Below are positions 1 to 64,000 of a stretch of DNA of 64,000 nt, one piece after another. The number at the start of each line of letters is the position of its first letter. Within the stretch, counting starts at the first letter, position 1. Under the pieces are notes generated by a model. The model did no database searches. It was not told the DNA's origin and saw only the letters and a program-made list of their open reading frames with translations. Origin of the DNA: Sporolactobacillus sp. Y61. Its GTDB lineage: Bacteria > Bacillota > Bacilli > Bacillales > Sporolactobacillaceae. The DNA is taken from NCBI RefSeq assembly GCF_040529185.1, contig NZ_CP159510.1:992001-1056000 (forward strand). The letters are read 5' to 3'. The position numbers were made by a program, and so were the translations under genes.

Positions 1-1336
<1,336 letters not shown>

Positions 1337-1355
1337 AGGACAGATCAGTAAAGGG

Positions 1356-1387
1356 CCGGATGCTGTGCATCCGGTTTTTCTTTTTTC
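1356..1387 (+). terminator. Rho-independent terminator of pyrG
   Basis: An 8-bp stem CCGGATGC/GCATCCGG with loop TGT is followed by a T-rich run. It lies 20 bp after the pyrG stop. Confidence 0.9.
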
Positions 1388-1472
1388 AACAGGCAGGAAA
1401 AGCAGGTTTCCGCGAAGAACCCTTTTAGAAGACAGACATGGCCGCCCAGGAATAGCATCAGGAGGGATCGAG

Positions 1473-1858
1473 ATGGATCACGTTGATTCGGAACCATCCG
1501 GGGAAATATTGATTGTTGATGACGAGCCCGGCATTCGCCTTTTACTCAGCGAATGTATCAAAAAAGAAGGCTTCCGGCCGATTGTGGCTGGAAACGGCAG
1601 ACAGGCCCTTGAAGTGGTCCGGAAACAGTATCCGGATCTGGTTCTGCTTGATATGAATATCCCGGGATAAATGGGGCAGACGCACTGAGGGAAATAAAAA
1701 GGATAAATTCCGACATTAAAGTGATGATTATGACGGCTTATACGGATAAAAAGATGATCAGTCAATTAATCGGAGAAGGGGCAATCACCTGTTTTACCAA
1801 ACCGTTCGACCTTGCCGAACTGATGGCAGCGATCAGGCATGAAGTGACTCTGGCGTGA
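1473..1858 (+). pseudogene. spo0F: Spo0F response regulator with a one-base frameshift
   Basis: Spo0F relays phosphate from sporulation kinases to Spo0B. The start follows the Shine-Dalgarno AGGAGGGA. Frame 1 gives a receiver N-terminus with the acidic pair in ILIVDDEPG and the phospho-acceptor Asp60 in [10 protein letters not shown], then stops at 1668-1670. The rest of the receiver continues in another frame: DALREIKR, VMIMTAYTDKK (conserved Thr) and CFTKPFD (conserved Lys), ending at 1858. Adding one G to the run at 1664-1667 joins both parts into a 128-residue protein, close to the 124 of B. subtilis. As read, translation would end five residues after the phospho-acceptor and give no folded receiver. 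Either a true mutation or a miscalled G-run is possible. Confidence 0.85.
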
Positions 1859-1859
1859 A

Positions 1860-1892
1860 CCGGCTGATTGAGGTTCAGCCGGGGGCTTTTTT
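1860..1892 (+). terminator. Rho-independent terminator of spo0F
   Basis: The stem CCGGCTGA/TCAGCCGG has a 7-nt loop and is followed by GGGC and six T. It starts immediately after the stop of the spo0F frame. Confidence 0.85.
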
Positions 1893-2065
1893 ATGTTATA
1901 CTATATAGGGTTATCAGCATCGTCCGAAACGCATTTTACTGATCAGACAGAGCTGTTCATGGGACCGGCACAGGTGATACATAAACCGGCTTTATGCCAG
2001 ATGCACGCCTCCCCGGGGAAGAACAGGGGGATACGTGCAAAATGGGAAAGGAAAGTAGACAGATT

Positions 2066-3361
2066 ATGGACAAATTACTTATTGAAGGCGGTCACCAGCT
2101 TACCGGGACCGTTCAGATAAGCGGTGCCAAAAACAGTGCGGTTGCACTGATTCCCGCCACCATTCTAGCCAATTCTCCGGTCACCATTGATCAGCTTCCG
2201 GATATATCAGATGTCCGTACGCTCTGCAGACTGCTTCGCGAAATTGGTGGGAAGATCTCTTTTCAGAATCATACGCTGACTGTCGATCCGCGTGACATGG
2301 TCGATATGCCTCTGCCCAACGGAGCCGTGAAAAAACTGCGCGCCTCCTACTATCTGATGGGAGCGATGCTTGGACGGTTCCACAAAGCAGTGATCGGATT
2401 GCCGGGCGGATGTAACCTTGGTCCGCGTCCGATCGACCAGCACATCAAGGGCTTTGAAGCGCTCGGCGCGAAAGTGACCAATGAGCGCGGGGCCATCTAT
2501 CTCCGGGCGGAACGACTGCACGGTGCCCGGATCTACCTGGACGTCGTCAGTGTCGGTGCGACAATCAATATCATGCTTGCCGCTGTCTGCGCTGAAGGCA
2601 AAACGATTATCGAAAACGTGGCCAAGGAGCCTGAAATTATTGATGTAGCGACCCTTCTGACAAGTATGGGAGCGAAAATTAAGGGTGCCGGTACCGATGT
2701 CATACGTATAGAAGGCGTGCGTGAACTTCACGGATGCCGCCATATGATTATTCCCGACCGCATTGAAGCGGGCACCTTCATGATCATCGGTGCGGCAGTC
2801 GGTCGTGAACTGCTGATTGATAACGTCATCCCTCAGCATGTCGAATCTCTCACGGCGAAGCTCCGTGAAATGGGTGCGGACGTGCAGACCGGTGAGGACC
2901 AGATGCTCGTATCGAAAAGCAAGGGACCGCTCAAGGCGGTGGATGTCAAAACGCTGGTTTATCCCGGATTCCCGACGGACCTGCAGCAGCCGATTACCTC
3001 TCTCCTGACCCAGGCAGAGGGAACAAGCATCATTACCGATACGATTTACGGCGCCCGATTTAAACATATCGATGAACTGCGCCGGATGGGGGCGGATGTC
3101 AAACTTGAAGGGCGTTCAGCGATCCTCACCGGTATCACGAGCCTTCAGGGTGCGAAAGTCAGAGCCACTGATCTGCGTGCCGGCGCGTCGTTAATTGTTG
3201 CCGGTCTGATGGCAGACGGCATAACAGAAATCAGCGGTGTGGAGCATGTTGACCGCGGATACGATCATATTATGGAAAAACTGAGCAGCATTGGCGCACA
3301 CGTCTGGCGTGAGCATGCCGATGAATCTGAAATACGCGAGAACATCAGAGAGCAGGAGTAA
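2066..3361 (+). CDS. murZ: UDP-N-acetylglucosamine 1-carboxyvinyltransferase, first copy (MurZ position)
   Basis: This enzyme transfers enolpyruvate from PEP to UDP-GlcNAc, the first committed step of peptidoglycan synthesis. The 431-residue length matches the family. The ATG at 2066 places the conserved lysine at Lys22 (SGAKNS) and the PEP-binding cysteine at Cys116 ([14 protein letters not shown]), which agrees with family numbering. The Shine-Dalgarno is AAAGGAAAG. An in-frame ATG at 2042 with its own purine stretch is an alternative start. A second murA copy lies at 30.1 kb, and two copies are usual in low-GC Firmicutes. fbaA and tal, which separate spo0F from this gene in B. subtilis, are absent. 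Confidence 0.95.
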
Positions 3362-3410
3362 TGGTAAGGGCCGAGCCCTTGCCTGAACAGCAAACAAACA
3401 GGAACAGGTA

Positions 3411-3442
3411 AAGAAGATTCCGGTAAACGGAATCTTCTTTTT
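3411..3442 (+). terminator. Terminator-like hairpin after murZ
   Basis: A 12-bp perfect stem AAGAAGATTCCG/CGGAATCTTCTT with loop GTAAA is followed by a short T-run. The A-rich 5' side could let it work in both directions. Confidence 0.75.
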
Positions 3443-3608
3443 GCGCGGAAGCGATGGACAGCCGCCCGGCGAATCCCGCTGTCGGCATTTATGGGGAAAT
3501 TTTCAAACTATGATTGATTTTCAATAGGTTTATATTTACAATGATAGAGTCTATTTATTTTTCGCAGTTATTTATAAATTAAATAAGTCTTGATGTGGGG
3601 GTTACACT

Positions 3609-4415
3609 ATGAAATGTCCGAATTGTGGACGGGAAAATGATGACGACAGTAAATTCTGCACACACTGCGGGACGCCGCTGCAGGCAGCACAGCAGACAGC
3701 CGCGACGGGTCACAGCGCGAGCAGCAATCGGGCAGCAACCGGAGATCAGATTAACGCTGCCGCCAGCAAGGGGAAAAAAATCGCGAAAAGTTACTGGGGA
3801 TTCCTGATCCGGACTCTGAAACATCCGGTTAACGCATCCTACGAAGAGACCAGTCGCTTATACGGCTATATCAGCATGGTGCTTTACTCTTTCTTCTTTT
3901 CGCTCGGTATTGTCCTCCTGACACGGAACGCAGCTTCAAGCACTCTGGGTTATTTTGGCTCTTCTGATGTTCCGCTGCCTAATATGACAGGGATGTTTTT
4001 TAAACTGCTTTTCACGGCAGGATTCTTTATTTTCGTTACAGCGCTGGTTGTCTTTGCCATTGTCCATCTGATTTTTAAAACGAACACGCCGTTTCACACC
4101 TTCGTCAGTCAGTTTATGGGGCAGGCAACACTCAGTGTCTTTGTCATGGCTCTGTTTTTCCTGCTGGAACTGGTACATATCAATAATTTCTTATCATTCG
4201 TGCTGCTCTATGCCGGGATCTTCCTGCTGTTCATACCGGAAACCTCTATAGCCTTTACCTGTAAATCGAATGACCGGTTCGACCGGATTTATACGTATCT
4301 GATCACCCTTATCCTGACCGGTATTGCGCAGACGATCTATCTTGTTATTGTCGGCATGTCGATGATACAGTCCATTGTTGAGGAACTGGAGCGTTTCAAT
4401 CCCATGGGATTCTGA
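3609..4415 (+). CDS. Zinc-ribbon membrane protein of unknown function
   Basis: The 268-residue protein starts after a GGGGG Shine-Dalgarno. An N-terminal zinc ribbon has Cys3, Cys6, Cys17 and Cys20. A polar Ala/Gln/Ser-rich linker follows to about residue 60. About five hydrophobic helices fill the rest, near residues 82-100, 122-150, 160-185, 188-212 and 225-252. This layout resembles the YIP1-like or DUF-type 'zinc-ribbon domain-containing' membrane proteins of Firmicutes, whose role is unknown. It is a single gene bounded by terminators on both sides, so the neighbours give no hint of function. The upstream 140 bp are AT-rich. Confidence 0.8.
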   Translation: MKCPNCGRENDDDSKFCTHCGTPLQAAQQTAATGHSASSNRAATGDQINAAASKGKKIAKSYWGFLIRTLKHPVNASYEETSRLYGYISMVLYSFFFSLGIVLLTRNAASSTLGYFGSSDVPLPNMTGMFFKLLFTAGFFIFVTALVVFAIVHLIFKTNTPFHTFVSQFMGQATLSVFVMALFFLLELVHINNFLSFVLLYAGIFLLFIPETSIAFTCKSNDRFDRIYTYLITLILTGIAQTIYLVIVGMSMIQSIVEELERFNPMGF

Positions 4416-4439
4416 TCTTACCTGACGGGCCGCCTGATG

Positions 4440-4472
4440 ATCGGAGAGGAAATGATCCTCTCTGATTTTTTT
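4440..4472 (+). terminator. Rho-independent terminator
   Basis: An 11-bp stem ATCGGAGAGGA/TCCTCTCTGAT with one G-T pair and a short loop is followed by seven T. It ends the zinc-ribbon gene. Confidence 0.85.
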
Positions 4473-4887
4473 ATCTCTCAGGAAGTGCAAAAAAGGATGA
4501 GAAAAACAAAACTCCGGCTGCCGGCCGGAACGTTTTTTTCACCATTTTCTCTGTTCAGGCATTTTTATGTACTAATAGTTGATTTAATGGGTATAATATG
4601 CTACAAATAACTTGAGTAAAGGAATAACAGATTATTTGTCATATGGGATTAAATCACGCACTCTTCAATCATGAATCACCAGCTCGCCTGCTCCTCAGCA
4701 GGCATAACTCAATTAATTTAAGCTCCTGCCTTTTCTCCAAAGCAAATCTTAACATCCGCTATAGTGAATGAAATGGTATAGTCTCTCAGACAGGACGGTC
4801 ATGCACGCGGACCGAACCCGGCTTCTCAACATCATCTATCAGACAGTACAGGTATGAAAAATAAATATTAAGAAATGTGGTGCAAGG
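4473..4887 (+). promoter_or_regulatory. Long leader region of rho
   Basis: This 415-bp gene-free stretch holds a second terminator-like hairpin at 4513-4539 (TCCGGC/GCCGGA then seven T) and an AT-rich segment with TATAAT at 4592-4597 but no good -35. rho in B. subtilis has an autoregulated leader, so a long untranslated region is expected here. No conserved leader motif is recognised by eye. Confidence 0.4.
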
Positions 4888-6162
4888 ATGGCAATTACAC
4901 TGGCAGAATTGGAAAATATGAAACTTAAAGAATTATATCAGCAGGCTAAACTGCACAAAGTTTCCTATTACAGCAAGCTTACAAAAAGGGAACTGATTTT
5001 TTCGATCCTGAAAAAAGAAGCGGAAAGTGACGGTCTGTCGTTAATGGAAGGTGTGCTGGATATCATCCCGACGGAAGGATTCGGCTTTTTAAGGCCAATC
5101 AATTATTCGCCAAGCTCGGAAGATATCTACATCTCCGCCTCGCAGATTCGCAGGTTTGACCTGCGTAACGGTGATAAAGTGACCGGAAAAGTACGGCCGC
5201 CGAAGGAAAACGAACGTTATTTCGGACTGCTTCGTGTGGAAGCGGTCAACGGAGAAAATCCGGATATGGCCAGGGAACGTGTTCACTTTCCGGCTCTGAC
5301 CCCGCTCTATCCCAACCGTCATATGGTTCTTGAAACCTCAAAAGAAAATTTTTCCACACGGATTATTGATATGATCGCTCCGGTCGGTTTTGGCCAGCGC
5401 GGGCTGATCGTCGCCCCGCCGAAAGCCGGGAAAACGACCCTGCTGAAAGAAGTTGCGGGCAGTATCACCTTTAATTATCCGGACGTCGACCTGATTGTCC
5501 TGCTCGTTGATGAACGTCCTGAAGAAGTCACGGACATTGAACGTTCGGTAAAAGGCGACGTCGTCAGCTCAACTTTTGATGAAGTACCGGAGAACCATGT
5601 CAAAGTTTCGGAACTTGTTCTCGAACGTGCGATGCGCCTCGTCGAACAGAAACATGATGTCGTTATTCTGATGGACAGCATCACCCGGCTCGCCCGGGCC
5701 TATAACCTCGTGATTCCGCCCAGCGGCCGGACGCTCTCCGGCGGTATTGATCCTGCCGCCCTTCACAAACCGAAGAAATTCTTCGGGGCTGCGCGCAATA
5801 TCGAAGAAGGCGGCAGCCTGACCATTCTTGCCACCGCGCTGATTGATACCGGTTCACGGATGGACGACGTGATCTATGAAGAATTCAAGGGTACAGGTAA
5901 CATGGAACTGCATCTTGACCGCCGTCTTGCTGAACGGCGGATCTTCCCGGCCATTGACATTCGCCGCTCCAGCACGCGTAAAGAGGAACTGATTGTCGAC
6001 CGGGAGCATCTGGATAATCTGTGGACTATGCGCAAGACGATGGATGAATCCCCTGAATTCGTTGAGAACTTCTACAAACGAATCAAATCAACCAAAAATA
6101 ATCAGGAATTTTTCGATCTGTTTGAAAAAGAGAAAAACGGACTCGCACACTCACAAAACTGA
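4888..6162 (+). CDS. rho: Transcription termination factor Rho
   Basis: Rho is the hexameric RNA-dependent ATPase that terminates transcription. The 424-residue protein has the N-terminal helix bundle ([24 protein letters not shown]). The cold-shock-like RNA-binding domain lies near residues 50-125 ([19 protein letters not shown]). The ATPase core has Walker [10 protein letters not shown] at 176-184, Walker B in [16 protein letters not shown], and [19 protein letters not shown] with [13 protein letters not shown]. The ATG is chosen because the N-terminus aligns with the family start. The ribosome-binding site is weak (GTGGTG), which fits tight control of rho expression. Confidence 0.97.
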
Positions 6163-6227
6163 CAGCGGTAAGTACAGGAAAAATGTGAGGAAGGGCCGCC
6201 GAACCCATCCTCATCTCAAACGTCAGC

Positions 6228-6256
6228 TTGCAAATTGCTTATCCGGCTGATATAAT
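6228..6256 (+). promoter_or_regulatory. Sigma-A type promoter of rpmE
   Basis: TTGCAA, a 17-bp spacer and TATAAT are present, with an extended -10 TGA. It lies 68 bp before the rpmE start. Confidence 0.85.
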
Positions 6257-6323
6257 ACTCGTTGTGCATAATGAACTGACTCTGGTTTGGAAGATTAATC
6301 AGGGCGCAAAGGAGATGAATGAA

Positions 6324-6569
6324 TTGAAACCAGGTATCCATCCCGACTATCATAAGGTTGTATTTATGGATTCAAGTACCGGTTTTAAGTTTTTGAGCGG
6401 ATCAACCAAAACATCCAATCAGACAGTTAAATGGGAAGACGGTAACGAATACCCGCTAATCACTGTCGAAGTAAGTTCCGACTCACATCCATTCTACACA
6501 GGCCGCCAGAAATTCGCAGACAAAGGCGGACGTGTCGATCGGTTTAAACGGAAATACAATATCAAATAA
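6324..6569 (+). CDS. rpmE2: 50S ribosomal protein L31, type B (zinc-free)
   Basis: This is an 81-residue large-subunit protein. The TTG at 6324 is chosen because AAAGGAG ends nine bases before it and the resulting [14 protein letters not shown] matches the family start; the in-frame ATG at 6315 touches the Shine-Dalgarno and is unlikely. Family segments are [28 protein letters not shown] and KGGRVDRF. It has no cysteine and lacks the CxxC of type A L31, so it is the zinc-independent type B. It nevertheless sits at the rho-tdk locus, where B. subtilis has the zinc-binding copy. Confidence 0.93.
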
Positions 6570-6585
6570 GTTGCTCCGGAAAAGA

Positions 6586-6626
6586 AACGGCACTTTTCGC
6601 TGCCCGGCGGAATCAGCCGTTTTTAT
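6586..6626 (+). terminator. Possible terminator of rpmE2
   Basis: ACGGC pairs with GCCGT around a GC-rich inner region and five T follow. The stem is short and imperfect. Confidence 0.4.
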
Positions 6627-6707
6627 TTGCCCGATTTATGAAAAAGATGAATCTGCAGGCAGGATCTCCTGTCTGCTTTTTGTATAGGTACTTCCGGAAG
6701 CCGGACA

Positions 6708-7000
6708 GTCGGTCCGAATCCGGAAAAAGTCGGACCGAATCCGGAAAAAGTCGGTCCGAACCACAGAAAAGTCGGACCGAATCTTCGGAAAAAGTTGATC
6801 CGAATCTTCGGAAAAAGTTGGTCCAAATCCGGAAAAAGTTGATCCGAATTCCTGAAAAGTTGATCCCAATCCGGAAAAAGTCGGTCCGAATCACAGAAAA
6901 GTTGGTCCAAATCCGGAAAAAGTCGGTCCGAACCACAGAAAAGTTGGTCCAAATCCGGAAAAAGTCGGTCCGAATCACAGAAAAGTCGGACCGAATCCGG
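6708..7000 (+). repeat. Tandem repeat array A1: 14 units of 21-23 bp upstream of tdk
   Basis: Fourteen head-to-tail units fit the pattern GTYGRWCC, RAAT, a variable 3-5 bases (CCGG, CACA, CTTCGG) and GAAAA. Eleven of the 13 complete units are exactly 21 bp, two are 23 bp, and the last is cut at 16 bp. Most units hold GGWCC or the palindrome CGGWCCG. The array ends 24 bp before the tdk start and leaves no room for an ordinary promoter between them. The 23-bp units break any reading frame, so a protein-coding role is unlikely. The same family recurs as array A2 at 59.9 kb. Confidence 0.9.
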
Positions 7001-7024
7001 TACAGAGAAAGGAAAATGCATGCG

Positions 7025-7597
7025 ATGGCACAGCTCTTTTTTAAATATGGTGCGATGAACAGTGGAAAATCAATAGAGATTATTAAAGTAGCTCATAATT
7101 ATGAGGAGCAGGGGAAGTCGGTCCTGCTGTTTACCTCAGGTCTGGATGACAGGGAGGAGGTAGGATCGATCTCCAGCCGGATCGGGTTTAAACGCCCGGC
7201 TATTCCTGTTTTTCAAGAAACAGATATTTACCGTATCGTAGCCGATTATCAGCCGCGGCCGCACTGCGTCCTTGTCGATGAAGCGCAATTTCTGACCAAA
7301 GCGCACGTCCTTCAGCTTGCCCGGATTGTCGATGATTGCCACATTCCGGTCATGGGTTTCGGGCTGAAAAATGATTTTCGCAATGAACTGTTCGAAGGCA
7401 GTAAATATCTCCTGATCTATGCCGACAAGATAGAGGAAATGAAGACGATCTGCTGGTTCTGTGAACGGAAGGCGACGATGAATCTGCGGATTGACAAAGA
7501 CGGCAAGCCCATTTACGAAGGAGAACAGATCCAGATCGGCGGTAACGAAAGCTACTATCCGGTTTGCCGTCACTGCTACGCTCATCCGCCGATCTGA
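7025..7597 (+). CDS. tdk: Thymidine kinase
   Basis: Thymidine kinase phosphorylates thymidine to dTMP in nucleoside salvage. The 190-residue protein has P-loop GAMNSGKS at 9-16, the Walker B-like VLVDEAQFL, the thymidine lid near [10 protein letters not shown], and a structural zinc site made of Cys143, Cys146, Cys181 and Cys184. The start MAQLFFKYG is chosen by family alignment; an in-frame ATG at 7016 is possible. The frame stays open upstream through repeat array A1 to 6638, so an automatic call could add about 129 spurious residues. rpmE-tdk-prfA order is as in Bacillus. Confidence 0.95.
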
Positions 7598-7612
7598 CGG
7601 TATCCCCGCTCT

Positions 7613-7642
7613 TTGACGGTCTGAAGTCGCATATCATATAAT
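7613..7642 (+). promoter_or_regulatory. Sigma-A type promoter of prfA-prmC
   Basis: TTGACG, an 18-bp spacer and TATAAT lie in the 101-bp gap after tdk. Confidence 0.75.
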
Positions 7643-7698
7643 GATGGGTAGAGAAACAGCCCGTAAAGCGTTTTCTCTGTGACGGATGAGGTGGAAAA

Positions 7699-8772
7699 AT
7701 GTTTGAACGTTTGCAATCCATGGAAGAACGCTATGAAAAATTAAATCAGCTGCTCGCCGATCCGGAGGTGATCAGCGATCATGATAAACTGCGCCGATAT
7801 TCGAAGGAGCAGTCTGATCTGCAGGAAACCGTTGCTGTTTATCGTCACTACCAGAAGGCGGATCACGAGCTTAATGAGTCGAAGTCGATGCTTGACGAAT
7901 CTCTGGATGATGCGATGAAAGGCATGGTCCGCGATGAGATTGCCCGCCTGGAAAAAGAAAAAAGCAGGTTGGAAAAACAGCTCAGGCAGCTCCTGATTCC
8001 GAAAGATCCGAATGACAGCCGCAACGTTATTGTTGAAATCCGCGGCGCGGCCGGCGGCGATGAGGCGGCACTTTTTGCCGGTGATCTGTTCCGCATGTAC
8101 TCGCGCTATGCTGAACATCATCAATGGAAGACGGAAGTCATTGATGCCAGTCCTAACGGTATCGGCGGGTATAAGGAAATTGTTTTTATGATCAGCGGAC
8201 GGGGCGCCTGGTCCCGGCTGAAATATGAAAACGGGGCTCACCGGGTCCAGCGCGTCCCGGAAACAGAGTCCGGCGGCCGGATCCACACATCAACCGCAAC
8301 CGTCGCCGTGCTTCCGGAAGCAAAGGAAGTCGAGGTCAATCTGAATGAAAAAGATATCCGGGTGGACCGGTTCGCGTCGAGCGGACCGGGAGGACAAAGT
8401 GTCAATACGACGATGTCCGCTATCCGGCTGACGCACATCCCGACAGGCATTGTCGTCTCCTGTCAGGAAGAACGCTCACAGATCAAGAATAAGGAAAAAG
8501 CGATGAAAGTCCTGCGTGCCCGTGTATATGACAAGTATCAGAGAGAAGCGCAGGAAAAATACGACTCCACCCGGAGATCGGCCGTCGGAACGGGCGATCG
8601 TTCCGAGCGGATCCGGACCTATAATTTTTCTCAAAACCGGGTGACCGACCACCGGATTGGCCTGACGATTCATCAGCTGGACCAGGTCCTGAGCGGCAAT
8701 CTGGACGAGATCATAAATGCTTTAATCATGGACGATCAGTCGAAAAAAATGGAGCAGGCGGATACCCGATGA
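7699..8772 (+). CDS. prfA: Peptide chain release factor 1
   Basis: RF1 decodes UAA and UAG stop codons and triggers peptide release. The 357-residue protein has the codon-recognition PxT tripeptide (PET in VQRVPETES) and the catalytic GGQ at residues 231-233 ([12 protein letters not shown]). [10 protein letters not shown] and [14 protein letters not shown] follow. The Shine-Dalgarno is GAGGTGG. The stop overlaps the prmC start by 4 bp (ATGA), which indicates translational coupling with the methyltransferase that modifies the GGQ glutamine. Confidence 0.97.
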
Positions 8773-9638
8773 CACTCAGGAGATATGAAGCGCTCAAATG
8801 GGCATCTGCTTTTTTAAAAGAAAATCATCGAGATGAAAATATTGGTGAAATTCTGCTCTGCTCCCGGCTGCACCTGTCGCGAACCGACCTGTTCGTCAAT
8901 AACCGTGACCTGCTCACCCGGCAGGATGAGGCATGGTTTCGGGAACGCGTTGCGGAACATGTGAAAACCGGCGCACCTGTCCAGTATATGCTCGGACATG
9001 CGCCCTTTTACGGGCGCATGTTTAAAGTCACGCCTGCCGTACTGATCCCGCGTCAGGAAACAGAAGAATTGGTCTATCGCATCGGAAAATGGGCCGGGCG
9101 TTTTTTCCCAGATAAAAAACTTGAGGTCTGCGATATCGGTACCGGAAGCGGGGCGATTGCTATTACGCTCGCCCTGGAACATCCGGACTGGCACGTCACG
9201 GCAACGGATATCTCCTGCGAGGCACTGGCTGTTGCCGGAGAAAATGCGCGCCACCTGGGTGCAAAAGTTGACTTTCGCCCGGGGGACCTGACCGTGCCGC
9301 TCGCCGGCCTGCACTATGATATTCTCGTGTCAAATCCGCCCTATATCTCCCGCACCGGGATGGAGCAGCTGGACGATACGGTTAAAGATTTCGAGCCGCA
9401 TCTGGCTCTTTTCGGCGGGGGAGACGGGCTGGACTGTTACCGGCAGATCCTCCGGGGAGTAACTGCTTTTTCCACCGGTCCGCTTTTCCTCCTTGGCTTT
9501 GAAATCGGTGCGGAACAGGGGCAGGCCATCTCCGGGCTGATCCGGAGCACTTTTCCTAATCGGATCGAAGCGCTGGCAGTCGAAAAGGATATTGCGGGAC
9601 TGGACCGTAATGTCCTGGCTGTCCTTCGAAAAAAATAA
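8769..9638 (+). CDS. prmC: Peptide release factor glutamine methyltransferase
   Basis: PrmC methylates the glutamine of the GGQ motif in release factors using S-adenosylmethionine. The 289-residue protein has an N-terminal helical domain, VLIPRQETE, the SAM motif [12 protein letters not shown], and the glutamine-binding NPPY at 189-192. It overlaps prfA by 4 bp, so enzyme and substrate are translated together. Confidence 0.95.
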
Positions 9639-9702
9639 AGTCGTACAACAGGTTTAATCGTTCCGCTTCCTGCCCACACTGTCGGGTAAGGAGGCGGGAA
9701 GG

Positions 9703-10335
9703 ATGAAAAGATCACTGGCACTTATTTTTCTATTCACTATTATTCTCACAGGCGTCCTGTTTTTTACTCAGAGCCATTCGTCCAGGGCGGATGATCAGGG
9801 CCCGATTCCGAAAGACGCAATCCGGCTGCGCATCCTGGCAAACAGCGATTCGCCGGCCGATCAGGTGGTCAAGCGTCAGGTACGCGATGCGGTCAACCGC
9901 GATATCAGCGGATGGGTGCAGAATCTGGAATCCCCGGAACAGGCCGAGAAAATCATCCACGCGCATCTGCCTGAACTGCGACAGACCGTCATGCGTACAC
10001 TGCGCAGGGTTCATGCCGACCCCACCTTTACGATCAAACTCGGTCAGGCGGATTTTCCAACTAAAATGTACGGGGAGTACGTATATCCTGCCGGTGAATA
10101 TAAGGCCCTTGTCATTACCCTCGGCGATGGAAAGGGGGCAAACTGGTGGTGTGTGCTCTTCCCGCCGCTCTGTTTCCTCGACTTTTCAAACAGTGAGGCC
10201 GTCCCTGCACAGGCAAGTTCGGCAATGCCGGAGACACAAGCTGCGGAACCTGAACGGGAAAAATCAGAAAAAAAGATTGAAGTTCGGTCTTTCGCCGGCG
10301 ATCTTTTCAACAAAATACGACAACTGTTTGACTGA
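9703..10335 (+). CDS. spoIIR: Stage II sporulation protein R
   Basis: SpoIIR is made in the forespore and exported to activate the SpoIIGA protease, which processes pro-sigma-E in the mother cell. The 210-residue protein has an N-terminal signal peptide or anchor (about residues 3-24). DAIRLRILANSDSPADQ, FPTKMYGEYVYPAGEYKALVI and GANWWCVLFPPLCFLD are characteristic. A strong AAGGAGG precedes the ATG. The C-terminal tail is low-complexity and charged. No sigma-F promoter was identified with confidence. Confidence 0.93.
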   Translation: MKRSLALIFLFTIILTGVLFFTQSHSSRADDQGPIPKDAIRLRILANSDSPADQVVKRQVRDAVNRDISGWVQNLESPEQAEKIIHAHLPELRQTVMRTLRRVHADPTFTIKLGQADFPTKMYGEYVYPAGEYKALVITLGDGKGANWWCVLFPPLCFLDFSNSEAVPAQASSAMPETQAAEPEREKSEKKIEVRSFAGDLFNKIRQLFD

Positions 10336-10369
10336 TTCAGAGCATCATCACAGACTCATAGACACATTG

Positions 10370-10378
10370 TGTTATACT
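10370..10378 (+). promoter_or_regulatory. Possible extended -10 promoter of ywlC
   Basis: TGT directly followed by TATACT forms an extended -10 element 66 bp before the gene; no convincing -35 is present. Confidence 0.4.
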
Positions 10379-10443
10379 GATTATATTGTGAGGCCGGCAG
10401 AGACGCCGGTCTCCTTAATGCGGAAAAAAGGGGATCACAAAAA

Positions 10444-11445
10444 ATGACAGAGACAAAACTGTGGCGGGTGGACCCCGGGGCTGAAGGTCTCGCGGACGAC
10501 CCGCAGATCAGGGAGGCGGCCGCCTGTCTTGCAAGAGGTGAAATCATCGCCTTCCCGACGGAGACCGTCTATGGCCTGGGCGGAAACGCTAAATTCAGGG
10601 ACTCAGTCAGGAAAATCTACGAAGCAAAAGGCAGACCAAGCGACAACCCGCTGATTGTCCATGTCGCCACGACGGAGCAGGTACGGGAAATCTGTACAGA
10701 TATTAATCCGATGGCGAAAAAACTGATGGATGCCTTCTGGCCCGGACCGATGACGCTTGTTCTTCCTTCACGCGGTGAGGTATCGGATACCGTGACTGCC
10801 GGACTGTCTACTGTTGCCGTCCGAATGCCGGCCCATCCGGTTGCCCGTGCCCTGATTCTGGCATCCGGGCTGCCGATTGCCGCACCGTCTGCTAACAGTT
10901 CGGGGCACCCGAGCCCAACTAAAGCCGAACACGTTTATCACGATCTGAATGGAAAAATTGCTGGAATCATCGATGGCGGAGAGACGGGCGTCGGGGTTGA
11001 ATCGACCGTCGTTGATTGCACATTGACCCCGATTACAATTCTGCGCCCCGGCGGTATTTCCAAAGAGCAGCTGGAACAGGTGGCCGGTACGGTAGCTGAT
11101 GACCCCGGCCTGACCCGGCCTGATCAGATTCCGAAAGCGCCCGGAATGAAATATAAGCACTATGCCCCGGACGCAACCATGCTTCTTGTTCCGGCCGGTA
11201 AAGAAAAAATTCAGGAACTGATTACCGACGAAAAGAATAGCGAACGGCGGGTAGGCGTTCTGACAACGGAAGAAAACCGTGAAGCCTTCCCGGAAGCGGA
11301 CGTCGTCCTCTGCTGCGGCAGACGCAGTGACCTGAAAACTGTTGCCCACCGGCTGTTTGCGGTCCTCCGTGATTTTAATTCGAAAAAAGTCAACGTGATC
11401 TACAGTGAAACCTTCCCGAAACCGGAATCGGTAAAGCGATTATGA
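10444..11445 (+). CDS. ywlC: Threonylcarbamoyl-AMP synthase (Sua5/YwlC type)
   Basis: This enzyme makes threonylcarbamoyl-AMP from threonine, bicarbonate and ATP for the universal t6A37 tRNA modification. The 333-residue protein has the YrdC-like catalytic domain (AFPTETVYGLGGNA, GRPSDNPLIVHV, PAHPVARALI, APSANSSGHPSPT) in its first two thirds. The C-terminal Sua5 domain contains PGMKYKHYAPDA. That makes it the long two-domain Sua5 form, not the short TsaC. It follows spoIIR as in B. subtilis. Confidence 0.94.
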   Translation: MTETKLWRVDPGAEGLADDPQIREAAACLARGEIIAFPTETVYGLGGNAKFRDSVRKIYEAKGRPSDNPLIVHVATTEQVREICTDINPMAKKLMDAFWPGPMTLVLPSRGEVSDTVTAGLSTVAVRMPAHPVARALILASGLPIAAPSANSSGHPSPTKAEHVYHDLNGKIAGIIDGGETGVGVESTVVDCTLTPITILRPGGISKEQLEQVAGTVADDPGLTRPDQIPKAPGMKYKHYAPDATMLLVPAGKEKIQELITDEKNSERRVGVLTTEENREAFPEADVVLCCGRRSDLKTVAHRLFAVLRDFNSKKVNVIYSETFPKPESVKRL

Positions 11446-11501
11446 ACCGGCTGTCTAAAGCGGCAGGCGGTAGAATTGTTGAATAAAATAAACGTTTAAT
11501 T

Positions 11502-11532
11502 AAGGGGATTCCTGATCGGGATCCCCTTTTCT
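11502..11532 (+). terminator. Rho-independent terminator of ywlC
   Basis: An 11-bp stem beginning AAGGGGAT and ending ATCCCCTT, with one T-G pair and loop TGATC, is followed by a T-rich stretch. Confidence 0.75.
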
Positions 11533-11592
11533 CCTTCTAACCATCCCGGGACATGCATAAATTGCATCATGGGACTGGAAAGGGGAACAGCC

Positions 11593-12162
11593 ATGGTCGA
11601 ACAGCTGATTGGGCAGGGATTTGCCATTCTTATGATGGCACTGGCACTGGGTATGGACGCTTTTTCCGTATGTATGGGGATGGGAATGACGGACTCACGC
11701 ATACGGAATGTAGCAAAAACCGGCTTGTGGATCGGGCTTTTTCACATGCTGATGCCCCTGTCAGGTATGATACTCGGACATCTGCTCTCTGATCAATTTG
11801 GCGAGATTGCCGCCATCGCCGGGGGCATTCTGCTTCTTCTGATCGGTGCCCAGATGATTTTTACCGTACTCAGCCGGAAAAAGAGTGGCAGGGAACTGGA
11901 TATCACATCGGATACGGGCATGCTGCTCTTTTCCATGAGCGTCAGTATCGACAGTTTCTCCGTCGGTCTGAGCATGGGCCTGTTCGGCGCGCGCGGGGTG
12001 GCGGCTATTCTTCTTTTCGGTGTGGTCAGTATGATCATGGCCTGGACGGGCTTTTATTTAGGGAGGCGTACAAAAAATTATTTTGGCCGGTTTGGCGAAA
12101 TGATTGGCGGGCTGATTCTGCTCTTTTTCGGGTTGAAACTGATCTTCCATCTTCATCTGTAA
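11593..12162 (+). CDS. mntP: Manganese efflux pump MntP family protein
   Basis: This 189-residue, six-helix membrane protein carries the paired acidic motifs GMDAFSVCMGMG and SIDSFSVGLSMG typical of the MntP/YtaF family that exports Mn2+. The ATG at 11593 is chosen because AAAGGGG lies eight bases upstream and the start matches the family; an upstream in-frame ATG at 11569 would add eight residues. It occupies the ywlD position. No yybP-ykoY manganese riboswitch is seen before it. Confidence 0.88.
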   Translation: MVEQLIGQGFAILMMALALGMDAFSVCMGMGMTDSRIRNVAKTGLWIGLFHMLMPLSGMILGHLLSDQFGEIAAIAGGILLLLIGAQMIFTVLSRKKSGRELDITSDTGMLLFSMSVSIDSFSVGLSMGLFGARGVAAILLFGVVSMIMAWTGFYLGRRTKNYFGRFGEMIGGLILLFFGLKLIFHLHL

Positions 12163-12295
12163 TCAGCCTTCCTACGACGCCGCCCTGTGGATTCCGCCAA
12201 AATTTCCCGGGAAATGACATAATCCTGCCCAAGTTGGCGCAAGCTGTTATAATTGTAATAGAAATGAACGCCTGTACTCTGGGAAGGACATGATG

Positions 12296-12874
12296 ATGGA
12301 AAATTACAGTCAGCAGCTCATAGATGAAGTTGGCCGCGCGCTGAACGATCTGGCCGCGGCTATGCCTTTTGATGAACGCCATTTACTGGTTCTTGGCTGC
12401 AGTACAAGTGAAGTACGCGGCAACCGAATCGGCACATCCGGTTCGCCGGAGATCGCTGCCGCCATATATCAGGCAATAAAAACCTGCCACGACCGGACAG
12501 GTGTACATTTTGCCTTTCAGTGCTGCGAGCATCTGAACCGGGCCCTTGTGCTGGACCGGGAAGTCGCCGAACAACGGCATTTCGATCCTGTTACCGTCCG
12601 CCCGATTCCACACGCCGGAGGCTCGATGGCCGCCTATGCCTGGGAACATCTTTCCCATCCGGTCGTTGTGGAATTTATCCGTGCCGATGGCGGACTGGAT
12701 ATCGGTGACACGCTGATCGGCATGCATCTGAAACACGTAGCCGTACCGGTCAGAAGTCAGGTCAGGCAGATCGGCGAGGCCCATCTTGTCATGGCCCGCA
12801 CCCGCCCGAAGCTGATCGGCGGCGAACGTGCGGTCTATCCGGAAAAAGAAACCTCGGGCCGCACCTGTTTATAA
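12296..12874 (+). CDS. ywlG: UPF0340 / DUF436 family protein YwlG
   Basis: This conserved protein of about 192 residues has unknown function. LLVLGCSTSEVRGNRIG, FQCCEHLNRALV, PHAGGSMAAYAW and GDTLIGMHLKHVAVPVR are typical of the family found next to glyA in Firmicutes. Three consecutive ATG codons (12290, 12293, 12296) are possible starts; the third has the best distance from GGAAGGA. The stop codon lies inside a perfect 16-bp palindrome. ywlE and rpiB, which precede ywlG in B. subtilis, are absent. Confidence 0.88.
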   Translation: MENYSQQLIDEVGRALNDLAAAMPFDERHLLVLGCSTSEVRGNRIGTSGSPEIAAAIYQAIKTCHDRTGVHFAFQCCEHLNRALVLDREVAEQRHFDPVTVRPIPHAGGSMAAYAWEHLSHPVVVEFIRADGGLDIGDTLIGMHLKHVAVPVRSQVRQIGEAHLVMARTRPKLIGGERAVYPEKETSGRTCL

Positions 12875-12905
12875 ACAGGAGAACGGAGTCGATCCCAATC
12901 CGTTC
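12864..12905 (+). terminator. Palindrome and terminator-like hairpin after ywlG
   Basis: The 16-bp palindrome CCTGTTTATAAACAGG spans the stop codon. It is followed by GAACGGA/TCCGTTC and then TTCTGCTTTTT. Together they probably end the ywlG transcript. Confidence 0.5.
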
Positions 12906-13212
12906 TTCTGCTTTTTCATACCCTCACCCTCAGACGGAAATTCAGAACCCGCGCCCGGATCAACAGATCATCCGGCTGAATCATGGTGCGTTCCGACTGA
13001 TAAATGGAGCAATGGGCTGAATGCCTCACGCTGTTCCGCAAGCTCCGTATTCAGCCATTGCGTAAAGCCGGACACGAATCGACCTGTTCGGCCGATTTCT
13101 TTTACTTAATTAGGAGAAAATGTGATAAACTTTACATGAATCAGACTTTTCGAACAGGAAACCCACCTGATCATTTACTATCCCTAATTTCTGAGAGGAG
13201 TGCAACTCATTC
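12906..13212 (+). promoter_or_regulatory. Intergenic region upstream of glyA
   Basis: These 307 bp hold no convincing gene. A possible promoter is TTACTT, 18 bp and TAAACT (with TGA before it), ending near 13133. The glyA Shine-Dalgarno GAGAGGAG lies at 13193-13200. No riboswitch is recognised. Confidence 0.35.
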
Positions 13213-14469
13213 ATGACAAGCATGAAACAGCAGGATCCGGAAGTTTTCAAGGCAATCGAGCAGGAACTGGGCAGGCAGAGAAGGAAGATTGAATTGATTG
13301 CCTCAGAAAATTTTGTCAGTGAAGCCGTACTCGAAGCAGCAGGCTCGGTTCTGACCAATAAATATGCAGAAGGTTATCCCGGACATCGCTATTACGGTGG
13401 CTGTGAATACGTCGATATTGTAGAAAACCTGGCAAGAGACAGAGCACTGAAGCTGTTTGGTGCAGAACACGTTAACGTCCAGCCCCATTCAGGTGCTCAG
13501 GCGAATATGGCGGTTTATGACACGATTCTGGAACCGGGCGACACCGTGCTTGGCATGCGCCTTTCACATGGCGGGCACCTGACTCATGGCAGTAAAGTCA
13601 ATTTCAGCGGTCAGCTCTATCATTTTGTTGATTACGGAGTAAGAAGGGACACGCAGCGCATTGATTATGACGAAGTGCGCAGCCAGGCCCTGAAATACAG
13701 GCCAAAACTGATCGTTGCCGGTGCCAGCGCTTACCCGCGTATTATCGACTTTAAGAAATTTCGCGAAATTGCCGACGAAATCGGTGCTTATCTGATGGTC
13801 GACATGGCACACATCGCCGGACTTGTTGCGACCGGTCTGCATCCGAGCCCGATCCCGTATTGCGATTTTGTCACCACCACGACGCATAAAACCCTGCGCG
13901 GGCCACGCGGCGGAATGATCTTCTGCAAGAAAAAATTTGCGAAAAAGCTGGACAAGGCGATCTTCCCGGGCATCCAGGGCGGACCGTTGATGCACATTAT
14001 TGCAGCGAAAGCTGTGGCATTCGGTGAAGATCTGCAGCCGGCATTCAAAACGTATTCGGCACAGATCGTTGCCAACGCCAAAGCGTTTGCGGCAGCTCTC
14101 CAGGAAAATGGTCTGAATCTTGTATCAGGTGGAACGGATAATCATCTCGTCCTCGTGGATGTCCGCAATCTGGGTATTACCGGGAAAAAAGCAGAAGCCG
14201 TGCTGGACAGCATCGGCATTACAACGAATAAAAATACCATTCCATTCGATCCGGAAAAACCGTTTGTCACCAGTGGCATCCGTATGGGGACACCGGCTGT
14301 GACGACACGTGGATTCAAAGAAGAGGATATGAAAGAAGTGGCCTCCATTATTGCAGCGGCTCTGAAACACCCGGATGATGAGGCGGTATTGAAAGAGGCG
14401 GCCGGCCGTGCAGCTGCACTGACTGAGAAACACCCGCTCTATGCGCAGGGTGCCGGTGTTTTTGCCTGA
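13213..14469 (+). CDS. glyA: Serine hydroxymethyltransferase
   Basis: GlyA interconverts serine and glycine with tetrahydrofolate and is the main source of one-carbon units. The 418-residue PLP enzyme has [43 protein letters not shown], the PLP lysine Lys226 in [13 protein letters not shown], and [14 protein letters not shown]. The Shine-Dalgarno lies 12 bases before the ATG, rather far, but the N-terminus fits the family. Confidence 0.97.
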
Positions 14470-14614
14470 CGAGGTGGCAGACGGGTCAGGTTTCCTCTAT
14501 TATATATATTGGCTGCGCTGACTGGAGAGTCCGTCCCGGGTATGATTCAGGAACGGGGGCGGGCATCATCAGGCGGTGATCAAGCCACAGAATGATGAAA
14601 TGGGGGTGAGAAAT

Positions 14615-15244
14615 ATGGGAAAGCTGGTTGTACTGGATCACCCGCTGATACAGCATAAACTGACCATGATTCGCAATAAGGAGACCGGAACCAAGGCCTT
14701 CCGCGAACTTGTTGACGAAATTGCGATGCTGATGGCTTTTGAAATCACACGTGACCTGCCGCTTGAAGAGGTAGAGGTTCAGACACCTGTTGCAAAAGCA
14801 AAAGCGTATCAACTGACCGGAAAAAAGCTAGGCATTGTTCCGGTTCTCCGCGCCGGACTCGGTATGGTCAATGGCATGCTTAATCTGATTCCTGCGGCAA
14901 AAGTCGGTCATGTTGGCCTTTTCCGTGACCCGAATACACTTAAACCGGTAGAATATTATTTTAAAATGCCGACCGACATCGCCGAACGTGACCTGATTAT
15001 CGTTGATCCCATGCTGGCGACAGGCGGCACGGCAGCTGAGACGATTACGCTCTTGAAGAAGCATGGAGCCGGTAATATCAAGCTGATGTGCCTGATCGGT
15101 GCTCCGGAAGGGGTAAAGATGGTTCAGGAGGCCCATCCGGACGTAGATATTTATCTCGCGGCGCTCGATGAACGGTTGAATGAACATGGCTATATTATTC
15201 CCGGGCTTGGCGATGCTGGAGACCGACTATTTGGCACTAAATAA
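14615..15244 (+). CDS. upp: Uracil phosphoribosyltransferase
   Basis: Upp converts uracil and PRPP to UMP in pyrimidine salvage. The 209-residue protein has the PRPP loop [28 protein letters not shown] and the uracil-binding C-terminus [18 protein letters not shown]. The start MGKLVVLDH follows GGGGGTGAG; upstream in-frame codons would give an unlikely extension. The glyA-upp-atp order is as in Bacillus. Confidence 0.96.
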
Positions 15245-15445
15245 CAACAATGAAAAATATTTTTCACCGGCAGAAAAAATTGCGGTATATATTTTCTTTG
15301 TTCTTGTTTTGTCACATTTCAACTGTGCAGTGATCAAGAAAAATGGTTTAGAATTTTAATTATAGAGAAAAAGCGGAGTTGATCTTCCATGTACCATACG
15401 CTGACATCTTCAATGACTAATATCACAAAAAAATGTCGGTATATG

Positions 15446-15475
15446 TTGACATTAAGACAGCGCTTTCGATAAAAT
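15446..15475 (+). promoter_or_regulatory. Promoter of the atp operon with overlapping cre-like site
   Basis: TTGACA, an 18-bp spacer and TAAAAT are present. On the minus strand, CGAAAGCGCTGTCT (15455-15468) matches about 11 of 14 positions of the CcpA operator consensus and lies within the spacer. This suggests, but does not prove, catabolite control of ATP synthase. The rest of the 375-bp gap after upp holds no gene. Confidence 0.65.
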
Positions 15476-15619
15476 GAAAAGGTAGCGCTCGTTTAGCTGC
15501 GGCACAGATGGACCCGCTCTTTTTTCTCAATTCTGTCAGACACAAATATGCATAATTTGTGTCATGTCCCACGTTTTTCGGTAAGCCGGCGAATGTTTGA
15601 ATCATCGGGAGGCTGAATC

Positions 15620-15841
15620 ATGAAGGGCGATAAGAAGGATAATCCACTTTATATGGCCGCCGTCGTCAGTGCCATGGGATTTGAAATTTTCGCCTTTATC
15701 ATTATCGGCGCGCTGGGCGGAAATTATTTGGACCACCGCTTCGGTACATCCCGGCTGTGGCTGCCCATTCTTGCGGTTGCCGGATTCTTCTTCGGATTGC
15801 TCAGCTGTTTTTATACGCTGAAATCTTTTATGAAAAAATGA
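15620..15841 (+). CDS. atpI: AtpZ/AtpI-type small membrane protein of the ATP synthase operon
   Basis: This 73-residue protein has two hydrophobic helices and the family pattern GFEIFAFIIIGALGGNYLD, then GTSRLWLPILAVAGFFFGL. AtpZ/AtpI proteins help assemble the c-ring or act in Mg2+/Ca2+ uptake. It is the short AtpZ-like form. No longer AtpI of about 125 residues is found in the 296-bp gap before atpB. The Shine-Dalgarno CGGGAGG precedes the ATG. Confidence 0.85.
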   Translation: MKGDKKDNPLYMAAVVSAMGFEIFAFIIIGALGGNYLDHRFGTSRLWLPILAVAGFFFGLLSCFYTLKSFMKK

Positions 15842-15910
15842 GTAGTGACAGAGATTATTTTTCTGTCTATGTTTGAATCCTGCAATCCTGGGATAATCTG
15901 GTTGTAGAAA

Positions 15911-15937
15911 CCGGGAAGCCCCGACAAACCTTCCCGG
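15911..15937 (+). promoter_or_regulatory. Hairpin in the atpI-atpB gap
   Basis: A perfect 8-bp stem CCGGGAAG/CTTCCCGG with an 11-nt loop is not followed by a T-run. It may be a processing or attenuation structure inside the operon. The rest of 15842-16137 holds no gene. Confidence 0.4.
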
Positions 15938-16137
15938 CGGATCAGCCGGTTTATATAACTACTATTCTAATGGGGCGGGCAACATGTATCGCAGCCCGGA
16001 GTTTACATACAATGGAACGGGTCCGCCGGGTCGCTTCATACGATTCGGACAGGTTGTGTCGCCCTGTTATCAGGAATCTGTATCTTCAGTCGGTGAAAAG
16101 AGAAACACATTATGTTCGGATGAAGGGGGGGAGACTC

Positions 16138-16878
16138 TTGGATCTGACTCCGAAAGTTAAGTTTCTCGGTATGACCTTTGATCTCACGGTGATTATTGGC
16201 AGTGTGGTTGCAGCCATCCTTGTTTTTCTGCTTGTCACAGCGCTGACACGGAAATTGACTATCCGGCCGACGGGTAAGCAGAATGTGATGGAATACGTGA
16301 TCGATTTTATTAGCGGGATCACAGGGATCATGATGGAAAAAAAGGAATCGTACAAGTATATCAGCTTTGCCCTGACGACTTTCCTCTTTATCATGATCTC
16401 CAACCTGCTGGGCGTTATCGTCATTGTTACTGCGGAAGTAGCAGGACCGATTCCGCAACTGGGCATTACAGCGGATATGCTGAAGTCGACACATGAAGTG
16501 AGCTGGTTTAAATCACCGACTTCGGACCTGAACGTCACTGTCGCCATGGCCGGAGCTGTCTTGATTTATTCTCACTTCGCAGGTGTGGTGAAGCATCCGG
16601 GCACCTATGTAAAAGATTATTTCAAGCCTTATGCATGGATGCTGCCATTTAATATCATTGATGAACTGGCCAAGCCGGTAACACACGCCGCCCGTCTGTG
16701 GGCGAACATCTTTGCCGGAGAAGTGCTGATCCTGATTCTGCGGCAGGGTACACTGTATTTAACGGCGCTCCCGCTTGCCGCCTGGATGGGCTTTTCAGTC
16801 TTCGTCGGCGTGATCCAGGCTTACATTTTTACCGTACTGGCCATGGTCTACATCGGGCAGAAAGTGTCGGCGGAATAG
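16138..16878 (+). CDS. atpB: ATP synthase Fo subunit a
   Basis: Subunit a forms the proton half-channels of Fo. The 246-residue length and the sequence MDLTPKVKFLGMTFDLT support the TTG at 16138, which follows GGGGGGAG by a few bases; the in-frame ATG at 16120 has no ribosome-binding site. Five to six helices are visible. The essential arginine lies in HAARLWANIFAGEVLI. The frame is open further upstream, so longer automatic starts are misleading. Confidence 0.94.
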   Translation: MDLTPKVKFLGMTFDLTVIIGSVVAAILVFLLVTALTRKLTIRPTGKQNVMEYVIDFISGITGIMMEKKESYKYISFALTTFLFIMISNLLGVIVIVTAEVAGPIPQLGITADMLKSTHEVSWFKSPTSDLNVTVAMAGAVLIYSHFAGVVKHPGTYVKDYFKPYAWMLPFNIIDELAKPVTHAARLWANIFAGEVLILILRQGTLYLTALPLAAWMGFSVFVGVIQAYIFTVLAMVYIGQKVSAE

Positions 16879-16894
16879 CCGCACGGGCTCATGA

Positions 16895-17173
<279 letters not shown>

Positions 17174-17284
17174 TCAAAAGTGAGGTGGGGGACACATCGC
17201 CCCCGCTTTCTTTCAAATGAAACAAAAACCGGATTTTCCGAAAGGGTGCCGGCCAATCAATGAGTGAAAGGAGTGGCAGAGTAT

Positions 17285-17766
17285 ATGCAATTTTCCCTGG
17301 GAACAATTCTGGCTCAAATCGTCATTTTTCTGATTCTGATGGCGCTTGTTGCCTGGAAGGCTGTTGGACCGATTGCAAGAGTAATGGAAAAACGCAGAAA
17401 ATATATCAATAATCAGATCAATGAAGCTGAAGGCAACCGCGATGAAGCTCAGAAATATCTGGATCAGCAGAAAAGTGAACTTGACAAGATGCGCCGCGAA
17501 TCGCGAGACTTGATCGAACAGGCGAAAAGCCAGGCAGCTGCCGAGTCGAAAAGCATTATCGATGCGGCGAAAAACCGCTCCGATCTCCTGATTAAGGAAG
17601 CACACGAAGAAATTGACAGTGAAAAGGCCAAAGCCATTGCTTCGATACGTGATGAAGTGGCTGATCTCTCCGTGATGCTGGCTTCCAAAGTGCTTGAAAA
17701 AGAGATCAATGCCAAAGATTATACAGAAGAGATTGACCAGTTGATGAAACAGGTGGGGAACCAGCA

Positions 17767-17770
<4 letters not shown>
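17285..17770 (+). CDS. atpF: ATP synthase Fo subunit b
   Basis: Subunit b is the peripheral stalk. The 161-residue protein has one N-terminal membrane helix (about residues 5-27) and a long charged coiled coil. AAAGGAG lies 11 bases before the ATG at 17285. The stop overlaps the atpH start by 4 bp. Confidence 0.94.
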
Positions 17771-19834
<2,064 letters not shown>

Positions 19835-19866
19835 CCTGATTCAGGATTAAAAGGTGGTGAACGAAT

Positions 19867-20736
19867 ATGCCTTCGATGCGCGACATTAAGGAGAAGATCG
19901 CTTCTACCAAAAAGATGCGCAAAATTACCAAAGCCATGCAGATGGTTTCGGCTGCGAAGCTCAATCATGCACAGAACAGTGCGCAGAATTACGCGGCTTA
20001 CATGGAAGGCCTGAAAGAAGTCGTTGCCAGTATTGCCAGCGGAAAACAGTCAGAGGCAAACAGCAGGCATCCCATGCTTGAGAGCCGTCCGGTAAAAAAG
20101 GCCGCCTATTTTGTGATCACCGCCGACCGCGGACTTGCCGGAGCTTACAATGGTAATATCCTGAAATATACCCAGGAGCTGATTCGGAAAAACCATCACT
20201 CCCCGGAGGAATATACCATTATTGTCACCGGTAAGGTTGGGCTGAATTTTTTCAGGAAACGCAATTACCCGGTCGTTTACAGCCAGACGGACATGCCGGA
20301 TATACTGACTTTTGATGATACGATTGGACTGGCAAGGAAAATGGTTGCACTTTATGATGATAAAAAAATTGATGCACTGCATCTGATCTATAACCATTTT
20401 GTCAATGCGATGACACAGAGGCTTGTCGACAGCCAGCTTCTTCCGATACAGAATGTATTGAGCAAGGCAACAAAGAAGACCAATTATGCCTATGAACCTG
20501 ATGAAGACGAAGTGCTTGATAAACTGCTGCCACTCTACGCAGAAGGGCAGATCTACGGTGCTCTGCTCGATGCCAAGGCGGCCGAACACGCGGCACGTTC
20601 AACTGCCATGAGGAGCGCATCGGATAACGCGAACGATATTATCGACAACCTGTCGCTGTCGTTCAACCGTGCGCGTCAGGCAGCGATTACTCAGGAAATT
20701 ACTGAAATTGTCGGCGGAGCTGCCGCCCTCGAATAA
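19867..20736 (+). CDS. atpG: ATP synthase F1 subunit gamma
   Basis: Subunit gamma is the central rotor shaft. The 289-residue protein has the N-terminal helix MRDIKEKIASTKKMRKITKAM and the C-terminal helix SLSFNRARQAAITQEITEIV. GGTGGTGAA precedes the ATG. Confidence 0.97.
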   Translation: MPSMRDIKEKIASTKKMRKITKAMQMVSAAKLNHAQNSAQNYAAYMEGLKEVVASIASGKQSEANSRHPMLESRPVKKAAYFVITADRGLAGAYNGNILKYTQELIRKNHHSPEEYTIIVTGKVGLNFFRKRNYPVVYSQTDMPDILTFDDTIGLARKMVALYDDKKIDALHLIYNHFVNAMTQRLVDSQLLPIQNVLSKATKKTNYAYEPDEDEVLDKLLPLYAEGQIYGALLDAKAAEHAARSTAMRSASDNANDIIDNLSLSFNRARQAAITQEITEIVGGAAALE

Positions 20737-20764
20737 TACGGGAACACGAAAATCGGGTTTTTAA

Positions 20765-22213
<1,449 letters not shown>

Positions 22214-22253
22214 TGCGCGACACATCGCCCGGGCCGGAAAAGGGGGCTGACAG

Positions 22254-22682
22254 ATGAGCACTGTGCATACGGAGATCGTCACACCCGCAGGCAAAGTGTA
22301 TGAAGGAGACGTCCACATGGTTTGCGTCCGGTCGGCAAACGGCGACATGGGCATCCTGCCCCATCACATGCCAATTGTCGCACCGCTCCAGATCGCTCTT
22401 GTTCGTCTCAAACACGAAGATGAAAAAATCACAGACTACGCCGCGGTCCATGGTGGCTTCATCCAGGTTAGCCGCGACCGCATCACGATTCTTTCGGAAG
22501 CAGCCGAAATGAAAGATCAGATCGACGTTGAACGTGCCAAAAAGGCTAAGGCTGAAGTCGACGCCGCACTCGACAGACTTCACGAAACCTCAGAAGGTTA
22601 CTATGAAGCCCGTCTGAAACAAAAACGCGCCGAACTTCGCCTGGAAACAGCCGCGATTGATGACACGGTTCCGAAAGTATGA
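22254..22682 (+). CDS. atpC: ATP synthase F1 subunit epsilon
   Basis: Subunit epsilon couples gamma to the c-ring and can inhibit hydrolysis. The 142-residue protein starts TVHTEIVTPAGKVYEGDV and has GDMGILPHHMPIVAPL, then a two-helix C-terminal domain. It is the last atp gene and is closed by a strong terminator. Confidence 0.96.
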   Translation: MSTVHTEIVTPAGKVYEGDVHMVCVRSANGDMGILPHHMPIVAPLQIALVRLKHEDEKITDYAAVHGGFIQVSRDRITILSEAAEMKDQIDVERAKKAKAEVDAALDRLHETSEGYYEARLKQKRAELRLETAAIDDTVPKV

Positions 22683-22690
22683 CGATATCG

Positions 22691-22726
22691 AAAAAAAGGA
22701 AGAGCCAACCGGCTCTTCCTTTTTTG
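22691..22726 (+). terminator. Rho-independent terminator of the atp operon
   Basis: A 10-bp stem AGGAAGAGCC/GGCTCTTCCT with loop AACC is flanked by A and T runs. It can act in both directions. Confidence 0.95.
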
Positions 22727-22770
22727 TGCATCGGGTGAAAATTGTGGTGGCAGCCAGCCGCTTGTGGTGC

Positions 22771-23851
22771 CGGCTGAAAAAATCTGGGAGCGGCTGAAAA
22801 AAGTGGGGACCCGGCTGAAAAGGAGGACCACCCGGCTGAATAAAGTTGAGGACCGGCTGAATTCCGGCCCGCTGGCTGAAAAAATTCGGGAGCGGCTGAA
22901 AAAAGTGGGGATCTGGCTGAAAAAGAGGACCACCCGGCTGAATAATGATGAGCCCCGGCTGAATTCCGATCCGCCGGCTGAAAAAATTCGGGAGCGGCTG
23001 AAAAAAGTGGGGATCTGGCTGAAAAGTGGGACCACCCGGCTGAATTCCGGCTCGCCGGCTGAAAAAATTCGGGAGCGGCTGAAAAAAGTGGAAACTCGGC
23101 TGAAAAGGAGGACCACCCGGCTGAAAAGTGCCGGGACCCGGCTGAATTCCTGTTTGGCGGCTGAATAAATCCAGGAGCGGCTGAAAATAGTGGGGATCTG
23201 GCTGAAAAGTGGGACCACCCGGCTGAAAAGTGCCGGGACCCGGCTGAATTCCGGCCCGCCGGCTGAAAAAATTCGGGAGCGGCTGAAAAAAGTGGGGATC
23301 TGGTTGAAAAGTGGGACCACCCGGCTGAATAATGATGAGCCCCGGCTGAATTCCTGTTTGGCGGCTGAAAAAATTCGGGAGCGGCTGAAAAAAGTGGGGA
23401 TCTGGCTGAAAAGTGGGACCACCCGGCTGAAAAGTGCCGGGACCCGGCTGAATTCCGGCCCGCCGCCTGAAAAAATCCAGGAGCGGCTGAAAAGGAGGAC
23501 CACCCGGCTGAAATAAGTTGAGACCCGGCTGAATTCCGACTCGCCGGCTGAAAAAATTCGGGAGCGGCTGAAAAAAGTGGAAACCTGGCTGAAAAGGAGG
23601 ACCACCCGGCTGAAATAAGTTGAGATCCGGCTGAATTCCGGCCCGCCGGCTGAAAAAATTCGGGAGCGGCTGAAAAAAGTGGGGATCTGGCTGAAAAGGA
23701 GGACCACCCGGCTGAATAATGATGAGCCCCGGCTGAATTCCGGCCCGCCGGCTGAAAAAATTCGGGAGCGGCTGAAAAAAGTGGGGATCTGGCTGAAAAG
23801 TGGGTCAACCCGGCTGAAAAGGAGGACCGCCCGGCTGAATTCCGGCCCGCC
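22771..23851 (+). repeat. Tandem array B: about 53 units of ~20.4 bp with a 102-bp higher-order period
   Basis: Each unit opens with CGGCTGAA (sometimes GGCTGAA) and continues with one of about five endings: TTCCGGCCCGC, AAAAATTCGGGAG, AAAAAGTGGGGATCT, AAGTGGGACCACC, or TAATGATGAGCCC and variants. These types recur in fixed order. The TTCC-type unit starts at 22854, 22956, 23037, 23139, 23241, 23343, 23445, 23526, 23628, 23730 and 23832. The intervals are therefore 102 bp, except two of 81 bp where one 21-bp unit is missing. Such exact higher-order structure implies duplication of 102-bp blocks by unequal crossover or replication slippage. Both minus-strand and partly plus-strand frames are open, but no start with a ribosome-binding site is seen. 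Confidence 0.93.
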
Positions 23852-24110
23852 AGGCCGTAATCCCGTCCATCAACTGAAAAACCCAGCCCTCGCAGAAAAA
23901 TACCACCCCAGGCCAACATTTTTCCCGGTTGATCCAGATCCACAGCTTTCACGCAAGAATCCAGTCCTGCCAAATGTGAACAAAGGTTGAACTGAAAATA
24001 AAATGAACTTTAAAAATGGGAAAAAGGAAAAGGATTTTGTTCTTTCAGGTCGAATCTTGTAAACAGGATCAAACAGGGTCGAATCTTACCTTATAGAAAG
24101 AGGTGAATGT
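23852..24110 (+). other. Gap between array B and the first NERD gene
   Basis: No gene is seen. The decanucleotide GTCGAATCTT occurs twice (24049 and 24078) just before the NERD ribosome-binding site and recalls the GTCGGTCCGAATC core of array A. No clear promoter is identified. Confidence 0.4.
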
Positions 24111-25076
24111 ATGAAGAAACCGTCTGATGAGTTGCCCTACCACGTTCGCCAGCTTCAGGCACTGGTGGACAGATTCACCGGTCCGGCAAAGAAAAAAGAA
24201 GAATTACAGCAACAATTGAATTACTATCTCACTGGACACAGAGGCGAGAGGGAGGTGGATTACCACCTTAGTTATATGCCTCGCGACGACATAGCAATCA
24301 TTAAGAATCTCAGATTGAATGATGGACTTCATCATTTTGAACTTGACCGGATCGTGATTACACCAGGTACCCTTCTGATGCTGGAAGTGAAGCACATTTC
24401 AGGTATAGTAAAAATTCACTCAAAATTACACCAGATGACACGTAAGACGCCCACTGGGGAGCTGCAACGTTTTTCAGATCCGGTCACTCAGGCTGAACGG
24501 CATTATAAGCAGCTGCAGGAATGGTTCCGTTACCGGAAATGGCCGAGTGTCCCTGTTGAAAAACAAATTATTTTCAGTTCCCCGAATGTGATTCTTGACG
24601 TCGAGGATGCCGATGAAAATTTTTTCAAAAACGCATGTCTCATCGAAAGAGTTCCCCAGAGACTCACTGCCCTGACACAAAAACACCCCCAACAGGTATT
24701 CACCCGATCCCAGATGATACGTATGGAAAAAAATTTAAATGATGCGCATGAAAAACTGGTGCAAAATGTATTTGAAGTCTATCATGTTCTCCCAAATCAG
24801 ATTGTAACAGGTGTCCAGTGTCCCAAGTGTGAAAGATATGGCATGATATGGAAAATGGGACAGTGGCACTGTCCCATATGCCATCATCGGTCAAAAACGG
24901 CGCACGCAGAAGCGCTGAAGCATTACGCTCTGTTATTCAAATCGACAATAACAAATCAGGAATGCCGGGCATTCCTGAGAATAGCATCAGAATCGGTTAC
25001 GAGAAAAATGCTGCAAAAAATGAACTTGCCGGCAACTGGCAGTACGAAAGGGACCCTCTATCATCTCCCGACATGA
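24111..25076 (+). CDS. NERD-domain protein with zinc ribbon and C-terminal winged-helix-like region (copy 1)
   Basis: The 321-residue protein has an N-terminal restriction-endonuclease-like NERD domain. The putative metal-binding residues are Asp79 (FELDRIVIT) and Glu92-x-Lys94 (MLEVKHISG). A zinc ribbon follows with Cys237, Cys240, Cys254 and Cys257. The basic C-terminal part resembles a winged helix. It is a paralogue of the gene at 57.3 kb: identical architecture, with the active-site and zinc residues at nearly the same numbers. NERD domains are predicted nucleases, often in DNA-processing proteins. AGAGGTGA precedes the ATG. The 3' end overlaps thiE, on the other strand, by 16 bp. Confidence 0.8.
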   Translation: MKKPSDELPYHVRQLQALVDRFTGPAKKKEELQQQLNYYLTGHRGEREVDYHLSYMPRDDIAIIKNLRLNDGLHHFELDRIVITPGTLLMLEVKHISGIVKIHSKLHQMTRKTPTGELQRFSDPVTQAERHYKQLQEWFRYRKWPSVPVEKQIIFSSPNVILDVEDADENFFKNACLIERVPQRLTALTQKHPQQVFTRSQMIRMEKNLNDAHEKLVQNVFEVYHVLPNQIVTGVQCPKCERYGMIWKMGQWHCPICHHRSKTAHAEALKHYALLFKSTITNQECRAFLRIASESVTRKMLQKMNLPATGSTKGTLYHLPT

Positions 25077-25702
25077 TTCCATTGATCACGCAGGGCCCTG
25101 GCGGCATTCAGCGTATCATCCTGTGACCAGATTGCCGATATCACAGCCACGCCGTCGATGTCGTTCGGGTCAATCTGGTTGAGCGTTGACCGGTCGATCC
25201 CCCCGATTCCGACAATCGGCAGGCCGACCGCCTGGCGAATGGCATGCAGCACATCGGCCGAGACGCGTGTCGCGTCCGACTTCGAGCGGGTGGGAAACAG
25301 GCTGCCTGCCCCAATATAATCTGCACCGTCCTTCTCTGCCCGGATGGCTTCCGCAACGGTTGAGGCCGAGACGCCGACGATTTTTTCACTGCCGACCAGC
25401 TGCCGGGCCTTGTCCGCCGGCAGGTCCTCCTGCCCGACGTGAACGCCGTCCGCGCCCGCAGCCAGGGCGATGTCCACCCGGTCATTGATAATCAGCGGCA
25501 CATGGTAACGGTCGGCGAGGGCTTTCAGCTTACAGGCCACATCAAACATCGTTCTTGAGGACGTTGTCTTTTCCCGTAACTGGAGCAGGGTAACGCCGCC
25601 GCGCAGCGCCTCCTCGACTTTCTGAAAATATAAATCTGCTGCTTTCGGATCAAACGGCCCGGTTACAAGATACAGGGTATAATCAGGATTTGGCACGGAC
25701 AT
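25061..25702 (-). CDS. thiE: Thiamine-phosphate synthase
   Basis: ThiE joins HMP-pyrophosphate and thiazole phosphate to thiamine phosphate. The 213-residue TIM-barrel protein has LLQLREK, HVGQEDLPADKARQL, GAGSLFPTRSK and GIGGIDRST. The start at 25702 follows AAAGGGGAG by eight bases; the upstream in-frame extension would lie inside thiM. It overlaps the thiM 3' end by 20 bp and is the last gene of the operon. Confidence 0.94.
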   Translation of the reverse strand: MSVPNPDYTLYLVTGPFDPKAADLYFQKVEEALRGGVTLLQLREKTTSSRTMFDVACKLKALADRYHVPLIINDRVDIALAAGADGVHVGQEDLPADKARQLVGSEKIVGVSASTVAEAIRAEKDGADYIGAGSLFPTRSKSDATRVSADVLHAIRQAVGLPIVGIGGIDRSTLNQIDPNDIDGVAVISAIWSQDDTLNAARALRDQWNHVGR

Positions 25703-26504
25703 CTTCAACACTCCCCTTTGAAAAGTCATGTGCATCAAGAGTCGAAAAGGCGTCAAACAGGCGTACTTTAAATGTGCCGATCCCGTCCGCGTCCGCAAGT
25801 AAGGCCTCCGCTTTTTCACCGGACAGCCCCATGGTCATGATCCCACAGACGGCCGCTTCCAGTCGGTCCTCGAGAACCCCGGCAAAGGCGGCGATCAGTG
25901 AGTCGGTCATACAACCGGTGCCGGTCACCGAAGCGAGCCGGGCGACTCCGTTATGCAGGATGAACGTCCGCCTGCCATCAGAGACCGCATCCGCGGCTCC
26001 GGTAATAGCAATCACTGAACCGAGACGCCGCGCGAGGTCACGGGCAATTTTCCCGGCATGATCCATCCTGTCACCGGCATCCACGCCCCGGGTCCGGGCC
26101 TTCATCCCGGCAAGCACCTTTATTTCCGACATATTGCCGCATATGATGTCGGGATGAACAGCATCGAGGATCCTGAACACGGTCTGCCTGCGAAATGGCG
26201 TGGCTCCGGCACCGACCGGATCAAACACGACCGGCACCTGACAACGGTTGGCGGATTGCCCGGCACGTATCATTGCCGTAATGGACATTTCGGTCAGCGT
26301 GCCGATATTCAGCACGAGGGCTGAGGCCTGGGCGGCCATGTCCGCCGTTTCGTCCGGACTGTCTGCCATAACGGGACTCGCGCCGACTGCGAGCGTGGCA
26401 TTGGCACAGTCATTGATCGTTACCGCATTGGTAATGTGGTGAATCAGTGGGCGCTCCTCGCGAATTTTTAAAAAGCCGTGATACAATTTTTCTGCTGAGA
26501 TCAT
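25683..26504 (-). CDS. thiM: Hydroxyethylthiazole kinase
   Basis: ThiM phosphorylates the salvaged thiazole alcohol HET. The 273-residue ribokinase-fold protein has PLIHHITNAVTINDCAN, GASPVMADSPDE, the substrate segment DPVGAGATPFR and the anion-hole VTGTGCMTDSL. It overlaps thiD by 4 bp and thiE by 20 bp. Confidence 0.95.
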   Translation of the reverse strand: MISAEKLYHGFLKIREERPLIHHITNAVTINDCANATLAVGASPVMADSPDETADMAAQASALVLNIGTLTEMSITAMIRAGQSANRCQVPVVFDPVGAGATPFRRQTVFRILDAVHPDIICGNMSEIKVLAGMKARTRGVDAGDRMDHAGKIARDLARRLGSVIAITGAADAVSDGRRTFILHNGVARLASVTGTGCMTDSLIAAFAGVLEDRLEAAVCGIMTMGLSGEKAEALLADADGIGTFKVRLFDAFSTLDAHDFSKGSVEDVRAKS

Positions 26505-27307
26505 TTCTGCAGCACCTCGCTTTCCGGATACCAGCGATAAAAATGATGAGTTGGCCCAAATCCATGGCCGAGCGAGAGGCTATGCTCGATAGCCCCCTGT
26601 ACATAGTCCTTAGCCAGTCCGACAGCCTCTTTCAGCTTTTCGCCGCGCGCGAGGTAAGCGGCGATCGCTGAGGAGAGGGTGCACCCGGTCCCGTGGGTAT
26701 TTTTCGTGTCAATATGCCGGCCTTCAAAGGTGTGAAACTGCCGGCCGTCATAGAAAATATCCACAGGTTCTTTGAGCAGATGTCCGCCCTTCACAAGCAC
26801 ACTTTTTGGTCCCATCTGAAAAATTTCCCGCGCCGCCTCGTGCATGCCGTCTATCGAGTCAATACGCCGGCCGACCAGTTTTGACGCTTCAAAAAGATTC
26901 GGCGTAACAACGGAAGCAAGCGGGAGAAGTCGGTCAGTCAGGGTCTTCCGAGCTTCCGGCTTCAGCAGGTCGTACCCGCTCTTTGAGACCATCACCGGAT
27001 CAAGCACAATCCATCCCGGCTGATAAAAGCTGAGCTTTTCTGCAATCCGGTCAATCGCTCCACTGTTCGAGACCATACCGATTTTTACCGCACCGACCGG
27101 GATATCCTGAAAAACGGCATCCATCTGCTCACCGATTATTTTTGGTGAAAGATCCGCGACATCCCGCACGCCGAGTGTATTCTGTGCCGTCACGCTGACG
27201 ATGGCGCTCATGCCAAAGACGCCGAGTGCGGAAAAGGTTTTCAGGTCGGCCTGAATGCCGGCACCGCCGCCGGAATCCGATCCGGCAATTGTTAAACCTG
27301 TTCTCAT
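26501..27307 (-). CDS. thiD: Hydroxymethylpyrimidine (phosphate) kinase
   Basis: ThiD phosphorylates HMP to HMP-P and HMP-PP. The 268-residue protein has TIAGSDSGGGAGIQADLKTF, DPVMVSKSGYDLL and NTHGTGCTLSSAIAAYLA. It overlaps thiW and thiM by 4 bp on each side, which indicates tight translational coupling. Confidence 0.95.
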   Translation of the reverse strand: MRTGLTIAGSDSGGGAGIQADLKTFSALGVFGMSAIVSVTAQNTLGVRDVADLSPKIIGEQMDAVFQDIPVGAVKIGMVSNSGAIDRIAEKLSFYQPGWIVLDPVMVSKSGYDLLKPEARKTLTDRLLPLASVVTPNLFEASKLVGRRIDSIDGMHEAAREIFQMGPKSVLVKGGHLLKEPVDIFYDGRQFHTFEGRHIDTKNTHGTGCTLSSAIAAYLARGEKLKEAVGLAKDYVQGAIEHSLSLGHGFGPTHHFYRWYPESEVLQK

Positions 27308-27810
27308 TTTCTAGCCCCCTTTAAAAAATGTGACAGACGTGGATTCAAAGCGAAAGTTTTCAACAGGACACAGGCGATGAGACTGCCGCAGGTCGTTGAC
27401 AGAAGAAACGGAATGACGAAAAATCCGGCGGCCAGATCCTGCCCGAGGACGAACCGGGCAATCGGAAAGGAAACCAGGGCGCCGAGGATACCGGTTCCAA
27501 AAATTTCCCCGACGGCAGCGGCGAACGGACTTTTGAGCCAGATGAACATCAGTCCGGCAAGAAGCGCCCCGATCATGCTCCCCGGAAAAGCAAAAATCGA
27601 TCCGGTTCCCAGAAGGTTACGCAGGAGCGAGATGGCAAACGCATTGCCCACGGTATAGAAGGGACCCAGAATCACAGCACCAAGTACGTTAAGAATATGC
27701 TGAACAGGAAAAATACGCGTGACACCGAGCGGGATGTAGAGTATATGACCCGCAAGTGTACCGACTGCGACAAGCAGTGCGGACAGGGTCATCTTGTAAA
27801 GCGGTTTCAT
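27304..27810 (-). CDS. thiW: Energy-coupling factor thiazole transporter component ThiW
   Basis: This 168-residue membrane protein of about five helices is related to ECF transporter S components (GVTRIFPVQHILNVLGAVILGP, FAFPGSMIGALLAGL). ThiW is the proposed thiazole uptake protein and is usually under TPP control. The ATG at 27810 follows GGAGGTGA; earlier in-frame codons would run into the riboswitch. It is the first gene of thiW-thiD-thiM-thiE. Confidence 0.9.
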   Translation of the reverse strand: MKPLYKMTLSALLVAVGTLAGHILYIPLGVTRIFPVQHILNVLGAVILGPFYTVGNAFAISLLRNLLGTGSIFAFPGSMIGALLAGLMFIWLKSPFAAAVGEIFGTGILGALVSFPIARFVLGQDLAAGFFVIPFLLSTTCGSLIACVLLKTFALNPRLSHFLKGARK

Positions 27811-27904
27811 AAAGATCACCTCCAGACAGGCCGCGAAAGCGGGCGGCCATGGAAAAATGAAGCATATTGCAGGCACCGCCAGAGACCACAAAGGACTTTC
27901 TCTA

Positions 27905-27943
27905 AACAAAAAACGCAGCCCAGTTACATCTGGTCTGCGTTTA
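27905..27943 (-). terminator. Terminator of the TPP riboswitch expression platform
   Basis: On the minus strand AAACGCAGACCAG pairs with CTGGGCTGCGTTT (one mismatch), followed by a T-run. It lies between the aptamer and thiW, as expected for transcriptional control. Confidence 0.85.
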
Positions 27944-27955
27944 TCATCTGATTGA

Positions 27956-28048
27956 AGCATACTTCCCTACGCTGGCATCACCCAGATCAGGTTTAAAGGG
28001 TCAAAGACCTAGTGTCTTACTCTCAGCCGGCCGCCGGCTCCCCTAGTA
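27956..28048 (-). ncRNA. TPP riboswitch (THI element)
   Basis: The minus strand has the conserved core: ACTAGGGGAGCC, GGCTGAGAG, GACCCTTTAAACCTGATCTG, GGTGATGCCAGCGTAGGGAAGT. The adjacent downstream terminator completes an OFF-switch when TPP is bound. A possible -10 TATACT lies just upstream (28044-28049). Confidence 0.96.
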
Positions 28049-28113
28049 TAAGCATGAAATTGTTTACATATAAAACCTAACACAGCTCTTCGGTTTGTGC
28101 AATAGCTTCCTGA

Positions 28114-28662
28114 TCACACATGCAGCGTATCGTCACCAGGCTGCCAGTTGGCCGGACACATGCCGCCGGTCTGCAGCGCCTGAAGAACACGCAGCGTTTC
28201 ATCGACACTGCGGCCGATGTTGTTATCATTGACAACCGAGTAGCGCAGGTTGCCGCTGGGGTCAATGATAAACAGACCACGCAGGGCAACGCCTTCCTCT
28301 TCGATCAGAACGCCGTATTTTTCGGCTGCCTCATGGGTATGGTCGGCAGCGAGGCGGAAATTGATCTTACCGATTCCGCCCTCTTTGCGTGAAGTCTTCA
28401 TCCACTGCTGATGGGTATAAATGGTATCGCAGGAGCAGCCGATAATGTCTGCGTTCAGTTTTTTGAAATCTTCATAGCGATCGCTGAACGCTGTAATTTC
28501 TGTCGGGCAGACAAAGGTAAAGTCCATTGGATAGAAAAAGAAAACCGTCCAAACGCCGTTCCTTATATTTTCCTCAAGATCCGCCTTTCCGAATGAACCG
28601 TCCGGATTGACGCAATCCAGTTTGAATTGCGGTGCCTTTGCACTGACTAATCGTTCCGCCAT
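28114..28662 (-). CDS. Typical 2-Cys peroxiredoxin (AhpC/YkuU-like)
   Basis: Peroxiredoxins reduce hydrogen peroxide and organic peroxides. The 182-residue protein has the peroxidatic Cys52 in DFTFVCPTEI and the resolving Cys169 in GGMCPANWQPG, which defines a typical 2-Cys dimer. AGGAGG precedes the start. It resembles B. subtilis YkuU more than AhpC, but the exact subgroup cannot be fixed by eye. No AhpF partner is nearby and no PerR box is evident. Confidence 0.93.
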   Translation of the reverse strand: MAERLVSAKAPQFKLDCVNPDGSFGKADLEENIRNGVWTVFFFYPMDFTFVCPTEITAFSDRYEDFKKLNADIIGCSCDTIYTHQQWMKTSRKEGGIGKINFRLAADHTHEAAEKYGVLIEEEGVALRGLFIIDPSGNLRYSVVNDNNIGRSVDETLRVLQALQTGGMCPANWQPGDDTLHV

Positions 28663-28981
28663 ATGGAAAACCTCCTATATAAGATGCAGGGGTTGTTACA
28701 CTCCCTGTATTCTGTTTTAGCACAAAAAAAAGCAGATGGACAACGATATGAAACCGTTCTGAACTGATTAAATTTTCATTATGTAAGAGATAATTCGGAA
28801 TAAACGATTATCGAAAAAAGTATGGTTATTTTATGGAAACCGCGTTAAAATATTCACAAGGAAAGGTTTATTTTAGATTAAATTTATGTTACAGGAATAT
28901 GACAAGCAGGTGATGGATGCGGACCCCGCCTCCGCCCGAGAAGTGCGGATATCACAGCATACGGGGCAGGTGACAGAAATA
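28663..28981. promoter_or_regulatory. Divergent promoter region between peroxiredoxin and ywzB
   Basis: These 319 bp separate two divergent genes. The left part holds the leader of the peroxiredoxin gene. TAAAAT at 28846-28851 could be the -10 for ywzB. The frame upstream of ywzB is open to 28886 but has no ribosome-binding site there. Confidence 0.35.
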
Positions 28982-29215
28982 ATGAGTCAAGTCGGTTTAC
29001 AGGCGCTGATCAGTCTGTTCGTTCACATCGTTGTCTTCATTTTAACCTGGTGGGCCCTTCAGAGCCTGAAATTTGACCTTTTATTCAGACATCCGAAAAG
29101 TCTGCAGGCACGAATGCTGTATATTCTGCTGGCCCTCGCCGTCAGTTATCCGGTGGCCCGCTTCTTTCTGGACTACGTCAACTGGTCGATGACTTTGCCA
29201 CAGATCTACGGCTAA
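28982..29215 (+). CDS. ywzB: DUF1146 small membrane protein YwzB
   Basis: The 77-residue protein has two hydrophobic helices: SLFVHIVVFILTWWALQSLKF and ARMLYILLALAVSYPVARFFLDY. Length and pattern match YwzB, found between the atp operon and murAA in Bacillus. The ATG at 28982 has a weak AGGTGA upstream. Function is unknown. Confidence 0.85.
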   Translation: MSQVGLQALISLFVHIVVFILTWWALQSLKFDLLFRHPKSLQARMLYILLALAVSYPVARFFLDYVNWSMTLPQIYG

Positions 29216-29318
29216 AAGTGAAACAGATGTTGCAAGAGCGCGAAAAATAACGAAAAGTACCACGTATGCCCTTCTCTCTTGGCAGGCAATACTGAGAACA
29301 GGAGAGGGGCGCAAAACA

Positions 29319-30059
29319 ATGAAGAAAAAAGTCCTGTGTATCATCTTTTTAAGTCTGCTCCTGCCGGCCTTTCCGGCAGGTGCTGAGAGCGTAAAGAAGG
29401 ATATCGATCCGATTGACCGGGTGGCGCTGTTTGCTGAAACACTTGACAGGCAGGCGACGGTAACCGGGTGGAATGTTTATGCCCGCGAGCAGTATGCAGA
29501 CCTGATGACTGAAACGGAATTCGCCCAAAGAATCGAACAAATCAGGGAAAAAGAGCCCGAATACGCGTGGCACATGGAGAAAAAGCAGCACGGCGTGATC
29601 AGCTGGACAGGATCGAAAGAAAAGTCCGGTCTGAAAACCCGTGTGTCTTATATGGCCTGGCCGGCTGGAAAGTTATACAGGATAGGTATTATTTACCAGT
29701 CCGGAGCGGGCGCATTCAGCCGCCCGCAATGGACAGAACAGGAGCGAAACATTCGCGATGATATCACAAAAATTTTCCTTTCGCAAGGGCATATTTTCTC
29801 TTGTGTCAGAGCCTATAGCAATGATAAAATGGAGTCTGGCTTACGCGAGGCCGGAAATGACTTTCTGAGGACTTTTTCCGCCGGCGCGACCGAGGCTTTT
29901 TACGAAAAAACCTTTGTATCAATTTCAGCATATACTAGGGCATGGAACGATAGCATAAATTCTGGAAATAAGAAAATGAACATTCAGGTTGCACTGCGGG
30001 ATGACAGAGACCGGACTGTTATCACCGTCGGCACACCAATCATCACGCAGGAGTACTGA
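29319..30059 (+). CDS. ywmB: YwmB-family secreted protein
   Basis: The 246-residue protein begins with a signal peptide (hydrophobic residues 4-19, probable cleavage after AGA). The body matches the YwmB family by context and by a TATA-box-binding-protein-like alternation of strands; function is unknown. GGAGAGGGG precedes the ATG. It lies between ywzB and murAA as in B. subtilis. Confidence 0.8.
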   Translation: MKKKVLCIIFLSLLLPAFPAGAESVKKDIDPIDRVALFAETLDRQATVTGWNVYAREQYADLMTETEFAQRIEQIREKEPEYAWHMEKKQHGVISWTGSKEKSGLKTRVSYMAWPAGKLYRIGIIYQSGAGAFSRPQWTEQERNIRDDITKIFLSQGHIFSCVRAYSNDKMESGLREAGNDFLRTFSAGATEAFYEKTFVSISAYTRAWNDSINSGNKKMNIQVALRDDRDRTVITVGTPIITQEY

Positions 30060-30138
30060 TGATCAGATTCAGCATTCAACGCGGCACGGTTGTTCCGGAT
30101 GAGCGAAGAGATATAAATGAACGCGGAGGGGAAAAGTT

Positions 30139-31473
30139 TTGGAGAAGATTATTGTTCACGGAGGCAGACGGCTATCCGGATCAGTTGAAATTGAAGGCGC
30201 TAAAAATGCCGTACTCCCGGTTATTGCCGCATCGATGCTGGCGAGTGAGGGAACAAGCAAAATATATAATGTACCGGAACTTGCTGATGTATACACAATT
30301 AATGAAGTTTTACGTTATTTAAACACGTCGGTTAATTATCAGAATAAGACCATCATGGTGAATGCCGCAGCAGAGCCCTATACAGAAGCCCCTTTTGAAT
30401 ATGTTCGGAAAATGCGGGCCTCATTCCTCGTCATGGGGCCGCTTCTGGCGCGGGTCGGGCATGCAAAAATTGCCCTGCCCGGCGGATGCGCGATCGGGTC
30501 CAGGCCGATCGATCAGCACCTGAAAGGCTTTGAAGCCATGGGGGCAAAAGTTCGTATCGGCAACGGCTCCATCGAAGCAGAGGTTGAAGGCAGACTCAGG
30601 GGAACCGTGATTTATCTCGACTTCCCGAGTGTCGGTGCCACGGAAAACATTATCATGGCCGCATCTCTCGCAGAAGGGGAAACCGTGCTTGAAAATGCCG
30701 CCTGTGAGCCGGAAATCGTCAACCTGGCTGAATATCTGAATGCCATGGGTGCCCGTGTCAGCGGGGCCGGAACCGGCAGAATCACAATTCATGGTGTGAA
30801 AAAATTGCATGGCGCGGAACACACGATCCTGCCTGACCGGATCGAAGCCGGCACGTATATGATCGCGGCAGCGATTACCGGCGGCAATGTGCTGATTAAA
30901 GATTCGGATATTAAAGACCTGCGTCCGCTGATTGCCAAACTGCGTGAAGCCGGTGTAGAAGTTAACGAAGAGCCGGAAGGAGTCCGGGTCATTGGTACGG
31001 ACAGTCTGAAGGCCGTTGACATCAAGACCATGCCGCACCCCGGTTTCCCGACCGACCTTCAGCCGCAGTTCATGGCACTGATGCTGAAAGCAAAGGGGAC
31101 ATCCGTAATCACTGAAACTGTCTTTGAAAACCGTTTCATGCATGTCGAAGAATTTCGCCGCATGAATGCCTCGATTAAAATTGACGGACGTTCAGCCGTC
31201 ATCAGCGGGGACTGTGACCTGCAGGGTGCCGAGGTGGCCGCAACAGATCTTCGGGCCGGGGCGGCGCTGGTCATTGCCGGACTGGCTGCCAGTGGCTATA
31301 CCCGGGTTAGAAGATTGCACCACATTGATCGTGGTTATGTGGATCTGACCGGGAAACTTCGGGCGCTTGGCGCAGATATCGAGCGTGTCCGTCTCGGTGA
31401 AGATGGACAGCTGATCCCTGCAACGGCCGAAAGTGAATCACCGCAGCGCAGCGTCAAACCTAAATTTGCCTGA
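30139..31473 (+). CDS. murAA: UDP-N-acetylglucosamine 1-carboxyvinyltransferase, second copy (MurAA position)
   Basis: The reaction is the same as for murZ. The 444-residue protein starts with TTG after GGAGGGG (nine-base spacing), which puts the conserved lysine at Lys22 (EGAKNA) and the catalytic cysteine at Cys117 ([14 protein letters not shown]). It has a charged 20-residue C-terminal tail beyond the usual end. In B. subtilis murAA is the essential copy and lies before spoIID, as here. Confidence 0.95.
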
Positions 31474-31499
31474 AATCCGGCTCATTAAAAGAACACCCG

Positions 31500-31523
31500 G
31501 GGCGACAGCAATCGCCCTTTTTT
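31500..31523 (+). terminator. Rho-independent terminator of murAA
   Basis: GGGCGA/TCGCCC with loop CAGCAA is followed by six T. Confidence 0.85.
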
Positions 31524-31568
31524 CATGTTTTAATTTGCTGAAAGATCAGTGAGGCTACATTATTTATT

Positions 31569-31592
31569 TCGGCCATCATGGCCGATTTTTTT
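31569..31592 (+). terminator. Second terminator after murAA
   Basis: TCGGCC/GGCCGA with loop ATCAT is followed by seven T. Two tandem terminators isolate murAA from the sporulation gene downstream. Confidence 0.85.
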
Positions 31593-31640
31593 ATACCCTT
31601 CTCCGGAAGAAGCGGAAATTCCTTCCTGTCCCGCGAAAAA

Positions 31641-31669
31641 AAGCATAACCTGATAAAACGGAACATATC
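31641..31669 (+). promoter_or_regulatory. Probable sigma-E promoter of spoIID
   Basis: GCATAAC, a 14-bp spacer and CATATCAT resemble the sigma-E consensus (ATA at -35, CATACAnT at -10). spoIID is sigma-E controlled in B. subtilis. It lies about 200 bp upstream of the gene. Confidence 0.6.
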
Positions 31670-31695
31670 ATGAACGCGGAACGTCAGGAGGCGGA

Positions 31696-31809
31696 ATGGG
31701 CGGGTTGAAAAAAACCACTGCGCTCAATGAGGATTGTATGTCATTTGAATTTTTTTATACCCTTTTCATGACAGACCGGCGGGTTCTGTCTTCCGGTAAA
31801 CAGGCATAG
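31696..31809 (+). CDS. Possible 37-residue small ORF in the spoIID leader
   Basis: AGGAGG lies six bases before an ATG that opens 37 codons, beginning MGGLKKTTALNEDC. It sits just after the probable sigma-E promoter and before spoIID. No family is recognised; it could be a leader peptide, a small sporulation protein or chance. Confidence 0.3.
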   Translation: MGGLKKTTALNEDCMSFEFFYTLFMTDRRVLSSGKQA

Positions 31810-31872
31810 GATATCTAAAGAAAAGCTGGTGTTTCTTACAGCGGAACAAAATCCGACCACCGGAGGAGACCC

Positions 31873-32874
31873 ATGAAAAAAATCGCCACACTGCTTATCA
31901 TCTGCGCACTCGCCGTACTGATCATTCCTTCCGCGGTCGTCCTGCCCTTCTCCGGTCAATCGAAAGAACAGGTTCAGGACATTGCTGCCTCTCCGGCCAG
32001 CCGGTCCACAGAATCACAGACGGTGGCCCGGCCGCCGGCCATTACGGTTTCCGTTGTCCGTTCGGAAACAAAACATACGGAGCGCATCGTGCTCGATGAT
32101 TATCTGATCGGTGTCGTCGGCTCGGAAATGCCGCCAAAATTCCGCCTGGAAGCTCTGAAAGCACAGGCGCTCGCCGCCCGCACCTACATCATGGCCCGGA
32201 TCATGGATAATCCGGAGGCGAAGGTAAGCGACACGGTGGCCAATCAGGTGTACCACAGCACGGCAGAATTGAAACGCCTGTGGGGTAAGGATTACGCCTG
32301 GAAAATAAAAAAAGTGAAGCAGGCGGTCAGCGAAACGGAGAATCAGGTCATTACTTATCAGGGGAAACTGATTTCGCCTGTTTTTTTCTCAACAGCCAAC
32401 GGCCGGACGGAAAACGCCAAAGATTACTGGTCGGGAGACGTTCCCTATCTGAGGTCTGTTGCAAGTCCCTGGGATCAGCTGTCGCCGAAATTTCACAATG
32501 AGAAAAAATTAAGCGTTGCCGAAGTGGAGCAGGCACTCGGCGTTTCACTGGGAAAACGCAATGCCGGGAAAACGCTTGAAAAAACAGAGACAGGTCGGGT
32601 GGCCCGATATCAGATTGGCGGCAAAACCTTCACAGGCCGGCAGATCCGGGAGAAGCTCCGGCTGAGCTCGACTGACTTCACCCTGAAAAGAAAAGGGAAT
32701 ACGGTGACAGCGCGTACCGTCGGCAGCGGGCATGGCGTCGGCATGAGCCAGTATGGGGCGGAAGGGATGGCCCGTGAAGGAAAGAAGGCCGCCCAGATCG
32801 TGACCTATTATTATCCGGGAACCCGGATCAGTAAGATGACGATTCGGCCGAAGGAGGCTCTTGTCCGGAAATAA
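31873..32874 (+). CDS. spoIID: Stage II sporulation protein D (peptidoglycan lytic transglycosylase)
   Basis: SpoIID cleaves septal glycan strands during engulfment, with SpoIIM and SpoIIP. The 333-residue protein has an N-terminal membrane anchor (about residues 5-25) and the SpoIID/LytB domain with the catalytic Glu85 in VGSEMPPKFRLEALKAQALA. ARTYIMAR and GSGHGVGMSQYGAEGMA follow. GGAGGAG precedes the ATG. Confidence 0.96.
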   Translation: MKKIATLLIICALAVLIIPSAVVLPFSGQSKEQVQDIAASPASRSTESQTVARPPAITVSVVRSETKHTERIVLDDYLIGVVGSEMPPKFRLEALKAQALAARTYIMARIMDNPEAKVSDTVANQVYHSTAELKRLWGKDYAWKIKKVKQAVSETENQVITYQGKLISPVFFSTANGRTENAKDYWSGDVPYLRSVASPWDQLSPKFHNEKKLSVAEVEQALGVSLGKRNAGKTLEKTETGRVARYQIGGKTFTGRQIREKLRLSSTDFTLKRKGNTVTARTVGSGHGVGMSQYGAEGMAREGKKAAQIVTYYYPGTRISKMTIRPKEALVRK

Positions 32875-32883
32875 AGTGAAACG

Positions 32884-33084
32884 TCAATCAGTGGGGGGGT
32901 CGACGCACAGGGACGTGCCCGTCCAGACGTTGCGACAGGGACGCCCATAGAGCGCCTCATCCGGAGTATCGACCCCCGCCAATGTGTTCGTGCAGGCGTA
33001 CAGGCCGCCCTCGTTTTTAGTCTGCGCGCAATCCAAGCAAATCGTCGACCCCATCGGACTGCTGCGGGCCACCTGAGCATGCAT
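32884..33084 (-). CDS. Possible cysteine-rich small protein
   Basis: This 66-residue minus-strand frame has five cysteines (ICLDC, YAC, RPC, SLC) and a GC-rich third codon position like the neighbouring core genes. It is convergent with spoIID, ten bases from its stop. No ribosome-binding site is seen before the ATG and no family is recognised. Confidence 0.3.
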   Translation of the reverse strand: MHAQVARSSPMGSTICLDCAQTKNEGGLYACTNTLAGVDTPDEALYGRPCRNVWTGTSLCVDPPTD

Positions 33085-33220
33085 AACCCTGGGGGTATGG
33101 CCCGCTTAGGCGGGATAAATCTCAGAAAATAGCTATTTTATCCGGCAAAAAGCAATTTTTTAAGAAAACAGGTATAGATCACCGGCAATCTGATCAGAAT
33201 GATTGCTGAGGTGATATTAA
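33085..33220 (+). promoter_or_regulatory. Upstream region of spoIIQ
   Basis: GCGGGCCA (from about 33064) pairs with TGGCCCGC near 33104, and GCCCGC-TTAG-GCGGG follows. A sigma-F promoter is expected before spoIIQ but none is clear by eye. Confidence 0.3.
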
Positions 33221-34102
33221 GTGACAGAAAACAAAGACCAGAAGAAGCTGCAGGGAAAAGAACAGTCCGGCCTGCGCAGACTTGCCGGACGGCGATGGTT
33301 CTATCCCGCACTCTATCTGTGCGTGGCCTCTCTGATTCTGACCGGCATTCTCTTTTTTCAGATGAGAGGCGCCGATCAGGCGAAGGACACCGAAGAACAG
33401 AACCGTGTCGTTTTCAACCAGGATGATCCGTCCGCTCCGCTGAATGCGGGTGAAGAAGTCTTCGAATGGCCGGCCGCAAAAGCCGACACCGAAGTCATTC
33501 AGCCGTTCTATGATGCAGACGGGACCGAACAGGAACAGCAAGCCGCTCTCGTAAACTATGACAACACATACGCCCAAAATACAGGCATCAACATTGGTGC
33601 GAAAGATGAACAGGCTTTCGCGGTCAACGCGGCGATGAGCGGCAAAGTAACAGAAGCAAAGAAGGACAGCCTCCTCGGCTACACCGTGACACTGAAGCAT
33701 AAGAACGGCGTTGAAACGCTTTACCAGAGTCTGACCTCACTCGACGTCAAACTGGGACAGGAAGTCAAGCAGGGTGAAACCCTCGGCACTGCCGGCACAT
33801 CGGCATTTAACAAGCCGATGGGGGTTCACGCCCACTTCGAAATCCGTAAGAACGGCATTCCGGTAAACCCCGAAGTCTACATGGACAAGGCAGCATCGGA
33901 AGTTAAAGCAGTAACTGTCGGTGCTCAGAAGACTTCAGGTCAGCCGTCTGCCGCAGAAAAAACGAAGTTCGAAGAAAAGGCACCGGAAGCCCCGGCAAAA
34001 AAGGAAGCCCCGTCCAAATCCGAGGAAAAGGGCAAATCCGACAGCAGCAAGTCAATGGAAAACCGGTCTGAAGGCGAATCCATCGACCAGAGTGAAAACT
34101 GA
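33221..34102 (+). CDS. spoIIQ: Stage II sporulation protein Q
   Basis: SpoIIQ is the forespore half of the SpoIIQ-SpoIIIAH channel across the intermembrane space. The 293-residue protein starts with GTG. It has one membrane helix (about residues 27-47), a degenerate LytM/M23 domain with His203 and His205 (HAHFEIRKNGIPVNPEVY), and a 60-residue Lys/Glu/Pro-rich tail. A first zinc-binding HxxxD is not evident, as in B. subtilis SpoIIQ, so enzymatic activity is doubtful. Confidence 0.93.
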   Translation: MTENKDQKKLQGKEQSGLRRLAGRRWFYPALYLCVASLILTGILFFQMRGADQAKDTEEQNRVVFNQDDPSAPLNAGEEVFEWPAAKADTEVIQPFYDADGTEQEQQAALVNYDNTYAQNTGINIGAKDEQAFAVNAAMSGKVTEAKKDSLLGYTVTLKHKNGVETLYQSLTSLDVKLGQEVKQGETLGTAGTSAFNKPMGVHAHFEIRKNGIPVNPEVYMDKAASEVKAVTVGAQKTSGQPSAAEKTKFEEKAPEAPAKKEAPSKSEEKGKSDSSKSMENRSEGESIDQSEN

Positions 34103-34133
34103 TCCCCTGAACACAAGTAAACACCAACATTCG

Positions 34134-34162
34134 GCGATACGCAGAACGCGTATCGCTTTTTT
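34134..34162 (+). terminator. Rho-independent terminator of spoIIQ
   Basis: GCGATACGC/GCGTATCGC with loop AGAAC is followed by six T. Accessory DNA starts just after it. Confidence 0.95.
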
Positions 34163-34192
34163 GCATTAATTCTACCAAAATGTTTGTAAATA

Positions 34193-34221
34193 GTTGATAT
34201 CTTGACAAAAGTAAGGGATTA
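34193..34221 (+). promoter_or_regulatory. Possible promoter of the Lrp-family gene
   Basis: TTGATA, a spacer of about 17 bp and GATTAT lie ahead of the regulator; TTGACA also occurs nearby without a matched -10. Confidence 0.35.
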
Positions 34222-34386
34222 TGTGAAAAAGGAGAGAATATACTTTCACATTGTCTTAGTTCTGTTCATGAGCAGCATAAACAAACTTACACAGCCTCAG
34301 TGCAGCCCGAGGAGGAATTGACTGTTGAATCAGGGGGCCTGGTGGATGCGGTAACATCCACTTTGCGTTCGACAGTAGAGAAGCAG

Positions 34387-34836
34387 ATGAAACTGGATGA
34401 TACAGACCGGAGAATACTGGATTGTCTGACTCAGGACGGAAGAATGTCATATGTCGACATTGGGAAAAAACTGAACCTGTCAAGAGTAGCCATTCGGGAA
34501 CGTGTACATCAAATGTTAAAAGACGGAATTATCGAGAAATTCAGCGTGGTCATTAATTCTGAGCTTGCCGGGAAGACGGTATCCGCTTTTTTTGAAGTGG
34601 AATGCGAACCTGCAGCCTTGATTTCTGTAGCCAGAAAACTGGCCGGCAATCCGAGCGTCGCCAGCTGCTATCAAATGACAGGGCCGAGCATGCTGCATGT
34701 GCATGTTCTCGTTGAAGATTTCCATCAGCTGGAAAACTTCACAAATAAAGAGTTGTATTCAATGAAGGGGATAACGAGAGTAAACAGTCACATTTTGCTG
34801 CGGAGGTTCAAAAGCCGGACAGGCCTGAAACTGTAA
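34387..34836 (+). CDS. Lrp/AsnC-family transcriptional regulator (YwrC-like by context)
   Basis: The protein has the N-terminal helix-turn-helix MKLDDTDRRILDCLTQDGR, YVDIGKKLNLSRVAIRERV and a C-terminal ligand-binding RAM-like domain. Starting at 34387 gives 149 residues, the usual length; the frame is open to a GTG at 34300 with AGGAGG further on, so an N-terminal extension of up to 29 residues is possible. In B. subtilis ywrC (Lrp type) neighbours ywrD (gamma-glutamyltransferase) and ywrA/ywrB (chromate transporter), and homologues of all four occur here. Confidence 0.85.
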   Translation: MKLDDTDRRILDCLTQDGRMSYVDIGKKLNLSRVAIRERVHQMLKDGIIEKFSVVINSELAGKTVSAFFEVECEPAALISVARKLAGNPSVASCYQMTGPSMLHVHVLVEDFHQLENFTNKELYSMKGITRVNSHILLRRFKSRTGLKL

Positions 34837-35108
34837 AACCGGAACATATGGAAACCAATAAGCATGAAGGGAAAGGTCCAAAGTTCAGCAGGGCTAAAAA
34901 AGCCATTATAATTTTTTGAAAAATGCATTGAATTATAGAACATAAAGTCATATAATCAGAACTAATGATTTTACATGTGTTAATATTTATGACATGTTTA
35001 ATTAATAATAGACACATAATGGCATAAATTGGTTCCGTTTGTTACTTTATATGTTCTATATCCTGTCTAATAGTTAACGAAATATTATGATAAAGGAGCT
35101 TATCAGGG
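34837..35108. promoter_or_regulatory. Upstream region of the ggt-like gene with an inverted-repeat pair
   Basis: TATAGAACATA (34934-34944) and TATGTTCTATA (35050-35060) are perfect reverse complements 116 bp apart. Such spaced sites could bind the neighbouring Lrp-family protein and loop the DNA; this is inference. The stretch is AT-rich and holds no gene. Confidence 0.4.
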
Positions 35109-36716
35109 ATGTTTGATTTTGAGTATCAGCCATTTTCCTCAAGAAGAGCACCGGTTTTCGGAAATAAAGGAATGGTGGCAACAGCTCAGCCGCTTGCTGC
35201 ACAGGCCGGCCTCGATATCCTTAAAAAAGGAGGTAACGCGATCGATGCAGCAATAGCGACAGCAGCCTGTCTGACCGTTGTTGAACCCACCTCCAATGGG
35301 ATCGGAAGTGATGCATTCGCTCTGATTTGGACAAAGGGGAAGCTCCATGGATTAAATGCCAGCGGGGTTGCTCCAGAGTCGATCTCAATCGATGCGATCA
35401 AACGGAGAGGATACAATTCAATGCCCGCACACGGATTCGAACCGGTCATGGTCCCCGGCGCTCCCTCAGCATGGGCAGCCTGTTCGGCTAAATTTGGCAG
35501 ACTGCCATTGACGGAGGTGTTAAAACCTGCCATCGAATACGCAAGGAAGGGTTATCCACTCTCGGCAGGTCTCGCGAAGTATTGGAATATCTCTTATAAA
35601 AAATTTAAAGCGTCTTTTCACAATAAGATGTTTGAGCCCTGGTTCAGGACTTTTGCGCCGGATGGACGGGCACCGAAAGCGGGCGAATTATGGCGTTCCC
35701 CCGATCATGCACGGACACTTGAATGCATAGCGGAGACCGGGGCAGAAGCTTTTTACAAAGGCGAACTTGCCGAGAAAATAGACAAATTTTCAAGAGAAAA
35801 CGGCGGCTTCATCCGAAAATCCGATCTGGAAAACTATCATCCGGACTGGGTCGATCCCGTTTCCATCAATTATCGAGGGTATGATGTCTGGGAATTGCCG
35901 CCGAACGGACAGGGAATTGTGGCACTGATCGCCTTAAACATTCTGAAAAAATTGAACTATCCGGATCAGAATTTAATAGAAACATACCACAAACAAATAG
36001 AAGCACTGAAACTTGCTTTTTCAGACGGGAAAAAATATATCACCGACCCACGTGACATGCACGATGAAGTCTCCGCGTTACTGGCAGACGAATATGCTCT
36101 TGCCCGCAGCAAACGGATAGGAAGCGATGCCCTGGAGCCTCTGCCCGGTACCTTACCCAAAGGGGGAACTGTTTATCTCGCTGCAGCTGACGGCGAAGGC
36201 AACATGGTTTCGTATATTCAGAGTAATTACATGGGCTTCGGCTCCGGACTGGTCGTTCCCGGGACCGGCATCGCCCTGCAGAACCGGGGCCATACCTTTT
36301 CCCTGAACCCTGATGACGCGAACGCGCTGGCCCCGGGGAAGAAAACCTATCATACAATTATACCCGGCTTTCTGACCAGAGATGGTGAAGCTGTCGGCCC
36401 GTTCGGTGTCATGGGCGGGTTCATGCAGCCCCAGGGCCACCTGCAGGTACTCACCAACACCATTGATTTTCACCTGCACCCGCAGGCGGCACTCGACGCG
36501 CCCAGATGGCAATGGATGAGCGGAAAAACCATTCTGGTTGAGCCGACTTTTCCCAACCCTATTGCTCAGGCACTGGCAAGACGGGGACACGATATCAGAG
36601 TAGCCACCGATTCCGGATCGTTTGGGCGCGGCCAGATCATCTGGCGCAACAATCAGACCGGCGTGCTCGTCGGTGGCACTGAATCCCGGGCGGACGGGGT
36701 GGTAGCCGCCTGGTGA
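35109..36716 (+). CDS. Gamma-glutamyltransferase-like enzyme (YwrD type)
   Basis: The family hydrolyses or transfers gamma-glutamyl groups from glutathione and related peptides. The 535-residue protein has GMVATAQPLAAQAGLDILKK, GGNAIDAAIATAACLTVVEP and the self-cleavage nucleophile Thr354 in PKGGTVYLAAADGEGN. GFGSGLVVPGTGIALQNRG and GPFGVMGGFMQPQGHLQ follow. No signal peptide is seen, so it is probably intracellular. The adjacent oligopeptide-type importer fits uptake and breakdown of glutathione or a gamma-glutamyl compound. Confidence 0.88.
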   Translation: MFDFEYQPFSSRRAPVFGNKGMVATAQPLAAQAGLDILKKGGNAIDAAIATAACLTVVEPTSNGIGSDAFALIWTKGKLHGLNASGVAPESISIDAIKRRGYNSMPAHGFEPVMVPGAPSAWAACSAKFGRLPLTEVLKPAIEYARKGYPLSAGLAKYWNISYKKFKASFHNKMFEPWFRTFAPDGRAPKAGELWRSPDHARTLECIAETGAEAFYKGELAEKIDKFSRENGGFIRKSDLENYHPDWVDPVSINYRGYDVWELPPNGQGIVALIALNILKKLNYPDQNLIETYHKQIEALKLAFSDGKKYITDPRDMHDEVSALLADEYALARSKRIGSDALEPLPGTLPKGGTVYLAAADGEGNMVSYIQSNYMGFGSGLVVPGTGIALQNRGHTFSLNPDDANALAPGKKTYHTIIPGFLTRDGEAVGPFGVMGGFMQPQGHLQVLTNTIDFHLHPQAALDAPRWQWMSGKTILVEPTFPNPIAQALARRGHDIRVATDSGSFGRGQIIWRNNQTGVLVGGTESRADGVVAAW

Positions 36717-36790
36717 TGTCCGGCATGCAGTCATTAAGTTTTTAATTTTCAGATTACCCATGCAATTCATATACAGGGAGGATCAACAGT

Positions 36791-38332
36791 ATGAGATTAA
36801 GACTGAAAAGTTTCCTTATTTTATCATTAACTTTCCTGCTTGTCATCGTTTCAGGATGTGGAAGCAACAATGGCGATAATGGAGAGTCTGCAACCGGCAC
36901 AACAAAAAAACAACTGGTCATTGGACTGGACAATGATCCGCCGCAGCTTGATCCGCAAAAATCATCGGCGGCAGTTGACAGACAGGTTTATCAGAGTATT
37001 TACAATTCACTGGTAGACATTGATGAAAACGGGAAAATCGTACCTGAGCTGGCAACCAGCTGGAAAATATCAAAAGACGGAAAGACTTATACATTTGATC
37101 TGAGAAAAGATGTTAAATTTCATGATGGAACAGCGTTTAATGCGGAAGCTGTAAAGTTCAACTTTGAAAGAGAACTTGACCCGAAAATGGCTTCTCCGAG
37201 ACTTTCAGAAATTGGATTAATCAGCAAAGTAACAGTGCTCGATGATTACAGAGTTCAGTTAACGTTGAAGCAACCCTTCTCGCCGCTTCTGGCTATTTTA
37301 ACAGACCGTTCGGGTATGATGCTCTCGCCCACAGCAGTTAAAAAAGAGGGGGAAAACTTCTCAAACCATCCAGTCGGAACAGGTCCTTATCAGTTCGTTG
37401 AACGAGTTAAACAGGATCATATTACGGTTAAAGCATTCAAAGATTACTGGGGCGGCAAGCCGAAAACACCAACGATTGTCTATCGTCCGTTCGCCGATGG
37501 CAACGTGAGATTAACAAACCTGACTTCAGGTAACCTGGACCTTGTGAATACTGTTGACTACAAAGATATTGATACAGTTAAGAAAAATTCAAATCTCAAA
37601 ATCGATGAAAAAGATGCCATCGGGTTCCAGGGGCTTGTGTTGAATGTGCATCGAGCACCGCTGGATAATGTAAAAGTACGTCAGGCAATTAATTTGGCCA
37701 TCGACCGTAAATCTATAGCAAAGGTTATTTTCCATAATTATGTAACCCCGGCAACGAGTCCGATTCCAGCGGGAAGCTGGGCACATGACTCGAGTATAAA
37801 AGTACCGGACGGAGACGTGACTGAAGCGAAACAGCTTATCAAGGAATCAGGGTTGAAAAATATTCATTTCACACTGAAAATACCGTCTGGAAGCGCGCAG
37901 AATCAGCAATTGGGACAGATGATTCAATCAATGCTGAAAAACATTGGCATCACAGTCAAACTGGAAATGGTTGAATTCGGTACGATGATTCAGCAGGGAA
38001 TAGAACATAATTTTGATGCGATCAACATCGGCTGGAGCGGCAGAATTGATCCGGATGGAACAATATACTCCTGGTTCATAACAAATGGCGGAAATAACGA
38101 TATGGGTTACTCAAATCCACAGGTGGATAAATGGCTGAACCAGGCGCGTTCGGTTACTTCTCAGAAGGAACGCACACAACTCTACCATAAAATTTCACAA
38201 CAGTTGTGGAAAGACGCGCCATACATTTCTATCTATTATCCGAATGACTTTAAAGCGATGAAGAAGAACGTTGATGGATTTGTACATTATCCGGATACAA
38301 TGATTCGTCCTGATACCATTTCATCTAAATAA
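36791..38332 (+). CDS. ABC transporter substrate-binding lipoprotein (peptide/glutathione family 5)
   Basis: The 513-residue protein has a lipoprotein signal with Cys23 in VIVSGCGS. The body is of the OppA/DppA/GsiB type (PPQLDPQKSSAAVDRQVYQSIYNSL, VRQAINLAIDRKSIAKVIF). GGGAGG precedes the ATG. It is the first of five importer genes. The neighbouring gamma-glutamyltransferase makes glutathione a plausible ligand, but dipeptides or nickel chelates cannot be excluded. Confidence 0.88.
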   Translation: MRLRLKSFLILSLTFLLVIVSGCGSNNGDNGESATGTTKKQLVIGLDNDPPQLDPQKSSAAVDRQVYQSIYNSLVDIDENGKIVPELATSWKISKDGKTYTFDLRKDVKFHDGTAFNAEAVKFNFERELDPKMASPRLSEIGLISKVTVLDDYRVQLTLKQPFSPLLAILTDRSGMMLSPTAVKKEGENFSNHPVGTGPYQFVERVKQDHITVKAFKDYWGGKPKTPTIVYRPFADGNVRLTNLTSGNLDLVNTVDYKDIDTVKKNSNLKIDEKDAIGFQGLVLNVHRAPLDNVKVRQAINLAIDRKSIAKVIFHNYVTPATSPIPAGSWAHDSSIKVPDGDVTEAKQLIKESGLKNIHFTLKIPSGSAQNQQLGQMIQSMLKNIGITVKLEMVEFGTMIQQGIEHNFDAINIGWSGRIDPDGTIYSWFITNGGNNDMGYSNPQVDKWLNQARSVTSQKERTQLYHKISQQLWKDAPYISIYYPNDFKAMKKNVDGFVHYPDTMIRPDTISSK

Positions 38333-38349
38333 CAGCGGGGAGGACGACT

Positions 38350-39306
38350 ATGTTATATTACATCGCGCGACGCTTCTTTCTGATGGTAGTGATCTTGTTT
38401 CTTGTAAGCATCATGGTTTTTGCCCTGATAAATGTTATTCCAGGTGACCCGGCAGTTCTCATGCTGGGTCAGGAAGCTACTCCGGAAGCGCTCGCTGCTT
38501 TACGTCAAAACCTTGGTCTTAATGATCCACTTTTTATCCAGTATCTGCATTGGGTCGGCGGTGTTCTTCAGGGAAATCTTGGCTACTCCCTGGCCGATCA
38601 CACGCCAGTAACAGATATCTTGTTAAGTAAAATTCCTGTTACTGTCGAGCTGACGATACTTGCTTTCGTTCTGGCTATTGTCATTGCTGTACCGGTGGGG
38701 ATCATTAGTGCGGTTCACAAAGGTACAGTATGGGATTATCTGACAACAGTATTTGCTCTTTCAGGGGTATCCATCCCTGCATTCTGGCTGGGCATTCTGC
38801 TTATCTACCTTTTGTCGGTGACATTGGGGTGGCTGCCTCCATCGGGATATGTTCCTTTCGGTGATAATCCGGCGAGGAACCTGGTGCTGATGATTATGCC
38901 CTCCATTGCACTTGGCATCCGATTGTCTGCACAGCTGACGAGAATGTTGCGTTCCAGTCTGCTTGAAGTGATGCAGGCAGATTATATCAGAACGGGGTTT
39001 GCGAAAGGTCTGCTTGAACGGGCGGTTGTTTTTCAACATGCATTGCGGAATGCCATGCTGCCTGTTCTGACTGTCGCCGGTCTTGAACTATCATCATTTC
39101 TTGGTGGTGCTGTAATTACGGAAACAATATTTGCTGTCCCCGGCTTGGGTCAACTCATCGTTAATGCGATTCTGACAAGGGATTTCCCGGTTGTACAGGG
39201 TGCTATCCTGTTTATGGCCTTTGCAGTAGTCTTCGTTAACTTCATAGTAGATATAGCCTATTCCCTGCTTGATCCCAGAATCAGTCTGGGAGGTGCATCT
39301 AAATAA
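38350..39306 (+). CDS. ABC transporter permease (DppB/GsiC type)
   Basis: The 318-residue protein has six hydrophobic helices, N-terminal IARRFFLMVVILFLVSIMVF, NVIPGDPAVLMLGQEA and the coupling loop DYIRTGFAKGLLERAVVFQHALRNAMLP (first 20 residues diagnostic). Its stop overlaps the next gene's start by 1 bp. Confidence 0.92.
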   Translation: MLYYIARRFFLMVVILFLVSIMVFALINVIPGDPAVLMLGQEATPEALAALRQNLGLNDPLFIQYLHWVGGVLQGNLGYSLADHTPVTDILLSKIPVTVELTILAFVLAIVIAVPVGIISAVHKGTVWDYLTTVFALSGVSIPAFWLGILLIYLLSVTLGWLPPSGYVPFGDNPARNLVLMIMPSIALGIRLSAQLTRMLRSSLLEVMQADYIRTGFAKGLLERAVVFQHALRNAMLPVLTVAGLELSSFLGGAVITETIFAVPGLGQLIVNAILTRDFPVVQGAILFMAFAVVFVNFIVDIAYSLLDPRISLGGASK

Positions 39307-40211
39307 TGGGCAAACCTTTACTGAATAATGAACATGTCGAGAATCATATTACTCAGAAGACTGAGGAAATAAAGCGAAAACGAACCGGACATTTCTCAAA
39401 GTTATTGAATAATAAGCTTGCGGTATTCGGCGGGATATTTGTTTCTATTTTGATTATTATGGCAGTTTTTGCGCCACTAATCGCGCCTTTTGATCCGACA
39501 AAGCAGAATTATGCCCAGGCGTTGCAGCCACCATCTGCGGATCATTGGTTTGGAACAGATACTTTAGGAAGAGATTTGCTGTCAAGAATTATATTCGGAG
39601 CCCAGGTATCATTAAAAGCCGGGCTGATATCTGTTGGAATTGCTTTACTTATCGGTATTCCACTGGGGGTTCTGTCAGGATATTTCAGGGGATTCTGGGA
39701 TGAGTTTATCATTATGAGACTGACTGATGCGATGCTGGCTTTTCCATCACTTGTTCTCGCACTCACTATTGCAGCGGTCCTTGGGCCAAGCTTGAGCCAC
39801 GCAATGATGGCCATTGGACTTGTGTTTACACCATACTTTATTCGACTGGCACGTGGTGAGGTGCTTTCACAAAGAGAACGGGAATATGTTATAGCAGCAA
39901 GAGCATCAGGATTACGAAACTTTTCGATTATGCTCAGACACATTTTTCCCAATATACTTGGTCCGCTTATCGTACAGGCCACTTTGAACGTTGCCGCGGC
40001 TATCATAGCTGAAGCTTCATTAAGCTATCTGGGGTTAGGGACACAACCACCGACACCGAGCTGGGGAGCTATGCTTGCCGAAGGGCAGGGATATATTTCA
40101 CAGGCACCGTGGATATCAATCTTTCCAGGCTTGTTTATCTTCCTGGCTGTCATTTCCATCAATGTATTTGGAGACGGAATCCATGACTGGTTAGATCCGA
40201 AGCTAAAGTAA
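39306..40211 (+). CDS. ABC transporter permease (DppC/GsiD type)
   Basis: The 301-residue protein carries the family features FGTDTLGRDLLSRIIFGA, a six-helix core and the coupling loop YVIAARASGLRNFSIMLRH. It follows the DppB-type gene directly, so the two form the membrane dimer. Confidence 0.92.
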   Translation: MGKPLLNNEHVENHITQKTEEIKRKRTGHFSKLLNNKLAVFGGIFVSILIIMAVFAPLIAPFDPTKQNYAQALQPPSADHWFGTDTLGRDLLSRIIFGAQVSLKAGLISVGIALLIGIPLGVLSGYFRGFWDEFIIMRLTDAMLAFPSLVLALTIAAVLGPSLSHAMMAIGLVFTPYFIRLARGEVLSQREREYVIAARASGLRNFSIMLRHIFPNILGPLIVQATLNVAAAIIAEASLSYLGLGTQPPTPSWGAMLAEGQGYISQAPWISIFPGLFIFLAVISINVFGDGIHDWLDPKLK

Positions 40212-40224
40212 TCGAGGTGCGGGT

Positions 40225-41217
40225 ATGAATAATATTTTGACTGTTGACCATTTAAATATTGGTTTTAAGCAAAGCTATGGACGGACTTCGGTCATAGATG
40301 ACATAAGTTTTGTGCTAGAAGAAGGCCAGACGTTATGTATTGTTGGTGAATCTGGTTGCGGAAAAAGTTTGACATCTCTTGCTATTATGGGACTGCTTCC
40401 CAGTGGCGGTAAAATTATTAATGGACATATTCTGTATAAGGGCAAGGACATAAGCCGTCAGGGTCAAAAAGAGTTAAGTAAAATTCGCGGTAAAGAAATC
40501 TCAATGATTTTTCAGGAACCGATGACCGCACTAAATCCCCTGCATTCGATTGGACACCAGATCGCGGAAGTCTTACGTATCCATACCAGGATAAGTAAAC
40601 ATGAAGCGAAAGAGCAAACAATTCATATGCTCAAATTAGTAGGGATTCCGTCTCCGGAAAAAAGATACGGCCAATATCCTCATGAATTAAGCGGTGGAAT
40701 GAGACAGAGGGTTATGATTGCTATGGCACTTATTTGTCATCCGGGTTTACTGATTGCTGATGAACCGACGACGGCACTTGATGTGACCATCCAGGCGCAA
40801 ATTCTCGAATTAATTCAGAATTTAAAGGATCAGTTTAACATGTCCCTGCTTTTAATTACCCATGATTTGGGGGTAGTCTCTGAAGTAGCAGATAAAGTGA
40901 TTGTGATGTATGCCGGACAAGTTGTTGAATATGGTAATACGAAACAGCTCTTTAATGATCCGAAGCATCCATATACCAAGGGGTTAATTAACTCCATTCC
41001 CAGATTGGATGAGACCAGGGAAGTGCTTCCAACAATTAAGGGCACCGTTCCGGGACCTGATGAAATGCCGAGAGGGTGCCGGTTTGTATCACGCTGTCCT
41101 TTTGCTATGGATATATGTGCCAAAGCAAAACCACCTGAATTTACAGATGGTCATGAAGTGCACTGCTGGTTGTATTCATCTAAAGTTGTGAAAGGGAGTG
41201 AATCCCCTTGTCGATAA
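40225..41217 (+). CDS. ABC transporter ATP-binding protein (DppD type)
   Basis: The 330-residue protein has Walker [10 protein letters not shown]-loop MIFQEPMTALNP, signature LSGGMRQR and Walker B LLIADEPTTALD. The C-terminal oligopeptide/nickel domain has the cysteine pattern CRFVSRCPFAMDIC, which may bind an iron-sulfur cluster. It overlaps the next gene by 10 bp. Confidence 0.93.
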   Translation: MNNILTVDHLNIGFKQSYGRTSVIDDISFVLEEGQTLCIVGESGCGKSLTSLAIMGLLPSGGKIINGHILYKGKDISRQGQKELSKIRGKEISMIFQEPMTALNPLHSIGHQIAEVLRIHTRISKHEAKEQTIHMLKLVGIPSPEKRYGQYPHELSGGMRQRVMIAMALICHPGLLIADEPTTALDVTIQAQILELIQNLKDQFNMSLLLITHDLGVVSEVADKVIVMYAGQVVEYGNTKQLFNDPKHPYTKGLINSIPRLDETREVLPTIKGTVPGPDEMPRGCRFVSRCPFAMDICAKAKPPEFTDGHEVHCWLYSSKVVKGSESPCR

Positions 41218-42194
41218 ATGCTGACGCAGTATCTTCAGAAAAACTTCTGGAAGTAAAGGATTTAAAAAAATTCTTCTATATTAAAAAAGGTCTGGCAGGT
41301 TTTCGGTACCAGACTGTAAAAGCAGTAGATGATGTTAATTTTTATGTAAATAAAGGTGAGACACTCGGCATCGTCGGAGAATCTGGTTGCGGTAAATCAA
41401 CCATGGGGCGCTCAATCCTCCAGCTCCAGAAACCGACCGATGGATCAGTGAAATTTGAAGGCATAGAGCTGACAAAATTAAAGAATCATCAGATCCGTAA
41501 ACTAAGAAAAGATATGCAAATGGTTTTTCAGGATCCGTTTGGTTCATTAAATCCTCGTATGACTATTGGAAGTATGCTGAAAGAAATTGTAAACACGCAT
41601 CATATTGTAAATGAAAAAGACAGTAGAACATATGTGGAAAATCTGTTGGAGCAAGTCGGGTTGAAAAAAACCTATTACAACCGCTATGCCCATGAATTCA
41701 GCGGCGGGCAGAGGCAAAGGATCAGTATTGCCAGAGCACTGGCTGTGAAACCTAAAATGATTGTTTGTGATGAGGCAGTATCTGCACTGGATGTTTCGGT
41801 GCAGGCTCAGATTTTAAATCTCCTGCAAAAGCTGAAAAAAGAGTATCAGCTCACATATATTTTCATTTCCCATGACTTATCTGTGGTGAAGCATATCAGT
41901 GACCGGGTTGCCGTTATGTATCTCGGACAAATCGTTGAACTCGCAAACAAGACGGAGATTTTTGATCATCCGCTTCATCCTTATCTAAAGGCACTGTTAT
42001 CAGCTATTCCCCAGGTAAATCAGACAAATCGTGAGCGGATCATTTTAAAGGGAGAAGTTCCGAGTCCGATAAATATTCCTGAAGGCTGCCGATTCCACAC
42101 GCGGTGTCCTTTTGCTAAAGATATCTGCCGTAAGAAGGTTCCGTCTCTTGAACAGAAAGAATACGGGCATTGGGTTGCATGTCATTTTGTATAG
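41208..42194 (+). CDS. ABC transporter ATP-binding protein (DppF type)
   Basis: The 328-residue protein starts with TTG after AAAGGGAG. It has Walker [33 protein letters not shown], the Walker B-like [11 protein letters not shown] (Ala where Pro is usual) and [14 protein letters not shown]. It is the second ATPase of the importer and the last gene of that operon. Confidence 0.92.
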
Positions 42195-42307
42195 TTTGAA
42201 AAAGATACTGCCTTTGATGATCATTGGGTAAAATGACAGGCAGATGATGCAATCATATAGGGGACGTGCAGAATATATTTGCTCTGTAATCAGGAGGTAT
42301 TGTTATA

Positions 42308-42925
42308 GTGACACAGCTGGAAACAGAGAGTCAGCCTGAGCCTGTGAATAAAAGGGGTTCAGCTTCCACACGTTACACAGACATTTTCATCGCCTTTTTC
42401 CGCTCGTCGATCCTCAGTTTCGGCGGAGGGCCGTCCGGCATTCCGCTGATCGAGGCGGAAGTGGTGAAAAAATATAAATGGATGACGCTTGAGGAGTTCG
42501 GTGATCTTGTGGCGATCGCCAACGCGCTGCCCGGACCGATTAATACGAAACTGGCCGGGTACGTTGGCTGGAAGCTGAAAAGATTCGGCGGGCTGCTCAC
42601 CGCTCTGATTGCGGTTGTTCTGCCGACGGTCCTGCTGCTGACCGGCCTGCTTAGTTTTCTGTCTGCCTTCCGGGATCAGCGCTGGGTCCGCGGCATGACG
42701 GAAGCTGTGCTGCCTGTCGTTGGCGTCCTGATGGCCCAGCTGACCTGGCGCTTTTTTTTCAGTGCGAAAAAGGGGCTGGGCTGGGTGATCAGTCTGATTC
42801 TGATCGCCGTCAGTTTTGTGCTGATGGAAGTGCTCCATATTCATCCGGCGATTCTGATTGCGCTGACGCTGCTTTTTGTCCTGGTTAAGCCCCAGAAAAA
42901 ACAGGCGGGAGGCGGGAGTAAATGA
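42308..42925 (+). CDS. Chromate transporter, N-terminal-type short CHR protein
   Basis: The 205-residue membrane protein starts with GTG after AGGAGG and has the CHR signature FGGGPSGIPLIEAEVV and ALPGPINTKLAGYVGW. Short CHR proteins act as pairs to export chromate. The gene overlaps its partner by 4 bp. It corresponds by context to one of B. subtilis ywrA/ywrB. Confidence 0.9.
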   Translation: MTQLETESQPEPVNKRGSASTRYTDIFIAFFRSSILSFGGGPSGIPLIEAEVVKKYKWMTLEEFGDLVAIANALPGPINTKLAGYVGWKLKRFGGLLTALIAVVLPTVLLLTGLLSFLSAFRDQRWVRGMTEAVLPVVGVLMAQLTWRFFFSAKKGLGWVISLILIAVSFVLMEVLHIHPAILIALTLLFVLVKPQKKQAGGGSK

Positions 42926-43455
42926 CCCTTCTCTGGCAGCTGTTCCTCGCCTTTTTTATCCCGGGGATTCTTGGCTACGGCGGCGGCCCGGCATCGATTC
43001 CGCTGATTGAAAACGAAGTCGTCAGCCGCTATCACTGGATGAGCGTCAGTGAATTCAGTAACGTTCTGGCACTTGGTAACTCACTGCCCGGACCGATTGC
43101 GACAAAAATGGCCGGCTATATCGGTTATGAAGTCGGAGGCATCCCGGGTTCGATCGTCGCCCTGCTGGCAACCGTCGGCCCTTCGCTGATTCTGCTGATT
43201 GTGCTGCTTCGCCTGCTTTACCGGTTTAAAGATTCGCCGAAGGTCAAATGGCTGACGCTCCTGATCCGTCCGATCATCGTGGTCATGCTTGGCATGATGG
43301 CCTGGGACTTTTTTTCAACGTCGCAATCAGAATCCGGCTGGCTCCCGATGATCCTGATCGGAGCCGCAAGTTTCGTGCTGATGCAGCGATTCCGGCTCCA
43401 TCCGGCCTTTGTTATTGCCGGTGCCCTTCTGATCGGCGGCCTGTTCATGGGCTAA
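42922..43455 (+). CDS. Chromate transporter, second short CHR protein
   Basis: The 177-residue partner has GYGGGPASIPLIENEVVSR and SLPGPIATKMAGYIGYEVGG. Its 3' part, from 43118 onward, is duplicated at 56475-56895 with about ten differences. A terminator follows directly. Confidence 0.9.
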   Translation: MTLLWQLFLAFFIPGILGYGGGPASIPLIENEVVSRYHWMSVSEFSNVLALGNSLPGPIATKMAGYIGYEVGGIPGSIVALLATVGPSLILLIVLLRLLYRFKDSPKVKWLTLLIRPIIVVMLGMMAWDFFSTSQSESGWLPMILIGAASFVLMQRFRLHPAFVIAGALLIGGLFMG

Positions 43456-43456
43456 A

Positions 43457-43483
43457 GTTCTTCCTTTTGGGAAGAGCTTTTTT
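43457..43483 (+). terminator. Terminator after the CHR pair
   Basis: GTTCTTCC/GGAAGAGC with loop TTTTG (one T-G pair) is followed by six T. An identical copy lies at the right repeat. Confidence 0.8.
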
Positions 43484-43538
43484 AATGGAAGCTTTGTTGA
43501 ATTTCTGTGCGATGCCGAAGCATTTTGACTAAGCCGGG
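43482..43538 (-). pseudogene. 3' remnant of a small membrane-protein gene
   Basis: These 57 bp are the last 18 codons and stop (encoding LPGLVKMLRHRTEIQQSFH) of the gene that is complete at 56839-57189. The rest is missing here because the sequence diverges at 43539. Confidence 0.75.
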
Positions 43539-44265
43539 TGACTCGCATTGCGTGAACCAATGGCTCTATTTTATCAAAATATCCGGATTATAATCTTCCC
43601 TGTCACAATCCAAAAAAGCCAATGATTCTTAAAAGGTACTCCATTCTAATTTAATAATACAATCTATCTATCCCGGAGTGACGGCTTTTCCAGTATCTCT
43701 TTCAGGTTTTACCTTTTTTTATCGCCTGAAACTGAAGGCGATGGGCCTTTTTCACGGAATCCCAAAGCATCCCTTTGAGTCACCAGGATCTAAAATGATT
43801 TTTTATCCGATAGTTGAGTTCTTTATTTGGATTTGAGCAGGGAAACACGCGTCTCCCAATAATAAAAGAGTTTTTCATGGTCTGACCGATTTTAATTCTG
43901 AACATTCCTGGTATATTGAATCATCAAATTTAGTTCCTGCAATGCCAGTCATCTCAGATAGGACAAGGAGTAAGCCCTGTTTCTACAGTTATGTCAATCA
44001 ACTGTTTAAGCATAATGAAAAATATTTCTATGAAAAGATCATTAAATGGATAAAATTTTATGTTAGATTATCTAACATACACAATTATTTTAATATTTTG
44101 ATGTGTTATACTTTGGACATCAGCTGGTCTGACCGGTAATGCCGATGGAGGGATGCCGCATTATCACATTAAATGATCTTAAATCATGCAAGTTTCAATG
44201 GGGTGATCATTGAAATGATTGGCAGTTTCGGGTTTTTAAAAATATGCTGTGAAGGGAAGAGACAA
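43539..44265. other. Gene-free region upstream of the catabolic cluster
   Basis: These 727 AT-rich bp show no convincing gene. A 65-codon frame at 43942 lacks a ribosome-binding site and homology. Hairpins include TTCAGG/CCTGAA and ATCGCCT/AGGCGAT near 43700-43745. The palindrome at 44060 and TATACT at 44107 are listed separately. Confidence 0.5.
44060..44112 (+). promoter_or_regulatory. Operator-like palindrome and -10 element before the importer operon
   Basis: ATGTTAGAT, one T, ATCTAACAT form a perfect 9+1+9 inverted repeat at 44060-44078. TATACT at 44107-44112 could be the -10 of the operon, which would place the palindrome just upstream of the -35. The GntR/FadR regulator at 55.5 kb is the natural candidate to bind it; that link is inference. 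Confidence 0.55.
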
Positions 44266-45312
44266 ATGAAAAAGAATATGATGCTCGTTATCTCCAGTAT
44301 TGCAGTCATGTGCCTGTTTCTTACTGCTTGTACCGGGAATGGAGCAACAGGCAGTTCGAACGGGAATTCAGGGATAACGACTCTAAAATTAGGTTATGCA
44401 AAGTGTGCACACTGTTTGCCTATGTCGCTTACACCTCAGTATCAGGATAAAAGCAAGGTTAATATTCAGGCTACATCCTTCCAATCCGGAAATGATGTTC
44501 TGACTGCATTAACCTCAAAAAGCATAGATGTAGCACAAGTCACTTATTTACACTTTATTACAGCACTGGATCGAGGCCTGGATATTGTTGCAATTTCCGG
44601 ACAGGTCAACGGTGGATCCGACATTATTGCTTCTAATAAGCTAAATTTGAAGGCAGATGACTGGGCGAGTCTTAAAACTCTGGTTAAGCAGCGAAAGGCT
44701 GACGGAAAGCCACTGAAGATTGCTGCTTCCCGTGGTAATGCACAAGATATTCATTTAAGAGGGGAGCTTCAGCTACATGGAATTAATCCCAATAAAGACA
44801 TCGAATTTGTCAATATTGCCAACCCGGCAGACCATGAAGCAGCCCTTGAACGTAATGAAGTTGATTTGATATGTACTGTTGAACCGTCTGCTTCAAAAAT
44901 CATTCTGGATAAGAAAGGAAAGCACTTTGCATACCCCTATAATCAGGCGGCCGGGAATTTAACAAACATTATTGTGACCAGATCTGATGTAATAAAAGAT
45001 CATCCGGAAGCTGTAAAAGCTTTTGTTGAAGCAAATATGAAGGTTGTTGATAAAATTTCAGCAGATAAGGCACCATGGATTTCTGTCATTCAAAAAAATA
45101 CAGGAATGAGTTCGGAAGTGAGTACCAGAGCTCTGGATAATGCATATCCGGATTACAAAATGTACAAATCTAAAACACTTGCAATAGCCAAAATGATGAA
45201 AGAACTAAAGTACATTAATACTGATGTTTCAAAAAAGGTTGAAAAGCAGATGGATTATACCATTCTGGAATCCATAACCGGGAAAAATGCATCTGAGTTG
45301 GGTGACAATTAA
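44266..45312 (+). CDS. ABC transporter substrate-binding lipoprotein (taurine/nitrate/sulfonate type)
   Basis: The 348-residue protein has a lipoprotein signal with Cys22 in LFLTACTG and an NMT1/TauA-like body (TLKLGYAKCAHCLPMSLT, GQVNGGSDIIASNK, KPLKIAASRGNAQDIHLRG). The ATG at 44266 follows GAAGGGAAG; an open extension to 44173 is unlikely. The ligand is unknown; the enzymes downstream suggest a nitrogen compound such as a cyclic amide or ureide. Confidence 0.87.
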   Translation: MKKNMMLVISSIAVMCLFLTACTGNGATGSSNGNSGITTLKLGYAKCAHCLPMSLTPQYQDKSKVNIQATSFQSGNDVLTALTSKSIDVAQVTYLHFITALDRGLDIVAISGQVNGGSDIIASNKLNLKADDWASLKTLVKQRKADGKPLKIAASRGNAQDIHLRGELQLHGINPNKDIEFVNIANPADHEAALERNEVDLICTVEPSASKIILDKKGKHFAYPYNQAAGNLTNIIVTRSDVIKDHPEAVKAFVEANMKVVDKISADKAPWISVIQKNTGMSSEVSTRALDNAYPDYKMYKSKTLAIAKMMKELKYINTDVSKKVEKQMDYTILESITGKNASELGDN

Positions 45313-45335
45313 AAATAAGATAGGTTGGACAGATT

Positions 45336-46139
45336 ATGAATGTATCCCAATATTTAAAAAATAATTATTACCGAATATTTGTTCCACTTCTGCTACTGAT
45401 CATCTGGCAATTTGTAGCTCAGATGGGATGGATGACCAATTTGTTTCCATCACCTGTAAAAGTTGCAAGGGGTCTGGCTGACTGGGTATTTAATATTGAT
45501 GGAACTGCACAGGATAAAAGCGGGAAATGGGTCTTTGATGCTTTGAATAGTACAAAGAGAGTATTGATAGGGTATTTTCTGGCAAGCCTCAGTGCAATCA
45601 TTATCGGCATCTCAATAGGGTGGTCAGCAATAATTCAAAAAACTATTGAACCAACAATACAGATTTTCCGTTTTATTCCACCTGTTTCCTGGATACCTTT
45701 AGCAATCATCTGGTTTGGAATTGGTGATAATCCTGCTGTATTTCTTGTGTTCCTTGGGGCCTTTTTCCCAATTCTGATCAATACGATTCATGGAGTCAGA
45801 AGTTTAGATATCAATATCATACATGCAGCATCAATGATGGGTGCGACAACCTGGCAGAAAATCAAGTTTGTTGTTATCCCAAGTTCTTTACCTAGTATTT
45901 TCACTGGCATGAGAACGAGTCTGGGAACAGCATGGATGATTACTGTTACAGCCGAAATGATAGCAGTAAAGAGTGGTCTGGGCTATGCGCTGTGGGATTC
46001 ATATTATTTTATGAGGCTGGATTTAGTCATTGCTGCCATGATAAGCATTGGAATTCTTGGCTTTTTGTCAGACTGGATTCTGAGAATAATAATCCGTCGT
46101 ATCCTTCACTGGCAGCAAGATTTACTGAACAATAAATGA
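45336..46139 (+). CDS. ABC transporter permease (TauC/SsuC type)
   Basis: The 267-residue protein has about six helices and the coupling loop HAASMMGATTWQKIKFVVIP with PSIFTGMRTSLGTAW. It forms an importer with the adjacent binding protein and ATPase. Confidence 0.92.
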   Translation: MNVSQYLKNNYYRIFVPLLLLIIWQFVAQMGWMTNLFPSPVKVARGLADWVFNIDGTAQDKSGKWVFDALNSTKRVLIGYFLASLSAIIIGISIGWSAIIQKTIEPTIQIFRFIPPVSWIPLAIIWFGIGDNPAVFLVFLGAFFPILINTIHGVRSLDINIIHAASMMGATTWQKIKFVVIPSSLPSIFTGMRTSLGTAWMITVTAEMIAVKSGLGYALWDSYYFMRLDLVIAAMISIGILGFLSDWILRIIIRRILHWQQDLLNNK

Positions 46140-46176
46140 TTTATTGTCGTAATGAAAGAAGAGGTGAAACAGAAAA

Positions 46177-46962
46177 ATGTCCTTGTTGGCGGTTAAAAGT
46201 CTGACTAAAAGATTTGAAGATAAGAAACGGAAGAAAAGTCTTCTTACGCTGGACCAGGTGAACTTGAATGTTGAAGAAAGTGAATTCATTTGTTTGCTGG
46301 GACCAAGTGGATGTGGAAAATCGACATTACTTAATATTATTGCGGGATTTGAATCTGTATCTGAAGGCGATCTTTTCACAAAGGGTGTCAAAATTACTGG
46401 CCCTGGCGATGATCGAGGCATGGTTTTTCAACAGGCAACACTCATGCCCTGGCTGACGGTATGGGAAAACGTATCTTTCTATCTAAAAATCCAAAAAAAA
46501 TCAAAGAACGAGCGAAAACAGGCAGCTCAAAAATATATTGAAATGGTTGGGCTGAAGGGCTTTGAAAATCATTATCCATATGAGTTGTCCGGCGGTATGA
46601 AACAACGTGTTGGTATTGCTCGGGCGCTGCTGATGGACCCATCAATAATTTTAATGGATGAACCTTTTGCTGCCCTTGATGCTCAAACGCGTATGACCCT
46701 TCAGGAAGAGCTCGTAAGAATCTGGCAAATCAATAAAAAAACGATCATATTTGTGACCCATAGCGTTGAAGAAGCTTTGATATTGGGAACAAGAGTCGTG
46801 GTCATGAGTGCCCGACCGGGGAGAATACGTGACATTATAGATATTTCAGATCTGAACAGACCAAGAGATACGACTTCGATTGCGTTCAATGCTCACAAAA
46901 AAACCATTTTAAATATTATCAAAGAAGAAGCAGATCATCAAAATTCAGGAATGGAAGGATAA
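46177..46962 (+). CDS. ABC transporter ATP-binding protein (TauB/SsuB type)
   Basis: The 261-residue protein has Walker [10 protein letters not shown] at 42-50, Q-loop [14 protein letters not shown], signature [15 protein letters not shown] and Walker [27 protein letters not shown] precedes the ATG. Confidence 0.94.
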
Positions 46963-46966
46963 ACCT

Positions 46967-47683
46967 ATGAAAAAAATAGGCATGTTGACCCCCTCATCAA
47001 ATACTGTTCTGGAACCGGTGACGTTCGCCATGGTCTCTGGTATTTCAGACGAAGTCTCTGTTCACTTTTCAAGATTCCAGGTCACAGAGATATCTTTAAA
47101 AGATAATGCCCTGGCTCAATTTAACAAGAAAAACCTTTTGAATGCAGCTAAACTTCTCGCGGATGCATATGTTGATGTCATTGCGTGGAATGGCACATCT
47201 GCCGGCTGGTTAGGATTTGATTCTGATGAAGAACTCTGCAGAACAATTGAAAAAGAAACAGGTATACCAACAACGACATCAGTTTTAGCTTTAAACGAAT
47301 CATTCAAAATGCTTCATGCAGTGAATTATGGATTAGTCACCCCGTATACAGAAGATGTGAATGAAAAGATTATTGCTAATTATGAAACCATAGGTCTGAA
47401 CTGTATAAAGCATGAAGCCTCACACCTGTATGTGAACCATCAATTTAGTGCAATTAATGAGGATGAGATTATGAAGATGGTGGGATATGTGGCTGAGGCG
47501 AAACCAGATGCCATAACCACTTTCTGTACAAATTTAAAAGCTGCACCTCTTGTTGAACAATTAGAAAACGAGTATCAGATTATCATTTTGGATACAATTT
47601 CAGTTGTTGTGTGGAAATGTTTAAAGATGATTGGTGTAAAAACAGAAAAAATAAAGGGTTGGGGCAAATTGTTTCAGTACTGA
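46967..47683 (+). CDS. Arylmalonate decarboxylase / Asp-Glu racemase / maleate isomerase superfamily enzyme
   Basis: The 238-residue protein starts KKIGMLTPSSNTVLEPVT, typical of this superfamily. Racemases and maleate isomerases use two cysteines. Here only the second is present (Cys187 in ITTFCTNLKAAP); the first position is Gly76 in AWNGTSAGW. A Gly near 74 and a single Cys near 188 are the hallmark of arylmalonate decarboxylase, so decarboxylation of a malonate-like acid, or a related one-cysteine reaction, is more likely than racemisation. It starts five bases after the ATPase gene. Confidence 0.75.
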   Translation: MKKIGMLTPSSNTVLEPVTFAMVSGISDEVSVHFSRFQVTEISLKDNALAQFNKKNLLNAAKLLADAYVDVIAWNGTSAGWLGFDSDEELCRTIEKETGIPTTTSVLALNESFKMLHAVNYGLVTPYTEDVNEKIIANYETIGLNCIKHEASHLYVNHQFSAINEDEIMKMVGYVAEAKPDAITTFCTNLKAAPLVEQLENEYQIIILDTISVVVWKCLKMIGVKTEKIKGWGKLFQY

Positions 47684-47700
47684 ATCAAAAAGGAGATATC

Positions 47701-48358
47701 ATGTGCACATTATTGATATATGTTGATCAGAAAACGCATAACTTTATTGCGGCGAAAACTGTAGATACAAGCCCAACCCAATTATCCTTTCAAAGGCTGA
47801 TTACCCTTAGAAGATCACGTTTAATTGCTTTTCAAATGGGATGGCAACAAGGAATTAATTCTGGTATGAATGAGCACGGTCTGGTGATTATGAGTTCATA
47901 TATGGGTTGGGTGAAATCATCTGATTTAAAAGGCCAACCCGATTATAATCATGATACACGCGGACTGGCTAATTTAGAAACCTTAGATCGGTACAGAAGT
48001 ACAAATGATGCAATGATTGGACTTTACAATTTCTTCAAGAGTAATCCGAGCTCAGTAGGTGGTATACATTTTCTACTGGATAAGGATGGTGTAGCAGGAA
48101 TACTTGAGCATAATGAAGGGCAGATAAAATGGAAAATATATAATGCCCATGACTGGGACAACGTTCTTTCGCTGGTTAGGGCGAACAATCCGGAATTCAT
48201 TCATGATTATGAAACAGACTTAGATCATGTTCAAATTAAAGATCGAACAGACAGAATAAAACAAACGATTAGCCAAATAAGTCATTTTCCTCATGAGAAC
48301 TTGATGAATGGTTTGAAAATACTGCTTTCAGATCGCACGGCAAACGAGGATGGAAACG
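47701..48358 (+). pseudogene. Ntn-type linear amide C-N hydrolase, 5' part, interrupted by an IS256-family element
   Basis: ATG follows GGAGATATC and the second codon is Cys, which would become the N-terminal nucleophile. MCTLLIYVDQKTHNFIAAK and SGMNEHGLVIMSSY resemble the choloylglycine-hydrolase / C45 acyltransferase / NAAA fold. The IS enters after codon 219. The 3' part resumes at 49871 in the same frame; together they encode 273 residues with an intact end. As it stands, translation runs into the IS and gives a hybrid tail ending at 48609. The likely role was amide hydrolysis in the cluster's pathway. Confidence 0.78.
48351..48358 (+). repeat. Left target-site duplication of IS copy 1
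   Basis: TGGAAACG occurs immediately before the left IS end and again at 49863-49870 immediately after the right end. Eight bp fits IS256-family insertion. Confidence 0.9.
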
Positions 48359-48421
48359 AGTTGAGTCCGTATAATTGTGTAAAAAGGGTTTCTGAATATG
48401 AGAAAATGGTGAGCAGGGAAT

Positions 48422-48463
48422 CTGTTTTTCTGGTGGGGCTGGCCAGCCCCTCCAGAAAAACAG
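48422..48463. terminator. Long hairpin inside IS copy 1, upstream of the transposase
   Basis: CTGTTTTTCTGG, T, GGGGCTGG is mirrored by CCAGCCCC, T, CCAGAAAAACAG: 20 pairs and one T-T mismatch without a loop spacer. Such structures can block readthrough transcription and translation into the transposase. Confidence 0.7.
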
Positions 48464-48580
48464 CGGGATTTCATTTCTCTCTCGTCTCTGTCATTTTTTT
48501 CATAGAAAATGAGCCGGAGCCCATCATCTCAGTTAGAATAGAGTTAACCAAAAACCAAATTCTAAAGGAGAGATTCAGGG

Positions 48581-49813
48581 ATGGCTCAACTACAGATTAC
48601 TCTAGATGAACAACTTTTGCATCAATTATTTCTTGGCGATTCAAAAGAATCTGGCATGAATGCCCTTTTGGAGGCGATTTTAGATCAAGTACTTCAGGCG
48701 CAGGCCAGTGAGCAACTGAAAGCCGAAAAATATGAACGTAGTGAGGCCCGGACCGATTACCGAAACGGCTCCTATCCCCACCAACTAACGACCCGTGTGG
48801 GCAAGCTTTCGCTGAACGTTCCTCGACTACGCAACGGTCATTTTTCAACCGATCTCTTTAAACGCTATCAGCGCAGTGAACAAGCGCTCGTTTTGTCTTT
48901 GATGGAAATGGTCATCAATGGGGTTTCAACACGCCGTGTCAGTCACATCACTGAAGAGCTTTGCGGCACAGACTTCTCGAAGTCGACCGTATCGGATCTT
49001 TGCGGACATCTGGATCCACTGGTCCATGGCTGGAATGACCGCCCTCTGGAGGGCAGCTATCCGTTTCTGTTTGTTGATGCGATTTATACAAAGGTGCGTG
49101 AAAATGGCCGTGTTCGTTCTCGTGGTGTATTGATTAGTTATGGCGTCAACGAGAAAGGGTATCGCATGATTCTGGGTCTGAAAGTCGATGACAGCGAAAG
49201 CACGGAGGCGTGGAAGAACTATTTCGATTGGCTGAAGTCTCGTGGTCTGAAGGGCGTCGATGTGATTGTCAGTGATGATCATGGGGGTCTCGTCGGTGCC
49301 GTTCAAAAAGCGTTTCAGGGAGCCACATGGCAACGGTGCCAGGCTCACTTTCTGCGCAACGTAAACGATCGGTTCCCAGATGATTTACAGCGAGAAGGAG
49401 CTGAACAGGTAAAAGCGATTCTGCACGCCCCAGACATCGAAACCGCTCGTACGCTCCTTCAGTCTTTTCTGGATACTTATCAGGAGAAAGCGTCTAAAGT
49501 GACTGAAATGGTGGAGGAGGCTTTTGATGATGTCACTGCAGTCCTTTCACTTCCGGAGCCGTATCGTCGCCGCCTGCGAACGACAAACGGTATGGAGCGC
49601 CTCAATGAAGAATTTCGCCGTCGGGAGCAGGTCATTCGTATTTTTCCTAACCGCGAGTCAATCATCCGCCTCATGGGTTCTGTTCTCATGGAGCAGGACG
49701 AAAAGTGGTCGAACGGCCGGCGCTACCTGAGAATGGATGACTATTTTGACTGGAAAGCGAAACAACCCAAAGTGGCTAATTCCAGTAAAGTGACAGCCAT
49801 TTATCCAGGATAA
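48581..49813 (+). CDS. IS256-family transposase
   Basis: The 410-residue mutator-type DDE transposase has Asp166 (FLFVDAIYTKVR), Asp232 (VIVSDDHGGL) and Glu339 (TTNGMERLNEEFRRRE), with WQRCQAHFLRN between. The gene is intact, so the element may still be active. It is only distantly similar to the transposase at 58.4 kb. Confidence 0.95.
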   Translation: MAQLQITLDEQLLHQLFLGDSKESGMNALLEAILDQVLQAQASEQLKAEKYERSEARTDYRNGSYPHQLTTRVGKLSLNVPRLRNGHFSTDLFKRYQRSEQALVLSLMEMVINGVSTRRVSHITEELCGTDFSKSTVSDLCGHLDPLVHGWNDRPLEGSYPFLFVDAIYTKVRENGRVRSRGVLISYGVNEKGYRMILGLKVDDSESTEAWKNYFDWLKSRGLKGVDVIVSDDHGGLVGAVQKAFQGATWQRCQAHFLRNVNDRFPDDLQREGAEQVKAILHAPDIETARTLLQSFLDTYQEKASKVTEMVEEAFDDVTAVLSLPEPYRRRLRTTNGMERLNEEFRRREQVIRIFPNRESIIRLMGSVLMEQDEKWSNGRRYLRMDDYFDWKAKQPKVANSSKVTAIYPG

Positions 49814-49862
49814 TCAACCCTATCCTGGCTGAGATAATTTACACATAAAAAAAGACTTGACC

Positions 49863-49870
49863 TGGAAACG
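49863..49870 (+). repeat. Right target-site duplication of IS copy 1
   Basis: TGGAAACG, identical to 48351-48358. Confidence 0.9.
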
Positions 49871-50034
49871 GACAGATTTATATAAAGAACTATATTAATA
49901 ATGGTGAGAGAAGTATAGAACATGGTTTAATATCCACAGAAACAGCACTGATCTTTGATTCGTGGAAAAAGGAGTTCTGTTATTTGGATGGTACTCCTGA
50001 AAATGGCAAGTGGCAGTCACTAACGTTTCATTAA
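49871..50034 (+). pseudogene. Ntn-type hydrolase, 3' part after the IS element
   Basis: Reading on from codon 219 of the 5' part across the duplicated target gives 54 more codons, including SIEHGLISTETALIFDSWKK and ending GKWQSLTFH at a TAA. Without the IS the frame is continuous. Confidence 0.75.
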
Positions 50035-50070
50035 ATAAACACATGATTTTAAAGTCAGATTCTTGAAAGG

Positions 50071-51402
50071 GTGATTGTTATATTATTAACAAATGCCTGT
50101 TTGCTAACTGTAAATGAAACAAATGAAATCATTAATCCTGGCGCTATCCTTATTAAAGGATCAAAAATTAGTGACCTCGGTGATTCGGGCAAGCTGATTA
50201 ATAAATACCCCGGCGAAAAGGCCCTGGATTGTCATGGAAAGCTAATCATTCCCGGATTTGTAAATGTACATTATCATGGGGCATTAACCATTGTACGGGG
50301 AGTCGGGCCTGATTTAGGTGTCCCTCCTCTGTACAGCAGAAATATTCCCCAGGGTGTACTTTTGAGCCGCGAAGAGACCTATACTATGGCTTTACTGGGA
50401 TATGCAGAAGCTTTGAGGTCCGGCAGTACCTGCATTGCTGCTAATTATCTATATATGGACGATCAGGTACGGGCAATCGCCAATTTAGGTTTACGGGCGG
50501 TAGTGAGCGAAAGACTGCATGATATCGACTTCTTTCGAATTGGACAAGGGGAATATATTCACGATGAACAGGCGGGCGAGACTTCGTTAGAACGTAATTT
50601 GCGACTGTTAAGTGACTGGAACGGGAAAGAGGAGGGAAGAATCACCTGTCACCTTGGCCCCCATGCTCCGGATACATGCACAACACCATTTCTGGAAAAG
50701 ATTATTGATATAGCGAGCAGAGCACATGTGGGGATGACAACTCATATGGCGCAAAGCACAATGGAAAACAGAGAAATATACCGACGTGAAGGATTAAGTC
50801 CGGTCAAATTCTCCAAAGCTATAGGACTATTGAAGTCTGGAACCGTTGCTGCACATTGCATCCATGTTGATGATGAAGACCTGACAGAACTGGCAGATTC
50901 AGGTGCGAGCGTTGCGTTTGTATCAGAGGGCAACCTGAAAAGAGGAGATATTGCTCCGGTGAGCAGTATGGAAAATGATGGAATAAATGTCGCACTTTGT
51001 ACGGATGCCATGACTGGAAGTATGATAGAAGCCATGCGTTTTGGTTCTATAGTTCATAAATTATCCAGTGGTGACAACACCCGACCAACGCCTGAGCATT
51101 TACTCCGAATGGCAACAATCAATGGTGCGAAGGCTTTATCACTTGATCATGTCGTCGGTTCATTAGAAAAAGGAAAAAAGGCTGACCTGCTTGCAATCAG
51201 TACAGATCAATATCATTTAGCTCCTGTCATATCCCCTGCAGGAACACTTGTGCATGCTGCTGTCGGAACAGATATATCTGATGTTTGGATAGATGGACGT
51301 CATCTGGTTAAAGAAGGGGAGATAGTTGGCCTGGATGAGAAAAAAATTTGCAGTGAGGCTCAGAAGATTGCTTTGAAATGTTGGCAACGCGTGCATAAAT
51401 AA
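50071..51402 (+). CDS. Metal-dependent amidohydrolase (SsnA / AtzA-AtzB / guanine deaminase-like)
   Basis: The 443-residue TIM-barrel hydrolase has the metal motif HxH at His67/His69 (GFVNVHYHGALT), the third His in GMTTHMAQS, the fourth in AAHCIHVDDED and the catalytic Asp in NVALCTDAMTG. Such enzymes deaminate or dechlorinate heterocycles, including purines and triazines. The start is uncertain: GTG at 50071 abuts GAAAGG, and a nearby non-canonical start is possible. It follows the interrupted hydrolase by 36 bp. Confidence 0.85.
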   Translation: MIVILLTNACLLTVNETNEIINPGAILIKGSKISDLGDSGKLINKYPGEKALDCHGKLIIPGFVNVHYHGALTIVRGVGPDLGVPPLYSRNIPQGVLLSREETYTMALLGYAEALRSGSTCIAANYLYMDDQVRAIANLGLRAVVSERLHDIDFFRIGQGEYIHDEQAGETSLERNLRLLSDWNGKEEGRITCHLGPHAPDTCTTPFLEKIIDIASRAHVGMTTHMAQSTMENREIYRREGLSPVKFSKAIGLLKSGTVAAHCIHVDDEDLTELADSGASVAFVSEGNLKRGDIAPVSSMENDGINVALCTDAMTGSMIEAMRFGSIVHKLSSGDNTRPTPEHLLRMATINGAKALSLDHVVGSLEKGKKADLLAISTDQYHLAPVISPAGTLVHAAVGTDISDVWIDGRHLVKEGEIVGLDEKKICSEAQKIALKCWQRVHK

Positions 51403-51433
51403 AAATGAAATCAAAGAGATAAGAGGAATCGTT

Positions 51434-52636
51434 ATGCTGGATTTATTGTTTCATAATGTAAAAAGTATTCACTTTATTAATAATGTTGATATTGGCATTG
51501 AAGGAGGCATAATTACTTATATTAAGGATACAGGTTCACCGATGCCTCCAGCCAAACATGTTGTTGAGGCTGACGGCCGTGTTGTCCTCCCGGGATTTAA
51601 TGAATCCCACATTCATCTGGAAAAGGCGTATTTGCTTCAAAAAATGGAAAAAGAGGCAACATCACTTCAAGAGGCCATTCAAATTACAGCGGATCTAAAA
51701 AAAACATTTACGAAAGAGGACATAACAGAACGGGCTACAAGAGTTTTGGGTAAATGCATACAAAGTGGTGTTACCAATTTGCGATGCCATGTTGAGGTAG
51801 ATGATATACTTCAATTAAAAGCGATGGAATCCATTCTTGAACTTAAAGAAAAGTTTGCAAATCTTATCACTCTGCAAATTGTAACATTTCCGCAAGAAGG
51901 TATTTTTATACAGCAGCATGCAGCAGAACTAATGGAAGAATCATTAAAAATGGGGGCAGATGCAGTTGGCGGTATCCCCTATAATGACAGAGATTCCTCG
52001 GAGCATCTGGACTATGTTTTCCATCTTGCCGAACGCTATAACAAGCCAATAGATCTTCATATTGATTTATCAGATGATCCTGATGATTTATCCATTCTTG
52101 ATATTATTGATCGGACAAAAAAATACCATATGGAAGGAAAAGTGTCAGTAGCTCATATGACCTCTCTCGGATCAGTAGAGCATCATAAGGCGCGCAAGAT
52201 TGCAGCGAAAATTGCAGATGCTGGAATTAATGTTATGGCTTTGCCTGCGACAGATCTGTATTTAAACGGACGTGGCGATTTTGAAAAAATCAGACGGGGA
52301 TTAACTCCAGTGTCTATTTTGTTAGAAGAGCGTGCCAATGTTATTTTCGCGACAAACAACATACAAAATCCCTTTACACCGTTCGGGACAGGCAATATTT
52401 TAGACGTTGCCTATTTATTTGCTGAGGTCACCAGAATGGGAACAAAGGAGGATGCTAACACCATAATAGATATGCTGACTTATCGATCAGCTAAAGCTCT
52501 GAATCTCACAAGTTATGGATTTAAGATAGGTGGAACAGCCGACCTGGTTATGTTTGATGCAAAGAATCTGCGCGATGTGCTGCTGACTCAGCCGCATGTT
52601 GTCTGCTCTTATAAAAACGGAAGAAAAGTGATCTGA
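51434..52636 (+). CDS. Cytosine deaminase / AtzC-like amidohydrolase with an altered metal site
   Basis: The 400-residue protein has the CodA/AtzC motif His59-x-His61 (GFNESHIHLEKAY), LHIDLSDDPDD, SVAHMTSLGS and NPFTPFGTGN. Family members carry an Asp-Asn or Asp-Asp metal ligand before that last motif (GTDN, GHDD). Here it is TNN, with Asn308 where the aspartate is expected. The change may alter metal binding or chemistry, or mark loss of function. AGAGGAA precedes the ATG. Substrate unknown. Confidence 0.82.
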   Translation: MLDLLFHNVKSIHFINNVDIGIEGGIITYIKDTGSPMPPAKHVVEADGRVVLPGFNESHIHLEKAYLLQKMEKEATSLQEAIQITADLKKTFTKEDITERATRVLGKCIQSGVTNLRCHVEVDDILQLKAMESILELKEKFANLITLQIVTFPQEGIFIQQHAAELMEESLKMGADAVGGIPYNDRDSSEHLDYVFHLAERYNKPIDLHIDLSDDPDDLSILDIIDRTKKYHMEGKVSVAHMTSLGSVEHHKARKIAAKIADAGINVMALPATDLYLNGRGDFEKIRRGLTPVSILLEERANVIFATNNIQNPFTPFGTGNILDVAYLFAEVTRMGTKEDANTIIDMLTYRSAKALNLTSYGFKIGGTADLVMFDAKNLRDVLLTQPHVVCSYKNGRKVI

Positions 52637-52668
52637 AGAAATCTAAAACAATGAAGAAGGGATGTCAA

Positions 52669-53409
52669 ATGGGCAGGTTTGAAAATAAGGTAATTTTGAT
52701 TACAGGCGGAGGTTCTGGTATTGGTCTGGCCACAGTTAAACAATTTATTAAGGAAGGTGCCAATGTTTCCGTCTTTGATTACAGAATAACTGATGATTTA
52801 ATTTCTACAGGGTGTGATTACTATCAGGTAGACATAAGAAATTCTAAACTGATTAAAGAATCAGTGGCAGCAGTGATAAATAAATGGGCTAAAATTGATG
52901 TATTGGTGAATAATGCAGGTATTGAATTCGTATGTCCACTTGAAGACATGGAAGAAGAAGATTGGGATCGTGTCCTGGATACGAATTTAAAGGGCATGTT
53001 TTTAACCACAAAAGAAGTGCTGCCCTATTTAAAACAAACACATGGTGTGATTGTAAATACAGCTTCCCAGCTTGCTCTTGTGGGATCAGGACTATTTACT
53101 GCATATACCGCTTCAAAAGCTGCTATTCTTAACTTTACTAAGAGTTTGTCCATTGAGATTGCAAAAGACCAGGTCAGAGTAAACGCTATATGTCCCGGAG
53201 CAATCAATACACCATTACTGAACAGACAGTTTGAGAATGGGAAAATTGGGCCGCAGGGGTCCCTTAATGATTTGATTAATATGCATCCTATGGGGCGTCT
53301 GGGAGAACCAGAAGAGATTGCCAGCCCAATTCTTTTTTTATGCAGCAATGAGGCTTCGTTTATGACAGGAGCTTATCTTGTAGTTGATGGTGGTTATACA
53401 TCTTGGTAA
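52669..53409 (+). CDS. Short-chain dehydrogenase/reductase
   Basis: This 246-residue classical SDR has the cofactor motif TGGGSGIG, NNAGIEFV, and the catalytic Ser/Tyr/Lys set (NTASQLALVGSGLFTAYTASKAA; first 20 residues hold the Ser). ATG at 52669 follows AAGGG; an in-frame ATG at 52651 would add six residues. It probably oxidises or reduces a pathway intermediate with NAD(P). Confidence 0.9.
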   Translation: MGRFENKVILITGGGSGIGLATVKQFIKEGANVSVFDYRITDDLISTGCDYYQVDIRNSKLIKESVAAVINKWAKIDVLVNNAGIEFVCPLEDMEEEDWDRVLDTNLKGMFLTTKEVLPYLKQTHGVIVNTASQLALVGSGLFTAYTASKAAILNFTKSLSIEIAKDQVRVNAICPGAINTPLLNRQFENGKIGPQGSLNDLINMHPMGRLGEPEEIASPILFLCSNEASFMTGAYLVVDGGYTSW

Positions 53410-53433
53410 AGCCACTGACGGGAGAGATATCAC

Positions 53434-54135
53434 TTGGAGAATCACACAGGAAATAATAACAGATTCCGAACTGTTGTCTTAAGTATCCTCATTTTATTTT
53501 GTTTAGTAATAGTGAGCTATACAGGCTATAGATTGTGGGCTTCTTCACAGTTGAATAACCAATTATTGGCACAGGATAAACAAAAAATTGATGTACAAGG
53601 CTTCCCATATTTAGGAAGTAAGGATGCACCAATAACTATTGTGGAATATGGGGATTACCGATGCTATTACTGCAGATTATTTTTTAATAACGTTCTTGAA
53701 AATAAGAAAATTCAAGGCCTGATTAAGTCTGGAGAAATAAAGTTTATTTATAAGGATTTTCCTTTTTTAAGTGAAGACTCAAAACGCAGCGCCATTTACC
53801 TAAGGGGTGTTTATGACCATTTTGGTACAGATTCGTACTGGAAAATGCACGATATGCTTTATCAGAACCAGACAAAAGATAAAAAAATAAAGAATTATTT
53901 CACGGAAGACAGGCTTTCTCAATATGCATCAGAAACTCTTGGTAAAAGTAAGACGCAACAATTAAGAGAAACTTTTCAAAACAAGCAATACTCGAGTTTT
54001 ACTGACAAGAGTTATTTGGATGGGGAAAAACATGGTGTGGATGGAACACCTGCTGTGTTTATAAATGGTCATCTGATTTTAAAAGAACCCTGGGATGTAG
54101 ACAATATATTTAAAGCTATAGAGCTTATTAAATAA
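53434..54135 (+). CDS. DsbA-family thiol-disulfide oxidoreductase (BdbD-like)
   Basis: The 233-residue protein starts with TTG after GGGAGAG. It has one N-terminal membrane anchor (about residues 10-32), the thioredoxin-fold active site Cys77-Tyr-Tyr-Cys80 (YGDYRCYYCRLFF) and the cis-proline segment GVDGTPAVFING. No BdbC/DsbB partner is nearby. Its place in a catabolic operon is unusual; it may fold a cysteine-containing surface protein such as the binding protein at 44.3 kb, which has Cys-Ala-His-Cys. Confidence 0.88.
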   Translation: MENHTGNNNRFRTVVLSILILFCLVIVSYTGYRLWASSQLNNQLLAQDKQKIDVQGFPYLGSKDAPITIVEYGDYRCYYCRLFFNNVLENKKIQGLIKSGEIKFIYKDFPFLSEDSKRSAIYLRGVYDHFGTDSYWKMHDMLYQNQTKDKKIKNYFTEDRLSQYASETLGKSKTQQLRETFQNKQYSSFTDKSYLDGEKHGVDGTPAVFINGHLILKEPWDVDNIFKAIELIK

Positions 54136-54152
54136 TACATACCTGGGTTAAT

Positions 54153-55349
54153 ATGGATCCTGAGGTACAAAATATGGTTAAAAAAAATGATTACGGTGCT
54201 TTCATTGATCCTGACATGGATCTACCTCCGACAGGTCATGGATTATTAGATGATCTGACTTTCGCTGTAAAAGATGTATTTGCAGTCAGAGGATATAAAA
54301 ATAGTGCAGGAAATCCTGAGTGGTTTGCTCATGCTGAAAAAGCAGAACAACATGCAGATGTTATTGATCAATTACTGGGTCACGGTGGAAGGCTTACTGG
54401 CCGCACCGTAACTGATGAGCTGATGTATAGTCTGAAGGGGGATAACATACACTTTCCTCCGACCATTAATCCACGCTCCCCTGAATCCTTTTCGGGCGGT
54501 TCTTCAAGTGGATCAGCAGTTGCGGCAGCTGCACGTCTGGTAGATTTTGCGATGGGGACAGACACTGGTGGATCTGTACGTATACCCTCAGCTTATTGTG
54601 GCATTTATGGAATGCGCCCCTCCCATGGCCTGATTTCAATGAGACATGTGATCCCTTTGGCACCGAGTTTTGATACAGTGGGATGGATGTCGGATGACAA
54701 ACATGTATTGACACAAGTCGGCGAAACGATTTTGCCGGAACAGAAAATAAACAGCTACAGAAATTTCTTTAGATTAGAAGATGCATTTCAATTGTTGAGT
54801 GGAAAGGATGATCTGAAGGAATATTTAAATGTCATGACGAAATTGAATCAAAAATACAAGCTTCAATCCATACATCTTTCAAAATGCTGGTCTTTCCATG
54901 ACTTGACTGAATGCTTCAGAATCCTTCAGGGGAGAGAAGCCTGGGAGTCTCATGGGCATTGGATAAATAAACACCATCCGAAGTTTGGTAAAGATATTGC
55001 CAATCGCTTTAAAATGGCTTCTGAAATTCAAAAAGACAGCGAATATTATGGCATGCGTCAACTAAAGGAAAAATTTACTTCAGCAATTCGAAACTTACTG
55101 GGGCATGATTCATTGTTAATCATTCCAACAACAATTGGGCCTGCCCCTGAAAGAAAAAGCGACTTTAACACAATTGAGTCTTTAAGAAATGAAACGATGA
55201 AATTGACATGTATTGCAGGCCTTTCCGGACTTCCGCAAATTACCGTGCCAATTTCAAATTCCGTAAAGCCACTTGGCCTTTCATTCATATCAGGATTAAA
55301 TACGGATAAGCAGTTGTTATATTTTATTAATCATCTGGACATTTCATAA
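54153..55349 (+). CDS. Amidase-signature family enzyme
   Basis: The 398-residue protein has the Ser-cisSer-Lys triad: Lys40 (FAVKDVFAV), Ser117 region (FSGGSSSGSAVAAAA) and Ser141 (GTDTGGSVRIPSAYCG). Amidases of this family release ammonia from amides or act on carbamoyl compounds. It starts 18 bp after the DsbA-like gene, without a strong ribosome-binding site. Confidence 0.9.
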   Translation: MDPEVQNMVKKNDYGAFIDPDMDLPPTGHGLLDDLTFAVKDVFAVRGYKNSAGNPEWFAHAEKAEQHADVIDQLLGHGGRLTGRTVTDELMYSLKGDNIHFPPTINPRSPESFSGGSSSGSAVAAAARLVDFAMGTDTGGSVRIPSAYCGIYGMRPSHGLISMRHVIPLAPSFDTVGWMSDDKHVLTQVGETILPEQKINSYRNFFRLEDAFQLLSGKDDLKEYLNVMTKLNQKYKLQSIHLSKCWSFHDLTECFRILQGREAWESHGHWINKHHPKFGKDIANRFKMASEIQKDSEYYGMRQLKEKFTSAIRNLLGHDSLLIIPTTIGPAPERKSDFNTIESLRNETMKLTCIAGLSGLPQITVPISNSVKPLGLSFISGLNTDKQLLYFINHLDIS

Positions 55350-55500
55350 AAAGCGATAATTAATCGAACTCAGTTTCGCAACTGTTCATATTGTTCTGTT
55401 GATTTATCTGATAATTTGATAAAATAGTATTAACAAAATAACATAGTGTAAGATCGTGAGAAAGACCGGCATGAAATAGTCAGTAGAGGAGATTGAATAC
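55350..55500 (+). promoter_or_regulatory. Upstream region of the GntR/FadR gene
   Basis: The 151-bp gap is AT-rich. TGTTGA, 17 bp and TAAAAT form a weak promoter candidate around 55400. GAGGAG before 55501 is the ribosome-binding site. No copy of the 44060 palindrome is present. Confidence 0.35.
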
Positions 55501-56190
55501 GTGATCGTTGTAAGTGAAACGGTTCAGAAGTATTTACTTGATTATATCAAGAAGAGAGCAAAGCCCGGCGAAAAACTTCCTTCAGAGAGGGAAATTGCCC
55601 GAATGCTTGAAGTTGGCCGTTCTTCAGTACGTGAAGCCTTACAGTCTCTTTGTGAGCGAGGGATAATAGAAAAAAAGCCAGGGAAGGGAAATTATCTCAA
55701 AGAAGATTCAGCAAACCAAATTGCGTATAACATTCGGACATTGCTTCCAACCTTTGATATCCATTCATCAATTGATCTGCTTGAATTTCGCAGAGGAATA
55801 GAGACCGAGACTGCGTATTTAGCTGCTTTGCGCCGAACTGATGATACAATTGCTGTGCTGCAAAAATCAATTGAAGATCTGGAGCTCTGTGTGAAGAATG
55901 GCGCTTCGATTATTGCACCCGATCTGACTTTTCATAACACAATAGCTCATTCTGCTCAAAATAAAGTGATTACGGAAGTCTATGATTCCCTTGTTGAATG
56001 GTTTAAAAAGGTTCGAATTGAAATGGCGATAAATGATGATGTAGACCATGCCATTTATTATCATACTGAAATGCTGAAAGCCATTAAGGAAAAAGATGCT
56101 GATAGAAGTAGTTTGTTAATGAGAAGGCATATTGAGGATGTTCTGTTACATTACAAAAAAATGCTTTCTGAGATCACTGAACAAAATTAA
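55501..56190 (+). CDS. GntR-family transcriptional regulator, FadR subfamily
   Basis: The 229-residue protein starts with GTG after GAGGAG. It has a winged helix (GEKLPSEREIARMLEVGRSS, VREALQSLCERG) and a C-terminal all-helical FCD ligand domain with conserved Asp/His positions (DLTFHNTIAHSA, YYHTEMLKAI). FadR-type regulators usually respond to organic acids and repress catabolic operons. It is the last gene of the cluster and its likely regulator. Confidence 0.9.
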   Translation: MIVVSETVQKYLLDYIKKRAKPGEKLPSEREIARMLEVGRSSVREALQSLCERGIIEKKPGKGNYLKEDSANQIAYNIRTLLPTFDIHSSIDLLEFRRGIETETAYLAALRRTDDTIAVLQKSIEDLELCVKNGASIIAPDLTFHNTIAHSAQNKVITEVYDSLVEWFKKVRIEMAINDDVDHAIYYHTEMLKAIKEKDADRSSLLMRRHIEDVLLHYKKMLSEITEQN

Positions 56191-56279
56191 TTCAAATTAA
56201 GGATTGCATCTGGATGATATATGCTTGATAAAATATATATAAGTTTTGCTCACAAAATTCGCATATTCTCTTGAGGTCG

Positions 56280-56474
56280 ACAGACGAGCAATTCGACTAC
56301 CCTGATTTTCCTGCCCGTCAAAAAGGGTACCCATGCTTGCAAAAAGAGGCATGGTGGCGACCGCACAGCAGCTCGCTGCACAGGCAGGACTGGACATACT
56401 GAAAAAAAGTGGGAGCGCCATCGATGCACCCATTGCCACAGCCGCATCACTGATTGTACTGGAACCGACGTCGA
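56280..56474 (+). pseudogene. 5' fragment of a second gamma-glutamyltransferase-like gene, frameshifted
   Basis: FDYPDFPARQKG is followed, after a one-base shift at the run 56320-56322, by MLAKRGMVATAQQLAAQAGL and DILKKSGSAIDAPIATAAS. This aligns with the N-terminus of the enzyme at 35109 but is clearly diverged, so it derives from a paralogue. Adding one G restores a continuous frame. It ends abruptly at the junction with the CHR fragment. Confidence 0.8.
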
Positions 56475-56812
56475 ATATCGGTTATGAAGTCGGAGGCCTC
56501 CCGGGTTCGATCGTCGCTCTGCTGGCGACCGTCAGCCCTTCGCTGATTCTGCTGATTGTGCTGCTTCGCCTGCTGTTCCGGTTTGAAGATTCGCCGAAGG
56601 TCAAATGGCTGACGCTCCTGATCCGTCCGATCATCGTGGTCATGCTTGGCATGATGGCCTGGGACTTTTTTTCAACGTCGCAGGCAGAATCCGGCTGGCT
56701 CCCGATGATCCTGATCGGAGCCGCAAGTTTCGTGCTGATGCAGCGATTCCGGCTCCATCCGGCCTTTGTTATCGCCGGTGCCCTTCTGATCGGCGGCCTG
56801 TTCATGGGCTAA
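56333..56812 (+). pseudogene. Chimeric frame: ggt-like N-terminus fused to the C-terminal part of a CHR transporter
   Basis: The 159-codon frame joins about 47 residues of a gamma-glutamyltransferase start to 112 residues of the second CHR protein, at ...VLEPTSN/IGYEVGG. Neither half can be functional: there is no catalytic Thr and no CHR signature start. The fusion point coincides with the left edge of the 421-bp repeat. Confidence 0.85.
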
Positions 56813-56895
56813 AGTTCTTCCTTTTGGGAAGAGCTTTTTTAATGGAAGCTTTGTTGAATTTCTGTGCGATGCCGAAGCATTTTGACTAAGCCGGG
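56475..56895 (+). repeat. 421-bp direct repeat, right copy
   Basis: Aligns gap-free with 43118-43538. It runs on at its right into the complete minus-strand membrane gene, so the right flank is the native neighbour on that side. Confidence 0.95.
56814..56840 (+). terminator. Terminator in the right repeat copy
   Basis: The hairpin is identical to 43457-43483. It sits between convergent genes and may act for both strands. Confidence 0.75.
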
Positions 56896-57189
56896 CAGTG
56901 CCAGAACGACCGGGATGACGGACAGAATCGGGGCGTGATCCGTCCCGGTGGCCCGGTAAACAGTGAATCCGGCAGCGCATACAACGGCGGAACTCAGCAC
57001 CAGTGCTGCTCCGCAAATGATGACCAGTTTTCCGAAAGCCTGCGTTTTGAAAAATGTACGCCACTTTTCCTCAGTCATGCGCCTGATTCGAAAGATCAGA
57101 TGAAAGATGCCAAGAATCAGCCCGACAGTCAGGAGCGATTCGGCGACGGACAGAAGGATAATCGTTAATAGAATAAGCAATAGATTCAT
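56839..57189 (-). CDS. Small membrane protein of unknown function
   Basis: The 116-residue protein has about three hydrophobic helices (NLLLILLTIILLSVAESLL and on to residue 33; VIICGAALVLSSAVVCAAG; LSVIPVVLALPG). The start follows AGAGGTGG. TATAAT just upstream on the minus strand (57205-57210) is a likely -10. The last 18 codons are duplicated at 43482-43538. No family recognised. It is divergent from the NERD gene. Confidence 0.7.
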   Translation of the reverse strand: MNLLLILLTIILLSVAESLLTVGLILGIFHLIFRIRRMTEEKWRTFFKTQAFGKLVIICGAALVLSSAVVCAAGFTVYRATGTDHAPILSVIPVVLALPGLVKMLRHRTEIQQSFH

Positions 57190-57306
57190 CAGGCCACCTC
57201 TTTTTTTCTCCATTATACTGGATTGACACACAAATATTGAAAAATTGTGCAGGAATTTCCTGCCCGCAGGACGAATTAGATCATCATGCCCCGAAAGGAG
57301 GAAGAA

Positions 57307-58326
57307 ATGGAATGCAAAAAGCAATACGCCCCGCTGCGTCTGCTAACGGCCGGGGCCCTGCTCGATCATCTGCCGCCAGGATGGCCCGGTTGTATGCCGA
57401 TTGAGGAGGAGCATGCCAGAAGGCTGACCGGATGGCGCGGCGAGCAGAATCTCGCTTACTACCTTGATCTTCTGACTGAGGATTTCAGAATTTTTTATGG
57501 TCTTCGGGAAAACGCGATGAATCATTTTTTTCAGATGGATGTTCTTCTCATCAAAGAAAATTTTGCCTTAATTTTAGAAGTGAAAAATTATGCAGGAACG
57601 CTCGTGTTCGAATCCGCTACCGGGCAAATGATCCGACTGTTAAACGGACGGCGGGACGGATTCCCCAATCCAATCGTCCAGGTCCATCGCCAGCGTGATA
57701 TGATGCATGTCTGGCTTCATGCGCGCCGCCTGCCACAAATCCCCATCGAACCGCTCGTAATCATTTCCAGCTCATCAACAATCATTGAAAACCCGAGTAA
57801 TTCCCGGGAAGTGCGTGATAAAGTGATTCACGCCGAACAGGTTCCCTTCAAATTAGCCATGCTGATGGAAAAATACAAACACAGCCCGACCCTTTCTCAC
57901 CTGAATCAGATCGAACGCCAGCTGCTCGAAGGACATACCGATCCACCGCTGAATATTTTGGAGAAATACCAGATACTTCCGGACAACCTGCTGCGCGGCG
58001 TTCGCTGCCCGCACTGCCATTTGTTCGGCATGCGGCGTGTCTATGCCACCTGGGTCTGCCCGCGCTGTGGCACGGCATCTCGAACGGCCCACGAACAGAT
58101 GATTCTGGACTACTTTCTGTTATGCGGGGAGACGATGACCAACAAAGAGGGCCGCTGGTGGCTGGGCACAGAGAATCGACAATTGATCCACCGACTTACG
58201 CAAAAAATGAATATTAATATTGCCGGCTCCGGCCGCGGAGCCGGTCAATACTATGTCAGGCCATCCCATGAATACTTCCATCAGTACGATCAAATGCAGA
58301 GATCTATGAACAGACGCATCCGCTGA
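57307..58326 (+). CDS. NERD-domain protein with zinc ribbon and C-terminal winged-helix-like region (copy 2)
   Basis: The 339-residue paralogue of the gene at 24.1 kb has Asp78 (FFQMDVLLI), Glu91-x-Lys93 (LILEVKNYAG), a zinc ribbon with Cys234, Cys237, Cys251 and Cys254, and a basic C-terminus (TNKEGRWWLGTENRQLIHRL). AAAGGAGG lies five bases before the ATG at 57307. Predicted nuclease of the restriction-endonuclease fold. Its terminator was hit by an IS256-family element; without that element, repeat array A2 would begin only about 50 bp after the gene. Confidence 0.8.
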   Translation: MECKKQYAPLRLLTAGALLDHLPPGWPGCMPIEEEHARRLTGWRGEQNLAYYLDLLTEDFRIFYGLRENAMNHFFQMDVLLIKENFALILEVKNYAGTLVFESATGQMIRLLNGRRDGFPNPIVQVHRQRDMMHVWLHARRLPQIPIEPLVIISSSSTIIENPSNSREVRDKVIHAEQVPFKLAMLMEKYKHSPTLSHLNQIERQLLEGHTDPPLNILEKYQILPDNLLRGVRCPHCHLFGMRRVYATWVCPRCGTASRTAHEQMILDYFLLCGETMTNKEGRWWLGTENRQLIHRLTQKMNINIAGSGRGAGQYYVRPSHEYFHQYDQMQRSMNRRIR

Positions 58327-58355
58327 GAACTCCCTTTGTACCAGGGAGTTCTTTT
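58327..58355 (+). terminator. Terminator of NERD copy 2
   Basis: GAACTCCC/GGGAGTTC with a 9-nt loop is followed by TTTT. The IS element inserted at its T-run. Confidence 0.85.
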
Positions 58356-58356
58356 G

Positions 58357-59854
58357 AGAACGTATTTGACTATGTGTAAATGGTAATACTTAACTCTAAA
58401 AGGAGCTGAACCATTTATGCAAAATTATCGCAACTACGGTAACATGACAATTCGTGAACTTGCCAGCCAATGTGAAAGTGTCGACGATGTACAAACAATG
58501 ATTCGTGATTTATTCAAAGAGACCCTTCAAGTGATTTTTGAAGCTGAAATGGACCATCATTTGGGTTACGAGAAGCACGCTTTTGTAGGAAATAATTCTG
58601 GAAACAGCCGCAATGGTTACAGTAAGAAGTCGATCAAATCCAAGTATGGAAACATGGCTCTGGACATTCCAAGAGATCGAAATGGGGCGTTTGAACCCCA
58701 AATTATTAAGAAACATGAGACCGCCCTGAACGGTTTGGATCATCAAATTATTGGCTTGTATGCTAAAGGGATGTCTACCCGCGATATTGAAGATCATATG
58801 CGCGATCTCTATGGGATCAGTGTTTCACCGGCCATGGTGAGTAAGGTTACCGATAAAGTGCTTCCCCTTATCTATGACTGGCATTCTCGTCCCTTAGAGA
58901 AAGTCTACACGATCGTTTATCTGGATGCCATTCACTTCAAAGTGAAGCAAGATCATCGGATTGTGAATAAGGCTGCGTACACCGTACTTGGCATCAATAC
59001 GGAAGGAATGAAAGATATTCTCGGGCTCTGGATTGGTGAAAATGAGAGTGCCAGTTTCTGGCTTAGCGTCTGCAATGACTTGAAAAGCCGAGGTGTCGAA
59101 GACATCCTCATTGCCTGTAAAGACGGGCTTTCCGGCTTCTCCGAAGCCATCAATGCGGCCTTCCCAAAGACGCGCATCCAGCTCTGTGTGATTCACCAGT
59201 TGCGCAACAGTATCAAGTATATATCGACTAAAAATCGCCAGCCTTTTCTCAACGATATTAAAAAAGTCTATAAAGCCTTTACTATTGAACAGGCAGAATT
59301 AGCCTTTGAGGAGGTCAAGAAAAATTGGGCGGATAAATATCCAAGAGTTATTGAATCCTGGGAGACCAACTGGTTAGAACTCACGGCTTATTTTGAGTAT
59401 CCAACTGAAATCAGAAAGATAATCTATACAACCAACACCGTTGAAGGGTTCCACCGTCAACTCAGAAAAGTGACCAAGTCAAAGAATGCTTACCCTACCG
59501 ATGATGCGTTGCGAAAGATTATCTATCTGGCTACGATGGACATCACAAAAAAGTGGACGTTAGCCATTCCAGGATGGTTTGAATGCAGGGCGCAACTCCG
59601 GATCATTTTTGGGGACCGCTTCACGTCCAGTCTCCCAGACAAAGACTTATGACGTTTGAGTTTAACGCTTTAAGTTCTCCTAAAAAAGGGCAGAATAAAA
59701 GAAGAGAGTGATCCTCTCCCCCTTTTTAGCTGAACCCTGACAGGTGCTCGAGTTGCTCTCCAGCAGCGCTCTATCCCCCTGTCAGGTAAGAGCTTTATCA
59801 GTGTGAACCAAACCAAGAAAATTAATCATTTACACAAAACAAATGACATTCCCG
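58357..59854 (+). mobile_element. IS256-family insertion sequence, copy 2 (about 1.5 kb)
   Basis: The left end reads GAACGTATTTGACTATGTG then TAAATG; the right end read inward reads GAATGTCATTTGTTTTGTG then TAAATG, a good imperfect inverted repeat. Flanking octamers TTCTTTTG (58349-58356) and TTCTTTTT (59855-59862) could be a target duplication with one changed base. Ends are approximate to a few bases. It is not a copy of the element at 48.4 kb. Confidence 0.8.
58417..59652 (+). CDS. IS256-family transposase (second type)
   Basis: The 411-residue mutator-type transposase has Asp170 (IVYLDAIHFKVK), Asp236 (LIACKDGLSGF) and Glu343 (TTNTVEGFHRQLRK), with QLCVIHQLRNS between. It is complete with AAAGGAG before the ATG. 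It is of the IS256 group but of a different lineage from the other transposase in the window. Confidence 0.95.
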   Translation: MQNYRNYGNMTIRELASQCESVDDVQTMIRDLFKETLQVIFEAEMDHHLGYEKHAFVGNNSGNSRNGYSKKSIKSKYGNMALDIPRDRNGAFEPQIIKKHETALNGLDHQIIGLYAKGMSTRDIEDHMRDLYGISVSPAMVSKVTDKVLPLIYDWHSRPLEKVYTIVYLDAIHFKVKQDHRIVNKAAYTVLGINTEGMKDILGLWIGENESASFWLSVCNDLKSRGVEDILIACKDGLSGFSEAINAAFPKTRIQLCVIHQLRNSIKYISTKNRQPFLNDIKKVYKAFTIEQAELAFEEVKKNWADKYPRVIESWETNWLELTAYFEYPTEIRKIIYTTNTVEGFHRQLRKVTKSKNAYPTDDALRKIIYLATMDITKKWTLAIPGWFECRAQLRIIFGDRFTSSLPDKDL

Positions 59855-59877
59855 TTCTTTTTTTGATACTCAGGAAA
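59653..59877 (+). other. IS 3' end and gap before array A2
   Basis: The region holds AGAGAGTGATCCTCTCC followed by a T-run, probably the transposase terminator. An inverted pair CCTGACAG (59745) and CTGTCAGG (59780) follows, then the IS right end. No gene is seen. Confidence 0.5.
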
Positions 59878-60390
59878 GTTGGACCGAATCCGAAAAAAGT
59901 CGGTCCAAATCTCAGGAAAGTTGGACCGAATCTCAGGAAAGTCGGTCCAAATTCCGAAAAAGTCGGTCCGAATCCGAAAAAAGTCGGTCCAAATCTCAGG
60001 AAAGTTGGTCCAAATTCCGAAAAAGTCGGTCCGAATCTCAGGAAAGTTGGTCCAAATCCCGGAAAAGTCGGTCCTATAATCATAGAAAAGTCGGTTCAAA
60101 TCTCAGAAAAGTTGATCCGAATCTCTCAGAGAAGTTGATCCGAATCCGAGAAAAGTTGGTCCAAATCACAGGAAAGTTGATCCAAATTCCGAAAAAGTCG
60201 GTCCGAATCCCGAAAAAGTTGGTCCGAACCCGAAAAAAGTCGGTCCTATAATCATAGAAAAGTCGGTCCAAATCCAGGAGAAGTCGGTCCAAATCCTGAA
60301 AAAGTTGGTCCGAACCCGAAAAAAGTTGGTCCGAATACCAGAAAAAGTTGATCCAAATCTCAGAAAAGTCGATCCGAACTCCGAATCCGG
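59878..60390 (+). repeat. Tandem repeat array A2: 24 units of 21-23 bp
   Basis: The units follow the same consensus and orientation as array A1: GTYGRWCC, RAAT, variable 4-5 bases, GAAAA. Most are 21 bp; four are 22-23 bp. Two identical 23-bp variants carry CCTATAATCATAG (60067 and 60239). Units alternate in GTTGG/GTCGG and CCG/CTCAG subtypes without the strict higher order of array B. The array ends 238 bp before spoIIID. Confidence 0.9.
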
Positions 60391-60628
60391 TGAACTCCAA
60401 ATTAAGCAACGATGTGCTTTTACAAAACTTCTCCGTTCCTTCTCTTTCAGGCGTGATCCCTTGTCCCACTTGACTTTTTGGCATATAACCGGAACTCGTT
60501 TAATAAGATGTTACAAACTCACAAACGGGGTTTCGAGGTGAGCGCGGCGGGCCTGGAAAGCGTCTGGTTTCCGTTTCCCTCCATACATGGTCTCATTTCG
60601 CATCTTCAGATTACAGGAGGCGAGTGGT
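60391..60628 (+). promoter_or_regulatory. Upstream region of spoIIID with possible sigma-E -10
   Basis: CATACATG at 60582-60589 resembles the sigma-E -10 (CATACAnT); the -35 is unclear. spoIIID is sigma-E controlled in B. subtilis. AGGAGG at 60615-60620 is the ribosome-binding site. Confidence 0.4.
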
Positions 60629-60898
60629 GTGCACGACTACATCAAAGAGCGTACCATCAAGATTGGAAAGCATATCGTGGAGACAAAAAAGACGGTGCGG
60701 GTAATCGCCCGTGAGTTCGGAGTTTCAAAAAGTACGGTTCACAAAGATCTCACCGAGCGGCTGCCGGACATCAATCCCGAACTGGCGAGCGCGGTGAAAA
60801 AAGTTCTCGACTATCACAAATCAATCCGCCATCTGCGCGGCGGAGAAGCAACGCGGCTCAAATATCAGAAGGAGACAGAGAAAGCGGTCCAGTCCTGA
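60629..60898 (+). CDS. spoIIID: Sporulation transcription factor SpoIIID
   Basis: SpoIIID is the mother-cell DNA-binding regulator acting between sigma-E and sigma-K. The 89-residue protein starts with GTG (VHDYIKERTIKIGKHIVETK) eight bases after AGGAGG. The helix-turn-helix is VIAREFGVSKSTVHKDL, followed by DYHKSIRHLRGGEATRLKY. It matches the B. subtilis protein closely over the N-terminal 70 residues. Confidence 0.97.
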   Translation: MHDYIKERTIKIGKHIVETKKTVRVIAREFGVSKSTVHKDLTERLPDINPELASAVKKVLDYHKSIRHLRGGEATRLKYQKETEKAVQS

Positions 60899-61089
60899 AT
60901 CCCGTACAAACCCATCCCGCACCATTCACAGCACAAACCTCACACACAAGCAGCCCGCCAATCTGCGACAAAAGTCGTACTCAAAAATTATTATCCGACA
61001 AGCTCCCTGTTTGCATCTATTTATGCTAAAATGAAATAATGTATGATAAACGTACTGGCACGACCAGCGGATGGGGAGGAAATACACAG
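60899..61089 (+). promoter_or_regulatory. spoIIID-mbl gap
   Basis: The 191-bp gap has no gene. GGGGAGGA at 61073-61080 is the mbl ribosome-binding site. No clear promoter pair is seen in the AT-rich part (61005-61055). Confidence 0.35.
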
Positions 61090-62090
61090 GTGTTCTCTAG
61101 AGATATTGGAATAGATCTTGGGACAGCGAATGTGCTGATTTATGTGAAAGGCCGGGGATTGTCCTGAACGAGCCGTCGGTCATTGCTTTGGATACGGATA
61201 CGAGGCAAATGCTGGCAGTCGGTGAGGAAGCAAGACGTATGGTAGGACGCACCCCTGGCAATATTGTGGCTATCCGCCCGCTGCGTGACGGTGTCATCGC
61301 TGATTTTGAAATTACAGAAATGATGCTCACTCACTTTATAAATAAAATTAATGTTAAAGGTTTTTTGAAAAGGCCACGGATTCTCATCTGTACACCGACT
61401 CATATCACCTCGGTGGAAAAGAAAGCGATTCGCCAGGCGGCTGAGCGCAGCGGAGGCAAGGAGGTTTACCTTGAAGAAGAGCCGAAAGTTGCGGCGGTCG
61501 GCGCCGGCATGGAAATTTTCGAACCCAGCGGCAATATGGTGATTGATATTGGTGGCGGAACAACGGATATTGCTGTCCTCTCTATGGGCGACATTGTGAC
61601 CTCCCAGTCGATTAAGCTTGCCGGTGATAAATTTGACCAGGAGATTCTCAACTATATTAAGAAAAAGTATAAACTGCTGATCGGTGAACGAACCGCTGAA
61701 CAAATTAAAATTCAGGTAGGAACCGTTTTCAAAAATGCACGTGATGAGTCGATGGATATCCGTGGACGCGACATGGTCACCGGTCTGCCGAAAACGCTGA
61801 CCATTCATTCCAATGAAATAGAAGAAGCACTGGCCGGCTCAATCGGCACGCTCATCCGTGCGGCGAAAAACGTTCTCGAACAGACACCGCCGGAACTTTC
61901 AGCGGACATCATTGACCGCGGCGTGATCCTGACGGGCGGCGGCGCGCAGCTTCACGGGATCGATCAGCTGCTGGCAAGTGAACTTCAGGTGCCGGTTGTC
62001 GTTGCGGACAATCCGCTGACCTGTGTCGTTGAAGGCGCGGGAAAAATGCTGGAGCATCTGGATAAAGCACCGAAACGTAAGGCAAATTGA
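61090..62090 (+). pseudogene. mbl: MreB-like cell-shape protein Mbl with a one-base frameshift
   Basis: Mbl forms actin-like filaments that guide lateral wall synthesis. GTG at 61090 opens FSRDIGIDLGTANVLIYVKG and stops at 61166-61168. The protein continues in another frame from NEPSVIALDTDTRQMLAVGE through the ATP motif IDIGGGTTDIAVLS to LTGGGAQLHGIDQLL and the end. Adding one G to the GGGG at 61154-61157 restores a continuous 333-residue protein, exactly the B. subtilis length. As read, the product would be 25 residues. A sequencing error in the G-run is a serious alternative. Confidence 0.9.
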
Positions 62091-62174
62091 CGAACATACG
62101 GGAAAAACGTTTGTAAGGAAAAGAAAAGCCGGCATCCCGCCTGCTTTTCATACATAAAAAAGAGGTGAAGCGTC

Positions 62175-62993
62175 ATGATCAGAGGACTCTACACTGCGGC
62201 TTCCGCGATGATCGCCCAGCAGAGGCGCACGGAGATGCTGTCGAATAACCTGAACAATGTCGATACGCCCGGATACAAGCAGGATCAGGACAGACTCCGT
62301 TCCTTTCCGGAGATGCTGATCGACCGTCTCGGCGGCGACCGGCCGAATCCTCAGCGTGTCGGCACGATCGCGACAGGTGTGTATCAGGATGAGACGATCC
62401 CTGACTTCACCCAGGGAAAGCTGAAGGAAACCGGGAAGGCGACAGATGTGGCACTGATCACCTCACAGCTTCCGGTCAATCCGCAGACCGGTGCTCAGGA
62501 AGGCACGCTGCTCTTCAATGTACGGACACCGGCCGGCGAGACCCGCTACACGCGGAACGGGCATTTTACACTCAGTCCCAGGGGCGAACTGACCGACAGC
62601 AACGGCAATCTGGTCCTCAGCACAGCGGGTCAGCCGATTCGCCTTCCCTCCGACCAGTTTGACCTGACGCCAGACGGAACGATCCTGATCAACGGTGCAG
62701 CAGCTGATCAGATTGCGGTCAGCTACGCGGCTGATCCCCATCAACTTGTCAAAGAGGGCGGGAGCCTGTTTCGCCTGAACGGCGGAGCCGCTTTGCCCGC
62801 AGTAGCCGGTCAGGCTGATATCGCCTATACGCTGAGGCAGGGCTTCACCGAAGGATCAAACGTGTCGCCTGATGAGACGGTCACCGACATGATGGCCGCC
62901 TACCGGGCGTTTGAAGCCAGTCAGAAAGTCATCCTGATGCTGGATCAGTCACTGGATAAAGCAGTCAATCAGGTCGGCAGGGTAAACGGCTGA
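62175..62993 (+). CDS. flhO: Flagellar hook-basal body protein FlhO
   Basis: The 272-residue rod/hook-family protein has the N-terminal motif MIRGLYTAASAMIAQQRRTE, MLSNNLNNVDTPGYKQ, and the C-terminal VTDMMAAYRAFEASQKVI. AGAGGTGAA precedes the ATG. In Bacillus, flhO and flhP follow mbl as here, and their products belong to the basal-body rod. This implies a motile or formerly motile organism. Confidence 0.93.
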   Translation: MIRGLYTAASAMIAQQRRTEMLSNNLNNVDTPGYKQDQDRLRSFPEMLIDRLGGDRPNPQRVGTIATGVYQDETIPDFTQGKLKETGKATDVALITSQLPVNPQTGAQEGTLLFNVRTPAGETRYTRNGHFTLSPRGELTDSNGNLVLSTAGQPIRLPSDQFDLTPDGTILINGAAADQIAVSYAADPHQLVKEGGSLFRLNGGAALPAVAGQADIAYTLRQGFTEGSNVSPDETVTDMMAAYRAFEASQKVILMLDQSLDKAVNQVGRVNG

Positions 62994-63018
62994 TTACACT
63001 AATAAAGCGGGTGAACAT

Positions 63019-63876
63019 ATGCAGCGGCAAATGATGGCAACAGCAGTCACACTGGGACAGATCCAGCAGCAGCTGGCCACTGTGGCAGACAATATAGCAA
63101 ACGTCGGCACGACCGGGTTCAAAGGACGGGACGCCTCATTCAGCGACCTGCTTTTTCAGAACATCCGTAATGTCGATCCCGCAGCAGACGAGACCGATCA
63201 GGCGGGCCGGCTGACTCCCTCCGGCATCCGTGCGGGCAACGGGGCAAAAATCGGCGATACCCGTCTGGATCTGACGCCCGGCGCCATCCGGCAGACGGGC
63301 AATCCGCTTGACCTGGCTCTGACGGATGACCATCAGTTTTTCACGATCGGCATCGCCGGACCCGGCGGTCAGCGGGTGACCGCCTATACACGCGCCGGCA
63401 GTTTTAACGCTCAGCCGGATCCGCAGAACGCCAATCAGCTGCGCCTGCTTACGAAAAACGGTGATCCAGTGCTGGCTCAGAATGGTCAGCCGATCATGCT
63501 TCCTGCCGGTTACCGCAATCTCGAGATTGATGGCGCGGGAGTGATCACCGCAGTGATGGCAAATGGTGCCCGGATTGCCTCCGGACAGCTCGGCAGAGTT
63601 ACGGTCAGCCGGCCGCAGCTGCTGGAAAATCAGGGGAACAGCCTTTTTACCCTTCCTGATCTGGCCCCGCTGGGTGTCGGACTGGGCCAGGTGCTCCAGC
63701 CTGTCGCGGCAAATGACCGGTCCGTCCGGCAGGGGGAACTGGAAAATGCAAATGTCGATCTGGCCGATGAGATGACGGAACTGATCAATCTGCAGCGCAA
63801 TTATCAGCTGAACGCACGCTCACTGACTCTCGGGGATCAGATGGCAGGACTTGTAAACGGGCTCGTGCGTGGATAA
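63019..63876 (+). CDS. flhP: Flagellar hook-basal body protein FlhP
   Basis: The 285-residue partner of FlhO has TLGQIQQQLATVADNIANVG, TTGFKGRDASFSDLL and the C-terminal NVDLADEMTELINLQRNYQL. GGGTGAA precedes the ATG. The 25-bp gap from flhO indicates an operon. Confidence 0.93.
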   Translation: MQRQMMATAVTLGQIQQQLATVADNIANVGTTGFKGRDASFSDLLFQNIRNVDPAADETDQAGRLTPSGIRAGNGAKIGDTRLDLTPGAIRQTGNPLDLALTDDHQFFTIGIAGPGGQRVTAYTRAGSFNAQPDPQNANQLRLLTKNGDPVLAQNGQPIMLPAGYRNLEIDGAGVITAVMANGARIASGQLGRVTVSRPQLLENQGNSLFTLPDLAPLGVGLGQVLQPVAANDRSVRQGELENANVDLADEMTELINLQRNYQLNARSLTLGDQMAGLVNGLVRG

Positions 63877-63888
63877 GTGGTGAAACAT

Positions 63889-64000
63889 ATGATGGCGAAA
63901 GATAAAAATCTACATAGTAAAACCGCGGGAACGCCGGCCGGCGAAACGCGGGAGTCGGTAAAAAAGGCAAAAGCTGAAGCCCGAAAAGCCGAGCGAAAAC
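63889..64000 (+). CDS. N-terminal part of a small charged protein, cut by the window edge
   Basis: 37 codons are visible, Lys/Glu/Ala-rich (ESVKKAKAEARKAERK), after GTGGTG. Two successive ATG codons are possible starts. In several Bacilli the gene after flhP encodes an EpuA-like protein annotated as RNA polymerase 'beta' accessory; that assignment here is a guess from context. Confidence 0.45.
   Translation, partial: MMAKDKNLHSKTAGTPAGETRESVKKAKAEARKAERK

What the first reader, a model, noticed from the sequence alone, without database searches (positions are those of the whole stretch)
22771..23851. Tandem array with an exact 102-bp higher-order period
About 53 units of 20-22 bp are arranged in a fixed order of about five types. 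The TTCC-type unit recurs at intervals of 102, 81, 102, 102, 102, 102, 81, 102, 102 and 102 bp (the 81-bp steps lack one unit). Higher-order repeats of this kind are familiar from eukaryotic satellites and unusual in bacteria. The array sits right after the atp operon terminator.
Basis: seen in the sequence. Interest (0 to 1): 0.8.

Follow-up and report, generated by a model that had tools for sequence, protein, structure and literature searches.

The report
Bacterial satellite DNA with higher-order repeats
A harmless lactic-acid bacterium carries, between genes, long stretches of 21-letter repeats in a fixed five-part order like animal satellite DNA; a short shared word in each repeat is kept almost free of mutations while the rest varies, so the repeats look like a row of docking sites for a protein not yet known.

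Summary
Window 22772-23853 holds 53 units (32 of 21, 11 of 20, 10 of 19 bp) in the order A-B-C-D-E, 102 bp per block, with exactly the reported 102/81-bp steps. The host is a Sporolactobacillus close to THM19-2. A second same-species genome has an array at the same place, and at nine further loci with aligned flanks both carry arrays of different length. I found 17 non-coding ~21-bp arrays in this genome, in two families (cores GGCTGA and AAAGTYGGWCCRAAT). The class is known: the '20-21 nt constant-size, variable-sequence' tandem repeats of Subirana and Messeguer, function unknown. Added here: the higher-order order; a GCTGA core that varies at 0.4% of sites against 10.6% in linkers; and a genus-wide framework GAAAGTTnnACCGAA with species-specific middle letters, found at the same locus (upstream of spoIIID) in ten genus genomes. 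Best reading: rows of protein-docking sites two helical turns apart, with blocks spread by unequal recombination. The protein is not identified. Coding and RNA-hairpin readings fit badly; a selfish-satellite reading and a transcript reading are not excluded.

The parts
22254..22682 (+). atpC, last gene of the atp operon, left neighbour of the array
   Evidence: ORF, Pfam ATP-synt_DE_N
22698..22725 (+). intrinsic terminator of the atp operon
   Evidence: hairpin plus T run read; not reported by the scan
22772..23853 (+). the array: 53 units of 19-21 bp, core GGCTGAA, A-B-C-D-E blocks of 102 bp
22957..23037 (+). first 81-bp step (E to E), D unit missing
23446..23526 (+). second 81-bp step (E to E), B unit missing
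24111..25076 (+). NERD-domain gene, right neighbour, 259 bp after the array
   Evidence: Pfam NERD, gap
6707..7000 (+). family-2 array (AAAGTYGGWCCRAAT) between an rpmE-like gene and thymidine kinase
   Evidence: Pfam TK
59869..60375 (+). family-2 array upstream of a SpoIIID-like gene

Best explanation
This is bacterial satellite DNA: a non-coding intergenic array of the 20-21-nt constant-length class. Its repeats are docking sites for a sequence-specific protein that reads double-stranded DNA. The conserved core (GCTGA followed by A/T) is the contact; the spacing of about two helical turns puts successive cores on nearly the same face, so that many copies can bind side by side and form a local nucleoprotein body between operons (organising or insulating the nucleoid). 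Linkers are free to drift. The 102-bp block is a by-product: unequal recombination or slippage works best in the register of highest identity and so copies blocks of several units. Shown: the array, its order, core conservation, length change between two genomes, related blocks at other loci, recurrence in relatives at the same loci. Inferred: the protein, cooperativity, the nucleoid role, the recombination route.
For: Core GCTGA departs from its cluster consensus at 7 of 1650 sites against 401 of 3777 in linkers (330 units, 19 arrays, two genomes). Spacing stays near 20-21 bp in arrays with unrelated cores. Genus framework GAAAGTTnnACCGAA with species-specific middle letters at orthologous positions and in 14 of 15 genus genomes. 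No covariation in the family-2 palindrome and no RNA fold beyond shuffles (z -0.37) point away from RNA structure. Blocks: lag-5 order; a shared five-unit 102-103-bp block at three other loci; length differences between G000 and G010. Subirana and Messeguer suggest a polymerising protein for this class (PMC8161180).
Against: No binding protein found or searched for. Unit lengths of 16, 19 and 23 bp break strict helical phase. Two families with different cores in one genome need two readers or a broad one. In tandem gene contexts the core follows transcription in 7 of 8 arrays of this genome, which a DNA-only reading does not predict. The core is not enriched outside arrays, so there is no independent sign of a regulator's sites. 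Anchoring units on GCTGA (one mismatch allowed) favours core conservation somewhat: 14 gaps of 37-56 bp and one of 130 bp among 432 intervals could hide lost cores.
Confidence: 0.5

Rival explanations
1. Selfish satellite. The core is where copying or slippage starts (short homology or an unknown nuclease); units with an intact core multiply, which preserves the core without benefit to the host.
For: Arrays change length between two close genomes; related blocks occur at distant loci; no flank similarity that would show a larger mobile element.
Against: Linkers of units within an array differ strongly, so turnover looks slower than mutation, and units with broken cores should then accumulate; they are rare. 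Arrays persist at one locus (upstream of spoIIID) in many species.
Confidence: 0.22
2. Transcript-level function: arrays are transcribed by read-through and act as small RNAs or sponges for a protein or RNA.
For: Core follows transcription in 7 of 8 tandem contexts in this genome. Published RNA-seq shows 52-nt satellites of B. coagulans transcribed (PMC8161180 and PMC8625621, passages).
Against: No fold beyond shuffles in the first 300 nt; no covariation; the array follows a terminator; of 17 arrays 6 are convergent and 3 divergent; S. vineae arrays run against transcription in 3 of 3 tandem contexts (core strand read).
Confidence: 0.15
3. Intrinsically bent DNA: the repeats phase A-tracts, and curvature itself is the function.
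For: Predicted curvature above unit-permuted controls in 17 of 17 arrays of G000, z 7.7 for this array (wedge parameters recalled).
Against: Below control in 3 of 4 S. vineae arrays and in G023, about at control in G024; 31 of 41 above control overall. Curvature does not need a fixed GCTGA.
Confidence: 0.07
4. Neutral minisatellite without function, from slippage alone.
For: Intergenic, variable in length, no gene content.
Against: Core against linker difference; constant period with unrelated units; shared framework across the genus.
Confidence: 0.04
5. Protein-coding repeat (the frame is open on the minus strand for 475 aa, and on the plus strand in pieces).
For: Open frames; my simple gene caller scored three plus-strand frames inside the array (scores 35, 25, 10); 102 and 81 are multiples of three.
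Against: No Pfam match for the minus-strand frame or the first plus-strand frame; the minus-strand frame starts at TTG and runs through the terminator into atpC; sister arrays of the same family have blocks of 41, 79 and 121 bp, which break any frame.
Confidence: 0.02

Closest known systems
20-21-nt constant-size, variable-sequence bacterial tandem repeats (Subirana and Messeguer; IJMS 2021, PMC8161180, parts 1-3 of 5 and passages read; their J Bacteriol 2020 paper is not held and known only from the reference list)
   Same: Period 20-21, non-coding, several families per genome, species-typical units with a short constant signal, length differs between strains
   Different: Here units run in a fixed five-part order, core constraint is measured, and a framework is conserved across a genus at the same loci, whereas the paper stresses no sequence conservation
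52-nt tandem repeats of Bacillus coagulans and others (same authors)
   Same: Constant size, constant short words, partial conservation between strains
   Different: Period 52. One 123-bp stretch of period 52 at 403,485-403,607 in this genome was not followed
Eukaryotic higher-order satellites such as alpha satellite (recalled)
   Same: Monomers diverged from each other, blocks of monomers similar to each other, nested levels
   Different: About 1 kb long, 21-bp monomer, many short arrays between genes, no known centromere role
CRISPR arrays (recalled)
   Same: Constant part and variable part at regular spacing
   Different: Core of 6-13 bp, linker about 11 bp, linkers re-used in blocks, arrays at 17 loci; Cas genes were not searched
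REP/BIME elements of enterobacteria (recalled)
   Same: Intergenic repeats, often at 3' ends, in mosaic arrays
   Different: No palindromic stem in family 1, core not dispersed as single copies; no RAYT search was run
RacA-bound centromere-like sites of Bacillus subtilis (recalled; PMC6593407 seen only as a listing)
   Same: In this genome arrays cluster near the presumed origin
   Different: Described RacA sites are not tandem 21-bp arrays; other Sporolactobacillus genomes carry family 2 on many contigs

Membership tests
20-21-nt constant-size tandem repeats (Subirana and Messeguer) | Repeat length 20-21 nt, at least four repeats | tested here: met
   53 units, mean 20.4 bp
20-21-nt constant-size tandem repeats (Subirana and Messeguer) | At least 60% of repeats of identical length (+/-1 nt), by their program SATFIND | tested here: met
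   43 of 53 units are 20 or 21 bp, counted; SATFIND itself was not run
20-21-nt constant-size tandem repeats (Subirana and Messeguer) | Several families per genome, largely species-typical, with a short constant signal | tested here: met
   Two families in G000; constant cores; different units in other species. Family 2 has a genus-wide framework, more conservation than the definition stresses
20-21-nt constant-size tandem repeats (Subirana and Messeguer) | Not coding for amino-acid repeats | tested here: met
   Block lengths of sister arrays not multiples of three, no Pfam match; against this, my gene caller scored frames inside the array
Higher-order satellite | Fixed order of diverged monomers repeated as a block more similar than the monomers | tested here: met
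   Lag-5 order 0.77; 80% identity at 102 bp against 49% at 21 bp
Higher-order satellite | Spread by unequal recombination | not testable with these tools
   Length differences between G000 and G010 fit it; the route is inferred
CRISPR array | Repeats of about 23-50 bp, unique spacers, nearby cas genes | tested here: not met
   Core 7 bp and re-used linkers; cas genes not searched
REP/BIME | Palindromic stem, dispersed single copies, RAYT transposase | tested here: not met
   Core count outside arrays 285 against 288.5 expected; core not palindromic by reading; RAYT not searched
Origin-proximal anchoring (RacA-like) sites | Sites clustered near the origin and bound by an anchoring protein | tested here: inconclusive
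   9 of 17 arrays lie 115-280 kb from the parS pair, but G006 shows no such clustering and other species carry family 2 on many contigs; binding not testable

The most novel reading that the evidence does not exclude
Sporolactobacillaceae carry a system of chromosomal satellites that a conserved DNA-binding protein coats as extended nucleoprotein bodies, a bacterial counterpart of centromeric or heterochromatic satellite, enriched beside the replication origin in this genome. Protein and 21-bp sites co-evolve in species dialects: the outer letters GAAAGTT...CCGAA stay while the middle letters differ between species but agree within an array. Higher-order repeats arise by the same unequal exchange as in animals.
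Probability: 0.2. Interest if true: 0.85.

Novelty: new member of a known kind. Interest (0 to 1): 0.5.

Why it matters
The 20-21-nt arrays have stood without a function since they were described. This case gives a handle on them: a core under measurable constraint, a genus-wide framework with species dialects, and orthologous loci, so the binding protein can be fished directly with matched controls. It also shows that higher-order satellite structure, usually a eukaryotic theme, arises in a 3.2-Mb bacterial genome, where unequal exchange could be watched in culture.

Tried and rejected
Coding reading: rejected (no Pfam match; sister blocks not multiples of three), although my gene caller scored frames inside the array. 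RNA hairpin: rejected. Mobile-element or leader sequence beside arrays: one 14-bp match at E 0.009 among the flanks compared. Purine-rich sense strand: opposite in THM7-4 and THM7-7, and 72% of 434 ordinary tandem intergenic regions show it anyway. Replication orientation: no rule for family 1 (7 of 11 arrays with a clear arm co-oriented, my count). Origin clustering as a general rule: clear in this genome, not in G006 (three 20-21-bp arrays in 560 kb). Family-wide enrichment over other families: points that way but is weak on the evenly placed stretches (see full report). 'Species-specific core that drifts freely' was my first idea; one search corrected it to a genus framework with dialects. 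Convergent-gene enrichment (6 of 17 in G000, nominal p 0.005; 8 of 34 over all arrays with a known context, p 0.017; background 64 of 637) is weak because my gene caller is simple. Considered and not run: searches for RAYT, RacA and cas genes.

Full report
What is there. Window 22772-23853 is a tandem array of 53 units: 32 of 21 bp, 11 of 20 bp, 10 of 19 bp. 51 units begin exactly with GGCTGAA, two with one change. Typed by the rest, the order is ABCDEABCDEABCEABCDEABCDEABCDEABCDEACDEABCDEABCDEABCCE. One block A20-B21-C21-D21-E19 is 102 bp; the two 81-bp steps lack D and B in turn. The order is far from chance: type identity 0.77 at lag 5 against a maximum of 0.44 in 20,000 shuffles. Base self-identity is 49% at 21, 80% at 102 and 85% at 387 bp, so there is a further level (TRF also lists 102 and 387).

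Where it is. AtpC matches Sporolactobacillus sp. THM19-2 at 99% and 13 other Sporolactobacillus records at 71-80%. The genome is one contig of 3,224,419 bp; the window is 992001-1056000. The array starts 46 bp after the atp terminator and ends 259 bp before a NERD-domain gene.

Not an artefact of one assembly. The same-species genome G010 (its contig of 342,082 bp has the length of the named draft contig of THM19-2, L009) has the array at the same place with 43 units; each genome has 27 distinct units and they share 10. At nine further loci with aligned flanks (280, 329, 982, 998, 1407, 1541, 1558, 2404, 3214 kb) both genomes carry arrays, and the TRF spans differ at all nine (for example 314 against 137 bp, 371 against 678 bp). 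Aligned stretches, which partly include array, are 92.9-99.4% identical. Three more loci are linked by one flank (1058 kb, 85.7%; 1064 kb, 94.9%) or by the spoIIID neighbour (1052 kb). G010 is a draft, so its copy numbers may be collapsed; long reads were not available.

The set in this genome. BLAST, pattern and model searches of G000 plus about 800 kb of stretches and the window give 17 non-coding arrays (one search's list is cut short). Left out: 1213938 (in a called gene), TRF rows near 403 kb (period 52), 499 kb (period 42, in a called gene) and 1935 kb (period 152), and single hits near 1097 and 1492 kb that I did not follow. Family 1 (core GGCTGA then A/T) has 12 loci, family 2 (AAAGTYGGWCCRAAT) five. 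A family-2 model matches both family-2 arrays of the window, but no family-1 array among nine sources searched; its one other hit (E 0.04) lies outside any array. Best TRF periods differ from locus to locus (41, 102, 103, 119, 121, 128, 163, 165, 226 and others), but loci at 280, 1541 and 2404 kb share a five-unit block of 102-103 bp ending in an 18-19-bp GGCTGAATTCC unit, the same size and end unit as the atp block.

Position. Nine of 17 arrays lie within 900-1065 kb; 0 of 20,000 random placements reach that. Two perfect parS sites (consensus recalled) lie at 785.8 and 788.3 kb, so the cluster is about 115-280 kb from the presumed origin. The family searches were whole-genome but seeded from this region, and other families would be seen only in the sampled quarter.

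Constraint on the core. I clustered family-1 units by linker (same length, at most 4 mismatches, clusters of 3 or more) in 19 arrays of two genomes: 330 units. GCTGA departs from the cluster consensus at 7 of 1650 sites (0.4%); the base before it plus GCTGA at 21 of 1980 (1.1%); the three positions after it at 43 of 990 (4.3%); the rest at 401 of 3777 (10.6%) (the test there is nominal because units share ancestry). Units were found by GCTGA with up to one mismatch; 14 gaps of 37-56 bp and one of 130 bp among 432 intervals could hide lost cores. Homogenisation by recombination would act on core and linkers alike. Outside arrays, in the stretches held, GGCTGAA occurs as often as expected (285 against 288.5).

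Relatives, and how strong the contrast is. TRF on 20-kb stretches found 22 arrays of ~21- or ~42-bp period in 1.40 Mb of nine Sporolactobacillaceae genomes, 18 without four in called genes, against 0 in 0.40 Mb from ten genomes of ten other families of the order; arrays of other periods occur in both. The Poisson value (0.002 for 22) overstates the case: in six drafts the stretches came from the contig that carries atpC, and one G000 stretch (L095) was chosen for a known array. On the stretches of G000, G006 and G016 alone (1.30 Mb without L095, with 400 kb more of G006, 140 kb of it around atp and spoIIID) there are 9 arrays, 7 non-coding; 0 in 0.40 Mb then has a chance of about 0.06 to 0.12 (my arithmetic). 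The class also occurs in some Bacillus and is reported as abundant in Paenibacillus (PMC8161180), so no exclusivity is claimed. Units differ between species, while most long arrays show a core and a freer linker (short or very uniform arrays are uninformative).

Same places, related words. Downstream of atpC, 7 of 25 family genomes exceed all 60 resampled controls with a best period of 20-21 (one of 26 had 32 bp only, another 214 bp). Upstream of thymidine kinase, 5 of 15 genus genomes at p 0.02 or less (the other family hits were left out as distant or split). Upstream of spoIIID, 16 of 25 family genomes at p 0.02 or less, 14 of them at 0.01 (G020 left out, G005 partly N). At spoIIID ten genus genomes show the framework GAAAGTTnnACCGAA (14 of 15 genus genomes looked at), with nn mainly GG in G000/G010, AG in G003/G011, GA in G005/G007, CA in G008 and G014 (the latter with C for the following A), CC in G004 and GC in G006; four of those 14 (G001, G002, G009, G013) have other words or no array. 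S. vineae arrays elsewhere (TTCGGGTRAACTT) are the reverse complement of the same framework. A sequence-only model of it matches 14 of 15 genus genomes, with over 100 matches in five and only 2-7 in four. A family-1 model gives 97 and 91 matches in G000 and G010, 51 in S. shoreae (dialect GGCTGGTAAA) and 0-5 in the other twelve. Both searches scored at most 150 candidates per genome, so counts are lower bounds.

What it does. The best reading is a row of protein-docking sites. A constrained core, free linkers, spacing near two helical turns with unrelated words, and dialects shared within a species point to a trans-acting reader of double-stranded DNA. Subirana and Messeguer proposed a protein polymerising on such repeats, or small RNAs (PMC8161180). 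RNA readings are weaker (no fold, z -0.37 for the first 300 nt; no covariation, p 0.31), but in this genome the core follows transcription in 7 of 8 tandem contexts; the exception, 280 kb, has 6.6 kb without called genes on one side. Of 17 arrays 8 are tandem, 6 convergent, 3 divergent. Block structure is best explained by unequal exchange in the register of best match, a classical model for satellites (recalled).

Known or new. The class is known. The fixed higher-order order, the measured constraint, the genus framework with dialects and the conserved loci did not turn up in my searches or in what I saw of three papers by these authors: PMC8161180 (parts 1-3 of 5 and passages), PMC6749651 (part 2 of 5 and a term check), PMC8625621 (passages). 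Their J Bacteriol 2020 paper was not held, so overlap with it cannot be excluded.

Noticed in passing
window 6707-7000 and 59869-60375: Second 21-bp family (AAAGTYGGWCCRAAT), containing the degenerate palindrome TYGGWCCRA; a dialect of a genus-wide framework GAAAGTTnnACCGAA.
   Followed up: yes
upstream of spoIIID in relatives (L195-L219): 20-21-bp arrays upstream of spoIIID in 16 of 25 family genomes tested, ten of them with the same framework and different middle letters.
   Followed up: partly
G000 403485-403607 (L078): Short tandem repeat of period 52, the other constant size of the Subirana-Messeguer class.
   Followed up: no
G016 stretches L117, L118, L119: Arrays of 81-82, 125 and 216-326 bp period, some around GTAACGAGAATACGCTA, in another genus of the family.
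   Followed up: no
G000 1935451-1935905 (L072): Three-copy repeat of period 152.
   Followed up: no
window 22917-22946, 23304-23333, 23691-23720: D-type units create sigma-70-like promoter matches inside the array (three of five in the scanned region, 0.4 expected in shuffles); could give spurious transcription.
   Followed up: no
window 27947-28054, minus strand: TPP riboswitch ahead of what read as thiamine genes (ThiW/ThiM/ThiD/ThiE by recall).
   Followed up: no
window about 58400-59650, left of the 59869 array: Transposase-like gene (IS256-like by recall) between the usual neighbour and the spoIIID-upstream array; a transposase-like gene also sits beside the 948-kb array.
   Followed up: no
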